Assembly (NCBI GenBank): GCA_016188895.1
Contig: JACPGZ010000041.1
Coordinates: 1 to 42,400, forward strand
Length of the DNA: 42,400 nt
Reading direction: 5' to 3'
DNA from: Candidatus Pacearchaeota archaeon
GTDB lineage: Archaea > Nanobdellota > Nanobdellia > Pacearchaeales > GW2011-AR1
In this document: positions 1-42,400 of the stretch, in pieces
How positions within the stretch are numbered: position 1 is the first letter of the stretch
Layout of the letters: each line of letters opens with the position of its first letter
The notes under the pieces: model-generated
The model's database searches: none
What the model saw: only the letters and a program-made list of their open reading frames with translations
Told to the model about the DNA's origin: nothing
Made by a program: the position numbers and the translations under genes

Positions 1-249
1 CCTTACCTCCCAGAATCCAAGTATGACAAAGAAAAAGATACAACTGGCGGAAAAAAGGGATGCGAAACAATACTGCGTTTTTTAAAGCAGGCGAAAGCCC
101 ATTTAAACAAAGATGGAAGAATTTTCATTGTTTTCAGCTCACTGACAAATTTAAAAAGCTCAATGATTAAAAACTACAAAATAAAAGAGATAGCAAGGAA
201 GAAGATATTTTTTGAGGAGCTTATTGTGTGGAAGCTTGAAAAAAACTAG
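1..249 (+). CDS. C-terminal part of HemK/PrmC-like methyltransferase (5' end outside window)
   Basis: Frame 1 reads PYLPESKYDKEKDTTGGKKGCETILRFLKQAKAHLNKDGRIFIVFSSLTNLK...; (NP)PYLP and TTGGxxG..I..FL pattern; stop TAG at 247-249. Confidence 0.7.
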   Translation, partial: PYLPESKYDKEKDTTGGKKGCETILRFLKQAKAHLNKDGRIFIVFSSLTNLKSSMIKNYKIKEIARKKIFFEELIVWKLEKN

Positions 250-854
250 CCCATATATCTTTTCTCCCAGTCTATCACATACTCCTCTGGGATATTAATC
301 TTTTCTTTATTTGTCTTGATTTTCGGCATTTTGGCTCTAAGATAAAACCCAATTAAAATCCCGACAAATAATCCAGATAAATGTCCTAAATTTGCAATGC
401 CTGTTGGAAAAAATACGCCAAATATATCAGCAAGAGCCCATAAAAGAGAGGCTAGGAATAAAGGCATTGGCACTGAATATGCCCACACAGTCATGCTCGG
501 ACGCAAAATAACCAGAGTGCCAATAATTCCAAATATTGCTCCAGACGCCCCCAATACCTTGCTATAAAAAAATACAGAAATAATTGACGAGAAAATTCCT
601 GCTGTTAAAAACACCAACAAGAATTTTTTTGGTTTTATTTCATGCTCAAGTATAAACCCAAAAAATACCAGTCCAAACAAATTCAAAACCAAGTGGAGCA
701 GACCGCCATGAAGGAAAATCGCTGTAAAATATCTCCAGATTTCAAATGGCATGGAATTATCTATGACAAGAAAGTCTGTAAAAGCTGGAATCAACAACTG
801 CAGTAAAAATACAATGATTAAAATTGCAGCAATTTTGAATGAATAATATTTCAT
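246..854 (-). CDS. Rhomboid family intramembrane serine protease
   Basis: GASGAIFG active-site Ser, HLVLNLFG and NLGHLSGLFVG motifs, multiple TM segments. Confidence 0.85.
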   Translation of the reverse strand: MKYYSFKIAAILIIVFLLQLLIPAFTDFLVIDNSMPFEIWRYFTAIFLHGGLLHLVLNLFGLVFFGFILEHEIKPKKFLLVFLTAGIFSSIISVFFYSKVLGASGAIFGIIGTLVILRPSMTVWAYSVPMPLFLASLLWALADIFGVFFPTGIANLGHLSGLFVGILIGFYLRAKMPKIKTNKEKINIPEEYVIDWEKRYMG

Positions 855-964
855 GATTAGAAAGAAATATCATTACTTATATATTTTTCATATGCTTATC
901 AGAAACTGCCATTAAAATCAACTCAATGTTAATAATTTATAAAGTTAGTTATCATAAATTATTT

Positions 965-1351
965 ATGGATAAAAGAGGGATTAATAGAAAGTTAAGAGTT
1001 TTTTTAACCTTAATAGCGTGCATTGTATTTATCTTGTCTGTGTATTCGCTTACATTGGTAATAAGCAATCTTACAGGATATTCTCTTCTTCAGAATTCAA
1101 TTCAGGAATTTGCTGCATGCTTATCTGATAAAGGGGTTGTGTTTTATATTGATGATAACTGCCAGCAATGTGAAGAGCAGAAAAAACTTTTTGATAATTT
1201 TGATATGAACATTAATTACATAAATTGCAATGCAAATAAATATGCGTGTCATGTAGATAGTGTGGATTTTGTGCCAAGCTTCAAATTCAAAGAAAAATTA
1301 TACAAGGGTGTTTTTTCATTAAACCAGATTGCAGAGATAACAGGATGCTAA
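965..1351 (+). CDS. Membrane-anchored thioredoxin-like protein (CxxC in DNCQQCEEQ)
   Basis: N-terminal TM then YIDDNCQQCEEQKKLFDNF...VPSFKFKEKLYKG; start taken at internal ATG 965. Confidence 0.55.
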   Translation: MDKRGINRKLRVFLTLIACIVFILSVYSLTLVISNLTGYSLLQNSIQEFAACLSDKGVVFYIDDNCQQCEEQKKLFDNFDMNINYINCNANKYACHVDSVDFVPSFKFKEKLYKGVFSLNQIAEITGC

Positions 1352-1406
1352 ACTTTTTATACTAATTATGCAGTATTATAATATTATCTCAATGGCTGAG
1401 ATGATA

Positions 1407-1437
1407 GTGGTCGATATCTTCGCGGCATATCGACCAC
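1407..1437. repeat. Perfect 11-bp inverted repeat (hairpin)
   Basis: GTGGTCGATAT-CTTCGCGGC-ATATCGACCAC. Confidence 0.8.
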
Positions 1438-1496
1438 GAACACATCACAAAAATTTATAAATATGTTTTATCATATAATTATAATGGAGGTGGAAA

Positions 1497-1844
1497 TTGG
1501 CAACTGAAAAAAAATTGGATGAGACAGCTTTCGGGGCTATTGTTAAAGAAATAACAGCATTCGGCGAGATGATAAGGACACATCAGGATGAGAAGCAAGC
1601 TGCAATGGATGAATTCGACAAAGAAAGAGAAAGATATCATGTTGGTAAAATATCTAAGAAAGCACTGGTGTCTTCTGTCAGAAAGGTTAATAGGGAACTT
1701 AAGAGATTAGATAATCTAATAAGAAAAGACATATCAAATCTTGTTAAGACTAATAATCAAGCTAAAGGATTTGCTCTTAAACAAGCTCCAAGGTCATTCA
1801 AAGTAGCAATGTCAGGCATAAGTTCATCATCAAGAAAGAAATAA
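1497..1844 (+). CDS. Conserved-looking basic hypothetical protein
   Basis: TTG start preceded by GGAGG and by TATA-like TTTATAAATATG; Lys-rich helical protein. Confidence 0.6.
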   Translation: MATEKKLDETAFGAIVKEITAFGEMIRTHQDEKQAAMDEFDKERERYHVGKISKKALVSSVRKVNRELKRLDNLIRKDISNLVKTNNQAKGFALKQAPRSFKVAMSGISSSSRKK

Positions 1845-2037
1845 TTTATTTTTATTTTTTATAATTTTTGTATACTTTCGTTTGTGTTGTTGAGATATTT
1901 AGACAAAAGAGATTGGGCATAGAGGTTCTAAGATTCTATTAAGAGCTATAACTAGGCATAAACCAAAGGGAGAAAAGAAAGAAGCAAAGATTGAAGCGTA
2001 GATATTATTTATAAACTAATTATTCCAAATTCATTAG

Positions 2038-2364
2038 ATGTACACAATCCAAAAAATAACCTACATAATTGAAGATTCCTTAAAAGAAATAATGTTTCCT
2101 TTCAAGGAAAAGATTGTTGGCGCAGACGTTGAAGCAGAAAATCCAATTGAATTAACCATAAAACTAATTTCAAGGACAGAAAAAGAAATAATAGCGGAGT
2201 TGACTCCAAACCAGAACATTTTAAGATTCTATCTAATAAGCGATGATAACTCAAAAGTAAAATTATTTATTGAAAGAAGCAAAGACAAAAAAATAAAGCG
2301 CCAGTATTTGCAGTACCTTTCAAATGAAATTTTAATAACTTTAATTCTAACCTTTCATCCCTAA
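2038..2364 (+). CDS. Hypothetical protein
   Basis: 108 aa ORF with host-like codon usage; just left of element boundary. Confidence 0.5.
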   Translation: MYTIQKITYIIEDSLKEIMFPFKEKIVGADVEAENPIELTIKLISRTEKEIIAELTPNQNILRFYLISDDNSKVKLFIERSKDKKIKRQYLQYLSNEILITLILTFHP

Positions 2365-2455
2365 CTTGAAAAATCACTTCACAATTATCTGATTTAACAG
2401 ATTCTCTCCAATTTTCCCATCTTTCTTTGTGTTTGTACGGATCTCTTTTTTCCAT
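2365..2455 (-). pseudogene. Possible N-terminal remnant of an archaeal tyrosine integrase
   Basis: Minus strand reads MEKRDPYKHKERWENWRESVKSDNCEVIFQV then loses coding character; resembles N-termini of DPANN-type integrases from memory. Confidence 0.3.
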
Positions 2456-2533
2456 GAGGCTACAAAACAAGTTATTGTTATAAACAACTTGTATATTTCT
2501 TGTAGTCCCATCAAATTAGACATTAAGTCAATA

Positions 2534-2547
2534 CGCCCGCACCGGGA
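2534..2547 (+). repeat. Putative att site (distal): 14-nt copy of tRNA-Asp 3' end
   Basis: CGCCCGCACCGGGA identical to 18695-18708 in tRNA-Asp, same orientation. Confidence 0.65.
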
Positions 2548-2587
2548 CAAGTCCGGTTTTGTTCGCAACGAGGGGCGCCGGGGAGAG

Positions 2588-3019
2588 CTACAAAGATTTT
2601 CCTCCAATAATAACCGCCTTCGATACTTCAGCTGTCTCTATTATTACATCGCAATGCCTTGGCCTGCATTCCCAATACACACTATCGAGAAAGACAATGA
2701 TCTTGCTTGCCTCAGTATCCCGATAAGTCTCCTCTGGAATCCTATTGATTAATGCCTCTCCAATAACGACGGAGCCACCTTCATTCAATGCATTGCAATC
2801 TACAAGTCTTTCCAGATTTTCAAACAAACTGAAAAAACGAGGAGTTGGATCCCAGTATTCAAGGCATATGAAAGAACTATCCCTCTTGTTCAGAGTATCC
2901 GCCAGTTTCATGCGGTTTGTGATCTGTTGAATCTGGGGCTTGTATAAATTCACAAGAGCATAATCGCAATCTCCATTGTATTCAGAATTGCTTGAGTAGG
3001 TTCTGAGTATAAGATTCAT
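2588..3019 (-). CDS. Hypothetical protein
   Basis: ORF with start taken at MNLILRTYSSN...; no recognised family. Confidence 0.4.
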   Translation of the reverse strand: MNLILRTYSSNSEYNGDCDYALVNLYKPQIQQITNRMKLADTLNKRDSSFICLEYWDPTPRFFSLFENLERLVDCNALNEGGSVVIGEALINRIPEETYRDTEASKIIVFLDSVYWECRPRHCDVIIETAEVSKAVIIGGKSL

Positions 3020-3129
3020 AAATAGGAAAAAACTTACGCAATTTAAATAATTTCTACCGAAATGCACAAGATAATGAATAAATACCAAATCGGTTCAATC
3101 TTTAATAATTCCTCGCCCTTTTTCCATTC

Positions 3130-3690
3130 ATGCGCAATGTTTATCAAATTATCACAGACAGAATTATTTCAAAACTTGAAGAAGGAACAGTTCCATGGCA
3201 TAGACCTTGGGGAGTGCGAGGCATTCCGAGAAGTCTGGTTTCTGGCAAAGAATATCGTGGAATTAACTCTTTTGTTTTGAGTTCAGCAGGATATGAAGCT
3301 CTTTATTGGCTTAGTTACAAGCAAGCAAAAGAAAGAAGAGGCTTTGTTAAGAAAGGCCAGCAAGGATATCCATGCGTTTACTGGAATTGGTTGGAAATGA
3401 AAGATGAAGAGACAAATGAAATTAAAAAAGTACCTTTTCTCAGATACTACACAGTCTTTAATGTTGAGCAGTGTGAAAATATAGAATATCCAAAGGGCGA
3501 TGGACTTGAATTTTTGTTTGATCCAATTGAGCACTGCGAAAGGATAGTTGGGGAAATGCCAAATCCACCATCAATCAGGCAAGGTGGAAGCAGGGCTCGT
3601 TACATTCCGATCAAAGACACAATAGAGATGCCAAGGCCTGAGAGCTTTGAAACCTCAGAGTCTTACTACAGCGTTCTATTTCACGAGCTG
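3130..3690 (+). pseudogene. ArdC-like antirestriction protein, N-terminal part (split gene)
   Basis: MRNVYQIITDRIISKLEEGTVPWHRPWG...Y..LSYKQAKERRGFVKKGQQG...YYTVFNVEQC...YYSVLFHEL, interrupted inside the HExxH motif. Confidence 0.8.
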
Positions 3691-3695
3691 GCCGG

Positions 3696-4327
3696 AGATC
3701 TTGTGCGCTCACTGAAACATTGTCCAGGATGAGCCGCGAGCGAGGAGCTGCATCGTAGTAGAATATCAAGTCGGTCTTCCAAATCCCATTAGGACTGACG
3801 TTCGACACAGCAATTCTGTATGGAAGTAGGGGATCTGGGAAGTAAAAGCAGGAGGGAATGTCGCATGCCATTGCAGACCGAACGTAGATTGGGAACTCTC
3901 CTGTTCTCTTCGGTCTTACGCGCAGTTTCAATGTGTTTGTCTTATTGGGCGACCAAGAGCTATCAGCAAGTTCAGATAGTAAGTAAATAGCGCTCATCCT
4001 GACGCATTTGTTATTGTGTATAGTTGAGTATTTTGGATAAATCGTAAGTTTGGCAGATCCCGACGAACTTCCGTTATTAGCAACAAGACCCCCATCACTC
4101 GAATCGGTGAATGAAGGAAATGAAATTGAAATCCCGCCGTCTGGAGACGTGAGGGTGCCACTATTTAGGCAATTTACTTCGACATCTGCCCAATCTCCGA
4201 GCGTGATTTGATTTGGATGAGAAATGCTGAGTAGCTTAGGAAGTGGACACCCCTGGGCATTCAAGCGAGGGGAAAAGAACAGCCCAACAATCGCGGACAG
4301 TAGAACCGATTCTATGATACTCTTCAT
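3696..4327 (-). pseudogene. Secreted protein, N-terminal part of a split dockerin-type protein
   Basis: Signal peptide MKSIIESVLLSAIVGLFFSPRLNAQG; coding up to ...DNVSVSAQDL, after which it runs antisense through ardC. Confidence 0.6.
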
Positions 4328-4653
4328 GGGAATACCTCAACCTTGAAAGAAATGTTTCTTTCGCTTTCTCGTTGGCCCCAGCGTAATCTGTCATATCGAA
4401 ATCCTCCAAAGGGATTCTGAAATTCCCCTTTGTCTTCTCGTGCGGCCTTCAAGGCATTGACAACTATCTCAAGGCATTTCTCTGATTCGTTTGTCTGAAG
4501 TCTCTTGGCAGCCAGAATCACTTGGTCCTCGTATTCAGGTGGTAGAACGAATGAAATAATAATTGGGCTTTGCATTATCAACTCCATATCAACATCTTCT
4601 TTCATTTTCGGCCTGTTGAAGCGGAAGCTTGAGGAACCTTTGTCCATTGACAT
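4324..4653 (-). CDS. Hypothetical protein
   Basis: 109 aa ORF; 4-nt overlap with the downstream ORF. Confidence 0.5.
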   Translation of the reverse strand: MSMDKGSSSFRFNRPKMKEDVDMELIMQSPIIISFVLPPEYEDQVILAAKRLQTNESEKCLEIVVNALKAAREDKGEFQNPFGGFRYDRLRWGQRESERNISFKVEVFP

Positions 4654-4674
4654 TCCGAGAATAAATTGAATTCA

Positions 4675-4869
4675 TCACGGCACCCTCCTCCCAACCTTCC
4701 ACTTGTCATACCCATTTGAAGCTGTGAAATACTCCTTCATGCACTCTTCATTGCAGAAATGCATTGCGCTGTCTAATGGAACAAACCCGCTTGTCCCTAC
4801 AATCCCCTCTTCCACTTCCAAAATATTCAAGCCTTCATCAAGCCTCTTCTGACACATTGAGCATTTCAT
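4675..4869 (-). CDS. Small zinc-finger-like protein
   Basis: CSMCQKRL...MHFCNEECMKEYF; 4-nt overlap with ardC C-terminal part. Confidence 0.55.
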   Translation of the reverse strand: MKCSMCQKRLDEGLNILEVEEGIVGTSGFVPLDSAMHFCNEECMKEYFTASNGYDKWKVGRRVP

Positions 4870-5162
4870 TCTTCCAAAATCTCCTCAAGCTTCTTTCCAA
4901 GAATGTAATCTGATGCTTTTTGAGCCTGGGCCGCAGACTGAATTACAAAGCGATTGTCATTCTTTAATCGAAAAAGCCAGCCCGCAATATAAGAAGCTGA
5001 ATTGTCAATCACCCTGTTCTCTATACCAGTGTGACCACATAGATAAGCAGATCCCATCTCTGCAATCAATTCCTCTTTGCTGTAGGTATTTGATCCAAAG
5101 ACAATTGGCTCTGTAATTCCAGAGCGAGCGAGCCTTTTCTCATGCCCTGTGCTATGGGTTAG
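4866..5162 (-). pseudogene. ArdC-like protein, C-terminal part (split gene, opposite strand)
   Basis: Minus strand reads LTHSTGHEKRLARSGITEPIVFGSNTYSKEELIAEMGSAYLCGHTGIENRVIDNSASYIAGWLFRLKNDNRFVIQSAAQAQKASDYILG. Confidence 0.85.
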
Positions 5163-5440
5163 TCTTCCGGCGGGCAGATTCTAATGGAGATGGCTCCGTC
5201 GATATCTCTGATGCAGTCAACACTCTGACCTTCCTATTCTCTGGAGAAGGCTCCAATTCCTGCCCCGATGCCTCCGAAACGAACGATGATGGTCAAATTG
5301 ATATTTCAGATCCAATAACAACTTTAGAATTTCTCTTCTTGGGAGGACAAGAACCACCCGCTCCAGGTCCGATGAATTGTGGAGTTGACTTGACGGAGGA
5401 TGGGTTGGGGGAGTGTATATATGATAAGGGGGAGTGTTAA
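5162..5440 (+). pseudogene. Dockerin-type (EF-hand-like) C-terminal fragment
   Basis: VFRRADSNGDGSVDISDAVNTLTFLFSGEGSNSCPDASETNDDGQIDISDPITTLEFLFLGG...; two DxNxDGxxDISD repeats, no own start. Confidence 0.75.
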
Positions 5441-5502
5441 CGCACTCTACTGCATTACTCTTCATTTATATTCACAGCTTTACTGTAGCTCCTGAGCTCT
5501 AA

Positions 5503-6135
5503 TTATTTTACAGAAGGCGATATTGCAAGTTGGGAATAGCATAGGCTCCTCTCCTCCTGGTCCCAGGTGATTCTATCGCAAATGGAGATGTTGCTTTGGG
5601 TTTCTGCTATACTTGTATAGCAGTCAGCAGCCTCACCGCCCCAATCTTTAATCGAGATTTCATCGCAGAGGCTCACATTCCCCGTGACTTTAGCATAAAT
5701 TGCTAGGCACCGAACTCGACGCTCTCTGTCTCTAGGGAGGGAATAGCATCCTTGGAAGCCGAGTTGAGTTACGTATTCACAAAAGAATTGCCAGGAGACT
5801 GTCTCGCCAGCCTGCTCATCGCCCTGTTCAGGACCTTTGGATTCTGAGATCGCTGAGCCCGTAATTCGAGTACATATATCGGGGCGTTCCAACAATGCCG
5901 CCATGTACACATAGCAACGAAACTGGACAGGGGTAGTTTGGATCCTTGTGCAAATTGTTACATCTCGCTGATCAATAGCTAGGTTCAAGAGGCACACTTC
6001 TTTAGCTTTGGTATTCTTTTTGTCCAGGCAATGGTCATAGGGTTCTGGCCTGCTCTGGAAAAACAGGTAGAATACCATGCCAACTAGTGCGAAGACTATG
6101 AGCATACTCAAAATTCCTATTATCCTCTTTTTCAT
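5503..6135 (-). CDS. Membrane-anchored Cys-rich repeat protein
   Basis: MKKRIIGILSMLIVFALVGMVFYLFF anchor followed by regularly spaced Cys (C..I..C) repeats. Confidence 0.6.
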   Translation of the reverse strand: MKKRIIGILSMLIVFALVGMVFYLFFQSRPEPYDHCLDKKNTKAKEVCLLNLAIDQRDVTICTRIQTTPVQFRCYVYMAALLERPDICTRITGSAISESKGPEQGDEQAGETVSWQFFCEYVTQLGFQGCYSLPRDRERRVRCLAIYAKVTGNVSLCDEISIKDWGGEAADCYTSIAETQSNISICDRITWDQEERSLCYSQLAISPSVK

Positions 6136-6577
6136 TAACCATAGAAAAGCACTTGCGCTATATAAATCTTTTCCAAATTCCCGCCCAGACCAAATCAGTC
6201 CAAAGTATATATACTTGCTCTGCGTATTTTCTTTACCAATTGGTAACAAAACTAAGGGAGGAAAATATCTGGCTATGAATAACGAATGGAGCTTAACCCT
6301 TGAAAAGACTACCAAAAAGATAAGAAAAAGTAAAAAGATGAATTGGAGAACTTGAAAGAGAAGATAGTAAAGTTATAAAGGGTTCCAAAAAAGGCAACAA
6401 AGGAGAAAGGATTTCTGGCAAAAAGGGAAGAAAAGAAGTTGAAGAAGCAAGAAAGAGAGCACAAAAGATAGAAATGGCAATAAAAGGTTGATTTCCTACT
6501 ATATTAACAAATAATACTTATATCAAAAAGCCTTAGAAAACGAAGGATTTAAATACTATTAATAGCTATGAATATAT

Positions 6578-6823
6578 ATGAATACTACAAGTATCACTTT
6601 GGATAGAAATGTAAAGAAAGGTCTAGACAGATTGAAAGCTCATAAGCGAGAGTCATATAACGAGGTCATTGCTCGAATTCTCGCCGGAAAAGTGTCACGA
6701 ATTGATAGCGAGAGCTTGCTGGAGACCATCGAGATACTCTCTGATCCAGAGGCAATGAGAAGTCTTGCTACCAGCATAGAGCAATTGAAAGGCGGGAAGC
6801 TCTATTCTATAGATGAGGTCTGA
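6578..6823 (+). CDS. Ribbon-helix-helix type antitoxin
   Basis: ITLDRNVKKGLDRLKAHKRESYNEVIARIL; directly upstream of RelE. Confidence 0.65.
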   Translation: MNTTSITLDRNVKKGLDRLKAHKRESYNEVIARILAGKVSRIDSESLLETIEILSDPEAMRSLATSIEQLKGGKLYSIDEV

Positions 6824-7080
6824 TGGAGAGGGTAATCATGTTCACAGAGGAAGGGAAGAAGACACTCCAGAGTATGCATATTGATAATAAGCGAAAGATC
6901 AAGAGGGCATTGAAGGAGTTGGCCAAAGACTCGAGAATCGGGAAGGCTTTGACAGGAAGATTGCAGGGCTTCTATAGCTTCCGCGTTGGAAAGTATAGAG
7001 CGATATACTCAACTGAAGGAGAGGCTATTATCGTTCACGTGGTGGGACATCGGCGCGAGGTTTATGGGGTTGCGGCTTGA
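6823..7080 (+). CDS. RelE/ParE family toxin
   Basis: KRALKELAKDSRIGKALTGRLQGFYSFRVGKYRAIYS...VVGHRREVY. Confidence 0.85.
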   Translation: MERVIMFTEEGKKTLQSMHIDNKRKIKRALKELAKDSRIGKALTGRLQGFYSFRVGKYRAIYSTEGEAIIVHVVGHRREVYGVAA

Positions 7081-7192
7081 AGGGGGTTGGGGTGATGCGG
7101 GGCGGCTCGGCAGAGGGATGGATCCCGCCCCGGTTCCCCCTTGACCAGAGTTATGAAAAAGAAGAAAATCTCTGAAGCTGAGAAAAATATCC

Positions 7193-7453
7193 ATGAAGGT
7201 GCGGCTTGAGCAGGGAGACCATGGTACATGGCTCCTCATAGCAGAGGACGGCCGCGATCTCCTGATTCAAACTGACTGGGACTACCCAGGACTCGCTTCC
7301 CATCTCGGCTGGGTTCCTTGCACTCAATGCGATCAAACAGATGGAACGATTGACTGCGCTCACCGCACGGTTTCTGAAATGATCTCAGAGGCGAGACGTT
7401 TCCTGGATGAAAAGGAGGGCGAAAGTTTCGAAGATCCTGGCTACTTTGATTGA
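7193..7453 (+). CDS. Hypothetical protein
   Basis: 86 aa acidic ORF with CTQC motif. Confidence 0.45.
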   Translation: MKVRLEQGDHGTWLLIAEDGRDLLIQTDWDYPGLASHLGWVPCTQCDQTDGTIDCAHRTVSEMISEARRFLDEKEGESFEDPGYFD

Positions 7454-7517
7454 GGAAACATTGGATTGGGGTTGAGTGGAGGTTGCGAGGGTGATAGTTG
7501 TGGCGGAAAAACATTAA

Positions 7518-7919
7518 ATGGCCTCAAGTTACCATATCGGTGATACTAAGAGACTCCATTTGTTATTTGACGATAGATATAAAGGGTTTAAAGCGACTTG
7601 GAAAGATTGTAATTCTTTCCTTATCCAGGAAGGGCCAAGCGATGGTGTAGTTCTGTTATACAATGAAGCATCATATTCACCAAAAGCGGTTGTTAAGTTC
7701 CTAAGTTCTCAAGGTCGAACAATTAGTATTGGTTGTGGAAGTGTAGATTGGGATGGGAAATACTGGACATTCGCTGAGCCCTCCGAAAAGGTTCTATGTG
7801 AAAAGCTTATCACTCGGCTTGTAAACGACGACCAGAAAATGCTTCGGTATTATGGGGATTTCACGCTGAGAACAAAGGCGGAAGTTTTCCTACTCATTTC
7901 AAGCTACTTGTTAAGATAA
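7518..7919 (+). CDS. Hypothetical protein, first gene of ImmA-GuaA operon
   Basis: 133 aa ORF, 2 nt before the next gene. Confidence 0.6.
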   Translation: MASSYHIGDTKRLHLLFDDRYKGFKATWKDCNSFLIQEGPSDGVVLLYNEASYSPKAVVKFLSSQGRTISIGCGSVDWDGKYWTFAEPSEKVLCEKLITRLVNDDQKMLRYYGDFTLRTKAEVFLLISSYLLR

Positions 7920-7921
7920 TT

Positions 7922-8734
7922 ATGAGCCGGCGCTGGAAATCTCATATCGTTAGAGCCTTTTGGAAAAATGTCGGCGGGAGGAGCCCAACCCACGCTGTCA
8001 ACATTGTGTGCTGTGCCTTACGACACCGTCTATGTGTCAAAGAACCTCCATTTCAGATTCCACCAAAGTATTCCTATGCTGAGTTGCTAGGAATTCCAGT
8101 TATTGAAAATGATATTCGTTGCGATGGTATATTGACAAGTTTTGGAGATCAATTCATAATTCAAGTAAAAAGGTCTTCGCCTGATAGACAGAACTTTACG
8201 GTGTGTCATGAGCTTGGGCATGCTGAAATCTTCAGAAGGGCACTTGTACTACACAAGGCTTCTCGTGAAGTCAGAGAGGAGGAAGTATTAGCGAACGAGT
8301 TTGCCAAAGAGTTACTAATGCCAAAAGATATTTTCTGTGCAATAGCTCTCTCATGTCAGCCTAGTTTACAATCCCTGTTTTTTCTATCTCATACCTTTGG
8401 CACTTCGTTAGAAGCCTCCGCGAGACGTCTTATTGAACTTAATATTTGGAATTTCGCTTTTGTTTTGTGGAATATTAATACTGCATTTGACGGTGGTATC
8501 CTATTAGAAATTGAGCGGGCAGTAAAGCCTCAAAACTTTAAACCTGCACTAAAGACCAAACAGACTTTGAAGGTGAATAAAGAAGGTGGGTTGGGTAAAC
8601 ACTTGCTGGAAACATTGAATATTCCCAGCATTGTCCGCTATTCAGACGAGAGTCGAGTAAGAGAATCGATAAGGCGTTCTTCTGTCCAGCGCCAGGGTCT
8701 TACTCTTCTTTTTCCTCAGTCAGCAACTTTATAA
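7922..8734 (+). CDS. ImmA/IrrE family metallopeptidase
   Basis: VCHELGHAEIF zinc motif and EVLANEFAKELLMP signature. Confidence 0.85.
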   Translation: MSRRWKSHIVRAFWKNVGGRSPTHAVNIVCCALRHRLCVKEPPFQIPPKYSYAELLGIPVIENDIRCDGILTSFGDQFIIQVKRSSPDRQNFTVCHELGHAEIFRRALVLHKASREVREEEVLANEFAKELLMPKDIFCAIALSCQPSLQSLFFLSHTFGTSLEASARRLIELNIWNFAFVLWNINTAFDGGILLEIERAVKPQNFKPALKTKQTLKVNKEGGLGKHLLETLNIPSIVRYSDESRVRESIRRSSVQRQGLTLLFPQSATL

Positions 8735-8757
8735 ATTTGGTTGGTTGTCGTTTGACT

Positions 8758-10557
8758 ATGAGCCAAATATTAATAGTAAATGTCGGTGGTCAGTACTGCC
8801 ACCTAATAGCTCGCCGAATTCGTGAGCTGGGTGTACAGAGTCGAATCTGTACCTCAGAAACGCTCGAAAATGAACTTGCGGAGGTAAAGGGAATAATCAT
8901 CTCTGGTGGTCCCAGTAGTGTGTATGACCCAGATTCTCCAGTAGTGCCGCCCTCTGTTTTTAGCGCCAAAATCCCCATACTAGGCATTTGTTATGGACAT
9001 CAGTTATTAGCTCACAATTTGGGTGGAACGGTGCGACCAGGAAAGCTTCGAGAGTATGGGGAAACCTCACTCACGGTCATAGACAATGATTCCATACTTT
9101 GTGGAATTCGTAAAAATGAAATTGTGTGGATGAGTCATGGTGATGAGGTGGTGAAAGTGCCACCAGGTTTCCAGGTAATAGCTCGCACTGAAAATTGCCC
9201 CATCGCGGCTATGTCAAACACGGATCAAAAGTATTTTGGCCTGCAGTTTCATCCTGAAGTTTCCCACACTCTCTGTGGATCAATTGTGATTAAGAACTTT
9301 GTATTTAACATTTGTAAGTGCTCTAAAGACTGGGACATGGGGGGTGAGATCTTAAGATTAAAGGCAGATATTCAGAAACAGGTTGGTCAGCGAAAAGTGT
9401 TGTTTTTCGTTAGTGGAGGTGTGGACTCAACTGTAGCATTCTCATTGTGCGCTGAAGCTCTTGGACCGGAGCGGGTACTCGGAGTGTTCGTAGACACCGG
9501 CTTCATGAGAAAGGATGAGCGAGAGGAAATTGAGGCAACTTTTTTGGCCAAAGGATGGCACAATATTCATTATATTGATGCGTCGAAAACATTTTTAGAA
9601 GCTGTCAGTGGAATTGCCGACCCTGAAAAAAAACGGAAGCGCATTGGCAACAGCTTTCTCGACGTTCAGCGGAGTGTTATGAAACAACTAGGCTTGGGAT
9701 CAAGTGACTGGATGTTGGGACAAGGAACCATCTACCCAGATACAATTGAATCCGGAAAGGCAAAATTTGCATCCTTGATTAAAACCCACCACAACCGTGT
9801 TGAGCTTATTGATAATTTGATTCGCCAAGGTTTAGTTTTAGAACCACTTAAATCTCTCTATAAAGATGAAGTGCGAGACATTGGAAGAGCTCTTGGCTTA
9901 CCTGGGGACATGGTGAATAAACATCCATTTCCCGGGCCAGGGTTGTCTGTGCGCTGCTTGTGTTCTGAAGAAGAGACTCGTCCAAAGTCTGATCATGCTC
10001 TCTCGAGCATAGTAAGCCGTTATGGTCTAAAGGCTTGGCGATTACCACTATTTACTGTAGGTGTTCAGGGAGATTATCGAAGTTATCGGGAACTTGTACT
10101 CTTGTCTGAAGGTGTAGAACTACCAGTCTATAGTATGTTGGCCTCCCAGATAATTAATAAGGTCGCTCAAACTAATCGTGTTGTATTCATCCTTGCAAGA
10201 AAAAGCCCTCATTTAAATATTGAGAATGCAATTATTCGTCCCAATCGGTTCTTGACTATGGATAGACTTGACCTACTGCGTGAGGCAGATGATTTATGCA
10301 GGAAGTTTCTTGAAGCTGCTGATCTCTCAGGAGAAGTGTGGCAGTTTCCAGTAATTCTTCTGCCCCTTTCTTTGGAATCAGGCGAGACGATAGCCTTACG
10401 TCCCATATTATCCTCCGATGCCATGACAGCCAAGCATGCCGAACTACCCATGGATTTCCTTGCAGAACTTTCAAGGCGATTGTGCGAGATTAAAGGTATA
10501 GATCTTGTTCTTTACGATGTTACTAATAAACCGCCAGCAACGATAGAATGGGAATAA
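8758..10557 (+). CDS. guaA: GMP synthase (glutamine-hydrolysing), single-chain bacterial-type
   Basis: ILGICYGHQ and LQFHPEVSHT GATase motifs, SGGVDST PP-loop, C-terminal YDVTNKPPATIEWE. Confidence 0.92.
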   Translation: MSQILIVNVGGQYCHLIARRIRELGVQSRICTSETLENELAEVKGIIISGGPSSVYDPDSPVVPPSVFSAKIPILGICYGHQLLAHNLGGTVRPGKLREYGETSLTVIDNDSILCGIRKNEIVWMSHGDEVVKVPPGFQVIARTENCPIAAMSNTDQKYFGLQFHPEVSHTLCGSIVIKNFVFNICKCSKDWDMGGEILRLKADIQKQVGQRKVLFFVSGGVDSTVAFSLCAEALGPERVLGVFVDTGFMRKDEREEIEATFLAKGWHNIHYIDASKTFLEAVSGIADPEKKRKRIGNSFLDVQRSVMKQLGLGSSDWMLGQGTIYPDTIESGKAKFASLIKTHHNRVELIDNLIRQGLVLEPLKSLYKDEVRDIGRALGLPGDMVNKHPFPGPGLSVRCLCSEEETRPKSDHALSSIVSRYGLKAWRLPLFTVGVQGDYRSYRELVLLSEGVELPVYSMLASQIINKVAQTNRVVFILARKSPHLNIENAIIRPNRFLTMDRLDLLREADDLCRKFLEAADLSGEVWQFPVILLPLSLESGETIALRPILSSDAMTAKHAELPMDFLAELSRRLCEIKGIDLVLYDVTNKPPATIEWE

Positions 10558-10563
10558 TGGTTA

Positions 10564-10830
10564 ATGGACGAAACGAAATTGTCAGAGCTCAAATTGACAG
10601 TTGACAAGATTTGTAAAAGCTATAACGATACTATCAGTTATGAGTTATTGGAATCTTCAGCTTCAGTAGAATTGCATGGCGGCGTTCCTCATTTTTCATT
10701 GGAGGAAGATATAATTATAAATCTTCTTTTTCCATCAGGAGTTTCTATCGAAGAGTCTCAGTTAAGAGAGTTATCTCAAAAGCTATCTTCTCTTGAGAAT
10801 GTTACTCGTGTTACGCTTCAATTCGTATAA
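10564..10830 (+). CDS. Hypothetical protein, last gene of ImmA-GuaA operon
   Basis: 88 aa ORF, 6 nt after guaA. Confidence 0.6.
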   Translation: MDETKLSELKLTVDKICKSYNDTISYELLESSASVELHGGVPHFSLEEDIIINLLFPSGVSIEESQLRELSQKLSSLENVTRVTLQFV

Positions 10831-10935
10831 TTATAATTCAGCAAAATTAATTATTTTTTTGATATTTAATCCAGTTCAACCTTTTAAAACTGCACAGCAT
10901 GTGTCATGACCAAAAACGGGAGATATATCAGCTGT

Positions 10936-11241
10936 TCAGAAGGATGGCCCTGCCGGCGAGACTCCGTGCTTGTCAGCAATTTCCTTGATAGTCATGCTCT
11001 TATACATCTCACGGAGCTCTTCAGCAGCGATGTTGAACTTGCCTCTCTTTCCCCTTCTTCGCTTCCTAACAGCGCGGGCTCTTGCCGGAGGAGATACACG
11101 AGCACCTGTGAATTGCTGCAAAGCTCTGACCATATCTGAAAGCCTTCTGCAGGCCTCCATGTTGATCAGCCCGAAGTCAACCAAGGTCTGAAGAGCTTCT
11201 ACATCATTCTGCTCTGCCATGACAGAGTCCCCTGGTAACAT
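10936..11241 (-). CDS. Helix-turn-helix protein, apparently C-terminally truncated
   Basis: ELREMYKSMTIKEIADKHGVSPAG then early stop. Confidence 0.45.
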   Translation of the reverse strand: MLPGDSVMAEQNDVEALQTLVDFGLINMEACRRLSDMVRALQQFTGARVSPPARARAVRKRRRGKRGKFNIAAEELREMYKSMTIKEIADKHGVSPAGPSF

Positions 11242-11457
11242 TTACCAAACACTTCTCTTCTAAAAACTCAGATACTATAATCCTGACTTCTATTTTCGCA
11301 ATAGAAAAACTGAAAATATTTTAATAGTTAATCGGCTGGGAAGGGTTTCAGGAAGAGAGGAGTAGATATTGATCAGATAGAAAGATGGTAAATCCGCAAA
11401 ATACAATAAATAACAGAAGCCCCTGGATAATATTCAAAGGACATATTCTTGACTTTA

Positions 11458-11640
11458 TCAAGCACTGACCTGCTGTTGAGGAGGCGTAGTTCTGGGAGCT
11501 GGCATCAGTTCTGTAAAGAGAAAGCTACCTTCAGAGCTGTCACTGAATCTGACATCTGCTACCTGATTCTTCCGGAGGACTTTGATAATAGTTCCAGTCT
11601 TCTCTTCGCCCTTGACATTCACCCGAACCCAATCTCCCAT
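11458..11640 (-). CDS. Small hypothetical protein (possibly frameshifted with 11619-11837)
   Basis: MGDWVRVNVKGEEKTGTIIKVLRKNQVADVRF; SH3-like beta pattern. Confidence 0.35.
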   Translation of the reverse strand: MGDWVRVNVKGEEKTGTIIKVLRKNQVADVRFSDSSEGSFLFTELMPAPRTTPPQQQVSA

Positions 11641-12024
11641 TCTCCACTTGATGGTCTTTTCTTTTCTCCCCCGCCGGGGCTTTTCTTGGGGCGCTTCTTC
11701 TGTAGGAGTTTCCTTGGCTTCATGGGGCTCAGCTTCTTTGGTTTTCCTTCGCCAATTATATCTTTTGCAATATCATAATATTCTATATTTTTTGTCAATT
11801 TATAACGAACATTGCATGTCACCTGAGTTCGCCGCATCGTGTTGTTCGCCCAGCTGAACCAGTTAAATACGATTGCTAGAGAAGAGTCAATACTCTCAAA
11901 ATTGCTGGTTTAGATATTGAAAGTAATTTAGCATCATTAATAAAATCACAAAATATTTAAGGATGTCCAACTTGGTTTTAGTTATGAGAAGAAAATAATA
12001 TGTCCCCGTGTAACCGGAGCGGAA

Positions 12025-12693
12025 TTGTGCCAGATACTTAATTCTCGTAGCTATTGCTACCTTTTACGAAGCGCCGCGAATTTTGTTTCAGCTACTGGGT
12101 ACGAAGTAGCGTTTGAAGTAGCAAGAGATTTCAAAGGGAAATATTATTTAAGTGATCTAGCAACTGGTACTTCTGATCACGTATATATTTATAAAACGCA
12201 GCAAATCGCAGAGGATACATTCCGTGAAGGTAACATACCAGACGCTATTGTATTGATTAATCTTCACTTCCATCCCGGTGCTCACCCTTATCCAAAGCCA
12301 TCAGCGCAAGATTTACTCCACATCGAACATAGAACTCTTCTTGAATATCACCTCGATGATGTTAGACCGATTTGCGGCATATCTACTGTAGACAAATGTG
12401 ATATGGTTACAACACTATTCTTTCAGAAACGTCATGCGAAATTACGTCACCATTTTCCTGGAAGAAGTAAAGAACAATATCCATTACAAAGAGAGATCTA
12501 TGAATTATCGCAAATACCTCTTAGCTCCATGCAAGACACAGTCTCTGCTCTACGGGACTCTGGATTACTAGAAGCGCTCTGTGTAGAATTCAGGACCAAA
12601 GGTAGGACAAAATACTTCACAAACGTCCAGGAGAGCGATTTAGAGCGTTTCTCCTACGTGCCACGCCTCTCGATAAGAAGACATAACACATAA
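12025..12693 (+). CDS. JAMM/MPN+-like metalloprotease with C-terminal winged-helix-like region
   Basis: LHFHPGAHPYPKPSAQDL matches HxHP...PSxxD; C-term IYELSQIPLSSMQDTVSALRDSGLLE...RTKGRTKYF. Confidence 0.6.
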   Translation: MCQILNSRSYCYLLRSAANFVSATGYEVAFEVARDFKGKYYLSDLATGTSDHVYIYKTQQIAEDTFREGNIPDAIVLINLHFHPGAHPYPKPSAQDLLHIEHRTLLEYHLDDVRPICGISTVDKCDMVTTLFFQKRHAKLRHHFPGRSKEQYPLQREIYELSQIPLSSMQDTVSALRDSGLLEALCVEFRTKGRTKYFTNVQESDLERFSYVPRLSIRRHNT

Positions 12694-12799
12694 ATATTTC
12701 AGCAGTTACAAAAATCATTAAAATTTCTATGAAAATTTTTCCCCAAATCCGGTCCTAGAATGATGAAGCTCTTAAAAGAGCTATTTTTGGATTATCGTA

Positions 12800-13279
12800 A
12801 TGAAACTATCGCTACTAAGTGATTCAGAATTGATTAAAAGGTATAGGCGAACTGGCGATTGCAATTGTATCGAAGAATTGTACAAGAGATACAAGAAGCA
12901 GCATTATAATTATTTGCTCTTTACTCTAAAGGACGAGACAGCTGCCGAGGATATTCTTTCAGACGCATGGGGAAAAATATTAAGGTACCTTGCGAGGGAG
13001 GATTATCCTATTAAAAACTTTATGTCATGGTCTTTTTCTGTAATCAGGACCAAAGCTATAGATTTCTTTTCACGCCCACAATACGAAAGCTTAGACAATC
13101 CGAAATTTCAGTTTCTTCCCTCTAAGCAGCACTCGCCCGCCAAAGAGGTTGAAAACTGTGAGAGGAACACATCTATCAATGAAGCCGTCTCACAGTTACT
13201 CGAGCGTCTGCATCTTCCATACTCTTCTCCATCCTTTCAAAGAATTCATCCAAATCATCAAAAGATTCTACTCCCATGA
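12800..13279 (+). pseudogene. ECF-type sigma-70 family protein with region 2 only
   Basis: LSDSELIKRYRRTGDCNCIEELYKRYKKQHYNYLLFTLKDETAAEDILSDAWGKI...SWSFSVIRTKAIDFFSR; region 4 not recognisable. Confidence 0.65.
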
Positions 13280-13348
13280 AGTCAAGAGTGAAAACTCCTT
13301 TTTATACTTTTAACTGATTTGCAGGATAATTAGAATTGCGAGTCTTTC

Positions 13349-13717
13349 TTATTCTACAAATTCGACAATTGGGAGCTCTTCAAACTCTTTGTCACCTGTT
13401 AGAAATTTCATTCCATGACGCTTCGCATAAATATAGCCAATGCAATCAGCATATGAAAAATCTTGCTTTTTATTTTCCTTCCTGAATTTAATTGCCTCCT
13501 TAAGTGTGTCGTCATCAATCTCAGCCACCGCGTCCTTATATTCTTTAAAAACCTCGTCTGCTTGCTTCTCTCCAAGTTTATTCAGAACCACCCAATATAT
13601 CTCCGCTAAATTAAAGATTGTTATTGTTGCAGATTCGTCCTCATATTTTGCGTATCTTTGATTACCTTCAATGAGCTCAATTATTGAATATGTGTCGAAG
13701 AAGTAGCTTACTGCCAT
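13349..13717 (-). CDS. PIN domain toxin (VapC-like)
   Basis: YFFDTYSIIELIEG...YADCIGYIYAKRHGMKFLTGDKEFEEL. Confidence 0.85.
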   Translation of the reverse strand: MAVSYFFDTYSIIELIEGNQRYAKYEDESATITIFNLAEIYWVVLNKLGEKQADEVFKEYKDAVAEIDDDTLKEAIKFRKENKKQDFSYADCIGYIYAKRHGMKFLTGDKEFEELPIVEFVE

Positions 13718-13953
13718 TTTTCCCTATCACGATCACTTTCCCAACCTTTGCGTGCTTCATCCTTCAGCCTTTGCGTTGAAAACTTCTTTAGTTCAGGAAA
13801 TTTTCCAAATAGCACTCCTGCCTTTGGCTTTGATTTCATGATGATGATCAGTATTTCTTCATCTTCATGAATATTTTGATGTTCGGCAATCTCTTTTGGA
13901 ATTACAACTGCTATTGAGTTTCCCCACTTTCTTGTTATTGTTTTGACTTCCAT
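13708..13953 (-). CDS. AbrB-type antitoxin (VapB-like)
   Basis: TRKWGNSIAVVIPKEIAEHQNIHEDEEI. Confidence 0.85.
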   Translation of the reverse strand: MEVKTITRKWGNSIAVVIPKEIAEHQNIHEDEEILIIIMKSKPKAGVLFGKFPELKKFSTQRLKDEARKGWESDRDREKWQ

Positions 13954-14002
13954 GTATATAATGAGACGAAGTGATATTTAAACCTTTAGGTGATCATTTA
14001 AA

Positions 14003-14311
14003 TCACAATCCTAGTTCCTTCCTGATATTCTCCAGATACTTCTCCAAATCTTTGTAACCCTTTTTTCTATCCAAAAGACAGACCATGACTAACTTCCTCC
14101 CGAGAATAGCATATATCATTCTTGTTGCACTTCTTCCGATAGAAAGCCTCACACTAAAAACTCTTGAATATTTCCTTGAATGGACTTTTTTGTAACGAAA
14201 GGGATTTTGTTTAATCAACCGGATTTTATCGCTGATAATTCTTTTTGTTTTTTCATCAAGCCCTGATACTTGCTCACTGAAAAACTTCAAAGCAATAATT
14301 TTAAACTCCAT
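14003..14311 (-). CDS. RelE-like toxin
   Basis: LDEKTKRIISDKIRLIKQNPFRYKKVHSRKYSRVFSVRLSIGRSATRMIYAI. Confidence 0.7.
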   Translation of the reverse strand: MEFKIIALKFFSEQVSGLDEKTKRIISDKIRLIKQNPFRYKKVHSRKYSRVFSVRLSIGRSATRMIYAILGRKLVMVCLLDRKKGYKDLEKYLENIRKELGL

Positions 14312-14561
14312 TCAAAATCCCGTTGAGCTCTTCTTCAGAAACAACTTCTCCTCTTTTAATTGACAGCTCAACCAATTCGTCTATTAGCTCAATTTCTTTT
14401 TGGTTAAAACTTTCGTCATATTCCCCTTCTTCAAAAACCTTTTCCCTGATGCTCTCTGAAGCAAGTTCTTGGACATTTTTATAGCCATGGCTTTTGACAT
14501 AACGCTCTGCTGCTTCAATAAGATTCTTTGGCAATTTCAAATTAATCTGCTTTGTTTCCAT
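14301..14561 (-). CDS. RHH-type antitoxin partner
   Basis: METKQINLKLPKNLIEAAERYVKSHGYKNVQELASESIREKV; overlaps toxin start. Confidence 0.7.
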   Translation of the reverse strand: METKQINLKLPKNLIEAAERYVKSHGYKNVQELASESIREKVFEEGEYDESFNQKEIELIDELVELSIKRGEVVSEEELNGILNGV

Positions 14562-14816
14562 GATATCTATAGATAGCTTTAGATATTTAAATCTTTCGGT
14601 GAACAACTCATTTGCATTTCCATATCTGAGGTTCCATTTGGGGAAGTTTCACGTCTCAGAGTTGGCTTTAAAAATCACCCTATTGAATTATTCTTGAAGT
14701 CAGGTAAAATGATGGGTTTAGAAGATACCTTGTGAACAAGAGATTGGTTATAATGTAATGGTAAAGTCATAAGCAGTAAGAAGGACAAAGGACAACCATT
14801 AATTAGGAGCGATGAA

Positions 14817-15206
14817 ATGAAAAAAAGGATGATTGTCAAAATAACTATCATTTATGCTCTTGTAATTTGCACAACAGGCTGCCTCGGTGGCAAGTACACT
14901 TACAAGCCTCCTGACAGCTTACCTAAGATTAACAATTTCATTGAAATTGAGGAGCCAAAAGATTTAGTGTGGCAGAGACTTGTTGCTGGTTTAGGAAGAG
15001 AATATTTCGTAATTAATAATCTCGATAAAGAGTCTGGCTTTATCAATGTAAGTTATGGTGAAGATCCTGAACTTTTTATTGACTGCGGTGAGATATCGTC
15101 ATGGGTCAGTAACCTTAGAGGAAGGAGAGATTATGTGTTCCCTGCGTCTAGAGCAGCACAACAATTCGAGCAGAAGGCAAGGGTTGTGTCATATTATTTG
15201 CAATGA
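14817..15206 (+). CDS. Lipoprotein with bacterial-type lipobox
   Basis: MKKRMIVKITIIYALVICTTGCLGG. Confidence 0.55.
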   Translation: MKKRMIVKITIIYALVICTTGCLGGKYTYKPPDSLPKINNFIEIEEPKDLVWQRLVAGLGREYFVINNLDKESGFINVSYGEDPELFIDCGEISSWVSNLRGRRDYVFPASRAAQQFEQKARVVSYYLQ

Positions 15207-16060
15207 CAAACGAAAAAATTGATAATTTCGGAGGTCCAGGAGGAGTAATTGATATTTCCTCTCATAAAGATGTAATAGCCATTGGAAGATCTACAAACCT
15301 TGATGTTTGGGGTCATAGTGGTTTTGGGAAAGGAATGGCTTTTTTATCGCCGACAAATGCAGCCAAAGGAACTCCACTTGATGGATGTAATCCAGGAGAT
15401 CTGGCAGGTACTTTAGATATTACAACGACTGATCTCATGGGTGGTTCAGGATATAATAGCGGGCTTGGTGACCCTTGCTTCTGTAATGCACAGATTAATG
15501 AAAACAACAATGCTAATTATACAAATTGTTTTGGAGGAACATCTTCTGCTACACCGCTTTCTGCAGGAGTTGCAGCCCTAGTTCTTTCAATAAGCCCGAA
15601 TTTATCGGCAAAAGAAGTAAGAAAAATACTGATAGAGACAGCTGATAAAATTGATCGTGATCAGGCTAACTATCAACAAGATGATGTAGGACTTGAATAT
15701 AGTGCAACTCACGGATATGGAAGAATTAATGCTAAAAAGGCTGTTGAAAAAGCAATTGGGATTGCACCGGCATTGGTAGTGGCAAGAAAAGACGATGTAA
15801 AAAAGCAAGCTTTTAAGGAATCTGATATAGGGAGAAAAGGAGAATCAAAGGTTGCTGAAGTATTATTTGGAGTTCCAGTTGAGCAGCAGAAAATAACAAC
15901 AAAAAGACGTCAATATGACGTATTCGTCGCCTCAAATTTAAGGGCAGTAATTATAGATGAAAAAATTGGCAAAAATAAAATCCTTGAAAGATTAGGAAGC
16001 GAGTTAAAAAGTATTTCAGATAAGCCATGGCTTTCTGGTTTGGAGGTTAACCCCAGTTGA
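15203..16060 (+). CDS. Subtilisin-like (S8) peptidase fragment with extra C-terminal domain
   Basis: FGGTSSATPLSAGVAALVLSISPNLSAKEVRKILIETADKID...GYGRINAKKAVEKAI; upstream Asp/His motifs absent. Confidence 0.65.
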   Translation: MTNEKIDNFGGPGGVIDISSHKDVIAIGRSTNLDVWGHSGFGKGMAFLSPTNAAKGTPLDGCNPGDLAGTLDITTTDLMGGSGYNSGLGDPCFCNAQINENNNANYTNCFGGTSSATPLSAGVAALVLSISPNLSAKEVRKILIETADKIDRDQANYQQDDVGLEYSATHGYGRINAKKAVEKAIGIAPALVVARKDDVKKQAFKESDIGRKGESKVAEVLFGVPVEQQKITTKRRQYDVFVASNLRAVIIDEKIGKNKILERLGSELKSISDKPWLSGLEVNPS

Positions 16061-16118
16061 GAAAAGGTAAAAGATAATCATAGAATAAAAAGGTGAAAGG
16101 TTCAAAATGGAGTAAAAA

Positions 16119-16637
16119 ATGAATATTATTGCAACAATATTGGCTGCAGCGATAATTTTAACCATTCTATTTATTACAATCAACAAAAAAGCAATCGATA
16201 GCAATTCAGCCTTTTTAGTTTGGGCTGCAGTGGCATTGTATGCAATACCTTTTTTTTCCGAAATTACACTAGGCCCTGGAGGTGTTGAGTTAAAGAAAAA
16301 TATCGAAGATTTCAGAAAATCTATTAAAAACTTGGATGCAGTAGTGGAAGTTCAAGATAAGTTTACATTTTCTAGAATCAGAGGATTTCCTGATTTATTG
16401 GCCGGTGGACCTCAAGATAAAATTGATTTAAAAGAAAATGCACAAAAGATTATAGCTTGGCTTGGGAATGATTCAACAAAAAGGATGCTTTTACAGCAAT
16501 GGATGAAAGCAAATGATTTGGATATATCAATAACAGCCTTTATTTATGCAGATTCGTTCGAAAATGATAGAGAGAAAGCAATCAAGGAACTTGGCATACA
16601 AAATATGTTGAATGAAAAAAACAAGATTGAGAACTGA
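16119..16637 (+). CDS. Membrane-anchored hypothetical protein
   Basis: Two N-terminal TM segments, soluble helical C-terminus. Confidence 0.55.
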   Translation: MNIIATILAAAIILTILFITINKKAIDSNSAFLVWAAVALYAIPFFSEITLGPGGVELKKNIEDFRKSIKNLDAVVEVQDKFTFSRIRGFPDLLAGGPQDKIDLKENAQKIIAWLGNDSTKRMLLQQWMKANDLDISITAFIYADSFENDREKAIKELGIQNMLNEKNKIEN

Positions 16638-16750
16638 GAGAGAAAGAAACCATTACAGATATGAAAGTAACCTATCTCTAAGAATTAGTATTGTGTTTAT
16701 AATTAAACGATTAATTATAATTGTAATCTTTTCAGATAAGGAAGTATGTA

Positions 16751-17140
16751 ATGATTAAAATATACCTCATTGTGATCGGAGCTTTACTAGTTTCTGGTTG
16801 TGCACACACTCACTATTATGCAGATAAGGAGGGCAATAAAGAGCTTGCTGGACTTCCAATTATTTGGATAGACAAAGAAGGCAATCGTCAAGAGGCATAC
16901 GTAAGCACTTGCAGCGGATTTGGAACAGCAAGTTTTGAACTTGAAAGAACTTCAGATGGGGGTTTCACAAAGTTTTCGAACAATCTGGATAGTACAGCTG
17001 CAGCGCAGATAGCAGGAAGTATTTTAGATAAGGCTTTTGAGGCCGGGAAGACTGCTGCAAGAGCAGAAATGAGAGAAAAGGCTTTACGCAATCCAGATCC
17101 AGAACGAAGAAGGGCAATTTTAGAAAGCCTGGATTTATGA
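16751..17140 (+). CDS. Lipoprotein with bacterial-type lipobox
   Basis: MIKIYLIVIGALLVSGCAHTH. Confidence 0.6.
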   Translation: MIKIYLIVIGALLVSGCAHTHYYADKEGNKELAGLPIIWIDKEGNRQEAYVSTCSGFGTASFELERTSDGGFTKFSNNLDSTAAAQIAGSILDKAFEAGKTAARAEMREKALRNPDPERRRAILESLDL

Positions 17141-17296
17141 TAGATTCTCTATAATGAAATTTATATCTTGGCTTTCATCCAAAAAAAAGCAATAGTTGAT
17201 AAATTCTTTTTCCATTTCCAAGATCTCCACTACCACAGCCCTCACGCTCGCTGCGTCCGTTTCGTTCTGTGGGACATGCGTTGAAAAGCATAAAAA

Positions 17297-17416
17297 TCAC
17301 TTGTTAATTCCAACAACTTTCCCTTCTTTAACCAGCACCGCCTCAATCCTCCTCTCGATCTCCTCTATTCTCTCAATTATCTCCTGAAGAGCTTTCTTAA
17401 CCTCTCGGCGTTTCAT
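17297..17416 (-). CDS. Small coiled-coil protein downstream of integrase
   Basis: MKRREVKKALQEIIERIEEIERRIEAVLVKEGKVVGINK (39 aa). Confidence 0.45.
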   Translation of the reverse strand: MKRREVKKALQEIIERIEEIERRIEAVLVKEGKVVGINK

Positions 17417-17467
17417 GATGCTTCTGCGGAATGAAATAATAAATAGTTTGAACTGAATTACTTTGCT

Positions 17468-18631
17468 TTATACTTGCTGCATAACCTGCTCTATTCTCTT
17501 TTTAAGTTCACCAAGGTCTTTTCTTGTTTGGTCGAGATCAAAGCGCAGAGACTGATTATCCTCTCCTTGTCGTCGTAGTCTATCAACTAATAGGCGCTCG
17601 CGTTGCTTTGCCTGTTGGAGCTCCCCTTCTATCCTCTGCAGATTACTATCAAAGAGTTTTTTCTTTGGTTTTCTACGATCAATCGCTAGGTAGGATACGT
17701 ACGCGTCAATCTCCTTGGAGCTGGGTTTGTGTCCGAGTCGGAAGTTCACTTCGTCTGTTGTCCAGCCAGACCTGAGGAGATGGCAGGCCATGCCAGATCT
17801 GAGATCCTTCCAGCTCACTCGAGTGTTTGTGGGGACGCAGCTTGCTCCTGTCTTCCTCGCCACGCTGTGCATTAGCTTCAAGGCTTGTCTGTAGCCGAAG
17901 CGGAAAACACAATCGTTTTCATTCAGTCCTGGTAAAACGATGTCAGCGTACTTCGCTGTCTCTGGATAGAGGGTTGGTTCGCTTCGCGACTGCCTGCTGC
18001 GTTTCAGCTTCTCCCGAGGAAGGTTTACCAAGTATTCAACTTCCCTAGTGTCTTCATTGACTTGACGGGTGAAGTCCTTCTTGGTGAGCTGCAGAAGGGT
18101 GTTGATGTTCTCTCCGACATCCCAGGCAAGCCAGAAAAGGAGCAAATGGGATGGCTTTGAAAGAACAGATACCATCTTTAGGAAAGTTTCCTCGCTAACG
18201 AAACTCACTTCCTTCCGAGGATTACTGCTGAACTCAATCACTTCCCTAGCGAGCTCATCCTTACCAGCAAGTTTGAAGGGCTTGCTCTTGAAGACTTTGT
18301 TGTAATAACTGCTTCTATCAGCGAATCTTTCGCCCTTTTTATTTCTGATTCGTCCTTCCTCGAGGTCGTCATACACTTTCTTTATATCTTCTTTTGTCAA
18401 ATCTTTCCATGGCTTATTCTTGAACCAAGAATTTACATTGCGGAACCGTTGGACGTAGTAAATCAAAGTCTTGTAGCAAGGTTCATCCAAAGCCGGAAGT
18501 CCATTCTGCCTCTTGAGCTTGTGCTCTTCGAATTGGAAAAATTGCCGGAAGACATCTCGATTCTCTCTACAAATCATCTTATCACACAAAAGCTCGTTCT
18601 TGGCCTTTTCATATCGTTCTTTAAATCCCAT
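17468..18631 (-). CDS. Tyrosine recombinase/integrase
   Basis: HLLRSGWTTDEVNFRLGHKPSSKEIDAYVSYL; starts next to tRNA-Asp; start taken at MGFKERYEKAK. Confidence 0.85.
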   Translation of the reverse strand: MGFKERYEKAKNELLCDKMICRENRDVFRQFFQFEEHKLKRQNGLPALDEPCYKTLIYYVQRFRNVNSWFKNKPWKDLTKEDIKKVYDDLEEGRIRNKKGERFADRSSYYNKVFKSKPFKLAGKDELAREVIEFSSNPRKEVSFVSEETFLKMVSVLSKPSHLLLFWLAWDVGENINTLLQLTKKDFTRQVNEDTREVEYLVNLPREKLKRSRQSRSEPTLYPETAKYADIVLPGLNENDCVFRFGYRQALKLMHSVARKTGASCVPTNTRVSWKDLRSGMACHLLRSGWTTDEVNFRLGHKPSSKEIDAYVSYLAIDRRKPKKKLFDSNLQRIEGELQQAKQRERLLVDRLRRQGEDNQSLRFDLDQTRKDLGELKKRIEQVMQQV

Positions 18632-18694
18632 GCAATTATTAAGGTGCCCAACTATATAAATCTTGCGCCCTTTTATGTGAACAAAAGTGGTCAG

Positions 18695-18838
18695 CGCCCG
18701 CACCGGGATTCGAACCCGGGTTGCATCCGATCTATGCTATTTCTAGCTATCATAGTTTTTCTGATTCCTAGAACTCTTTTTTCTAAAAAGAGTTGTAGCA
18801 TGACAGGGATGAGTGCTAGGCCACTACACTATGCGAGC
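18695..18838 (-). tRNA. tRNA-Asp(GTC) with 71-nt intron (18730-18800)
   Basis: Acceptor GCTCGCA/TGCGGGC, T-arm CCGGG-TTCGAAT-CCCGG, anticodon stem CATCC/GGATG, canonical BHB at 37/38. Confidence 0.9.
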
Positions 18839-18896
18839 ACATTATTATTCTTATGAAAGGTTTTATAAAGCTTTTTGGTCAGAGAGATTTTGTAAA

Positions 18897-19574
18897 ATGC
18901 AGCCAAAATCCGAGATTTTCAGTGTGAAAGAAGTCATTTATAGAACCATTAATGTAAAAAGTCTTATTCTTGAAAATAACAGAAAAACAGAATTTACTCC
19001 AGGGCAATATTGCTTTGTAATGATGGATAAAAAATTGAAAAGGCCATTGAGCTATTGCGGTGTAAGCGGAGAAAATAAAATTGAATTAACATTCAAGAAG
19101 ACAGGATATTTTACAGGAAGATTATTTGAGCTGAAGAAAAATGATAAATTAGAAATCCAAGGCCCTTATGGAGGACCGCTTACCTTTGACGAATCTTACA
19201 AGAATATTATATTAATTGCAGGAGGTGTAGGAATCGCCCCCCTTATGTCCATATTAAGAACAGTTAAAAAGAAAAATATAAAAATAAAAGTCAGCTTGTT
19301 TTACAGCAATAAAACTAAAGAAGATATTTTGTATAAAGACGAATTGGATTCTTACAATAAATTTAATATTATATATACAATTACTAAAGAAACTCCAAAT
19401 GACTGGAAAGGAGAGTTAGGAAGAGTTACACTTGAAATGATAAAAAAACACTCAGATATTAAAGATGCTGTATTTTACATCTGCGGTCCGAGAGAAATGA
19501 ACGAAAATCTTGTGAATCAGCTCATGTCAGATGGAATTGAAAGAAAAAATATAAGAACAGAGAACTGGGTATGA
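18897..19574 (+). CDS. FAD/NAD-binding oxidoreductase (PyrK/ferredoxin-NADP reductase-like)
   Basis: KRPLSYCG, GPYGGPL, LIAGGVGIAPLMSILR, FYICGPREM. Confidence 0.8.
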   Translation: MQPKSEIFSVKEVIYRTINVKSLILENNRKTEFTPGQYCFVMMDKKLKRPLSYCGVSGENKIELTFKKTGYFTGRLFELKKNDKLEIQGPYGGPLTFDESYKNIILIAGGVGIAPLMSILRTVKKKNIKIKVSLFYSNKTKEDILYKDELDSYNKFNIIYTITKETPNDWKGELGRVTLEMIKKHSDIKDAVFYICGPREMNENLVNQLMSDGIERKNIRTENWV

Positions 19575-19780
19575 AAAACAGAAATTATAATGCCAACTAT
19601 GAACTCATGAACGATGTTTGCAAGATGCTTTACGAAGGTAACCTTAGGGAACTTAAATCTGATTTAAAATATCACTTGGAGACCAATGGAAAAAGAATAA
19701 ATCCAAAATCAAAGCCGGCAATTTTAAGGGATTTATCAATAATAGAAGAAATGATAGACTTGCAATCAGAAATCCAATAA
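19571..19780 (+). CDS. Small hypothetical protein
   Basis: 4-nt overlap with upstream gene. Confidence 0.5.
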   Translation: MKNRNYNANYELMNDVCKMLYEGNLRELKSDLKYHLETNGKRINPKSKPAILRDLSIIEEMIDLQSEIQ

Positions 19781-20461
19781 TCTTCTCTGCTCTGTCTTTG
19801 CATGATGATTCTTCCATGTAGCCCAGCTTTCTCTGAATATGCCTTCTCCTTTTAAAACATTAAAATATTTTTTCAAGAACGCTTCTGTTAAAGGATCAGA
19901 AGGATAGCCAGAGCCAAAGTCATCATGAATATTAAATTCTTTTTTTAATACAACTTTCAATCTTCTTACTTCTTTTTCCCTTGTTGATTTTGCCAGTATT
20001 GATGCTGCTGAAACAGCTACATAATCCCTGTCTGCTTTGTGCGCGCAAATCAGCGAGAGATTTTCTTTATTTTTTATATGAGTAAGAAGATAATTTCTCC
20101 AGCTTGTGATGTTGTTGCTGGGGCAGTCAACAATAACATGCATATGCTCTATGCTTTTATTTAATCTATTCACAATCTCTGCAGCATATAATGCCTCTAT
20201 CTTATTTAGATTAACTCGCTTTTTAGTTAATTTATCATCAATTTCATCTGGAGGAATAGTAAATATCTCATAATTAAGCGCTTTTTTTCTTATAATGCTT
20301 GCAAGCTCTTCTCTTCTTTTTGGAGGCACAAGCTTTGAGTCCCTTACTCTCAATTTCTTAAACTCATCCTCAATGCGCTCATTAATCAAGCATCCTGCCA
20401 TTACCATTGGCCCAATCACAGGACCTCTGCCCGCGTCATCTATTCCAAGCATAAGCTTCAT
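19766..20461 (-). CDS. rnhB: Ribonuclease HII
   Basis: GIDDAGRGPVIGPMVMAG, DSKLVPPKRREEL, GSGYPSDP. Confidence 0.93.
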   Translation of the reverse strand: MKLMLGIDDAGRGPVIGPMVMAGCLINERIEDEFKKLRVRDSKLVPPKRREELASIIRKKALNYEIFTIPPDEIDDKLTKKRVNLNKIEALYAAEIVNRLNKSIEHMHVIVDCPSNNITSWRNYLLTHIKNKENLSLICAHKADRDYVAVSAASILAKSTREKEVRRLKVVLKKEFNIHDDFGSGYPSDPLTEAFLKKYFNVLKGEGIFRESWATWKNHHAKTEQRRLLDF

Positions 20462-20555
20462 GTTTAAAAATCGCTGAAAGGGTTATTAAATCTTGCATTT
20501 TTCACGCAACACGAAAGGCAAGATTTATAAGCGGTTTTTCTTAGAGTTTACTCAT

Positions 20556-20656
20556 AGCGGGATGGAGCAGAATTTGCTGAATAAGTAAATGCTCAACCTG
20601 GAGTGCTCGCAGGGCCCATAACCCTGAGGTCAGAGGTTCAAATCCTCTTCCCGCTA
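20556..20656 (+). tRNA. Initiator tRNA-Met(CAT) with putative 26-nt D-loop intron (20571-20596)
   Basis: A1-T72 acceptor AGCGGGA/TCCCGCT, anticodon arm CAGGG-CCCATAA-CCCTG (three GC pairs), T-arm AGAGG-TTCAAAT-CCTCT. Confidence 0.85.
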
Positions 20657-20692
20657 TATAAATATTAATCTGCTAGCTTAAACAAGAAATAA

Positions 20693-21676
20693 TTATTTAC
20701 CAATATGCTCTTTGATGATGTCAATTCTTTTCTGTATAAGTGACAGGCTTTCTGATTTTTTCTTGAAATAGACAAATAGTACAATTATGGCAACTGCGAT
20801 AATCACAATAACAACAGGCAAGATAAATCTTATATTGCTCTTTGTTGACGAAAATATCCTGTTTAGAAGAAAGCTCTGCCCTTCTGTTGAGATTATGTTC
20901 TCCTCGCCATACACCCACTCGCCAGTTTCGCTACATTGCTTTAATGTATCTGCTAATTCCCTTATCTCTCCGACTTTAAAACAAAAATCTCCATCAATGC
21001 ATTTTCCAGTTTCCTCGTGCCTGCATTCAATATCGCAGTAATCCCTTGTGCAGGGATTTTTGTCATCGCATTCAATTGTTTCATTATCTTTTGAGCATTT
21101 AGGCGGAGGTGAACAATCATTATCGTTTTTGTTGTCGCACCCAGGAGCGCAGCATCCATCTCCATTCTTGCATCCGACAGATTCATGAAAGCAGATTCTG
21201 GGAACACCCTGACATGTATCTAAAGTGCATGTGCTATTATCATTGCAGTCTCTAGTCTGGTTTTCAATAGAGCACTCATTCCTTGATTCATGGACGCACT
21301 GGTTTTCAATGCACACAAAGCTGCTTGATACACACCCACAATCCTTGCAGCAATACCCCTCTGATTCATTGCTCTCACATACATTATTTCCGCAGTTAAA
21401 TGGGACTGATATATTCATCCATGCCTTATTTATCTTATATGCAATGGATTTAACGCGTATAGTAACCCCCTCCATTACAGTAAGCTGGTTTTCCTTAAAC
21501 CATCCCTCTGACTTGTCTATCTTGATAAAAACCTCTCCCTCGCCTATAAATTTCATAGTAATTGTCTTTCCACTAAAAGTTTTTGGTTTTCCAATCTCTA
21601 AAAGCTCTTCAAATTCAGTGGCATAAACAGAGAAAATAAATATTAAAGCCGCCAATAATATAATCACCTTTTTCAT
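20693..21676 (-). CDS. Secreted Cys-rich protein with C-terminal TM anchor
   Basis: Signal peptide, many Cys repeats (CGNNVCESNES.., CxxDxxCT), TM near C-term. Confidence 0.65.
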   Translation of the reverse strand: MKKVIILLAALIFIFSVYATEFEELLEIGKPKTFSGKTITMKFIGEGEVFIKIDKSEGWFKENQLTVMEGVTIRVKSIAYKINKAWMNISVPFNCGNNVCESNESEGYCCKDCGCVSSSFVCIENQCVHESRNECSIENQTRDCNDNSTCTLDTCQGVPRICFHESVGCKNGDGCCAPGCDNKNDNDCSPPPKCSKDNETIECDDKNPCTRDYCDIECRHEETGKCIDGDFCFKVGEIRELADTLKQCSETGEWVYGEENIISTEGQSFLLNRIFSSTKSNIRFILPVVIVIIAVAIIVLFVYFKKKSESLSLIQKRIDIIKEHIGK

Positions 21677-21757
21677 TATCTTAAGAATAAACTTGTCTTT
21701 ATAAGTTTTTAGAATCTTATATACAGGAAAATTTAAAAAGGCAGATGTATTTTTTGT

Positions 21758-21871
21758 ATGAATGAGGTGAAGATGGTGAAAAAAGCAAAAAAAACTGAAT
21801 CAAAGAAAAAAAGCGAGATGCAAAAAGAAAAAAGCAAGGCAAAAGACAAGAATGTGTGTGAATTCTGCTAG
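21758..21871 (+). CDS. Lys-rich micro-protein ending CEFC
   Basis: MNEVKMVKKAKKTESKKKSEMQKEKSKAKDKNVCEFC (37 aa). Confidence 0.4.
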   Translation: MNEVKMVKKAKKTESKKKSEMQKEKSKAKDKNVCEFC

Positions 21872-22173
21872 ATTTTTATTCTAACTTTTGTTATTCTTCT
21901 TAATATGCATGCAATAATATAAGCATAAAAGAATTGCAAAACCCAGGTTAAAATATCAAAAATAAGGACACCCTCAATTCCAAATAAATCCTCAAATATA
22001 AAATTCACTGGGAAAATTATAGCATTTACAAATTTTGCACCTATACTTGAGCTTTCAAATACAGGAATGAGTTGCAGAATCACAATTATATTCAATGCAT
22101 AAATAACAACAGACAAAAGCAGAATCTTCCATGTCAGTGCGAAAAATCCTCTTTTTCTTTTAACTTTAGCCAT
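21868..22173 (-). CDS. Small membrane protein
   Basis: Multiple TM segments. Confidence 0.6.
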   Translation of the reverse strand: MAKVKRKRGFFALTWKILLLSVVIYALNIIVILQLIPVFESSSIGAKFVNAIIFPVNFIFEDLFGIEGVLIFDILTWVLQFFYAYIIACILRRITKVRIKI

Positions 22174-22221
22174 ATTTTATTGAAACATAATGTATTTATA
22201 AGCCTTTTTTTTGTCTTTATA

Positions 22222-22353
22222 ATGAAGCTTAAGAAATGCAAAAAGTGCAATATTTATACTCTAAAAGATGAATGTCCGCAATGTAAAGAAAAAAGCACTC
22301 TTGCAGGATACAAGTTTATAAAAAAGAGCACTAATTATTCTTTTTTGACATGA
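22222..22353 (+). CDS. Nop10-like zinc-ribbon protein (short)
   Basis: MKLKKCKKCNIYTLKDECPQCKEKSTLAGYKF resembles KCxxCxxYTLKxxCPxCGxKT of Nop10. Confidence 0.65.
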   Translation: MKLKKCKKCNIYTLKDECPQCKEKSTLAGYKFIKKSTNYSFLT

Positions 22354-22873
22354 TGTGGCGTTCAATATAATGGCGTCTTGCATTAACAATAAAAAAAACC
22401 ATTATAAAAATTGTCGAAATCATTGCAAATATGTATTTATAATTTTTATAAAAGCTTGCTCCCAAAAAATATCCCAATGATAAAAATATTAGAACATAAA
22501 CTATATTTGATATAATGTCAATCTTCAGAAAATCCCTGAAATTCACTTTTAAAAATCCAATAGATAGGTATGAAAAAACTCTTATTCCGTTAATGAACTT
22601 AATAAAAAAGATAGTTTTTTTCGTAAAAAATTTATTATCGCTTTTTTTAAACCTGCTTTTGATTCTGGATGCTATCATTTTAGGCATCTTGCTGTGATAT
22701 CCTATCTTGTACAGGATTATGTCCATTATTGTCAGCCCAATTACTCCGAAAACCCACGCAATAGGAAAAGACATCTCTCCAATACTTGCAAAATAGCCAC
22801 CAGCAACAACTGCAAATGAGCTAAAGAATATTGTGCTGAACAGGAATACAATATATTTTATCACCTCTATCAT
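22331..22873 (-). CDS. DedA/SNARE-associated family membrane protein
   Basis: FFIKFINGIRVFSYLSIGFLKVNFRDFLKIDIISNIVYV. Confidence 0.65.
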   Translation of the reverse strand: MIEVIKYIVFLFSTIFFSSFAVVAGGYFASIGEMSFPIAWVFGVIGLTIMDIILYKIGYHSKMPKMIASRIKSRFKKSDNKFFTKKTIFFIKFINGIRVFSYLSIGFLKVNFRDFLKIDIISNIVYVLIFLSLGYFLGASFYKNYKYIFAMISTIFIMVFFIVNARRHYIERHIMSKKNN

Positions 22874-22908
22874 TAATTGATATGGAAAAACTTGTTTTTA
22901 AAATTACC

Positions 22909-25356
22909 CTAAAATAATCTTTTCTGCTGCACTGATTCTTGAATCTCGCCATAAACCCCGTCGTAACCTGGCTTTACTTTTAGATTGCCAATTCTATTGT
23001 TGATTATAAGCTCTGCAAGTTCTTGCTTAAATCCTGCATTGATGATATCAATTTTTTCTATCTTTATAAGAACATTAAACTCGTTTCCAAATTTTTCTAT
23101 GAGCTGATTGTAAATCAGCCATGTTTTCTTGCTGCTTAATGAAGATTTTATATGGAACGCAATAAGCTCATGCAGTGGCAGGAGCTTGTAGAATTTCTTT
23201 CTTTTTGCAGGGAAATAGCCAGCAGGCATCTTTGCCAATTGCTCTATTCTGTTATCAACACCTATTGTAAGCTCTTTCCCGCAAACAGGGCATATTCCAT
23301 TAAGCTCTTTTGATTTTGCAGGCGAGCATGAGAAATTGCATGTGCGATGCCCGTCATAATGGTATTTTCCATATGCAGGGTCTGTTTCAATTGTTGCATG
23401 AAAGCTATTTTCTCTTATTTGCTTGATAATTGACTTATATGACAGCGCATCTATGTTTATATCAAAGATAGTTGCTTCTCTTCCAATGCGCCATGGCCAA
23501 AAAGAATGAAGGTCAGAGAAGCTTACAATGCTTGTATTTTCTTTTAATCTCCATATCATGGACGGGTCAGCACTCATTCCAGACTCAACAGCATAAATAT
23601 GCTTTCGCTGCTCTTGAAAGCACTCTGCCAATGAATCAAATCCGCTTTTTGAGCCAAACAAACCGAACCAAGGCGTCATACAGTTATGAACTGTTGCAGA
23701 AGGGGTTACAAAGGAATTATCTTCTTCAACTTCTAAATTATAAACTTCTCCTTCATAATCTAAAGTTTCTATACTTTTAATAGGAATATACACATAATTA
23801 TCATCTAGCCAACCATGTTTTCTATTTAATTTAGTATTGAATTTAATAAATTCCGCCTCTTTTAGTAAATTAAATTTATCTTCATAAAAAGACAACCTCT
23901 GCAAAAAATAAGCATCATAATTAACATTAATCTTTCTTCCATGTATAAATCTCTTATACTTAGTGCCATCTTCTTTAGGTAATTTATAAATAGATGGAAT
24001 AATACCTAACCTTAAACAAATTAATTTCATTTGCTGTGCCAGTATTTCAGAAACAGTAACTCCACTATCTCCTCTCCACCATCCTCTAAATATTTCAATT
24101 TGCTTCTCAAGAGGCAAGTAAATAAAATGATCTGAAAGTTTTTTAGAATGAGCTCGGAGCTGTGTATTGGGTTCATAAAAGAGTTTTTCAAATAAGTTTA
24201 CCAATATTTTAGAATAAAAATAAAGCTCGTAACCATTTCTTTCTCGCTTTTTTCCAAGTTCAACATTGAAACATGTTTTCATCAAATTAATTACTTCTGC
24301 AATATAGATATCCTCATGTTTTCCAAAAGAAAATTGAATGCAATTGGTTTTTTTAGTAATATAACCCTCAGCCAAATAATAACCAACAAGCCTACATAAA
24401 TTATTATCTACTTTTATTATATCAAATATGCCTTTATCCTGTCTTCCAGCCTTTGAATAAATTTTATCCGATTTAACAACAAAATCTTCCTTATTTAAGA
24501 TAGAGGAAATTTTAATTTCTTGAAGATCAGTTGTTTCTTTTTGTCTTGGATATAATAAAACATCATTCACCTCTAATTTCTCAGCAGGTATCCATTCTGA
24601 TTTATAGTCATTATAATGTTTTTTAGTGCATTTATGTTTCCCCTTTGATATACTATTTGGCTTGCATAAACCTCCAACAAATGAGCAATCTTTAACTGTC
24701 TTAATAGCAAAAAAGGGATGTTCTGAAGTTGTATTTATGCCCTCCCTAAAATAATAGGGTTGTATACTATAAATCTTACCTTTATATGGTCTAACAAAGG
24801 TCGCAGTAACCTTTTTATAATTACCCGTATGAGTTAAAACTTTCTCACCAATTTCAATATCTGAAATCTTCTTAGGAGAGGGGTTACACATAATTTTCTC
24901 ATTAGGCAATAAACAATGTGCTGGAATTATCTCAATTTCATCGCTGAGCTTTTTCAAATCCTCAACAAGCTGCGGAGATGTCATTCCGAAAATCGGCCTG
25001 CCGTCATAATCCAGTCTTCCCTTGCTTCCAAGGTACTTAGTAATTTCATTTGAAACATTTGTATTTGGAGAGAATATAAGATGATGCACAGCGCGTCTCT
25101 TTCCGTCTTGTGAATACATCAATGATACTTCTGTCTGCCACAAAAACGGAAATCCAGAGCTTGTTCTTAAAATGCCGTTATCATCCTCTTTCAGTTTTTC
25201 ATCAATCTCCTTTCTCCACAAAGGATGCTGAAAATCGCCTGTTCCAATAATATGAAGCCCTTTTATTCTGGAATATTTTTCAAGAGCATCTATAGTAATA
25301 GCAGGACTGCATGCTCTTGCATATCTTGAATGAATCTGTAAATCAGCAATAATCAT
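22909..25356 (-). CDS. PHP-domain DNA nuclease, Endonuclease Q-like, with intein
   Basis: DLQIHSRYARACSP, IIGTGDFQHP, C-terminal CPVCGKELTIGVDNRIEQLA; intein in the PAH|CMTPWFGLFG site. Confidence 0.85.
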   Translation of the reverse strand: MIIADLQIHSRYARACSPAITIDALEKYSRIKGLHIIGTGDFQHPLWRKEIDEKLKEDDNGILRTSSGFPFLWQTEVSLMYSQDGKRRAVHHLIFSPNTNVSNEITKYLGSKGRLDYDGRPIFGMTSPQLVEDLKKLSDEIEIIPAHCLLPNEKIMCNPSPKKISDIEIGEKVLTHTGNYKKVTATFVRPYKGKIYSIQPYYFREGINTTSEHPFFAIKTVKDCSFVGGLCKPNSISKGKHKCTKKHYNDYKSEWIPAEKLEVNDVLLYPRQKETTDLQEIKISSILNKEDFVVKSDKIYSKAGRQDKGIFDIIKVDNNLCRLVGYYLAEGYITKKTNCIQFSFGKHEDIYIAEVINLMKTCFNVELGKKRERNGYELYFYSKILVNLFEKLFYEPNTQLRAHSKKLSDHFIYLPLEKQIEIFRGWWRGDSGVTVSEILAQQMKLICLRLGIIPSIYKLPKEDGTKYKRFIHGRKINVNYDAYFLQRLSFYEDKFNLLKEAEFIKFNTKLNRKHGWLDDNYVYIPIKSIETLDYEGEVYNLEVEEDNSFVTPSATVHNCMTPWFGLFGSKSGFDSLAECFQEQRKHIYAVESGMSADPSMIWRLKENTSIVSFSDLHSFWPWRIGREATIFDINIDALSYKSIIKQIRENSFHATIETDPAYGKYHYDGHRTCNFSCSPAKSKELNGICPVCGKELTIGVDNRIEQLAKMPAGYFPAKRKKFYKLLPLHELIAFHIKSSLSSKKTWLIYNQLIEKFGNEFNVLIKIEKIDIINAGFKQELAELIINNRIGNLKVKPGYDGVYGEIQESVQQKRLF
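23683..24915 (-). other. Intein (411 aa) with LAGLIDADG-type homing endonuclease
   Basis: Begins CLLPNEKIMC, ends TVHN followed by Cys; LVGYYLAEGYI and FRGWWRGDSG motifs. Confidence 0.9.
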
Positions 25357-25398
25357 TTTGTTTGGGGTTTATAAGGGGATAACTCTGTATCAGGGTTG

Positions 25399-25416
25399 GT
25401 AAGGGTTTACCCTTAC
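25399..25416. repeat. 7-bp perfect hairpin
   Basis: GTAAGGG-TTTA-CCCTTAC. Confidence 0.5.
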
Positions 25417-25463
25417 TCTCCTTATAATCATTTATTATTCAGCAAAGAATGCTTTTTAAGTTT

Positions 25464-26123
25464 TTATTTAATTTTAAGATTGTAATCAACTAAAACTTCC
25501 ATTAATTCTTTTATAAATCCATCTCTAGATGTGTGTAGGCGGGCAACTAATCCTCCCTTTTCAACAAAATAATCATAATTGCTTAATGTACCTTCTGCAC
25601 TAGTAATATGCTCTTCTGGAACAACAATAATATACCCTGCATCTTTCTTTATCTCTTCTTGAATTATTTTTATCTTGCTCTCAAGGTTTTGATTGTTATT
25701 TCTTTGAAGTCTTGGAAACCTGTTAAGAGAGGATTCAATAATTGCAGGAGTCTTATTTTGGCCTATGAATATAAGTGTCTCGTATTGTGCTAAGGGACCG
25801 GGAGGATTCTTCCAAGATTTTTGTCTCCTTTCCTTATACACAAAATACCTATTAAGCTTGTCTCTAACCCAGTAATAATTTTTATTAGATGGAAAAAAGA
25901 AATTTTTTATGCCAAATTCTTTATTTTCTTGAGATGCTTTTTCTATAGCATACTTTACAAAAATAGTTAGAAATGTTCTCTCATAATGATCTAAAGGAAG
26001 CCCTGATTCTTGATGTCTTGAAAAAGAAGTATGCATCATATACCTGTCTGCTAATATCTCCCAATATGGCTCTACACTTTCTAAATAATCTCTAAGCTGT
26101 TTTAATGATGGTGGTTGTTGCAT
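25464..26123 (-). CDS. Hypothetical protein
   Basis: 219 aa ORF, host-like codon usage. Confidence 0.6.
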   Translation of the reverse strand: MQQPPSLKQLRDYLESVEPYWEILADRYMMHTSFSRHQESGLPLDHYERTFLTIFVKYAIEKASQENKEFGIKNFFFPSNKNYYWVRDKLNRYFVYKERRQKSWKNPPGPLAQYETLIFIGQNKTPAIIESSLNRFPRLQRNNNQNLESKIKIIQEEIKKDAGYIIVVPEEHITSAEGTLSNYDYFVEKGGLVARLHTSRDGFIKELMEVLVDYNLKIK

Positions 26124-26209
26124 ATAAATACTAATTTTTATTATCTTTTAAATTATTATTTAATACGATAGATATATTCAATTACATATAAAGGAAGGGG
26201 TCTAAGGAT

Positions 26210-26233
26210 CCGATGCCCTATGGAATGGGCTAT
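26210..26233. repeat. Dispersed hairpin repeat copy 1
   Basis: CCGATGCCCTATGGAATGGGCTAT, 24/24 identical to 37894-37917. Confidence 0.85.
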
Positions 26234-27114
26234 TAACACAAAATAACTTCATCTTTGCTGATATAAAGAGTTCTCTCTGCCTGGCTTACAATTCCTCCTC
26301 CATCTTCAACAAGCTGCGGATAATGCTTTATTATTCCATTCTGCTCAAGGATACGCAAGGAAAATAAAGCTCTTGAAGAAAATTCCTTAACAATCCATCG
26401 CGAGCAGAAAGGAAGTGTCTTGTAATTATGCTCAATAAATTGAATAATCTTTCTTGCAAGTTCGTCTCTAACAGGCTTTTTTTTAATCAAAGCATATATC
26501 CCGCTTTCTCCGCCTTCATGAACACTCCCATTTCCATTTGTTGCAAACGGTTCAATTGCATAATACCCTTCCCCCAAAACATTATCATTTTTGTTGTCAT
26601 AATTTGGAACAGTTTTTCCAGCATGAATGATGTAGGGGGCAATTCCATGACCCGACAGATTTCTTATAGGAGCAAATCCATGCTTCATAATGCTTTTTTG
26701 GATTATTTCGCCAGCTTGTGAAAAACTCATCTTGCTGTTAATCTCGTTCAAGACATTTTTCAAAGCCTCTTCAGCCGCATGAATAAGTCTATTGTTATTT
26801 TCATTATGCTCAAGATTCAAGGAAAACGCATTGTCAGAGATATAACCATCAATGTGAACTCCGAAATCAATCTTCAACAATCCTTTTGCAGTTGATTTAT
26901 CATCAATGCTTGGAGTGTAGTGTGCAGCTACATGATTTATAGATGTATTTACTGGAAACGCAGGCTTTCCTCCAAGCTCTTCTATCTTTTTTTCAATCTT
27001 CTCAGCAATCTCAAGCAAGAGCATATCTTTTTTGATAAAACCTTTTGCATATGGAATAATCATTTGAGCTATCTCGCCGGCTTTCTTCAGCTTTTCAATT
27101 TCCTCACTATTCAT
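26233..27114 (-). CDS. map: Methionine aminopeptidase, type II
   Basis: FPVNTSINHVAAHYTP, KIDFGVHIDGYISDNA, LSGHGIAPYIIHAGKTVPNY. Confidence 0.93.
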   Translation of the reverse strand: MNSEEIEKLKKAGEIAQMIIPYAKGFIKKDMLLLEIAEKIEKKIEELGGKPAFPVNTSINHVAAHYTPSIDDKSTAKGLLKIDFGVHIDGYISDNAFSLNLEHNENNNRLIHAAEEALKNVLNEINSKMSFSQAGEIIQKSIMKHGFAPIRNLSGHGIAPYIIHAGKTVPNYDNKNDNVLGEGYYAIEPFATNGNGSVHEGGESGIYALIKKKPVRDELARKIIQFIEHNYKTLPFCSRWIVKEFSSRALFSLRILEQNGIIKHYPQLVEDGGGIVSQAERTLYISKDEVILC

Positions 27115-27168
27115 AAAAATTGGTTTATCTTATGATTTATATAACTTATGTCAGAAATCGGAGATTTC

Positions 27169-27393
27169 TTAATTCTTAAATCCTGTTCTGGCGCCGCATT
27201 CAGGGCAGAATTTTTCATCGCCTGTAAGGTTGATTCTGCACTGGGGGCAAATTGTCGGGTCTTTTCTTTTTTCAATCACAGCCTTGTAGCCAGCTCTTCC
27301 ACTGACAATCTTGCCAAATGCAGATGCGACTGCTTCAGAATCCATGTATTTCCTTAAGTCACGATTGCTTGTCATTTTTATTCCAATGCCCAT
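27169..27393 (-). CDS. Zinc-ribbon protein
   Basis: CPQCRINLTGDEKFCPECG. Confidence 0.65.
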   Translation of the reverse strand: MGIGIKMTSNRDLRKYMDSEAVASAFGKIVSGRAGYKAVIEKRKDPTICPQCRINLTGDEKFCPECGARTGFKN

Positions 27394-27404
27394 TCTCTAT
27401 GCCC

Positions 27405-27463
27405 CGCGATGCCCTACGCAGTGGGCTAGTTCTATGCAACTGCGATGCCCTATGCAATGGGCT
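27405..27463. repeat. Dispersed hairpin repeat, two tandem copies
   Basis: CGATGCCCTACGCAGTGGGCTA and CGATGCCCTATGCAATGGGCT. Confidence 0.8.
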
Positions 27464-27515
27464 GGAATGGGCTTTTTATCCTCTAATAAAAATATATTTT
27501 TAAAGGTTTTGATTT

Positions 27516-27848
27516 TTAATCCTGATAAATCAATCTTCTATATGCCCATGCCACTAGAATAAAAACCAATCCAACAATAACATAAATCAGTCCACTTGTT
27601 AGATTAGGGAGCAATGAATCAAGAAATACAGCAATGCCAAATGCAATCAGAATATAGCCAGCAACCATAATATTTACAGAGTTCATGTAGCGCTTCCATT
27701 TCTCTCTGAATCTTATAAAGTTCTTTGAATCCTTTAGCGAGTCTTCTATGCCCTCTTCAACAGAAAAGATAAGAGAAGAGAAAAAATCATGAAGATATTT
27801 ACTAAAAATATTCTTTTCTCTAAAATTCTTTTTCTTAGCCATAATCAA
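27516..27848 (-). CDS. Small membrane protein
   Basis: Two TM segments, basic N-terminus. Confidence 0.6.
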   Translation of the reverse strand: MIMAKKKNFREKNIFSKYLHDFFSSLIFSVEEGIEDSLKDSKNFIRFREKWKRYMNSVNIMVAGYILIAFGIAVFLDSLLPNLTSGLIYVIVGLVFILVAWAYRRLIYQD

Positions 27849-27853
27849 ACAGT

Positions 27854-28021
27854 TTACTTGAGCTTTTTTCTCGCGCGCTTAATAGCTTTTTTTAAAGTAG
27901 ATTCAGCCAGTCTTTTTTGCTTTGCCACATATTCCTTAACTAAAGGATCTCTCATTGCCATCTTAACCAGCTTCTTGCTATTTTTTAGCAATCTCTTTGC
28001 TCTTTTTCTCTTTTTTGCCAT
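27854..28021 (-). CDS. Small highly basic protein (55 aa)
   Basis: MAKKRKRAKRLLKNSKKLVKMAMRDPLVKEYVAKQKRLAESTLKKAIKRARKKLK; below the ORF track cutoff. Confidence 0.55.
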   Translation of the reverse strand: MAKKRKRAKRLLKNSKKLVKMAMRDPLVKEYVAKQKRLAESTLKKAIKRARKKLK

Positions 28022-28104
28022 AGCAGATTAAATAAAATTTGATATTTAAATCTTTGTTTTAGATTGATAAAATCTTTAAGTATAAGAAATTGTATTGAAA
28101 TAAG

Positions 28105-28606
28105 ATGGAAGCGAAAAAGAGTTATTTTGATGGAAGAACAATGCATATTGATGTTAGTAGAAGATTTTATCAAAGAGGAGATAGTGGAATAGCATTTAAA
28201 ATCATTCCAACTAATGAACATAAAGGAATAGTTCTTTCAAATAAGTTAAAGAGGGGATTAAAAAGAGGCCTTAATATCGAGAAAGATTACGCACTACTCT
28301 CTGCTATTTGATAATTTAGTAATTTGTAATGATGAGCTTTACAGAGATACTAAAAAATATTTGGATTTACTTTTTGAAGGAAATAAAAAATATTCTTCTA
28401 AATTTATTACCTCCTTAAGTAAATTAAGAGAAGTTTCAGGAGATTCTAAAATTCGTTCGTATGCAGATAATATTGCAAATATTTACAGAAGAAAAGCATT
28501 AAAGCCATTAAGAAGAAAGCAGAAGGGAATAGTATTAAACCCAGTTGATATAAATTACCAAAAAATAAAGGAAAAATTAGAAGAAATTAAAAGGAAGGTA
28601 AAGTAA
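28105..28606 (+). pseudogene. Hypothetical protein, apparently one gene with a frameshift near 28290-28310
   Basis: Frame of 28361-28606 stays open upstream (HYSLLFDNLVICNDELYRDTKKYLDLLFEG) to the end of 28105-28311. Confidence 0.5.
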
Positions 28607-28754
28607 GTGGGTGGTGAATTTTCCTAACCAATTACACGCATTAGCGCTGGACACCTTACATATATAAGGCTTTTACAGGGTTCAGTCCACTTACAAAATA
28701 CATAAAACATAGAAGTATATAAAACTTTCGCAATTTGGAATTTTTGGACATTTT

Positions 28755-28778
28755 CAGATTTGATAAAATCTTTAAATA
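28755..28778. promoter_or_regulatory. Palindrome overlapping TATA-like box upstream of RM gene
   Basis: AGATTTGATAAAATCTTTAAATAT; near-identical AGATTGATAAAATCTTTAAGTAT upstream of 28105. Confidence 0.5.
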
Positions 28779-28790
28779 TGTGTTTCTTGA

Positions 28791-31478
28791 TTGAATGGGA
28801 TGATAACGAAAGAAGAAGCGAAAGATAAGTTAAAAAGACTAATATCAGATTTCCCTAAACATACATATCATAATGAAGAAAATTTGAAGTTTAACTATAT
28901 AGAACCCTTGCTTATGGAAATTTTAGGCTGGGATAGAGAAAATATAATTAAAGAACAGAGAGTTTTGAAGGGGAGAGCAGATTATATATTGAAGATTGGC
29001 AACGAAGAAGTTTTGGTTATTGAAACTAAACGCCCAAATGTCTCGCTAAATGAAGAAGAAGGTAGGCAGGCTGTTTCCTATGCTTATCACAGAAAGATTA
29101 AGTTTGCTGTTCTAACTAATTTTAAAGAAATTAAAGTTTATCATGCCTTAAGCAATATTAAAAATATCGATAAGAATTTATTAAAATTTGAAACAGGCGG
29201 ATTATTTAGAATTCCGATTGACCAATTCTTAACAAATTTTGATAAACTTTTTCTTTTATCTAGAGAAAGTTTTGAGAAAGGAGAAATAAATAAACTTTTA
29301 TCAAAGAAAGATGAAAAATTAGCTAAGCCAATTGATAAAAGTATCTTAGACGATTTACTTGAGATTAGAGAATGGCTATCGAAAGATCTTAAGAAATTAA
29401 GATTGCATCTTACGAAAGAACAGATTGATGAAATTGTACAGATTCTTATTGACCGATTCATATTTATGCGTTCGGTAGAAGATCGAGGCTTAGAGGAAAG
29501 AGATTTCTTATTAAAAATGGTTAAAGACTTTCAAGAAGGCAGAACTAATAAAAGGTTATGGGAATCTCTCAAAATAAAATTCAAGATTTTTGATAAGGAA
29601 TATAACTCTAATCTCTTTAGTGAAGGATTACTCGAAAAAGAAGGCTTTTTTGATGAGCAAATCTTGAGTAAGGTGATCAAAGAACTTTATTTTGGGAATG
29701 AAGGGCAACAAGAACGTTATATGTTTGATGAAATTCCAGGAGATTTGTTGGGAAGTATTTATGAACAATATTTAGGAACTGTTTTACAAGGAACAGAAAA
29801 GCGAGTAAAACTTGAATCAGAAAGTGGAAAAAGAAAGAAGATGGGAATTTATTACACACCATCTTATATTGTTGATTATATTGTAAAAAATACAGTAGGA
29901 GAATACATCAAAGATAAAACAATTGATGAAATTTTAGAAGTTAGAATTCTTGATCCTGCTTGCGGTTCTGGAAGTTTCTTAACAAAAGCATTTCAAGAAG
30001 TTGCCAAAGCAATAGAGGAAAGATTAAAGAAAGGGGAAAAGGCAAAAAATTATCAAGCATTTCAAAGTTATAATGGAAGATTAACATTAGGACAAAAAGC
30101 AACTATTTTATTGAATTGTATTCATGGTGTTGATTTAGATGAAAAGGCTGTTGAACTTGCACAATTAATTCTTTTATTAAAGCTTTTGGAAGATGAAACC
30201 CCAGAAACAAAAAGACGGCTTTTGCCAAATATGAAAGACAACATAAAAAATGGAAATTCTTTAATTGATGACCCAAAAATTGCAGGAAATAAGGCTTTCA
30301 ACTGGCATGCCCAATTCCCAGATGTTTTTAGACAAGGCGGATTTGATGTTGTTATTGGAAATCCGCCGTATGGTGCCAAATTAACAAATGAAGAAAAGAA
30401 ATATCTTGATAAAAATATAATAAAAGACAAATCTCAAGACACTGCTAATTATTTCATAACTAAAAATATTAAATTATTAAAAATAAATGGCAAGTTAGGA
30501 TTTATAGTACCAAAGGGGCTAAGTTATGTTCCCTCTTCACAGAATGTAAGGGAGGAAGTGATAAAGAATAAAATAAATTTCTTAATTGATGTTTCTGAAG
30601 CATTTGGAAAAGATGTACAATATGAGCAATTGATTATTATTATTTCAAAGGAGGATAGAGATTATAATAATTTTATAAATGGATTTTTTGCGAATGGTAA
30701 ATTTAATGAAAACCAATCTCCCAAAGAGATATTATCAAAAGAAAGACTCTTGATGTGGATAAATAATCACAATTTTAATATAATTAAGAAAATAATAAAT
30801 AATTCTATAAAATTAGATGAGATAGCTAAATCAAGAAGAGGGTTAGGTTGCAACAAATATGTCTCTACTGAAAAAAATGATTTTATCTGTCTTAAAGGGC
30901 AAAATGTTCAGAGATATCGTTTAGATAGAAGAAATTATATTTCTAAAAATAAGATAAATCAAGAATATAAATGGCTTCTAACTGATAAAATAATTGCCCA
31001 AGAAATAGTTGGAAGGTACGGTAAACCTTTGTTTGGAAATTTCAGAAATGTACAGCTTAAAGCAACTTTAGATTTAGATAATTCACTAACTTTAGACACC
31101 GTGGTAAATATCTTTAATATAGAAGGATATGATATAAAATTTGTGTTAGCTTTACTTAATTCAAGATTAATGTCTTGGTTTTTTCATATTTATTTTTACA
31201 ATAAAGCACAAATAACAGTGCATTTCGGCAACGAATATGTAAGAAACTTCCCAATTCCTAAAAAAATAGACAAAAAACAAGAACAAAAAGTAACTTCTTT
31301 GGTAGATGAAATGCTAAAATTGCAGAAACAACTTCACGAAGGAAATCCAACAGGAAATGAAAAAGAAAGGTTAGAACAGCAAATCAAAAATATTGATTAT
31401 GAAATTGACCAAGAAGTTTATAAGCTGTATGGGTTGACCAAAGAGGAGATTAAAATTGTTGAGGAGAGTTTGAAATGA
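28791..31478 (+). CDS. Type IIG restriction-modification enzyme (HsdR_N-like nuclease + N6-adenine methylase)
   Basis: RADYILKIGNEEVLVIETKRP, DPACGSGSFL motif I, NPPYG motif IV, LYGLTKEEIKIVEESLK tail. Confidence 0.9.
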   Translation: MNGMITKEEAKDKLKRLISDFPKHTYHNEENLKFNYIEPLLMEILGWDRENIIKEQRVLKGRADYILKIGNEEVLVIETKRPNVSLNEEEGRQAVSYAYHRKIKFAVLTNFKEIKVYHALSNIKNIDKNLLKFETGGLFRIPIDQFLTNFDKLFLLSRESFEKGEINKLLSKKDEKLAKPIDKSILDDLLEIREWLSKDLKKLRLHLTKEQIDEIVQILIDRFIFMRSVEDRGLEERDFLLKMVKDFQEGRTNKRLWESLKIKFKIFDKEYNSNLFSEGLLEKEGFFDEQILSKVIKELYFGNEGQQERYMFDEIPGDLLGSIYEQYLGTVLQGTEKRVKLESESGKRKKMGIYYTPSYIVDYIVKNTVGEYIKDKTIDEILEVRILDPACGSGSFLTKAFQEVAKAIEERLKKGEKAKNYQAFQSYNGRLTLGQKATILLNCIHGVDLDEKAVELAQLILLLKLLEDETPETKRRLLPNMKDNIKNGNSLIDDPKIAGNKAFNWHAQFPDVFRQGGFDVVIGNPPYGAKLTNEEKKYLDKNIIKDKSQDTANYFITKNIKLLKINGKLGFIVPKGLSYVPSSQNVREEVIKNKINFLIDVSEAFGKDVQYEQLIIIISKEDRDYNNFINGFFANGKFNENQSPKEILSKERLLMWINNHNFNIIKKIINNSIKLDEIAKSRRGLGCNKYVSTEKNDFICLKGQNVQRYRLDRRNYISKNKINQEYKWLLTDKIIAQEIVGRYGKPLFGNFRNVQLKATLDLDNSLTLDTVVNIFNIEGYDIKFVLALLNSRLMSWFFHIYFYNKAQITVHFGNEYVRNFPIPKKIDKKQEQKVTSLVDEMLKLQKQLHEGNPTGNEKERLEQQIKNIDYEIDQEVYKLYGLTKEEIKIVEESLK

Positions 31479-32095
31479 ATAATCTATTTTCTGGAACACA
31501 AGAAAAAACATTTTATTTATGGATAGACCTTAATAACCCTATAGTTAAACACAATTTCAAAATTGGTTCTTTTGTTTCATCTAATTTTCTCCCTGCAAAG
31601 GGGGAAGACCATTTAATGTTTTTGCCAAATCCTAATTTCAGTAATTTTATAAGTCCTTTTCAAATGAATCTTCTTAATAGCTATCTTGCGGAATATAATT
31701 TAGAATTGAGTAGAAGAGCTTTCTATAAAAATTATCCAAATAGATTAGTCGCGACATTCTTATTTGATTATAAAGAGGAGGCGGACAAATATAAAGAAAG
31801 AAATCAAGAACTTGTAAAAAATAGAAAGTTGGTAAAAGGAAAATCTTTTGGAAATTGTATTTATTCGAAACATGATTTATCATGGATAGACTTTCTTAGA
31901 CTGAATGGTTCAAAAGATCAAGAAACCATTAATAATATTTGTAAATCTTATTGGGAAGGAAAAGTTGTCAAAGAATGCAAATTAATGCATTTTGGTAGCG
32001 AGTGGTCTGAAGACTCAATTTTTGAGATTCTTTTCTATGGAAAGATAAATTTTGACAAAGAAGAGCAGAAAATTATTGAGGAGAGCTTGAAATGA
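31475..32095 (+). CDS. Hypothetical protein in RM operon, ends IIEESLK
   Basis: ATGA overlap with RM gene. Confidence 0.65.
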   Translation: MNNLFSGTQEKTFYLWIDLNNPIVKHNFKIGSFVSSNFLPAKGEDHLMFLPNPNFSNFISPFQMNLLNSYLAEYNLELSRRAFYKNYPNRLVATFLFDYKEEADKYKERNQELVKNRKLVKGKSFGNCIYSKHDLSWIDFLRLNGSKDQETINNICKSYWEGKVVKECKLMHFGSEWSEDSIFEILFYGKINFDKEEQKIIEESLK

Positions 32096-32505
32096 CAGAA
32101 GAAGAAACTGAAAATGAAGAAGAGAAAATAGTAAAGGCTTCTTGCAGCTTTTGTGGAAAAGAAATAGAATGTCCAGAAAAAATGCTAAAGGTTGATAAAC
32201 ACATGTGCTATGAATGTTATAAAAATCCTCCAGTAGAAATATCAGAAAAAGAATTGTCTAAAATCCATATAGATATTCCAATAAATAAACTAAATGAAAT
32301 GTTTTATGATGCAGTAGCTACTCAAATGAAAGAAATAGCCTTTCCTAAGATATGGCAAGAACGCAAATCAGAACTTAAAGAAATATCAAAAAAAGAATTA
32401 GCTGAGTTAATGTTCTTAGAGGGTGCGATGGCAGGGGCTGGGTTTTTATTCGAAACCATGAAAGATAAGGAAGAAAATGATATTGTCGAGGAGAGTTTAA
32501 AGTGA
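32092..32505 (+). CDS. Zinc-finger hypothetical protein in RM operon, ends IVEESLK
   Basis: CSFCGKEIECP...MCYECY; ATGA overlap. Confidence 0.65.
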   Translation: MTEEETENEEEKIVKASCSFCGKEIECPEKMLKVDKHMCYECYKNPPVEISEKELSKIHIDIPINKLNEMFYDAVATQMKEIAFPKIWQERKSELKEISKKELAELMFLEGAMAGAGFLFETMKDKEENDIVEESLK

Positions 32506-32906
32506 ATGATTTAGAATTAATGGACGAAATGCAGAAAAATCACAGTTTCCAAGGGCAGATGAATGGTATGGCTAAGTCTATTGAAATAGTAATAGATAAA
32601 ATTTTAGAGCAAAACGACGTAAAACCACGAGGGTCATTTGGGAATAGAATTAAACAATTTAAGGAAGTCTGTCCAGAATTTCCTGAATTGCTTGGAGATT
32701 TAATGAACTTTAATGAGTTCTGGAACATTACGAAACATGGGGTAATAATTATGGGTGCGGACATATCGGAGTCTTTTTTTAAGGATGAGGAAACACACAA
32801 GTTTAATCAACAAAGGAAAGAAGAGATATCTAAGAACTTTACAGAAGTTATGAAAAAACTAATAGTGATTTCTAAAAAAAAAGTTATTGAAGAGAGTTTG
32901 AAATGA
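32502..32906 (+). CDS. Helical hypothetical protein in RM operon, ends VIEESLK
   Basis: GTG start in overlap; FNEFWNITKHG reminiscent of HEPN-like folds (weak). Confidence 0.6.
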   Translation: MNDLELMDEMQKNHSFQGQMNGMAKSIEIVIDKILEQNDVKPRGSFGNRIKQFKEVCPEFPELLGDLMNFNEFWNITKHGVIIMGADISESFFKDEETHKFNQQRKEEISKNFTEVMKKLIVISKKKVIEESLK

Positions 32907-33376
32907 GTGAAACAATATTAGATTATGATAAAATAATATGGGAAGTTTTTGCCATCGGAGTTACTGCTTCTATTATAATCTTGTATAATGTCGTAAATTT
33001 AGAAAGTAAAATACCTAAGAACTTTGATGTTTTGGTACTGATTCTTGGTTTTTCTATACTAATCTATTCTTCCATTTTGTTTTTAGGTTATAATTTTAAA
33101 AAAAGTATTTTTATTAACTCAGATTCTAAAAATAAAATTAAGGAAAAGCTAGAAAAGAGTTGGTATCCTAGAGCAAGATGGATGGCAGAAATAATATTAC
33201 TTTTTATAATAATATTATATTTTAAAGCATTCACGGAAAAATGGATCCCAATAGTTATTCTATTGATTACCATAGTAATTTGTAGTATTGCTAATTGTTG
33301 TGCTAAGAAAAAAGTTCAAAAAAACAATTGGGTAGGTTATTGTAATTATTTTAAATCTTATTTTCGCTGTCAATAA
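32903..33376 (+). CDS. Four-TM membrane protein in RM operon
   Basis: ATGA overlap, four hydrophobic segments. Confidence 0.6.
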   Translation: MSETILDYDKIIWEVFAIGVTASIIILYNVVNLESKIPKNFDVLVLILGFSILIYSSILFLGYNFKKSIFINSDSKNKIKEKLEKSWYPRARWMAEIILLFIIILYFKAFTEKWIPIVILLITIVICSIANCCAKKKVQKNNWVGYCNYFKSYFRCQ

Positions 33377-33521
33377 CTCTTTCTTCAAACACCCTCACCA
33401 TCTGAGGACTTGGCAAATCTATGTCGTGCTGGACAAAAATTGGGTAGATGTTATCGAGGAGAGTCTTAATTAAATAATAGGCCATAGTTACATTATTAAA
33501 TATCAAAATATTAGGTAAAAT

Positions 33522-33719
33522 ATGGAAGGCAAAGAACAGGGGCTAAGAGAAAGGTTTCTAAAAATTTATGCAGATATTCCCTTAAATTTAAGAAAAGAGA
33601 TAATCCTTGTTTTAGAAAATGAACCGATTAGTTGGAATGTCGCTTTTGTTGAAGTGACAAATAAAACTCATAAATCAACAATAATATTAAAAAAATTAAA
33701 TGAATTAAGAATAATTTAA
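33522..33719 (+). CDS. Small protein, possible winged-helix
   Basis: ILVLENEPISWNVAFVEVTNKTHKSTIILKKLNELRII. Confidence 0.5.
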   Translation: MEGKEQGLRERFLKIYADIPLNLRKEIILVLENEPISWNVAFVEVTNKTHKSTIILKKLNELRII

Positions 33720-33720
33720 A

Positions 33721-33939
33721 ATGGAAGAAAAAGAAAAAATTACAGAAGAAATAAAAAAACTTGTTATAGCGAGATTAGAAGTCCTTCCAGAAAATAAAAA
33801 AGTATCTATCGGAAATTTTGGTGAATTTAGTAAAAGTGAATTAATAGATAATGTAAATAAAAATACCGAAATTGGAAATAAAATTATAGAAATAGAACTA
33901 GAATTTTTAAGAGCTATGAAAAAAGGAATAATACAATGA
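33721..33939 (+). CDS. Small helical protein, partner of caspase-like protease
   Basis: 72 aa; 4-nt overlap with next gene. Confidence 0.55.
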   Translation: MEEKEKITEEIKKLVIARLEVLPENKKVSIGNFGEFSKSELIDNVNKNTEIGNKIIEIELEFLRAMKKGIIQ

Positions 33940-34577
33940 ATTTTAATTTTTTGCTCACGAGACCAGAACATGATGATACAACTTTTTATTTGTCCAACTG
34001 GTGTAAAGATGGTCTTGATTTAGCAGGAAAAAAGGGAGCAAAAATTAGCGACTTACATCGTGATAAGGCAAATAAAAAGGAGTTTGAAGGAAGAGTTTAT
34101 AAATCTTGTCCGGAATTTATTGTTTTCAATGGACATGGAGACGAAAATTCTGTTACAGGGCATAAGAATGAAGAGCTAATCTCGGTAGAAAGTGATGAAA
34201 AATTTTTAAAGTTAAATATAGTTTATGCAATTTCTTGTCGTTCTGCTAAAAATTTAGGTAAAAAATGTATTGAAAAAGGAACAAATTGTTATGTGGGCTA
34301 TACAGATGATTTTATTTTTGTTTACGAAAAAGAAAAAATAAGCAGACCATTAACTGACGAAACTGCTAAACTTTTTTTGGAACCATCAAAATTATTCATA
34401 GAAGCGGTAATCAAAAATAATTCCGTGAAAGATGCTCTAGAGCGCTCAAAGAAAAAAATTCAAGAAAACTTCATTAAAACTTTGTCTGGAGACGAACAAG
34501 AAACTACTCTGGCAAGGTATCTTTGGTGGAACTCAAGAAATTTTATATCTCTAGGAAATCAAAATGCTACAATATGA
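33936..34577 (+). CDS. Caspase/gingipain/CHAT-like (clan CD) cysteine peptidase
   Basis: FIVFNGHGDENSVTGH (His) and IVYAISCRSAKNLG (Cys) with alternating beta strands. Confidence 0.7.
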   Translation: MNFNFLLTRPEHDDTTFYLSNWCKDGLDLAGKKGAKISDLHRDKANKKEFEGRVYKSCPEFIVFNGHGDENSVTGHKNEELISVESDEKFLKLNIVYAISCRSAKNLGKKCIEKGTNCYVGYTDDFIFVYEKEKISRPLTDETAKLFLEPSKLFIEAVIKNNSVKDALERSKKKIQENFIKTLSGDEQETTLARYLWWNSRNFISLGNQNATI

Positions 34578-35212
34578 AAATGACCTACATTCTCTCCCCA
34601 TCTTCATTGAATCTTCTTGAGGAATGCCCGAGATGTTTTTATTTGCAAGTTGTCAGAAAAATAAGAAGGCCAAGAGGACCAATGTCTTCTATTCCGATAA
34701 AGATGGATTCTATTATTAAGAAGTACTTTGATATTTATAGGGAGAAAGGAATTTTACCGCCATTAATTGAAAAGAAGGTTAAAGGTGTTCTTCCTCTTGA
34801 TATGCCAAAAACATTATACTATGAAGATGAAAATAATGGAATAAAACTAAAAGGACTCCCAGACGAGTATTTACAAACTGAAGATGAAGCTATTGTCCCT
34901 TTTGACCATAAAACTAAAAGCAAAGCTCCAAAAGAAACGCATCCACGCTATCAGCTACAATTAGAATGCTATACTTTTCTTTTAGAAGCTAATGGATATA
35001 AAACTAAGAATTTTGGATATTTAGCTTATTATCATCCAGAGCAATGCGAGATACATAATGGAATGGATATTCAGGTGAATATTATCAAAGTCAAAACTGA
35101 CCCAGAAAGAGTTAAGAAAGCTCTCAAAAAGGCTTCTGAAATCTTAAATGGAAAACTGCCTAAAATTAACAGAACATGCGAATATTGCAAGTGGAAAGGA
35201 ATAAAATTATAA
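34574..35212 (+). CDS. PD-(D/E)XK nuclease, Cas4/RecB-like with Cys cluster
   Basis: LSPSSLNLLEECPRCFYLQ, IVPFDHKTKSKAP, C-terminal CEYCKW. Confidence 0.8.
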   Translation: MKMTYILSPSSLNLLEECPRCFYLQVVRKIRRPRGPMSSIPIKMDSIIKKYFDIYREKGILPPLIEKKVKGVLPLDMPKTLYYEDENNGIKLKGLPDEYLQTEDEAIVPFDHKTKSKAPKETHPRYQLQLECYTFLLEANGYKTKNFGYLAYYHPEQCEIHNGMDIQVNIIKVKTDPERVKKALKKASEILNGKLPKINRTCEYCKWKGIKL

Positions 35213-35254
35213 TTAATCCTCAGATAATTCTATAAACTCTTTTTTCTTTTAATA

Positions 35255-35572
35255 ATGATGCTCAAAGAAAAGAAATGCGTTCCATGCGAGGGTGGCATTC
35301 CTCCGCTTAGCACCAAAGAAGTCATCAACTTCATGCAAGAGCTCAAAGATTGGACACTTGATAATGGGCATCTCGTTAAGCATTTCAATTTCAAAGATTT
35401 TAAAGAAAATATGGATTTTGTGAACAAGATAGCTAAAATTTCAGAGGAAGAAGGGCATCATCCAGTATTATTCATTAATTACAATAAACTTAAAGTTGAA
35501 TTGTGGACGCACGCCATAAACGGGCTTAGCGAGAATGATTTTATTCTTGCTGCAAAGATAGATTCCCTTTAG
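35255..35572 (+). CDS. Pterin-4a-carbinolamine dehydratase
   Basis: DFVNKIAKISEEEGHHPVLFINYNKLKVELWTHAINGLSENDF. Confidence 0.9.
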   Translation: MMLKEKKCVPCEGGIPPLSTKEVINFMQELKDWTLDNGHLVKHFNFKDFKENMDFVNKIAKISEEEGHHPVLFINYNKLKVELWTHAINGLSENDFILAAKIDSL

Positions 35573-36215
35573 CATCTCTCCTATCTTTAATTTTCAATTT
35601 CTGCCTTAAATATTCAAAAAGCGGAGGAACAAATGATGCAAGTATAATAACAAGAATAACTAATGCCAGATTATCCTGGACAAATGGAATATTACCAAAA
35701 AAATATCCGCCAAAAAGGAAGATGCCCACCCATGCAATTCCTCCAACAACATTAAAACTTACAAACCTGCTATAACTCATTTTTCCAATTCCTGCAACAA
35801 AAGGCGCAAATGTCCTTATAATTGGAATAAATCTAGCAAGAATAATTGTCTTGCCGCCATGTTTTTCATAAAACCTGTTTGTTCTATCAAGATACTTTTT
35901 TTTCACCCATTTGCTATTTGATATTTTGTCGCCAAAATAATTGCCTATCCAATAATTTAGAGTATCCCCAAGGATGGCAGCAATACTAATCAAAATAAAC
36001 AGAACATACACATTTAGCAGATTTTTTGCTGCAATAGTGCCTGCAACAAAAATAAGCGAATCGCCAGGAAGAAAAGGCGTTACAACAACCCCTGTTTCCA
36101 GAAATATAATTAAAAATAAGATAAAATATGTAGCAATCCCATAATCCTGAACAATAATATTCAGATATTTATCAACATGCAGTACAATATCAATAACTTT
36201 TCCAGTTATGCTCAT
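35541..36215 (-). CDS. DedA family membrane protein
   Basis: FLETGVVVTPFLPGDSLIFVAG, ILARFIPIIRTFAPFVAGIGKM. Confidence 0.9.
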   Translation of the reverse strand: MSITGKVIDIVLHVDKYLNIIVQDYGIATYFILFLIIFLETGVVVTPFLPGDSLIFVAGTIAAKNLLNVYVLFILISIAAILGDTLNYWIGNYFGDKISNSKWVKKKYLDRTNRFYEKHGGKTIILARFIPIIRTFAPFVAGIGKMSYSRFVSFNVVGGIAWVGIFLFGGYFFGNIPFVQDNLALVILVIILASFVPPLFEYLRQKLKIKDRRDAKGNLSLQQE

Positions 36216-36285
36216 TTTTTTAGATGAAAAACTAAGTTTATAAATAATAAGATAAATTTTTATATTGCCGTTGTATCCATTTTCT

Positions 36286-37302
36286 ATGGATTCGGAAAAG
36301 AGACTTGAGTTTATTAAAAGAAACACAATTGAGATAATAAGCGAAAAAGAATTAAATGAATTGCTGAAAAGCAAAAAGAAACCTGTTGCTTACCTTGGAA
36401 CAGCAATAACAGGCAGACCCCATATTGGTTATTTTATATGGGCATCAAAGCTCGCTGATTTTATAAAAGCAGGATTAAAGGTCAAACTCTTGTTAGCTGA
36501 CATTCATGGGGCTTTAGACAATACACCATGGAATGTTCTAGAAAAGCGCTATAAATATTACGAAAAAGTAATTCCACTGATGTTTAAGTCACTGAGTGCA
36601 AACACAAAAGAATTGCAAATTGTCAAAGGTTCTTCTTTTCAATTGAAAAAAGAATATATTTTGGATTTGCTTAAGATGGCGACCTTTATTTCAGTACATG
36701 ATGCGACAAAATCTGCATCAGAGATAGTGAAACTTGGTGATAATCCAAAATTAGGCGGATTAATTTATCCATTAATGCAGGCACTTGATGAGCAGTATCT
36801 TTCAGCTGATATTCAGTATGGAGGAATTGACCAAAGAAAGATATTTGTTTTTGCTCGTGAGTCTTTACCAAAAATAGGATACAAACCAAGGATAGAGATT
36901 ATGACTCCATTGCTTCCTGGAATAACAGGAAAGAAGATGAGTGCTTCTGATCCTTCATCTGTTATTGATTTGCTTGATGACGAATCAGCAGTGAATCATA
37001 AGATAAGTAATGCATATTGCATGGCAGGAGATACTGAAAATGGATTAATTGCATTCTTAGAGTATGTTTTATTTACATTGAAAAAAGACAAAGGCGATAA
37101 ACTTGTGATTGAAAGAGATAAGCAATATGGAGGCAATATAAACTTCAATGATATAGAATCATTAAAGCAAGCATTTAAAGAAAAGAAGCTTCATCCTCTT
37201 GACCTCAAAAAAGCAGTTGCGCGCGAAATAAATATATTGCTAAAACCAATGAGAGAGAAAGGCAATGAGCTGAAAAAGCTGACAAGCCAAGCTTACTCCT
37301 GA
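36286..37302 (+). CDS. tyrS: Tyrosyl-tRNA synthetase
   Basis: GRPHIGYF, GGIDQRKIFVFAR, GKKMSASDPSSVIDL. Confidence 0.93.
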   Translation: MDSEKRLEFIKRNTIEIISEKELNELLKSKKKPVAYLGTAITGRPHIGYFIWASKLADFIKAGLKVKLLLADIHGALDNTPWNVLEKRYKYYEKVIPLMFKSLSANTKELQIVKGSSFQLKKEYILDLLKMATFISVHDATKSASEIVKLGDNPKLGGLIYPLMQALDEQYLSADIQYGGIDQRKIFVFARESLPKIGYKPRIEIMTPLLPGITGKKMSASDPSSVIDLLDDESAVNHKISNAYCMAGDTENGLIAFLEYVLFTLKKDKGDKLVIERDKQYGGNINFNDIESLKQAFKEKKLHPLDLKKAVAREINILLKPMREKGNELKKLTSQAYS

Positions 37303-37589
37303 TTTATCTGTATCTCATCTGCCACAATAATATCTTCATGAACTCTTCCAATAACTGTTATATTTTTATTAGAAAAATTCTGCAAAAATTCTGATAAAAT
37401 TGTAGAATTTCCAATTTTAAGCATAGAGTATTCCTTAAGGTTTTTCTGGCTTTTTACAATTCCATTAAGTTCAACATACTTTCCTTCATAATTCTTAAAT
37501 GATAATGATGGATTTTTTATATTTGCAAGATACAGAAGAAGCATTATGCCAAGCATTGAGATTGCTAAAAGCAAGGTTTTCATCCTCAC
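37293..37589 (-). CDS. Secreted/anchored OB-fold-like small protein
   Basis: N-terminal TM; GKYVELNGIVKS...VIGRVHEDIIVADEIQ. Confidence 0.55.
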   Translation of the reverse strand: MRMKTLLLAISMLGIMLLLYLANIKNPSLSFKNYEGKYVELNGIVKSQKNLKEYSMLKIGNSTILSEFLQNFSNKNITVIGRVHEDIIVADEIQINQE

Positions 37590-39364
37590 ATCTCTTCCAG
37601 GGTTTTAATTCCAAGCAAGGCAAGAGCATTCTTAATTGTATGGCAAAACGCATTTATTAAGGCAAGTCTGAAAGATTCCTCTACACTTTCAATTACAGGA
37701 ACTAAGTGATAGAATTCATTAAAAATCTGCGCAAGCTCATATGCGTAATTGGCAAGCAAAGAAGGATAAAAACCCTTTAAAGCATCATCAACAATTGAAG
37801 GAAATAGAGCAATCTTTTTTGCAAGTTTTATTTCTGATTCATTCAAATCATGTATCGTTCTATCCAACTGCAATGCCTTCGTGCTATCCAATTCCGATGC
37901 CCTATGGAATGGGCTATGGAATGGACCTGTTCTCTGTGTCTCGCGATGCCCTATGCGTAATGGGCTTTTCTTTGACTTTCTTATTATAGAAGAAGCCCTT
38001 GCATAGCTGTATTGCAAATAAGGCCCTGTATTTCCTTCAAAACTGATAAATCTGTCAAGCTCAAATACAGCATCCCTTGTTCTCTCATTTTTCAAATCAC
38101 CGTAAATGATAGCTCCAATCCCGACAATTTCCGCAACTTTATCTTTATTCCTTAATCCAGGATTTTTCTCTTGTATTATATTAAATGCCTTTAATGTCGC
38201 TTCTTTCAATAAATTTTCCATTGCAAATATTTTTCCTTCTCTTGTTGCAAGCTTCTTTCCATTTTTGTCAAGGTACAATCCATGAGCAACATGCACGCAT
38301 TGTTTGCTCCATTTATATCCAGCAATTTCTAAAATCTTAAAAAGCTGCTTAAAATGCAGTGTCTGTTCCTTTCCTACTTCATAAATCATCTTATTGAATT
38401 TATATTTATTGTATCTGTCAATTGCAGCTGCAATATCTCTTGTTAAATAAAGCTTTGCGCCATCTTTTTTTCTTATTAAAGCTGCACCTAATCCATAGCT
38501 GTCTAAACCAACAATCAAAGCTCCTTCGCTTTCTTTAATAAGTCTTTTCTTCCTTAATTTATCAATAATCTTATTCGCAGATACTTCATAAAACGATTCG
38601 CCAGAATAATCATCAAAATCAATATCAAGAATTCCATATGTCTTCTTAAACTCCTTTATGCTAAGCTCTCTGAATCTCTTCCATAAGTTCAATGCTTCTT
38701 TGTTCCCGTCTTCAAGCTCCTTAAACCATGAGCGTGCTTCATCCTCCAAAGATTTATTAGTTTTTGCTTTTTCATGAAATTCAACATACAACTTCAGCAG
38801 ATAATCTATAGGATATTTTTTCAGCTCAGTTTCTTTTCCCCATCTTTTATAAGCAGCAATAAGCTTCCCAAACTGTGTTCCCCAGTCTCCAAGATAATTT
38901 ATCTTCACAACTTTGTATCCTTTGAAGCTAAATATCTTGCTCAATGAGTTGCCAATAATTGTTGAGCGAAGATGTCCTACAGAGAAAGTTTTTGCAATAT
39001 TCGGAGATGACATTTCTACCACAATAGTCTTGCCCTTTCCCTCATTTGATGAACCATATTTATCTTTCTCTTTAAGCACTTGCTTGATTGTATTTTCTGC
39101 TAATAATTTATTATTAAGAAAGAAATTTACATAAGGGCCATTTGCCTCAGCTCTTTCAAATTCTTTTGGCAATTTGTTCTGAATTTTTTTGACAATATCT
39201 CCAGCTATCTCACCCGGATTTTTTTTCTGGAGCTTTGCAAGAAAAAAGCAAGGGAATGCGTAATCACCTAAGTCATGGCTTGGCGGAATCTCAATAATGT
39301 TTTCAACATCTCCCTTTTCAAGGTGCATATATTTAGCTAAAAAAAGAGCTAATTTTTCCCTCAT
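37586..39364 (-). CDS. argS: Arginyl-tRNA synthetase with in-frame hairpin-repeat insertion
   Basis: SSPNIAKTFSVGHLRSTIIGN, NYLGDWGTQFGK, C-terminal DALBR domain. Confidence 0.93.
   Translation of the reverse strand: MREKLALFLAKYMHLEKGDVENIIEIPPSHDLGDYAFPCFFLAKLQKKNPGEIAGDIVKKIQNKLPKEFERAEANGPYVNFFLNNKLLAENTIKQVLKEKDKYGSSNEGKGKTIVVEMSSPNIAKTFSVGHLRSTIIGNSLSKIFSFKGYKVVKINYLGDWGTQFGKLIAAYKRWGKETELKKYPIDYLLKLYVEFHEKAKTNKSLEDEARSWFKELEDGNKEALNLWKRFRELSIKEFKKTYGILDIDFDDYSGESFYEVSANKIIDKLRKKRLIKESEGALIVGLDSYGLGAALIRKKDGAKLYLTRDIAAAIDRYNKYKFNKMIYEVGKEQTLHFKQLFKILEIAGYKWSKQCVHVAHGLYLDKNGKKLATREGKIFAMENLLKEATLKAFNIIQEKNPGLRNKDKVAEIVGIGAIIYGDLKNERTRDAVFELDRFISFEGNTGPYLQYSYARASSIIRKSKKSPLRIGHRETQRTGPFHSPFHRASELDSTKALQLDRTIHDLNESEIKLAKKIALFPSIVDDALKGFYPSLLANYAYELAQIFNEFYHLVPVIESVEESFRLALINAFCHTIKNALALLGIKTLEEM
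37894..37967. repeat. Dispersed hairpin repeat, two copies inside argS
   Basis: CCGATGCCCTATGGAATGGGCTAT and GCGATGCCCTATGCGTAATGGGCTT. Confidence 0.85.
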
Positions 39365-39440
39365 ATTTTTATATTCAAGATTGCACTTAATAAAAGTATT
39401 GTTTCTAAAGATTTATAAATCATCATATTTCCAATCTATT

Positions 39441-39932
39441 ATGTTCAAGGTAAACATCTCTGGCAAAGGAAAGACATACCATTTTGAATATGATGGAGAG
39501 GCTGTTATAGGAAGAAAAATCGGCGAGATAGTAGATGGAACTGATTTTAGAGATGATTTTTCTGGATATGTATTTAAAATAACAGGCGCAAGTGACAAAG
39601 CTGGATTTCCATACTATACAGCACTTGAAGGGCAAGGATTACATCATGTTCTAGTCAGCTACAAAAAAGGAAAAAAAGTAAAGCAAAACAAAAGACTAAA
39701 ACCAAGAGGCGTAAGATTGAGAAAAACAATGAGAGGCAACACAATCAGCCCAGATACAATGCAGATTAATCTTATTGTAGAAAAAGAAGGAACAAAAAAG
39801 CTCGCAGAAATCTTCCCAGAACAGAACAAGCCGAAGGAGAAGAAAGCGCCTCAAGAAGTAAAAGCTGAAGAGAAGAAAGAGGATAAAACAGAGTTAAAAG
39901 AGGCAAAATCAGAAGAAGTATCAGCTCAATAA
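39441..39932 (+). CDS. Ribosomal protein eS6
   Basis: GASDKAGFPYYTALEG, RLKPRGVRLRKTMRGNTIS. Confidence 0.93.
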   Translation: MFKVNISGKGKTYHFEYDGEAVIGRKIGEIVDGTDFRDDFSGYVFKITGASDKAGFPYYTALEGQGLHHVLVSYKKGKKVKQNKRLKPRGVRLRKTMRGNTISPDTMQINLIVEKEGTKKLAEIFPEQNKPKEKKAPQEVKAEEKKEDKTELKEAKSEEVSAQ

Positions 39933-40478
39933 AAACCCCTTCTCAACAGCATCTTTTGCCATTTTTGTATCCATTCCCAAAACAAGGCAGAGGCTTTTCA
40001 TGTCATAGCTGTTTCTTAACTCGCTTTCGCTGTTTGCGAGTGTTGTCATAATCATCCTGACCTTATACTTCTTGCATAACATTATATTCTGCATCACCTT
40101 TGCAATATATTCTGCTCTTTCCTTACTTTCTCTTTTTATTATCTCGCTAAGATCTATTCCTATGGCTATATCATTCTCTTTTGCAATCCTGCACAAAACA
40201 TGATTCATTCCAGAGTTTCTTTGAAACAAACTTGAACCTTTATTAGTATTTTCAGGATTCAATAAAATATTAACTTTTTTATTTTCAAGAACCTTTCTGT
40301 TAAATTCTTCATCCCTTCCCTGAACAATAATTAATTTTTGGAGTTTAGATATTTTATCTATTTTTTTTCTTGCCTCTTCATAATTCTGCTCAACAATTAA
40401 ATTATTCCTAATAACAAGGCATTTATCAAAACCGAATTTTTTAGCATCAAGTTCTTTTCTTACTAGCTCAAGCACCAT
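39921..40478 (-). CDS. Ribonuclease P protein component 3 (Rpp30 family)
   Basis: GMNHVLCRIAKENDIAIGIDLSEIIK, RMIMTTLANSESELRN. Confidence 0.85.
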   Translation of the reverse strand: MVLELVRKELDAKKFGFDKCLVIRNNLIVEQNYEEARKKIDKISKLQKLIIVQGRDEEFNRKVLENKKVNILLNPENTNKGSSLFQRNSGMNHVLCRIAKENDIAIGIDLSEIIKRESKERAEYIAKVMQNIMLCKKYKVRMIMTTLANSESELRNSYDMKSLCLVLGMDTKMAKDAVEKGFLLS

Positions 40479-40549
40479 ATATAAGTCTATACTATAAACT
40501 ATTAAACCTTTCTATAAGAATCAGAAAAATAAAAATTAAAAATCAGTTT

Positions 40550-40807
40550 TTATCCAAAGCCATGAACAGGGCATTTTCCGCATCCCCTCCATAACACCAT
40601 CTTTGCAACCAGCATTACTACAACACTAACTAAATACCATCCTAAAGCTCCCCATACAATTCCAGCTCCGTTAAGTTGCGCATTCAAACCAGCTCCAAAT
40701 AGATATAGTGCAATAACTGCAACAATTGCGCCCACAATTGTCAATCCCCAATTGCATGAACACTTGCCTCCAGATGATGACTCCATCATATCTTTTCCTT
40801 TCGCCAT
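40550..40807 (-). CDS. Small membrane protein
   Basis: Two TM segments, Cys/Gly-rich termini. Confidence 0.6.
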   Translation of the reverse strand: MAKGKDMMESSSGGKCSCNWGLTIVGAIVAVIALYLFGAGLNAQLNGAGIVWGALGWYLVSVVVMLVAKMVLWRGCGKCPVHGFG

Positions 40808-40855
40808 CTTCTACCTCCTTTAATATTTATACATTGAAAATATAGTATTTAAAGG

Positions 40856-42037
40856 TTACCTCGTTACAATCTCAATTGCATCTAAATTCTGCAGAATATA
40901 ATCCTTTCCTACAGGTTTCTTTGTCTTTATATTGATGGCCTTAACAAAATTCTTGCCTAAATCAGTGTGAAGCTTGAATGCAAAATCTAAAGCAGTTGTG
41001 TTTGGAGGTATAAGATAGCAGTCAGGAAGTATATTTCCTTTGCTGTCAGCAAGCTTGTTTGTTCCAGCTGGAAAAACAGCAACATAATGCAGAAAATCAA
41101 ATACAGCTGAATTAAGCACTTGCTGAATTCCAGTTGAGCTGTATGTTTTTAGCACATTTTCTTTTATAAAATTCAAAGCCCTTTTTTGCTTTTCATTCGG
41201 CTTGCCTGTCACATGAAAATTATTGTTTCCTGGAAGGTAATCAATCAAGCTATGATTAACAGCTTCTCTTAATGCAAGCTCTGAATCTCCAGAGCACGGA
41301 ATAATTGCCAATTCAGGAAACTGCTCTTTCATATGCTCTATGTTCTCGTAAGACTCTGGCAAATCTGCTTTATTTGCAGCAATGATTATAGGCTTTGAGA
41401 TTTTTCTTATCTCTTTTACAAACTCAAGAATATGATTGTCATTCCAATGGGATACTTTCTCGCTGAGTTCAAGCCTTTTCATAACATCTTTTACATTATC
41501 ATCATTTATTTTCAATCCGCTTAATTGCTGTGCTATTTCATATGACAATGGCTTGCCAGCTGTTTGGGATTTTCTGGAAATTGAGTTCCAGTTCTTCTCA
41601 AGAATTCCAAAGAGCCACATCACAATTTCTTGCTCTAAAAATTCTATATCCTGGCAAGGATCATGCCCCTTTGCAGGATTCCCGTTGAAATCAGTTGTTC
41701 CAGATGCATCAACAACATGAATCAAGATATCAGCCTCTCTTAAATCATCTAAAAACTGATTGCCTTTACCCTTTCCTTTATGAGCCTCTGGAACCAAACC
41801 AGCAACATCTATAAGTTTGACAGGAACAAATCTCTCATGATTTCTGCAAAACCCTTCTCTTGGAGCGCATTGCACTTTGAAATAAGAATCAATGCAAGGA
41901 ATTCTAACATACCCAATTCCCTGGTTTGGCTCAATTGTTGTAAAAGGATAACTTGCAATTGCAACATCTGCAAGAGTGCATGCCTTAAAAAATGTTGATT
42001 TGCCACTCGAAGGCTTGCCAATAATCCCTATTAACAT
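40856..42037 (-). CDS. YchF/OLA1-like GTPase with TGS domain
   Basis: GKPSSGKST, LIDVAGLVPEAHKGKG, ANKADLP, C-terminal TGS. Confidence 0.92.
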   Translation of the reverse strand: MLIGIIGKPSSGKSTFFKACTLADVAIASYPFTTIEPNQGIGYVRIPCIDSYFKVQCAPREGFCRNHERFVPVKLIDVAGLVPEAHKGKGKGNQFLDDLREADILIHVVDASGTTDFNGNPAKGHDPCQDIEFLEQEIVMWLFGILEKNWNSISRKSQTAGKPLSYEIAQQLSGLKINDDNVKDVMKRLELSEKVSHWNDNHILEFVKEIRKISKPIIIAANKADLPESYENIEHMKEQFPELAIIPCSGDSELALREAVNHSLIDYLPGNNNFHVTGKPNEKQKRALNFIKENVLKTYSSTGIQQVLNSAVFDFLHYVAVFPAGTNKLADSKGNILPDCYLIPPNTTALDFAFKLHTDLGKNFVKAINIKTKKPVGKDYILQNLDAIEIVTR

Positions 42038-42122
42038 AAAACTCTGACATTGTGAGAGATTATAAAATTATCTTTAGTAAAAAAGTAAGAAAAAATAAAA
42101 AAGAAAAAGTTAATTAATTTTA

Positions 42123-42218
42123 TTATTCTTCATCACCTGTATCTTCTTCAGCGTCTTCATCTATATCGCTGTCATCATCCATTTCTTCTTCCTCAGCTTT
42201 TTTTGCTTTGTGTTTCAT
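42123..42218 (-). CDS. Acidic micro-protein (31 aa)
   Basis: MKHKAKKAEEEEMDDDSDIDEDAEEDTGDEE. Confidence 0.4.
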   Translation of the reverse strand: MKHKAKKAEEEEMDDDSDIDEDAEEDTGDEE

Positions 42219-42276
42219 TCAAGCACTATTTTATTATGATTTAAAAACTTTTGGTTTTCAATGCTGTGTTGCATGA

Positions 42277-42399
42277 TTAATGCAACATAGACTGTTTAAT
42301 GTCTATATCAAATGATTTTAAGCGTGCTTTATACTTCCGTAGTAAGCGTTTTACCTTTTTTCCATTAGTATCTCTCACAATAATAACTCCTTTAGAAGG
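42277..42399 (-). CDS. Partial CDS, C-terminal end only
   Basis: Open minus frame ...PSKGVIIVRDTNGKKVKRLLRKYKARLKSFDIDIKQSMLH*, start beyond window. Confidence 0.45.
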   Translation of the reverse strand, partial: PSKGVIIVRDTNGKKVKRLLRKYKARLKSFDIDIKQSMLH

Positions 42400-42400
42400 T

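Follow-up and report, generated by a model that had tools for sequence, protein, structure and literature searches.

The 42,400-nt window analysed here is the whole of contig C2 in a metagenome-derived genome of 970 kb (62 contigs, 87% complete). It most likely carries a real, balanced and illegitimate inversion of ~1.47 kb, an accidental one-off rearrangement in the cargo of a foreign integrated element that breaks two genes, the anti-restriction gene ardC and a gene for a secreted dockerin-like protein. The features of the rearranged locus are as follows.

3130 to ~3687-3693, + strand: ardC, N-terminal part (ArdcN ssDNA-binding domain and start of the zincin domain, up to HEL of HExxH; PF08401, PF18818)
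3687 to 3694: left breakpoint interval, the crossover lying inside these 8 nt (from flips restoring both proteins)
4327 to ~3691-3695, - strand: secreted protein gene, N-terminal part, ending in ...SVSAQDLR (ORF; signal peptide by inspection)
4324 to 4653, - strand: 109-aa gene, intact, with an ATGA overlap with the secreted gene (ORF)
4675 to 4869, - strand: 64-aa zinc-finger-like gene, intact, with an ATGA overlap with the ardC stop (ORF)
~5156-5160 to 4866, - strand: ardC, C-terminal part, remainder of the zincin domain (PF18818)
5156 to 5163: right breakpoint interval (from flips restoring both proteins)
~5161-5164 to 5440, + strand: C-terminal part of the secreted protein gene with the dockerin-like EF-hand pair (FRRADSNGDGSVDISDAV...), sharing 49-57% identity with five proteins encoded elsewhere in this genome, on other contigs

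The split of ardC between the two strands, proposed in an earlier note from the sequence alone, was borne out by the Pfam profiles. The + strand part (3130-3693) matched ArdcN (PF08401, 2.9e-31) and, over profile positions 13-53, the opening third of the PF18818 zincin profile, and the remainder of the same profile (positions 56-126, 9.2e-18) was found on the - strand at 4866-5150. As assembled, the ArdcN domain and the zincin domain with its HExxH motif thus lie on opposite strands, and they form one chain after the segment is flipped. The C-terminal half had no stop over 98 codons, a stop-free frame that arose in 0.08% of base shuffles. It retained 31 of 32 near-invariant residues, with no excess loss of conserved ones, and its identity to relatives was 55.0%, compared to 57.1% among the relatives themselves; for the N-terminal half, the corresponding values were 42.3% and 45.7%. 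Among homologues, 117 ArdC relatives carried the protein unsplit and colinear, and across their aligned HExxH motifs (n = 117) no insert was present in the variants inspected.

The open reading frames likewise placed the two parts of the secreted protein gene on opposite strands, as previously described. Once rejoined, this protein had 305 aa and read in frame through the junction ...DLR(P/L)(V/A)FRRADSNGDG. Its F-x-R-[GA]-D spacing was that of four resident paralogues (C46, C35, C51 and C11, named after their contigs), which aligned as LPGVFLRGDSN, NQPQFIRGDSN, AEQFIRGDTN and DNDFLRGDAN, and all four were unsplit and colinear and possessed the F three residues ahead of the first calcium-loop Asp. 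The term dockerin is purely descriptive here: the secreted protein had no match to the curated Dockerin family, only sub-threshold EF-hand matches, and its dockerin matches in the PDB were weak (E 0.1-0.9) and stood among EF-hand proteins. At least five further dockerin-like EF-hand proteins were encoded in the genome (C46:13229, C51:5777, C35:17162, C11:19579 and C49:6532). The one on C46 sits beside MCM and Elp3 genes, on a contig that is plainly archaeal (MCM, Elp3, PheRS). Weaker dockerin-like relatives were present in 5 of 185 other genomes of the order.

Flips were tried exhaustively for left ends in 3678-3704 and right ends in 5150-5179. Every flip whose end coordinates a and b sum to 8850 (a = 3687-3694, b = 5163-5156) restored both genes with no base gained or lost, and gave a 284-aa ArdC with a canonical HExxH (HELTHSTGH or HELAHSTGH). 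The crossover can therefore be placed only to within 8 nt, which includes two classes with 2-bp microhomology, at 3688-3690 (CT/AG) and at 3692-3694. The rejoined ArdC scored 120.9 bits against PF18818 and matched the PDB ArdC structures 6i89 and 6sna (phmmer, 7e-50) over 271 residues. The inverted hexamer GCCGGA (3691-3696) / TCCGGC (5166-5171), named by the earlier note as the shared breakpoint sequence, was discarded. A crossover there (sum 8862) leaves four extra residues within HExxH (HEL-AGRL-THS), removes the conserved F of the secreted protein and lowers the PF18818 score by 8.9 bits, to 112.0. The filler sequence that had been suggested for the junctions is not required either, because the length-preserving flip restores both proteins exactly. 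The inversion itself, in contrast, is well supported, as one conservative flip restores two independent genes.

The arrangement before the inversion is best explained as ardC, the zinc-finger-like gene, the 109-aa gene and the secreted dockerin-like gene in one direction. The 4-nt overlaps that had been reported throughout this gene order were found between ardC and the zinc-finger-like gene and between the 109-aa and secreted genes, whereas the zinc-finger-like and 109-aa genes are separated by 21 nt. The 64-aa product matched zf-FCS (PF06467) at 0.002, below the cut-off, and the 109-aa product had no match in Pfam or PHROGs. In the bacterial and viral ArdC loci examined, none of the zinc-finger-like, 109-aa or secreted genes was found next to ardC.

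No shared recombinase-type sites or inverted repeats beyond chance were found at the two breakpoints. The sites were identical at 13 of 52 positions, which is chance level, and an equally high best 26-nt similarity was reached by 72% of random site pairs. Within 40 nt of the breakpoints, no inverted match was longer than 6 nt, the most frequent value for random pairs of 82-nt sites from this region; the hexamer discussed above carries no weight because it is the commonest longest inverted match between random sites. Tyrosine recombinases need 6-8 bp of identical overlap at the crossover. The tyrosine recombinase nearest to the inversion, 12.3 kb away, was the integrase of the surrounding element, for which comparison by eye revealed no convincing secondary attachment site at the breakpoints. 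Four further Phage_integrase matches were present in the genome, and no serine recombinase (PF00239) was found in it (87% complete).

The inversion lies inside a ~16-kb element (window 2534-18708), delimited by the following features.

2534 to 2547, + strand: left copy of the 14-bp direct repeat CGCCCGCACCGGGA, putative attachment site (exact match)
17468 to 18703, - strand: archaeal-type tyrosine recombinase of the element, directly at the tRNA (phrog_1, 7e-7)
18694 to 18838, - strand: tRNA-Asp (GTC) with an intron, integration site (ARAGORN, introns allowed)
18695 to 18708, + strand: right copy of the 14-bp repeat, in the 3' end of tRNA-Asp (exact match)

The 14-bp repeat had exact copies in the genome only at 2534 and 18695. 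The recombinase also matched XerA_Arch (1e-4) and PF00589 (0.003), both below the cut-off. On the basis of the repeat, the tRNA-Asp gene and the adjoining tyrosine recombinase, the region from 2534 to 18.7 kb is therefore an integrated element, with a repeat of the tRNA 3' end on both sides and an integrase next to it, as is characteristic of tRNA-targeted integrative elements. Its G+C content was ~0.42-0.48 in the stretch of the inversion, compared to 0.325 in the 20-42 kb part of the window, and the genes beyond 18.8 kb were archaeal by inspection (S6e, archaeal MetAP, TyrRS, RNase HII). Together with the archaeal genes of C46 and the size of the genome, they suggest a DPANN-type archaeon. 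The element is a mosaic: beyond 13 kb its G+C falls, and it carries an ECF-like sigma factor without region 4. This truncated sigma factor (window 12800-13279) encodes region 2 only, with no frame continuing where region 4 is due, and belongs with a GMP synthase and an M78 protease to a cargo that is odd for an archaeon. A subtilase fragment (window 15203-16060) keeps the GTSSATP serine motif and lacks the N-terminal half of the domain; it follows a lipoprotein-like ORF, which it overlaps by 4 nt, and is possibly another rearranged gene.

The earlier note had left the choice between an invertible switch, a fixed rearrangement and an assembly error. We infer that the inverted order exists in cells, although an assembly or library artefact, in which the 1.47-kb piece is wrongly oriented in the contig and the organism carries an intact operon, keeps an appreciable if minor probability. 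It would fit a metagenome assembly in 62 contigs and severed halves that show no decay, and the 2-bp microhomology is within the range of the chimeric junctions described by PMC3411829. Against an artefact, the two junctions are reciprocal down to the single base, contain no Ns and show neither loss nor repetition of bases, and neither a single chimera nor a repeat-driven misassembly yields two reciprocal repeat-free junctions. One chimeric molecule gives one junction, usually with loss, and de Bruijn graph assemblers flip a segment only where inverted repeats about as long as the k-mer flank it, whereas the longest inverted repeat here is 6 nt. It is hardly credible that no inversion took place at all and that unrelated gene fragments, or naturally split genes, flank the segment. 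The element is indeed a mosaic with other truncated genes, such as the sigma factor without region 4, but the 117 relatives have an unsplit ArdC, and the same single flip also repairs the second gene, keeping both its reading frame and its register with the paralogues.

A programmed switch, in which a recombinase would flip the segment and thereby switch both ardC and the secreted gene between on and off, is improbable. Phase-variable invertons are flipped by serine invertases of the Hin/Gin/Cin type or by the tyrosine invertases of Bacteroides, and the present case resembles them in that the inversion is conservative and affects two reading frames at once. A conservative flip whose overlap is 2 bp, like that of serine recombinases, the lack of decay, and the presence of a tyrosine recombinase in the element, with the other integrase matches elsewhere in the genome, would all suit a switch. 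Unlike invertons, however, the locus showed neither matching inverted repeats nor a dedicated nearby invertase: site similarity was not above chance, a serine recombinase was not found, the only 6-mer is displaced from the crossover and breaks HExxH if used, and the breakpoints interrupt conserved coding motifs rather than falling at a promoter. A repeat-free invertible module of an archaeal integrative element, with an unrecognised recombinase that would turn anti-restriction and surface protein genes off together, is a still fainter prospect. With no shared site and no serine recombinase, a switch is thus disfavoured and a one-off rearrangement favoured.

The inversion is recent, because the C-terminal half of ArdC shows no decay; the undecayed severed halves would, however, also fit an artefact or a minority variant. 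Accordingly, ardC was whole until recently, is still whole in part of the population, or is really whole and misassembled. Being recent and not located at recombinase sites, the event is therefore regarded as an accidental rearrangement of dispensable element cargo, and presumably not a reversible one. It may have started with double-strand breaks at two places, within the HExxH codons of ardC and immediately upstream of the secreted gene's first EF-hand loop, after which the middle piece would have been rejoined turned around, with at most ~2 bp of microhomology and nothing lost, leaving both outer genes broken. Spontaneous small inversions in a Salmonella chemostat (PMC3411829) are comparable, as a segment was reversed in place with short homology at its ends. 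In that study, the verified inversions had inverted repeats of at least 12 bp at their endpoints, and junctions with less microhomology (7 and 9 bp) failed confirmation when tested, so that an inversion with ~2 bp is a little unusual.

The rejoined protein shares the ArdcN domain, zincin domain and HExxH motif with the ArdC of plasmid R388 (PDB 6i89, 6sna; PMC7213743), whereas the gene described here is cut inside HExxH and its host is an archaeon. In R388 ArdC, the effect on conjugation and host range persisted when the metal-binding E229 was mutated (PMC7213743), and loss of the zincin half therefore need not abolish all function of the N-terminal half, whose ssDNA-binding domain might retain some activity on its own.

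The locus illustrates cleanly, and to the base, how an inversion without repeats can break two genes, and it warns that annotations of ardC split at HExxH can stem from inversions. Specialists may gain more from its context than from the inversion: an element at tRNA-Asp that carries ardC, in a DPANN-like archaeon that also has a family of dockerin-like secreted proteins.

Relatives, in which the earlier note had proposed to look for the uninverted order, provided no such comparison: none of 56 relatives from the order and class had ardC, and the gene was rare across the phylum (7 of 380 genomes, that of the window included). In plasmid and phage DNA, the only match was one of 75 bp to ardC in two Bacillus plasmids. 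Among the ArdC loci collected, two pairs were located on contigs of equal size filed under different phyla, namely L056 and L057 (28958 bp; Saprospiraceae and Thermodesulfobacteriota) and L082 and L083 (92608 bp; Amaricoccus and Pontibacter), which looks like contamination of public assemblies.

Follow-up and report, generated by a model that had tools for sequence, protein, structure and literature searches.

In the window, that is, the whole 42,400-nucleotide stretch analyzed here from a Candidatus Pacearchaeota archaeon (contig JACPGZ010000041.1), four consecutive open reading frames (ORFs; 28791-31478, 31475-32095, 32092-32505, and 32502-32906) end in [IV][IV]EESLK, and each end carries the start of the following gene. 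This arrangement raises the question of how unrelated genes came to be separated by one homologous junction. The explanation we regard as probable is that the five junction copies of the locus are 3' ends of type IIG restriction-modification (RM) genes, the first belonging to the gene now present and the other four being fossils, left by a turnover of the locus in which the start signal was retained.

The type IIG gene and the repeated junction

The first ORF combines in a single chain of 895 residues an HSDR_N-like nuclease, an N6 methylase/Eco57I region, and a TaqI_C specificity domain. Its matches to Pfam (Eco57I, 4e-33; N6_Mtase, 5e-22; TaqI_C, 7e-13; HSDR_N_2, 9e-7) and PADLOC (REase_MTase_IIG, 2e-111) identify it as a type IIG (Eco57I-like) enzyme, for which cleavage and methylation activities are predicted. 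The ORF begins with TTG at 28791; the true start may be an ATG a few codons downstream. The enzyme ends with LYGLTKEEIKIVEESLK, and since its homologues conserve LYGITxEExKIIEESLK, the RM enzyme can be named as the source of the tail, in agreement with the sequence-only reading of this DNA. By this comparison, the junction copies derive from type IIG gene ends.

A scan of the window with a degenerate 24-mer, allowing up to three mismatches, gave five matches against 0.03 expected, and none of 100 shuffles gave five. All five copies that the sequence-only reading had listed were thus recovered, the 24-mer of copy 2 covering 32072-32095 (the other copies are given in Table 1), as were the EESLK-type ends on four consecutive ORFs. 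In a search of the whole 0.97-Mb genome, an 18-nt junction core was found without mismatch only in copies 1 to 4; with one mismatch, copy 5 and two unrelated sites on other contigs were added. The number of copies, together with the lack of any other full match to the core in the genome, argues against chance. KEE is common to copies 1 to 3 with identical spacing, as had been noted before, although the KEE of copy 3 may be native to that protein.

Each of the first four copies also provides a stop codon and a start codon, again as previously described: the starts at 31475, 32092, 32502, and 32903 overlap the upstream stops by 4 nt (ATGA, ATGA, GTGA, and ATGA, in this order), and AGGAG (AAGAG in copy 4) lies 8 nt upstream of each. 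The genome contains GGATCACCTCCT, which we take to be the 3' end of the 16S rRNA, so that AGGAG should be able to pair. A core of GAGGAG plus ATGA is a good reinitiation site, and selection for a start signal within the gene end could in principle have produced EESLK-like endings independently. Such convergence is very improbable, however, as the identity reaches upstream of the start signal (KEEQKII, EEKKIIEESLK, KEIEIVEKEVG) and the full core occurs at no other site in the genome; this upstream identity and the longer remnants of up to 190 codons described below led us to reject chance and convergence alike. Termination-reinitiation coupled by overlaps is known experimentally in archaea and bacteria (PMC6728339). 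The gene pairs described there resemble the present ones in their ATGA overlaps and in having the start signal inside the upstream gene, but they are ordinary pairs, whereas at the present locus the same homologous junction recurs between genes that are unrelated.

Table 1. Features of the locus, followed by a gene family found near RM tails in three other loci
Feature	Position	Strand	Remark
Type IIG restriction enzyme-methyltransferase, 895 aa	28791..31478	+	Pfam, PADLOC; last codons form junction copy 1
Junction copy 1	31455..31478	+	3' end of current RM gene, AGGAG, ATGA start of gene A
Accessory ORF A, 206 aa	31475..32095	+	ends KEEQKIIEESLK
Junction copy 2, about 37 nt	32057..32095	+	nearest to tails of other RM alleles
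Accessory ORF B, 137 aa	32092..32505	+	CxxC zinc-finger-like
Junction copy 3	32482..32505	+	GTGA start of gene C
Accessory ORF C, 134 aa	32502..32906	+	ends [IV][IV]EESLK
Junction copy 4	32883..32906	+	ATGA start of gene D
Accessory ORF D, 157 aa	32903..33376	+	predicted membrane protein, without tail
Junction copy 5	33450..33473	+	noncoding, 48 nt before gene E; degraded 3' remnant of a former RM gene
Operon E-F-G, 65, 72, and 213 aa	33522..34577	+	conserved; originally behind a former RM gene, judging from RM-tail remnants in relatives
Zinc-ribbon gene, 81 aa	L094, 7482-7727
Zinc-ribbon gene, 81 aa	L192, 10340-10582
Zinc-ribbon gene, 81 aa	L274, 6846-7091

Accessory ORFs and the remnant upstream of E-F-G

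The small genes of the array were compared with their relatives elsewhere. Homologues of B are present in 17 other genomes of the phylum, none with an EESLK end; in 2 of these 17, B directly follows an RM-tail remnant, making three genomes together with the window, and elsewhere it stands alone. The single homologue of C, in genome G048, stops short of the tail. The tail was therefore acquired with the location, and the alignments show that it does not belong to B or C by origin. Small proteins of this kind may thus carry C-terminal tails that are scars rather than functional tags. ORF A has no family match and no second copy in the genome, and Pfam and PADLOC assigned no function to A, C, E, F, or G. 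A viral origin was considered and rejected, relatives of ORF A being missing from viral contigs and the tail being nearly absent there (4 weak loci); plasmids contain only distant type IIG relatives.

Copy 5 is best understood from locus L128, in another Pacearchaeota genome (G488), in which the E-F-G operon is conserved at 80 to 83% identity. Just upstream of the operon, L128 contains DYEIDQEVYKLYGLTKEEIKIVEESLK, 27 codons whose translation matches the C-terminal 27 residues of the window RM enzyme without a difference, whereas the RM gene of L128 itself has a different end and lies 2 kb further upstream. Copy 5 occupies the corresponding position in the window, and the two DNA sequences can be aligned through it and on into gene E. 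As shown by the 27-codon version preserved in the syntenic locus, the copy that the sequence-only reading had called degenerate, and had placed beyond the last ORF, is a genuine remnant. RM-tail remnants upstream of E-F-G also occur in G448 and G269, suggesting that an RM gene once directly preceded the operon and, given the tails in the window and L128, that both genomes have since gained different intervening genes. Copy 5 and gene E are separated by a spacing of their own, so that this copy is not kept as a ribosome site, a point against retention for the start signal in its case.

Concerning the operon itself, gene G occurs in 22 of the 181 genomes of the family, in most cases next to homologues of E and/or F, and has an invariant NGHG followed by an invariant Cys, a caspase/C25-like pair; one member weakly matches Peptidase_C25 (0.0023). 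A structure prediction for gene G based on two sequences was poor (pLDDT, 36), and no defence model matched E-F-G, which is possibly an uncharacterised protease system. A solo Cas4-like PD-(D/E)XK nuclease gene (34574-35212) directly follows.

Tails and body-less remnants in other genomes

A pattern scan and a hidden Markov model of the tail (last 64 residues) were applied to 371 genomes of the phylum, and 80 of the 295 tail-bearing genome stretches were examined as named loci. The scan returned many tail-only pieces adjoining full genes; the pattern recurs in many other archaea and in some bacteria, and other genomes keep the tail without the body. In G373, the RM gene ends in IIEENLK, the next ORF in VAEEKKIIEESLK, and a third copy is a noncoding leader; in G015 and G021, a downstream ORF that looks PIN-like on visual inspection alone has the ending VIEESLK or FKESLR. 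L140 features a 401-aa ORF ending in KEEKRVIEESLK followed by a 164-aa ORF ending in ESILESLR. EIEIVEKEVG ends both the RM gene and the next ORF of L138, the corresponding ends in L128 are IIEESLG and KILEESLG, and G080 has two bare leader copies before small genes. Bacterial and methanogen examples include L183 (Methanoregula, with three different RM endings), L188 (Ignavibacteria), and L189 (Methanoregulaceae). The earlier description of a cassette-like array thus extends to other genomes, whose arrays hold other genes.

As a control, the last 24 nt of each gene were searched for matches of at least 19/24 within the next 6 kb. RM ends were repeated downstream in 7 of 76 cases, with no such match on the opposite strand, compared with 2 of 517 other ORFs (Fisher p of about 1e-5), and both of these were tail-bearing array ORFs (A of the window and one in L140).

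Like endings on three accessory proteins of the window could also represent a C-terminal peptide tag with a function of its own, such as sorting, stability, or partner binding, which the sequence-only reading had offered as an alternative. Since the tails vary by locus (EVG, SLG, SLR, SLK) and some copies are noncoding leaders (G080, L192, the third copy of G373, and copy 5 of the window), this reading fails, and with B and C homologues lacking the tail we give it hardly any credence.

More than a dozen remnants consist of an RM C terminus without the body, spanning about 8 to 190 codons; all end at the RM stop, which mostly coincides with the start of the following gene or lies shortly before it. 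Against a panel of RM proteins, body-less C-terminal remnants (G160:C33, G029, G358, L128, G328, G047, G191, and L183, among others) amounted to 3% to 18% of the RM gene. In G160:C56, G417:C88, and G238:C10, an RM N terminus is fused to the tail, the last case being a 34-codon minigene, MVLRKLTKEEAKEEVKKLYGITDEEKRIIEDSLK, that directly overlaps the next start. A matching N-terminal profile search found, inside contigs, only one candidate N-terminal remnant, 0.2 kb from a contig end, and three further cases that were fusions or pseudogenes with multiple stops; the N-terminal profile is somewhat less sensitive and the C-terminal one better conserved, so that this asymmetry is somewhat inflated. 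A separate observation concerns L303 (G153:C1, 1-370), a type IIG gene with an internal deletion in which 62 N-terminal codons remain, IENEIDEEVYKLYGIT is out of frame, and the tail is lost.

Allelic origin, proposed turnover, and known systems

The copies were aligned at their 3' ends against type IIG tails. Most are closer to the tails of other alleles than to the RM gene now upstream: copy 2 of the window is nearest to L052, L097, and L057 and not to the local RM gene, the G373 copies to L106 and L107, the L140 copy to L098, and that of G160:C33 to L287. Copies of 24 to 37 nt carry little phylogenetic signal, so that these assignments are individually weak; the longer remnants hold more. 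Overall, the matches to foreign alleles make the copies look like 3' fossils and not like duplications of the resident tail.

The latter had been the central proposal of the sequence-only reading, according to which small genes were inserted serially at the stop codon of the resident RM gene, each insertion duplicating its tail as a target. Some loci do fit: in L138 and L189, the local RM gene is the best match of the copy, the RM end (IVEKEVG) and next-ORF end (EIEIVEKEVG) of L138 being identical at 34 of 36 nt, and L128 reuses the unusual SLG ending. Insertion of RM genes with long and variable target duplications, the closest process so far described, has, moreover, been reported (Nobusato et al. 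2000, as cited in PMC3031569). As summarised there, such events resemble the present locus in involving RM genes, variable-length direct repeats at the junctions, and no transposase; they differ in that known RM units enter other genes, whereas here an RM gene is trailed by a string of non-RM genes and itself supplies the repeat from its 3' end, serially and coupled to starts. For most loci, however, the closer match to foreign alleles, the lengths ranging from about 8 to 190 codons, and the loss of gene bodies evident from the N-terminus-to-tail fusions do not fit, and we consider duplication of the resident tail rather unlikely as the general explanation, even if simple duplication may also occur, given L138 and L189.

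Turnover leaving 3' fossils fits better with tails that persist after body loss, with the fusions, and with the variable lengths. Both the type IIG genes and the small genes that follow them would turn over repeatedly at the site; the body of an older RM gene would be lost and its last codons would persist, because AGGAG lies within them and the following gene starts in overlap with them. Predicted translational coupling is a plausible reason for such retention, given the position of AGGAG 8 nt before the overlapping starts. The deletion would often end in frame within the preceding small gene, giving that gene an EESLK tail, and ribosomes finishing the tailed gene would restart on the next one, yielding a layered, translationally coupled operon. 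By our own tally, 9 of 16 short copies are fused in frame to the preceding ORF, a proportion that exceeds one in three weakly (p of about 0.02 to 0.05). None of the loci searched had an accessory gene flanked by two complete type IIG genes in tandem. The order of events, the selection for the start signal, and the coupling are thus parts of a model that we infer from the arrangement of the remnants.

Integron arrays, too, consist of single-gene units that follow one another in the same orientation and share a junction, and the same gene families occur behind tails in different genomes, as would be expected if the junction were the site of a specific recombinase. This integron-like alternative is improbable: no Pfam recombinase was found among the neighbours scanned (25.4-37.3 kb), none of the five junctions formed a hairpin in folding calculations (all were unstructured as single-stranded DNA), and, unlike integron sites, the junctions are coding derived and variable in length, their sequence tracking type IIG lineages. 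Elements integrating at gene 3' ends leave a displaced 3' fragment, and the intact gene, cargo, and 3' fragment beside the old neighbour have a parallel in L128; here, however, there are many repeats separating single genes and no integrase was seen at the locus. Defence islands around BREX/PglX and type IIG genes likewise place a restriction-type gene amid variable accessory genes, but gain of genes in such islands is not known to leave gene-end fossils serving as ribosome start sites. No description of arrays separated by restriction-gene ends was found in the open-access literature, of which coverage was incomplete.

The proposed turnover with retained 3' ends suggests how genomes lacking integrons could add small genes to a defence operon with each gene still being translated. 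More speculatively, the type IIG 3' end might be a general capture site in archaea and bacteria, a recombinase-free gene-gathering platform in which the tails record the order of passage and the cargo is probably defence related. An RM tail before a gene of unknown function would be a simple sequence mark for accessory genes travelling with restriction systems.

Several gene families were encountered at such tails. The zinc-ribbon gene of Table 1 (SAHNxDWHxxMCDxCFNKE) lies behind or near RM-tail copies in three genomes, and G219 (L235) has a fusion of it with a B-like domain. DUF1016/YhcG nuclease genes begin directly at the RM tail in L093 (6577-7596, minus strand) and L095 (8234-8776), the latter copy appearing truncated. 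Finally, a gene pair (MEFISLKNVS... and SDAAEGITKG...) lies downstream of RM arrays in L095 (8818-9733) and L046 (5240-5539, minus strand), in genomes of two families (f1 and f41), as though the pair had been shuffled from one array to another.

Follow-up and report, generated by a model that had tools for sequence, protein, structure and literature searches.

A small three-gene module with a predicted caspase/CHAT-type peptidase in DPANN archaea, a candidate cell-death or virus-defense switch

Organization of the locus and expression signals

The window (the whole stretch of 42,400 nucleotides that was analyzed) harbors three adjoining genes on the + strand, referred to as A (33522–33719; 65 aa), B (33721–33939; 72 aa), and C (33936–34577; 213 aa). 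A and B are separated by 1 nt, and B and C overlap by 4 nt (ATGA). The three open reading frames, their sizes, and the 1-nt and 4-nt junctions within 33522–34577 are as described in an earlier sequence-only reading of this DNA, and the two motifs that it noted in C, NGHGD and AISCRSA, were located at residues 65–69 and 98–104, respectively. A and B encode small partner proteins, and C encodes a predicted cysteine peptidase domain of clan CD (caspase/CHAT-type).

The trio had been described as lying directly behind a restriction–modification (RM) array. This was correct as to position, but the last open reading frame of the array ends at 33376, leaving a gap of 145 nt to gene A, and no RM gene was found near most other trio loci. 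The gap contains a TATA-like box (TTATTAAATAT, 33493–33503, + strand, −29 to −19 of gene A), which is a putative promoter of the module's own. In 41 of 65 A genes, a TATA-like hexamer began between −34 and −25 (shuffled sequences: mean 6.8, maximum 16), and a Shine–Dalgarno-like motif preceded only 6 of the 65. This excess of TATA-like hexamers, together with the rarity of Shine–Dalgarno motifs, suggests that the module is transcribed from a promoter of its own into a leaderless mRNA. An excess of TATA-like hexamers was also seen before B and was set aside as a probable coding artifact of the conserved ILK codons of A.

Occurrence and linkage of the three genes

Relatives of C were searched for in 200 genomes of the order to which the window belongs and in 371 genomes sampled across the phylum; they were identified in 24 (two of them weak partial matches) and 44 genomes, respectively. 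A and B were each searched for independently of C in the 371-genome sample. By our tally of strong matches, A was present in 41 of these genomes, all of which also carried C or a C remnant, and the three genomes with C and without A held C remnants only. The module is thus patchily distributed, occurring in approximately 12% of genomes.

Approximately 70 loci were collected, and A, B, and C were mapped in them by HMM. The complete trio was found in approximately 60 loci, all within one archaeal class (DPANN), and the order in complete loci was always A-B-C on a single strand. Of 59 trios, 43 had a 4-nt overlap between A and B; B and C overlapped by 4 nt in 19 and were 1 nt apart in 15. The two small proteins, which the sequence-only reading had taken as partners of the protease, are indeed conserved with it in the 371-genome sample and in the 59 trios, in each of which A keeps the same place. 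No relatives of A, B, or C were found in phages, plasmids, or viral contigs; the profile searches covered one archaeal phylum, and bacteria were covered via plasmids, phages, and one scan of close relatives.

Family and predicted fold of C

Searches of A, B, and C against Pfam, NCBIfam, PADLOC, and PHROGs returned nothing above the cut-off, and the number of PADLOC families matching any of the three was zero. In these four collections, the earlier proposal of a compact, undescribed module was therefore borne out. For Peptidase_C25 (PF01364), the C protein of the window gave no match at the curated Pfam cut-off, and a match was obtained for one of 60 C members (E 0.0023). CHAT (PF12770) and caspase/metacaspase (PF00656) did not match C and were absent from the families listed for the 60 members (25 of 34); CHAT was not found in 80 related genomes and PF00656 was not found in 64. 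Sequence-profile searches of the PDB retrieved no relative of C.

A relationship was detected by comparing profiles. A reference profile was built from archaeal C25 peptidases that Pfam identifies on its own, and the C profile aligned with it with an hhalign score of 44.5 (E 6.5e-6 for one comparison), whereas 150 column shuffles reached at most 20.4 and the reversed profile 10.8. In this alignment, NGHG of C falls on the (D)HG of C25 and C101 falls on the C25 cysteine, so that the histidine and cysteine are in register. The C25 (gingipain) proteins of DPANN archaea thus have a homologous profile with aligned catalytic residues; they differ in being long and multidomain, whereas C is a bare 213-aa domain with partners of its own.

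An AlphaFold model of C computed from three sequences was of low to moderate confidence (pLDDT 61, pTM 0.56), and the pLDDT was 38 without an alignment. The modeled topology is strand–helix–strand–helix–strand (H67)–small strands–strand (C101)–helix, in which H67 follows the strand at residues 62–65 and C101 follows the strand at residues 95–99 (pLDDT 61); this order of strands and helices equals that of the caspase/haemoglobinase fold (PMC4357240). Among PDB chains, the best match of the model was the CHAT peptidase domain of SAVED-CHAT (8tl0; Z 15.4, rmsd 2.6 Å over 174 residues), followed by procaspase-7 (Z 10.5), legumain (Z 10.4), and other caspases (Z of about 10). The module of C contains no SAVED or other sensor domain and has two small separate partners instead. 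Plain Foldseek searches with the model gave weak matches (the best, to a caspase, at E 0.033 and probability 0.84), so the fold assignment relies on the profile, the topology, and the PDB match jointly. By family and predicted fold, C is a clan CD (caspase/CHAT-type) peptidase domain; the caspase-like fold anticipated from the sequence was recovered in the model, and the profile match to C25 is independent of it. As a side observation, the top viral fold match of the model in BFVD was A0A8S5MXG5 of Myoviridae sp. ctWaE18 (probability 1.00, TM 0.50), an uncharacterized protein of 320 aa that is possibly a phage-borne clan CD peptidase.

The predicted catalytic dyad is formed by H67 (codon 34134–34136, within NGHG at the end of strand β3) and C101 (codon 34236–34238, at the end of strand β4). 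C101, D13 (codon 33972–33974), and D141 (codon 34356–34358) were invariant in 60 of 60 full-length C proteins, and H67 was kept in 59 of 59; the one exception, in locus L174, has a short in-frame deletion. An aspartate at the site matching D13 is present in MALT1 (Asp365), RgpB (Asp163), and TbMCA2 (Asp95), and in MALT1, gingipain R, and TbMCA2 this residue helps to form the (proposed) pocket that takes a basic P1 residue (PMC4357240). Since D13 lies likewise at the start of the first helix (α1), it is a candidate S1-pocket residue, and we infer that C would cut after Arg or Lys.

The small partners A and B

In A, P20 and W38 were invariant (65 of 65), E44 was kept in 64 of 65, and the position of R24 was basic in 64 of 65. 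The only A with a non-basic residue 24 is in L165, a locus with a broken C, and this is a single case. In B, G52 was invariant and the position of R18 was basic in all 67 proteins. A profile comparison of A and B gave an hhalign score of 24.0 (E 5.6e-5 for the single comparison), compared with 16.4 for the best of 200 shuffles, and the aligned core places P20-x-x-x-R24 of A opposite P23-x-x-x-K27 of B. By this comparison, A and B are distant paralogs, each a diverged copy of the other. Neither contains a membrane segment, as the maximum Kyte–Doolittle mean over 19 residues was 1.39 for A and 1.32 for B across the family. The B profile gave weak matches in the PDB to a designed double-psi barrel (E 0.0036) and weak, repeated matches to sigma-E region 4 (E 0.03–0.8); these were judged too weak for homology to either.

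Mobility, selection, and decay

Four loci from three families (L147, L148, L151, and L152) shared 85–92% identical DNA over the trio and almost nothing outside it. The shared block extends from 4–124 nt before A to 13–181 nt after C. The trio therefore moves alone, without any other conserved gene, and the mobile unit as read from these blocks is A-B-C with approximately 100 bp. The tree of C contained 33 changes of family label, which is near the mean of 35.2 for shuffled labels. Up to three copies were found per genome, and these were mutually distant (G266 and G480 carry three each).

The dN/dS ratio was 0.07 for each of A, B, and C between the window and its nearest relative and ranged from 0.04 to 0.23 for the three genes over nine pairs, indicating that all three are under purifying selection. 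The presence of the same genes in the same order in approximately 60 other loci, together with the ratio of 0.07 for each gene, argues that the trio is not a chance arrangement. No signs of an arms race were found in dN/dS, and strong purifying selection without one also fits a cellular role.

Part of the module was lost in eight loci. In seven of them (L162, L165, L174, L176, L179, L180, and L181), C was broken or gone while A and/or B remained intact; in the eighth (L157), B and C are intact and A is reduced to its first residues, fused to B. A costly C would be in line with this direction of decay; because C accounts for approximately 61% of the module length, however, the bias falls short of significance (p of about 0.12 by our own estimate). 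Single broken genes may also be assembly errors, as nearly all of the genomes are drafts in many contigs. Two of the decayed loci have features of their own. In L174 (7815–8396), an in-frame deletion removes NGHG from C and leaves A, B, and the rest of C open, possibly a natural catalytically dead form. In L181 (7600–8200), a solo B is preceded by a PIN-like open reading frame and followed by a C remnant; this B may have been recruited or may simply be a leftover.

Neighborhood of the module

Directly behind C in the window lies a facultative fourth gene (34574–35212, + strand; 212 aa), which encodes a Cas4-like PD-(D/E)XK nuclease (Pfam PDDEXK_1, E 1e-14; Cas4, E 5e-7). Its start lies within the stop of C, giving a 4-nt overlap (ATGA). 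In L119 and L133, a relative of the nuclease starts 1 nt after C; in L135, one lies 68 nt upstream of A. L119, L133, and the window fall in separate parts of the C tree and thus represent three lineages. The nuclease family has approximately 30 copies in 41 genomes, and on our assumption of about one gene per kilobase, approximately 0.03 copies directly downstream of C would be expected by chance among approximately 46 trios, whereas three were seen. The family was chosen because it adjoins the module in the window; L119 and L133 are independent of that choice. Given three occurrences against an expectation of about 0.03, the link between C and the nuclease is considered real, if facultative, as only a few trio loci carry a nuclease and most do not. 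The solo-Cas4 nucleases of DPANN archaea that occur near RM genes have already been suspected of belonging to an unknown defense pathway (PMC5704561). The nuclease of the window is likewise Cas4-like and near an RM gene; the word "protease" is absent from the main text of that paper.

Defense genes in general were not more frequent around the trios. PADLOC matches were similar for 120 neighbor proteins (within 6 kb of trios) and 120 controls from the same genomes, a rough comparison because the control contigs were partly picked from ones with nucleotidyltransferase matches. Neighbors of the MNT/HEPN type seemed numerous at first, but no enrichment is claimed, as each genome has between 4 and 52 genes with a nucleotidyltransferase domain.

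Behind the type IIG RM gene, five direct repeats of approximately 20 nt (attgttgaggagagtttgaaATGA type) occupy gene junctions within 31456–33475 of the window, starting at 31456, 32074, 32482, 32885, and 33450. I/V-EESLK closes the products of the RM gene and of the three genes that follow it, the next start codon lying in the overlap, and the final repeat copy reads VIEESLN. The arrangement resembles an array of cassettes assembled at the RM gene's 3′ terminus. In the nearest relative (L003; 5430–5545 and 4384–4404), a second copy of the final ~75 nt of the RM gene (DYEIDQEVYKLYGLTKEEIKIVEESLK plus stop) lies just before A, and a repeat copy lies at the end of a different cargo gene. It seems that cargo entered there at the 3′ terminus of the RM gene and that the old end was left beside A-B-C.

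Proposed function and alternative explanations

We favor the reading that A-B-C is a self-contained, horizontally moving module of the toxin or abortive-infection type in which A and B control C, and we give it a probability of about one half. In this view, C would use a His67/Cys101 dyad as a minimal cysteine peptidase of the caspase/CHAT type and would probably cut after Arg or Lys. A and B would be made from one transcript by coupled translation, and their complex would most likely hold C inactive and then release or activate it upon a disturbance of the cell, such as that caused by a virus. Once active, C would cleave cell proteins, or the coupled Cas4-like nuclease where one is present, and growth would stop.

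This reading is supported by the strict linkage in a fixed order and the transfer of the trio alone across three families; by the placement of C in clan CD and the paralogy of A and B; by the patchy presence, the multiple copies, and the conflict between the C tree and taxonomy; and by the module's own promoter signal, the A/B overlap, the loci that lost C, and the nuclease in three lineages. With regard to a type II toxin–antitoxin system, in which paired toxin and antitoxin genes are co-transcribed and mobile, what was observed is linkage, overlapping genes, and mobility, which do not assign the part of toxin or antitoxin to any one gene. A further support is the precedent of Canu, a phage-defense system in which the caspase CanA and its partner CanB activate the nuclease CanC (PMC12799240). 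The likeness consists of a caspase-fold protease, a partner in the locus, and, in some trio loci, a nuclease directly after the protease. Canu differs in having a gated nuclease of the MBL type, whereas the optional nuclease of the trio is PDDEXK_1/Cas4-like, and its caspase is MALT1-like with an Ig domain, whereas C is bare and has two paralogous partners.

Two other systems show partial resemblance. The two-gene EACC1–caspase conflict system (PMC7159879) likewise places a caspase-fold gene behind a small, constant component on the 5′ side; EACC1, however, has a conserved transmembrane helix that A and B do not have, and the caspase of that system is fused to variable effectors, whereas C carries no fusion (PMC7159879). 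The orthocaspase MaOC1, which adjoins a ParE/ParD-type pair (PMC7935541), is likewise a caspase-fold protease tied to two small proteins, but these belong to known toxin and antitoxin families, whereas A and B are copies of one another without a family match.

Several observations count against the favored reading, namely the non-significant decay bias, the purifying selection without an arms race, and the absence of the nuclease from most loci. A role in defense is further disfavored by the lack of a PADLOC excess among the neighbors and of any copy in the viral, phage, and plasmid sequences searched.

A more specific form of the proposal, which we hold only tentatively, is a minimal archaeal immune switch. 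A and B, derived from one duplicated gene, would form a heterodimer acting as sensor and inhibitor, a conserved Arg would serve as a pseudo-substrate, and the protease would unlock the Cas4-like nuclease in some loci. The prodomain of gingipain presents an Arg as a pseudo-substrate in this manner.

The conserved basic residues can also be read in another way, which we regard as considerably less probable than the favored reading. A and/or B may be substrates that C cleaves at R24 of A or R18 of B, thereby liberating a small active product such as a transcription regulator; the trio would then be a proteolytic signaling relay instead of a killer. The basic residue that nearly all A (64/65) and all B (67/67) proteins carry at a fixed place is in line with this, as are the position of D13 at the start of α1, pointing to a basic P1 like that of MALT1 and gingipain, and the repeated sigma-E region 4 matches of B (E 0.03–0.8). 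There is a precedent in Csx29 (TPR-CHAT), which cleaves Csx30 and thereby frees a sigma factor (PMC10028731). The sigma-like matches of B are, however, below any accepted threshold, and the conserved basic residues may be structural. Moreover, sigma factors are, to our knowledge, not used in archaea.

Less probable again is a selfish addiction (toxin–antitoxin) cassette without a role in defense, in which loss of A-B would let C poison the cell. The small size and autonomy of the trio, its mobility on its own, its several copies per genome, the loci that retain A and/or B after loss of C, and the lack of defense-gene enrichment nearby speak for such a cassette; classical type II modules, however, have one antitoxin, and L157 retains an intact C and B although A is almost entirely deleted. 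Finally, C may serve physiological protein processing or quality control as a peptidase that has two accessory subunits and is only accidentally mobile. The strong purifying selection on all three genes and the invariant active-site residues speak for this, but it is improbable, as multiple copies, frequent movement from family to family, and a patchy presence in approximately 12% of genomes are unlike housekeeping genes.

Significance

Caspase-fold proteases are central to programmed death, but those that we know of from prokaryotic conflict systems are large, carry fused sensors, or have a CRISPR connection. If the favored reading is true, the trio would be about the smallest autonomous form, with one catalytic domain and two tiny paralogous controllers, and at approximately 1.1 kb the whole module is small enough for synthesis and testing in a laboratory strain. 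DPANN archaea are tiny, mostly symbiotic cells. They mostly do not have CRISPR-Cas, and the trio offers a first handle on their solo-Cas4 nucleases, the role of which was left open in 2017 (PMC5704561). If the immune-switch form is true, the trio would be an archaeal counterpart of Canu and would provide a partner for the orphan solo-Cas4 of DPANN archaea. Because the two sister proteins and the small caspase-like enzyme always occur jointly, as one transferable set, the trio is a good candidate for an undescribed cell-death or virus-defense switch in these archaea.
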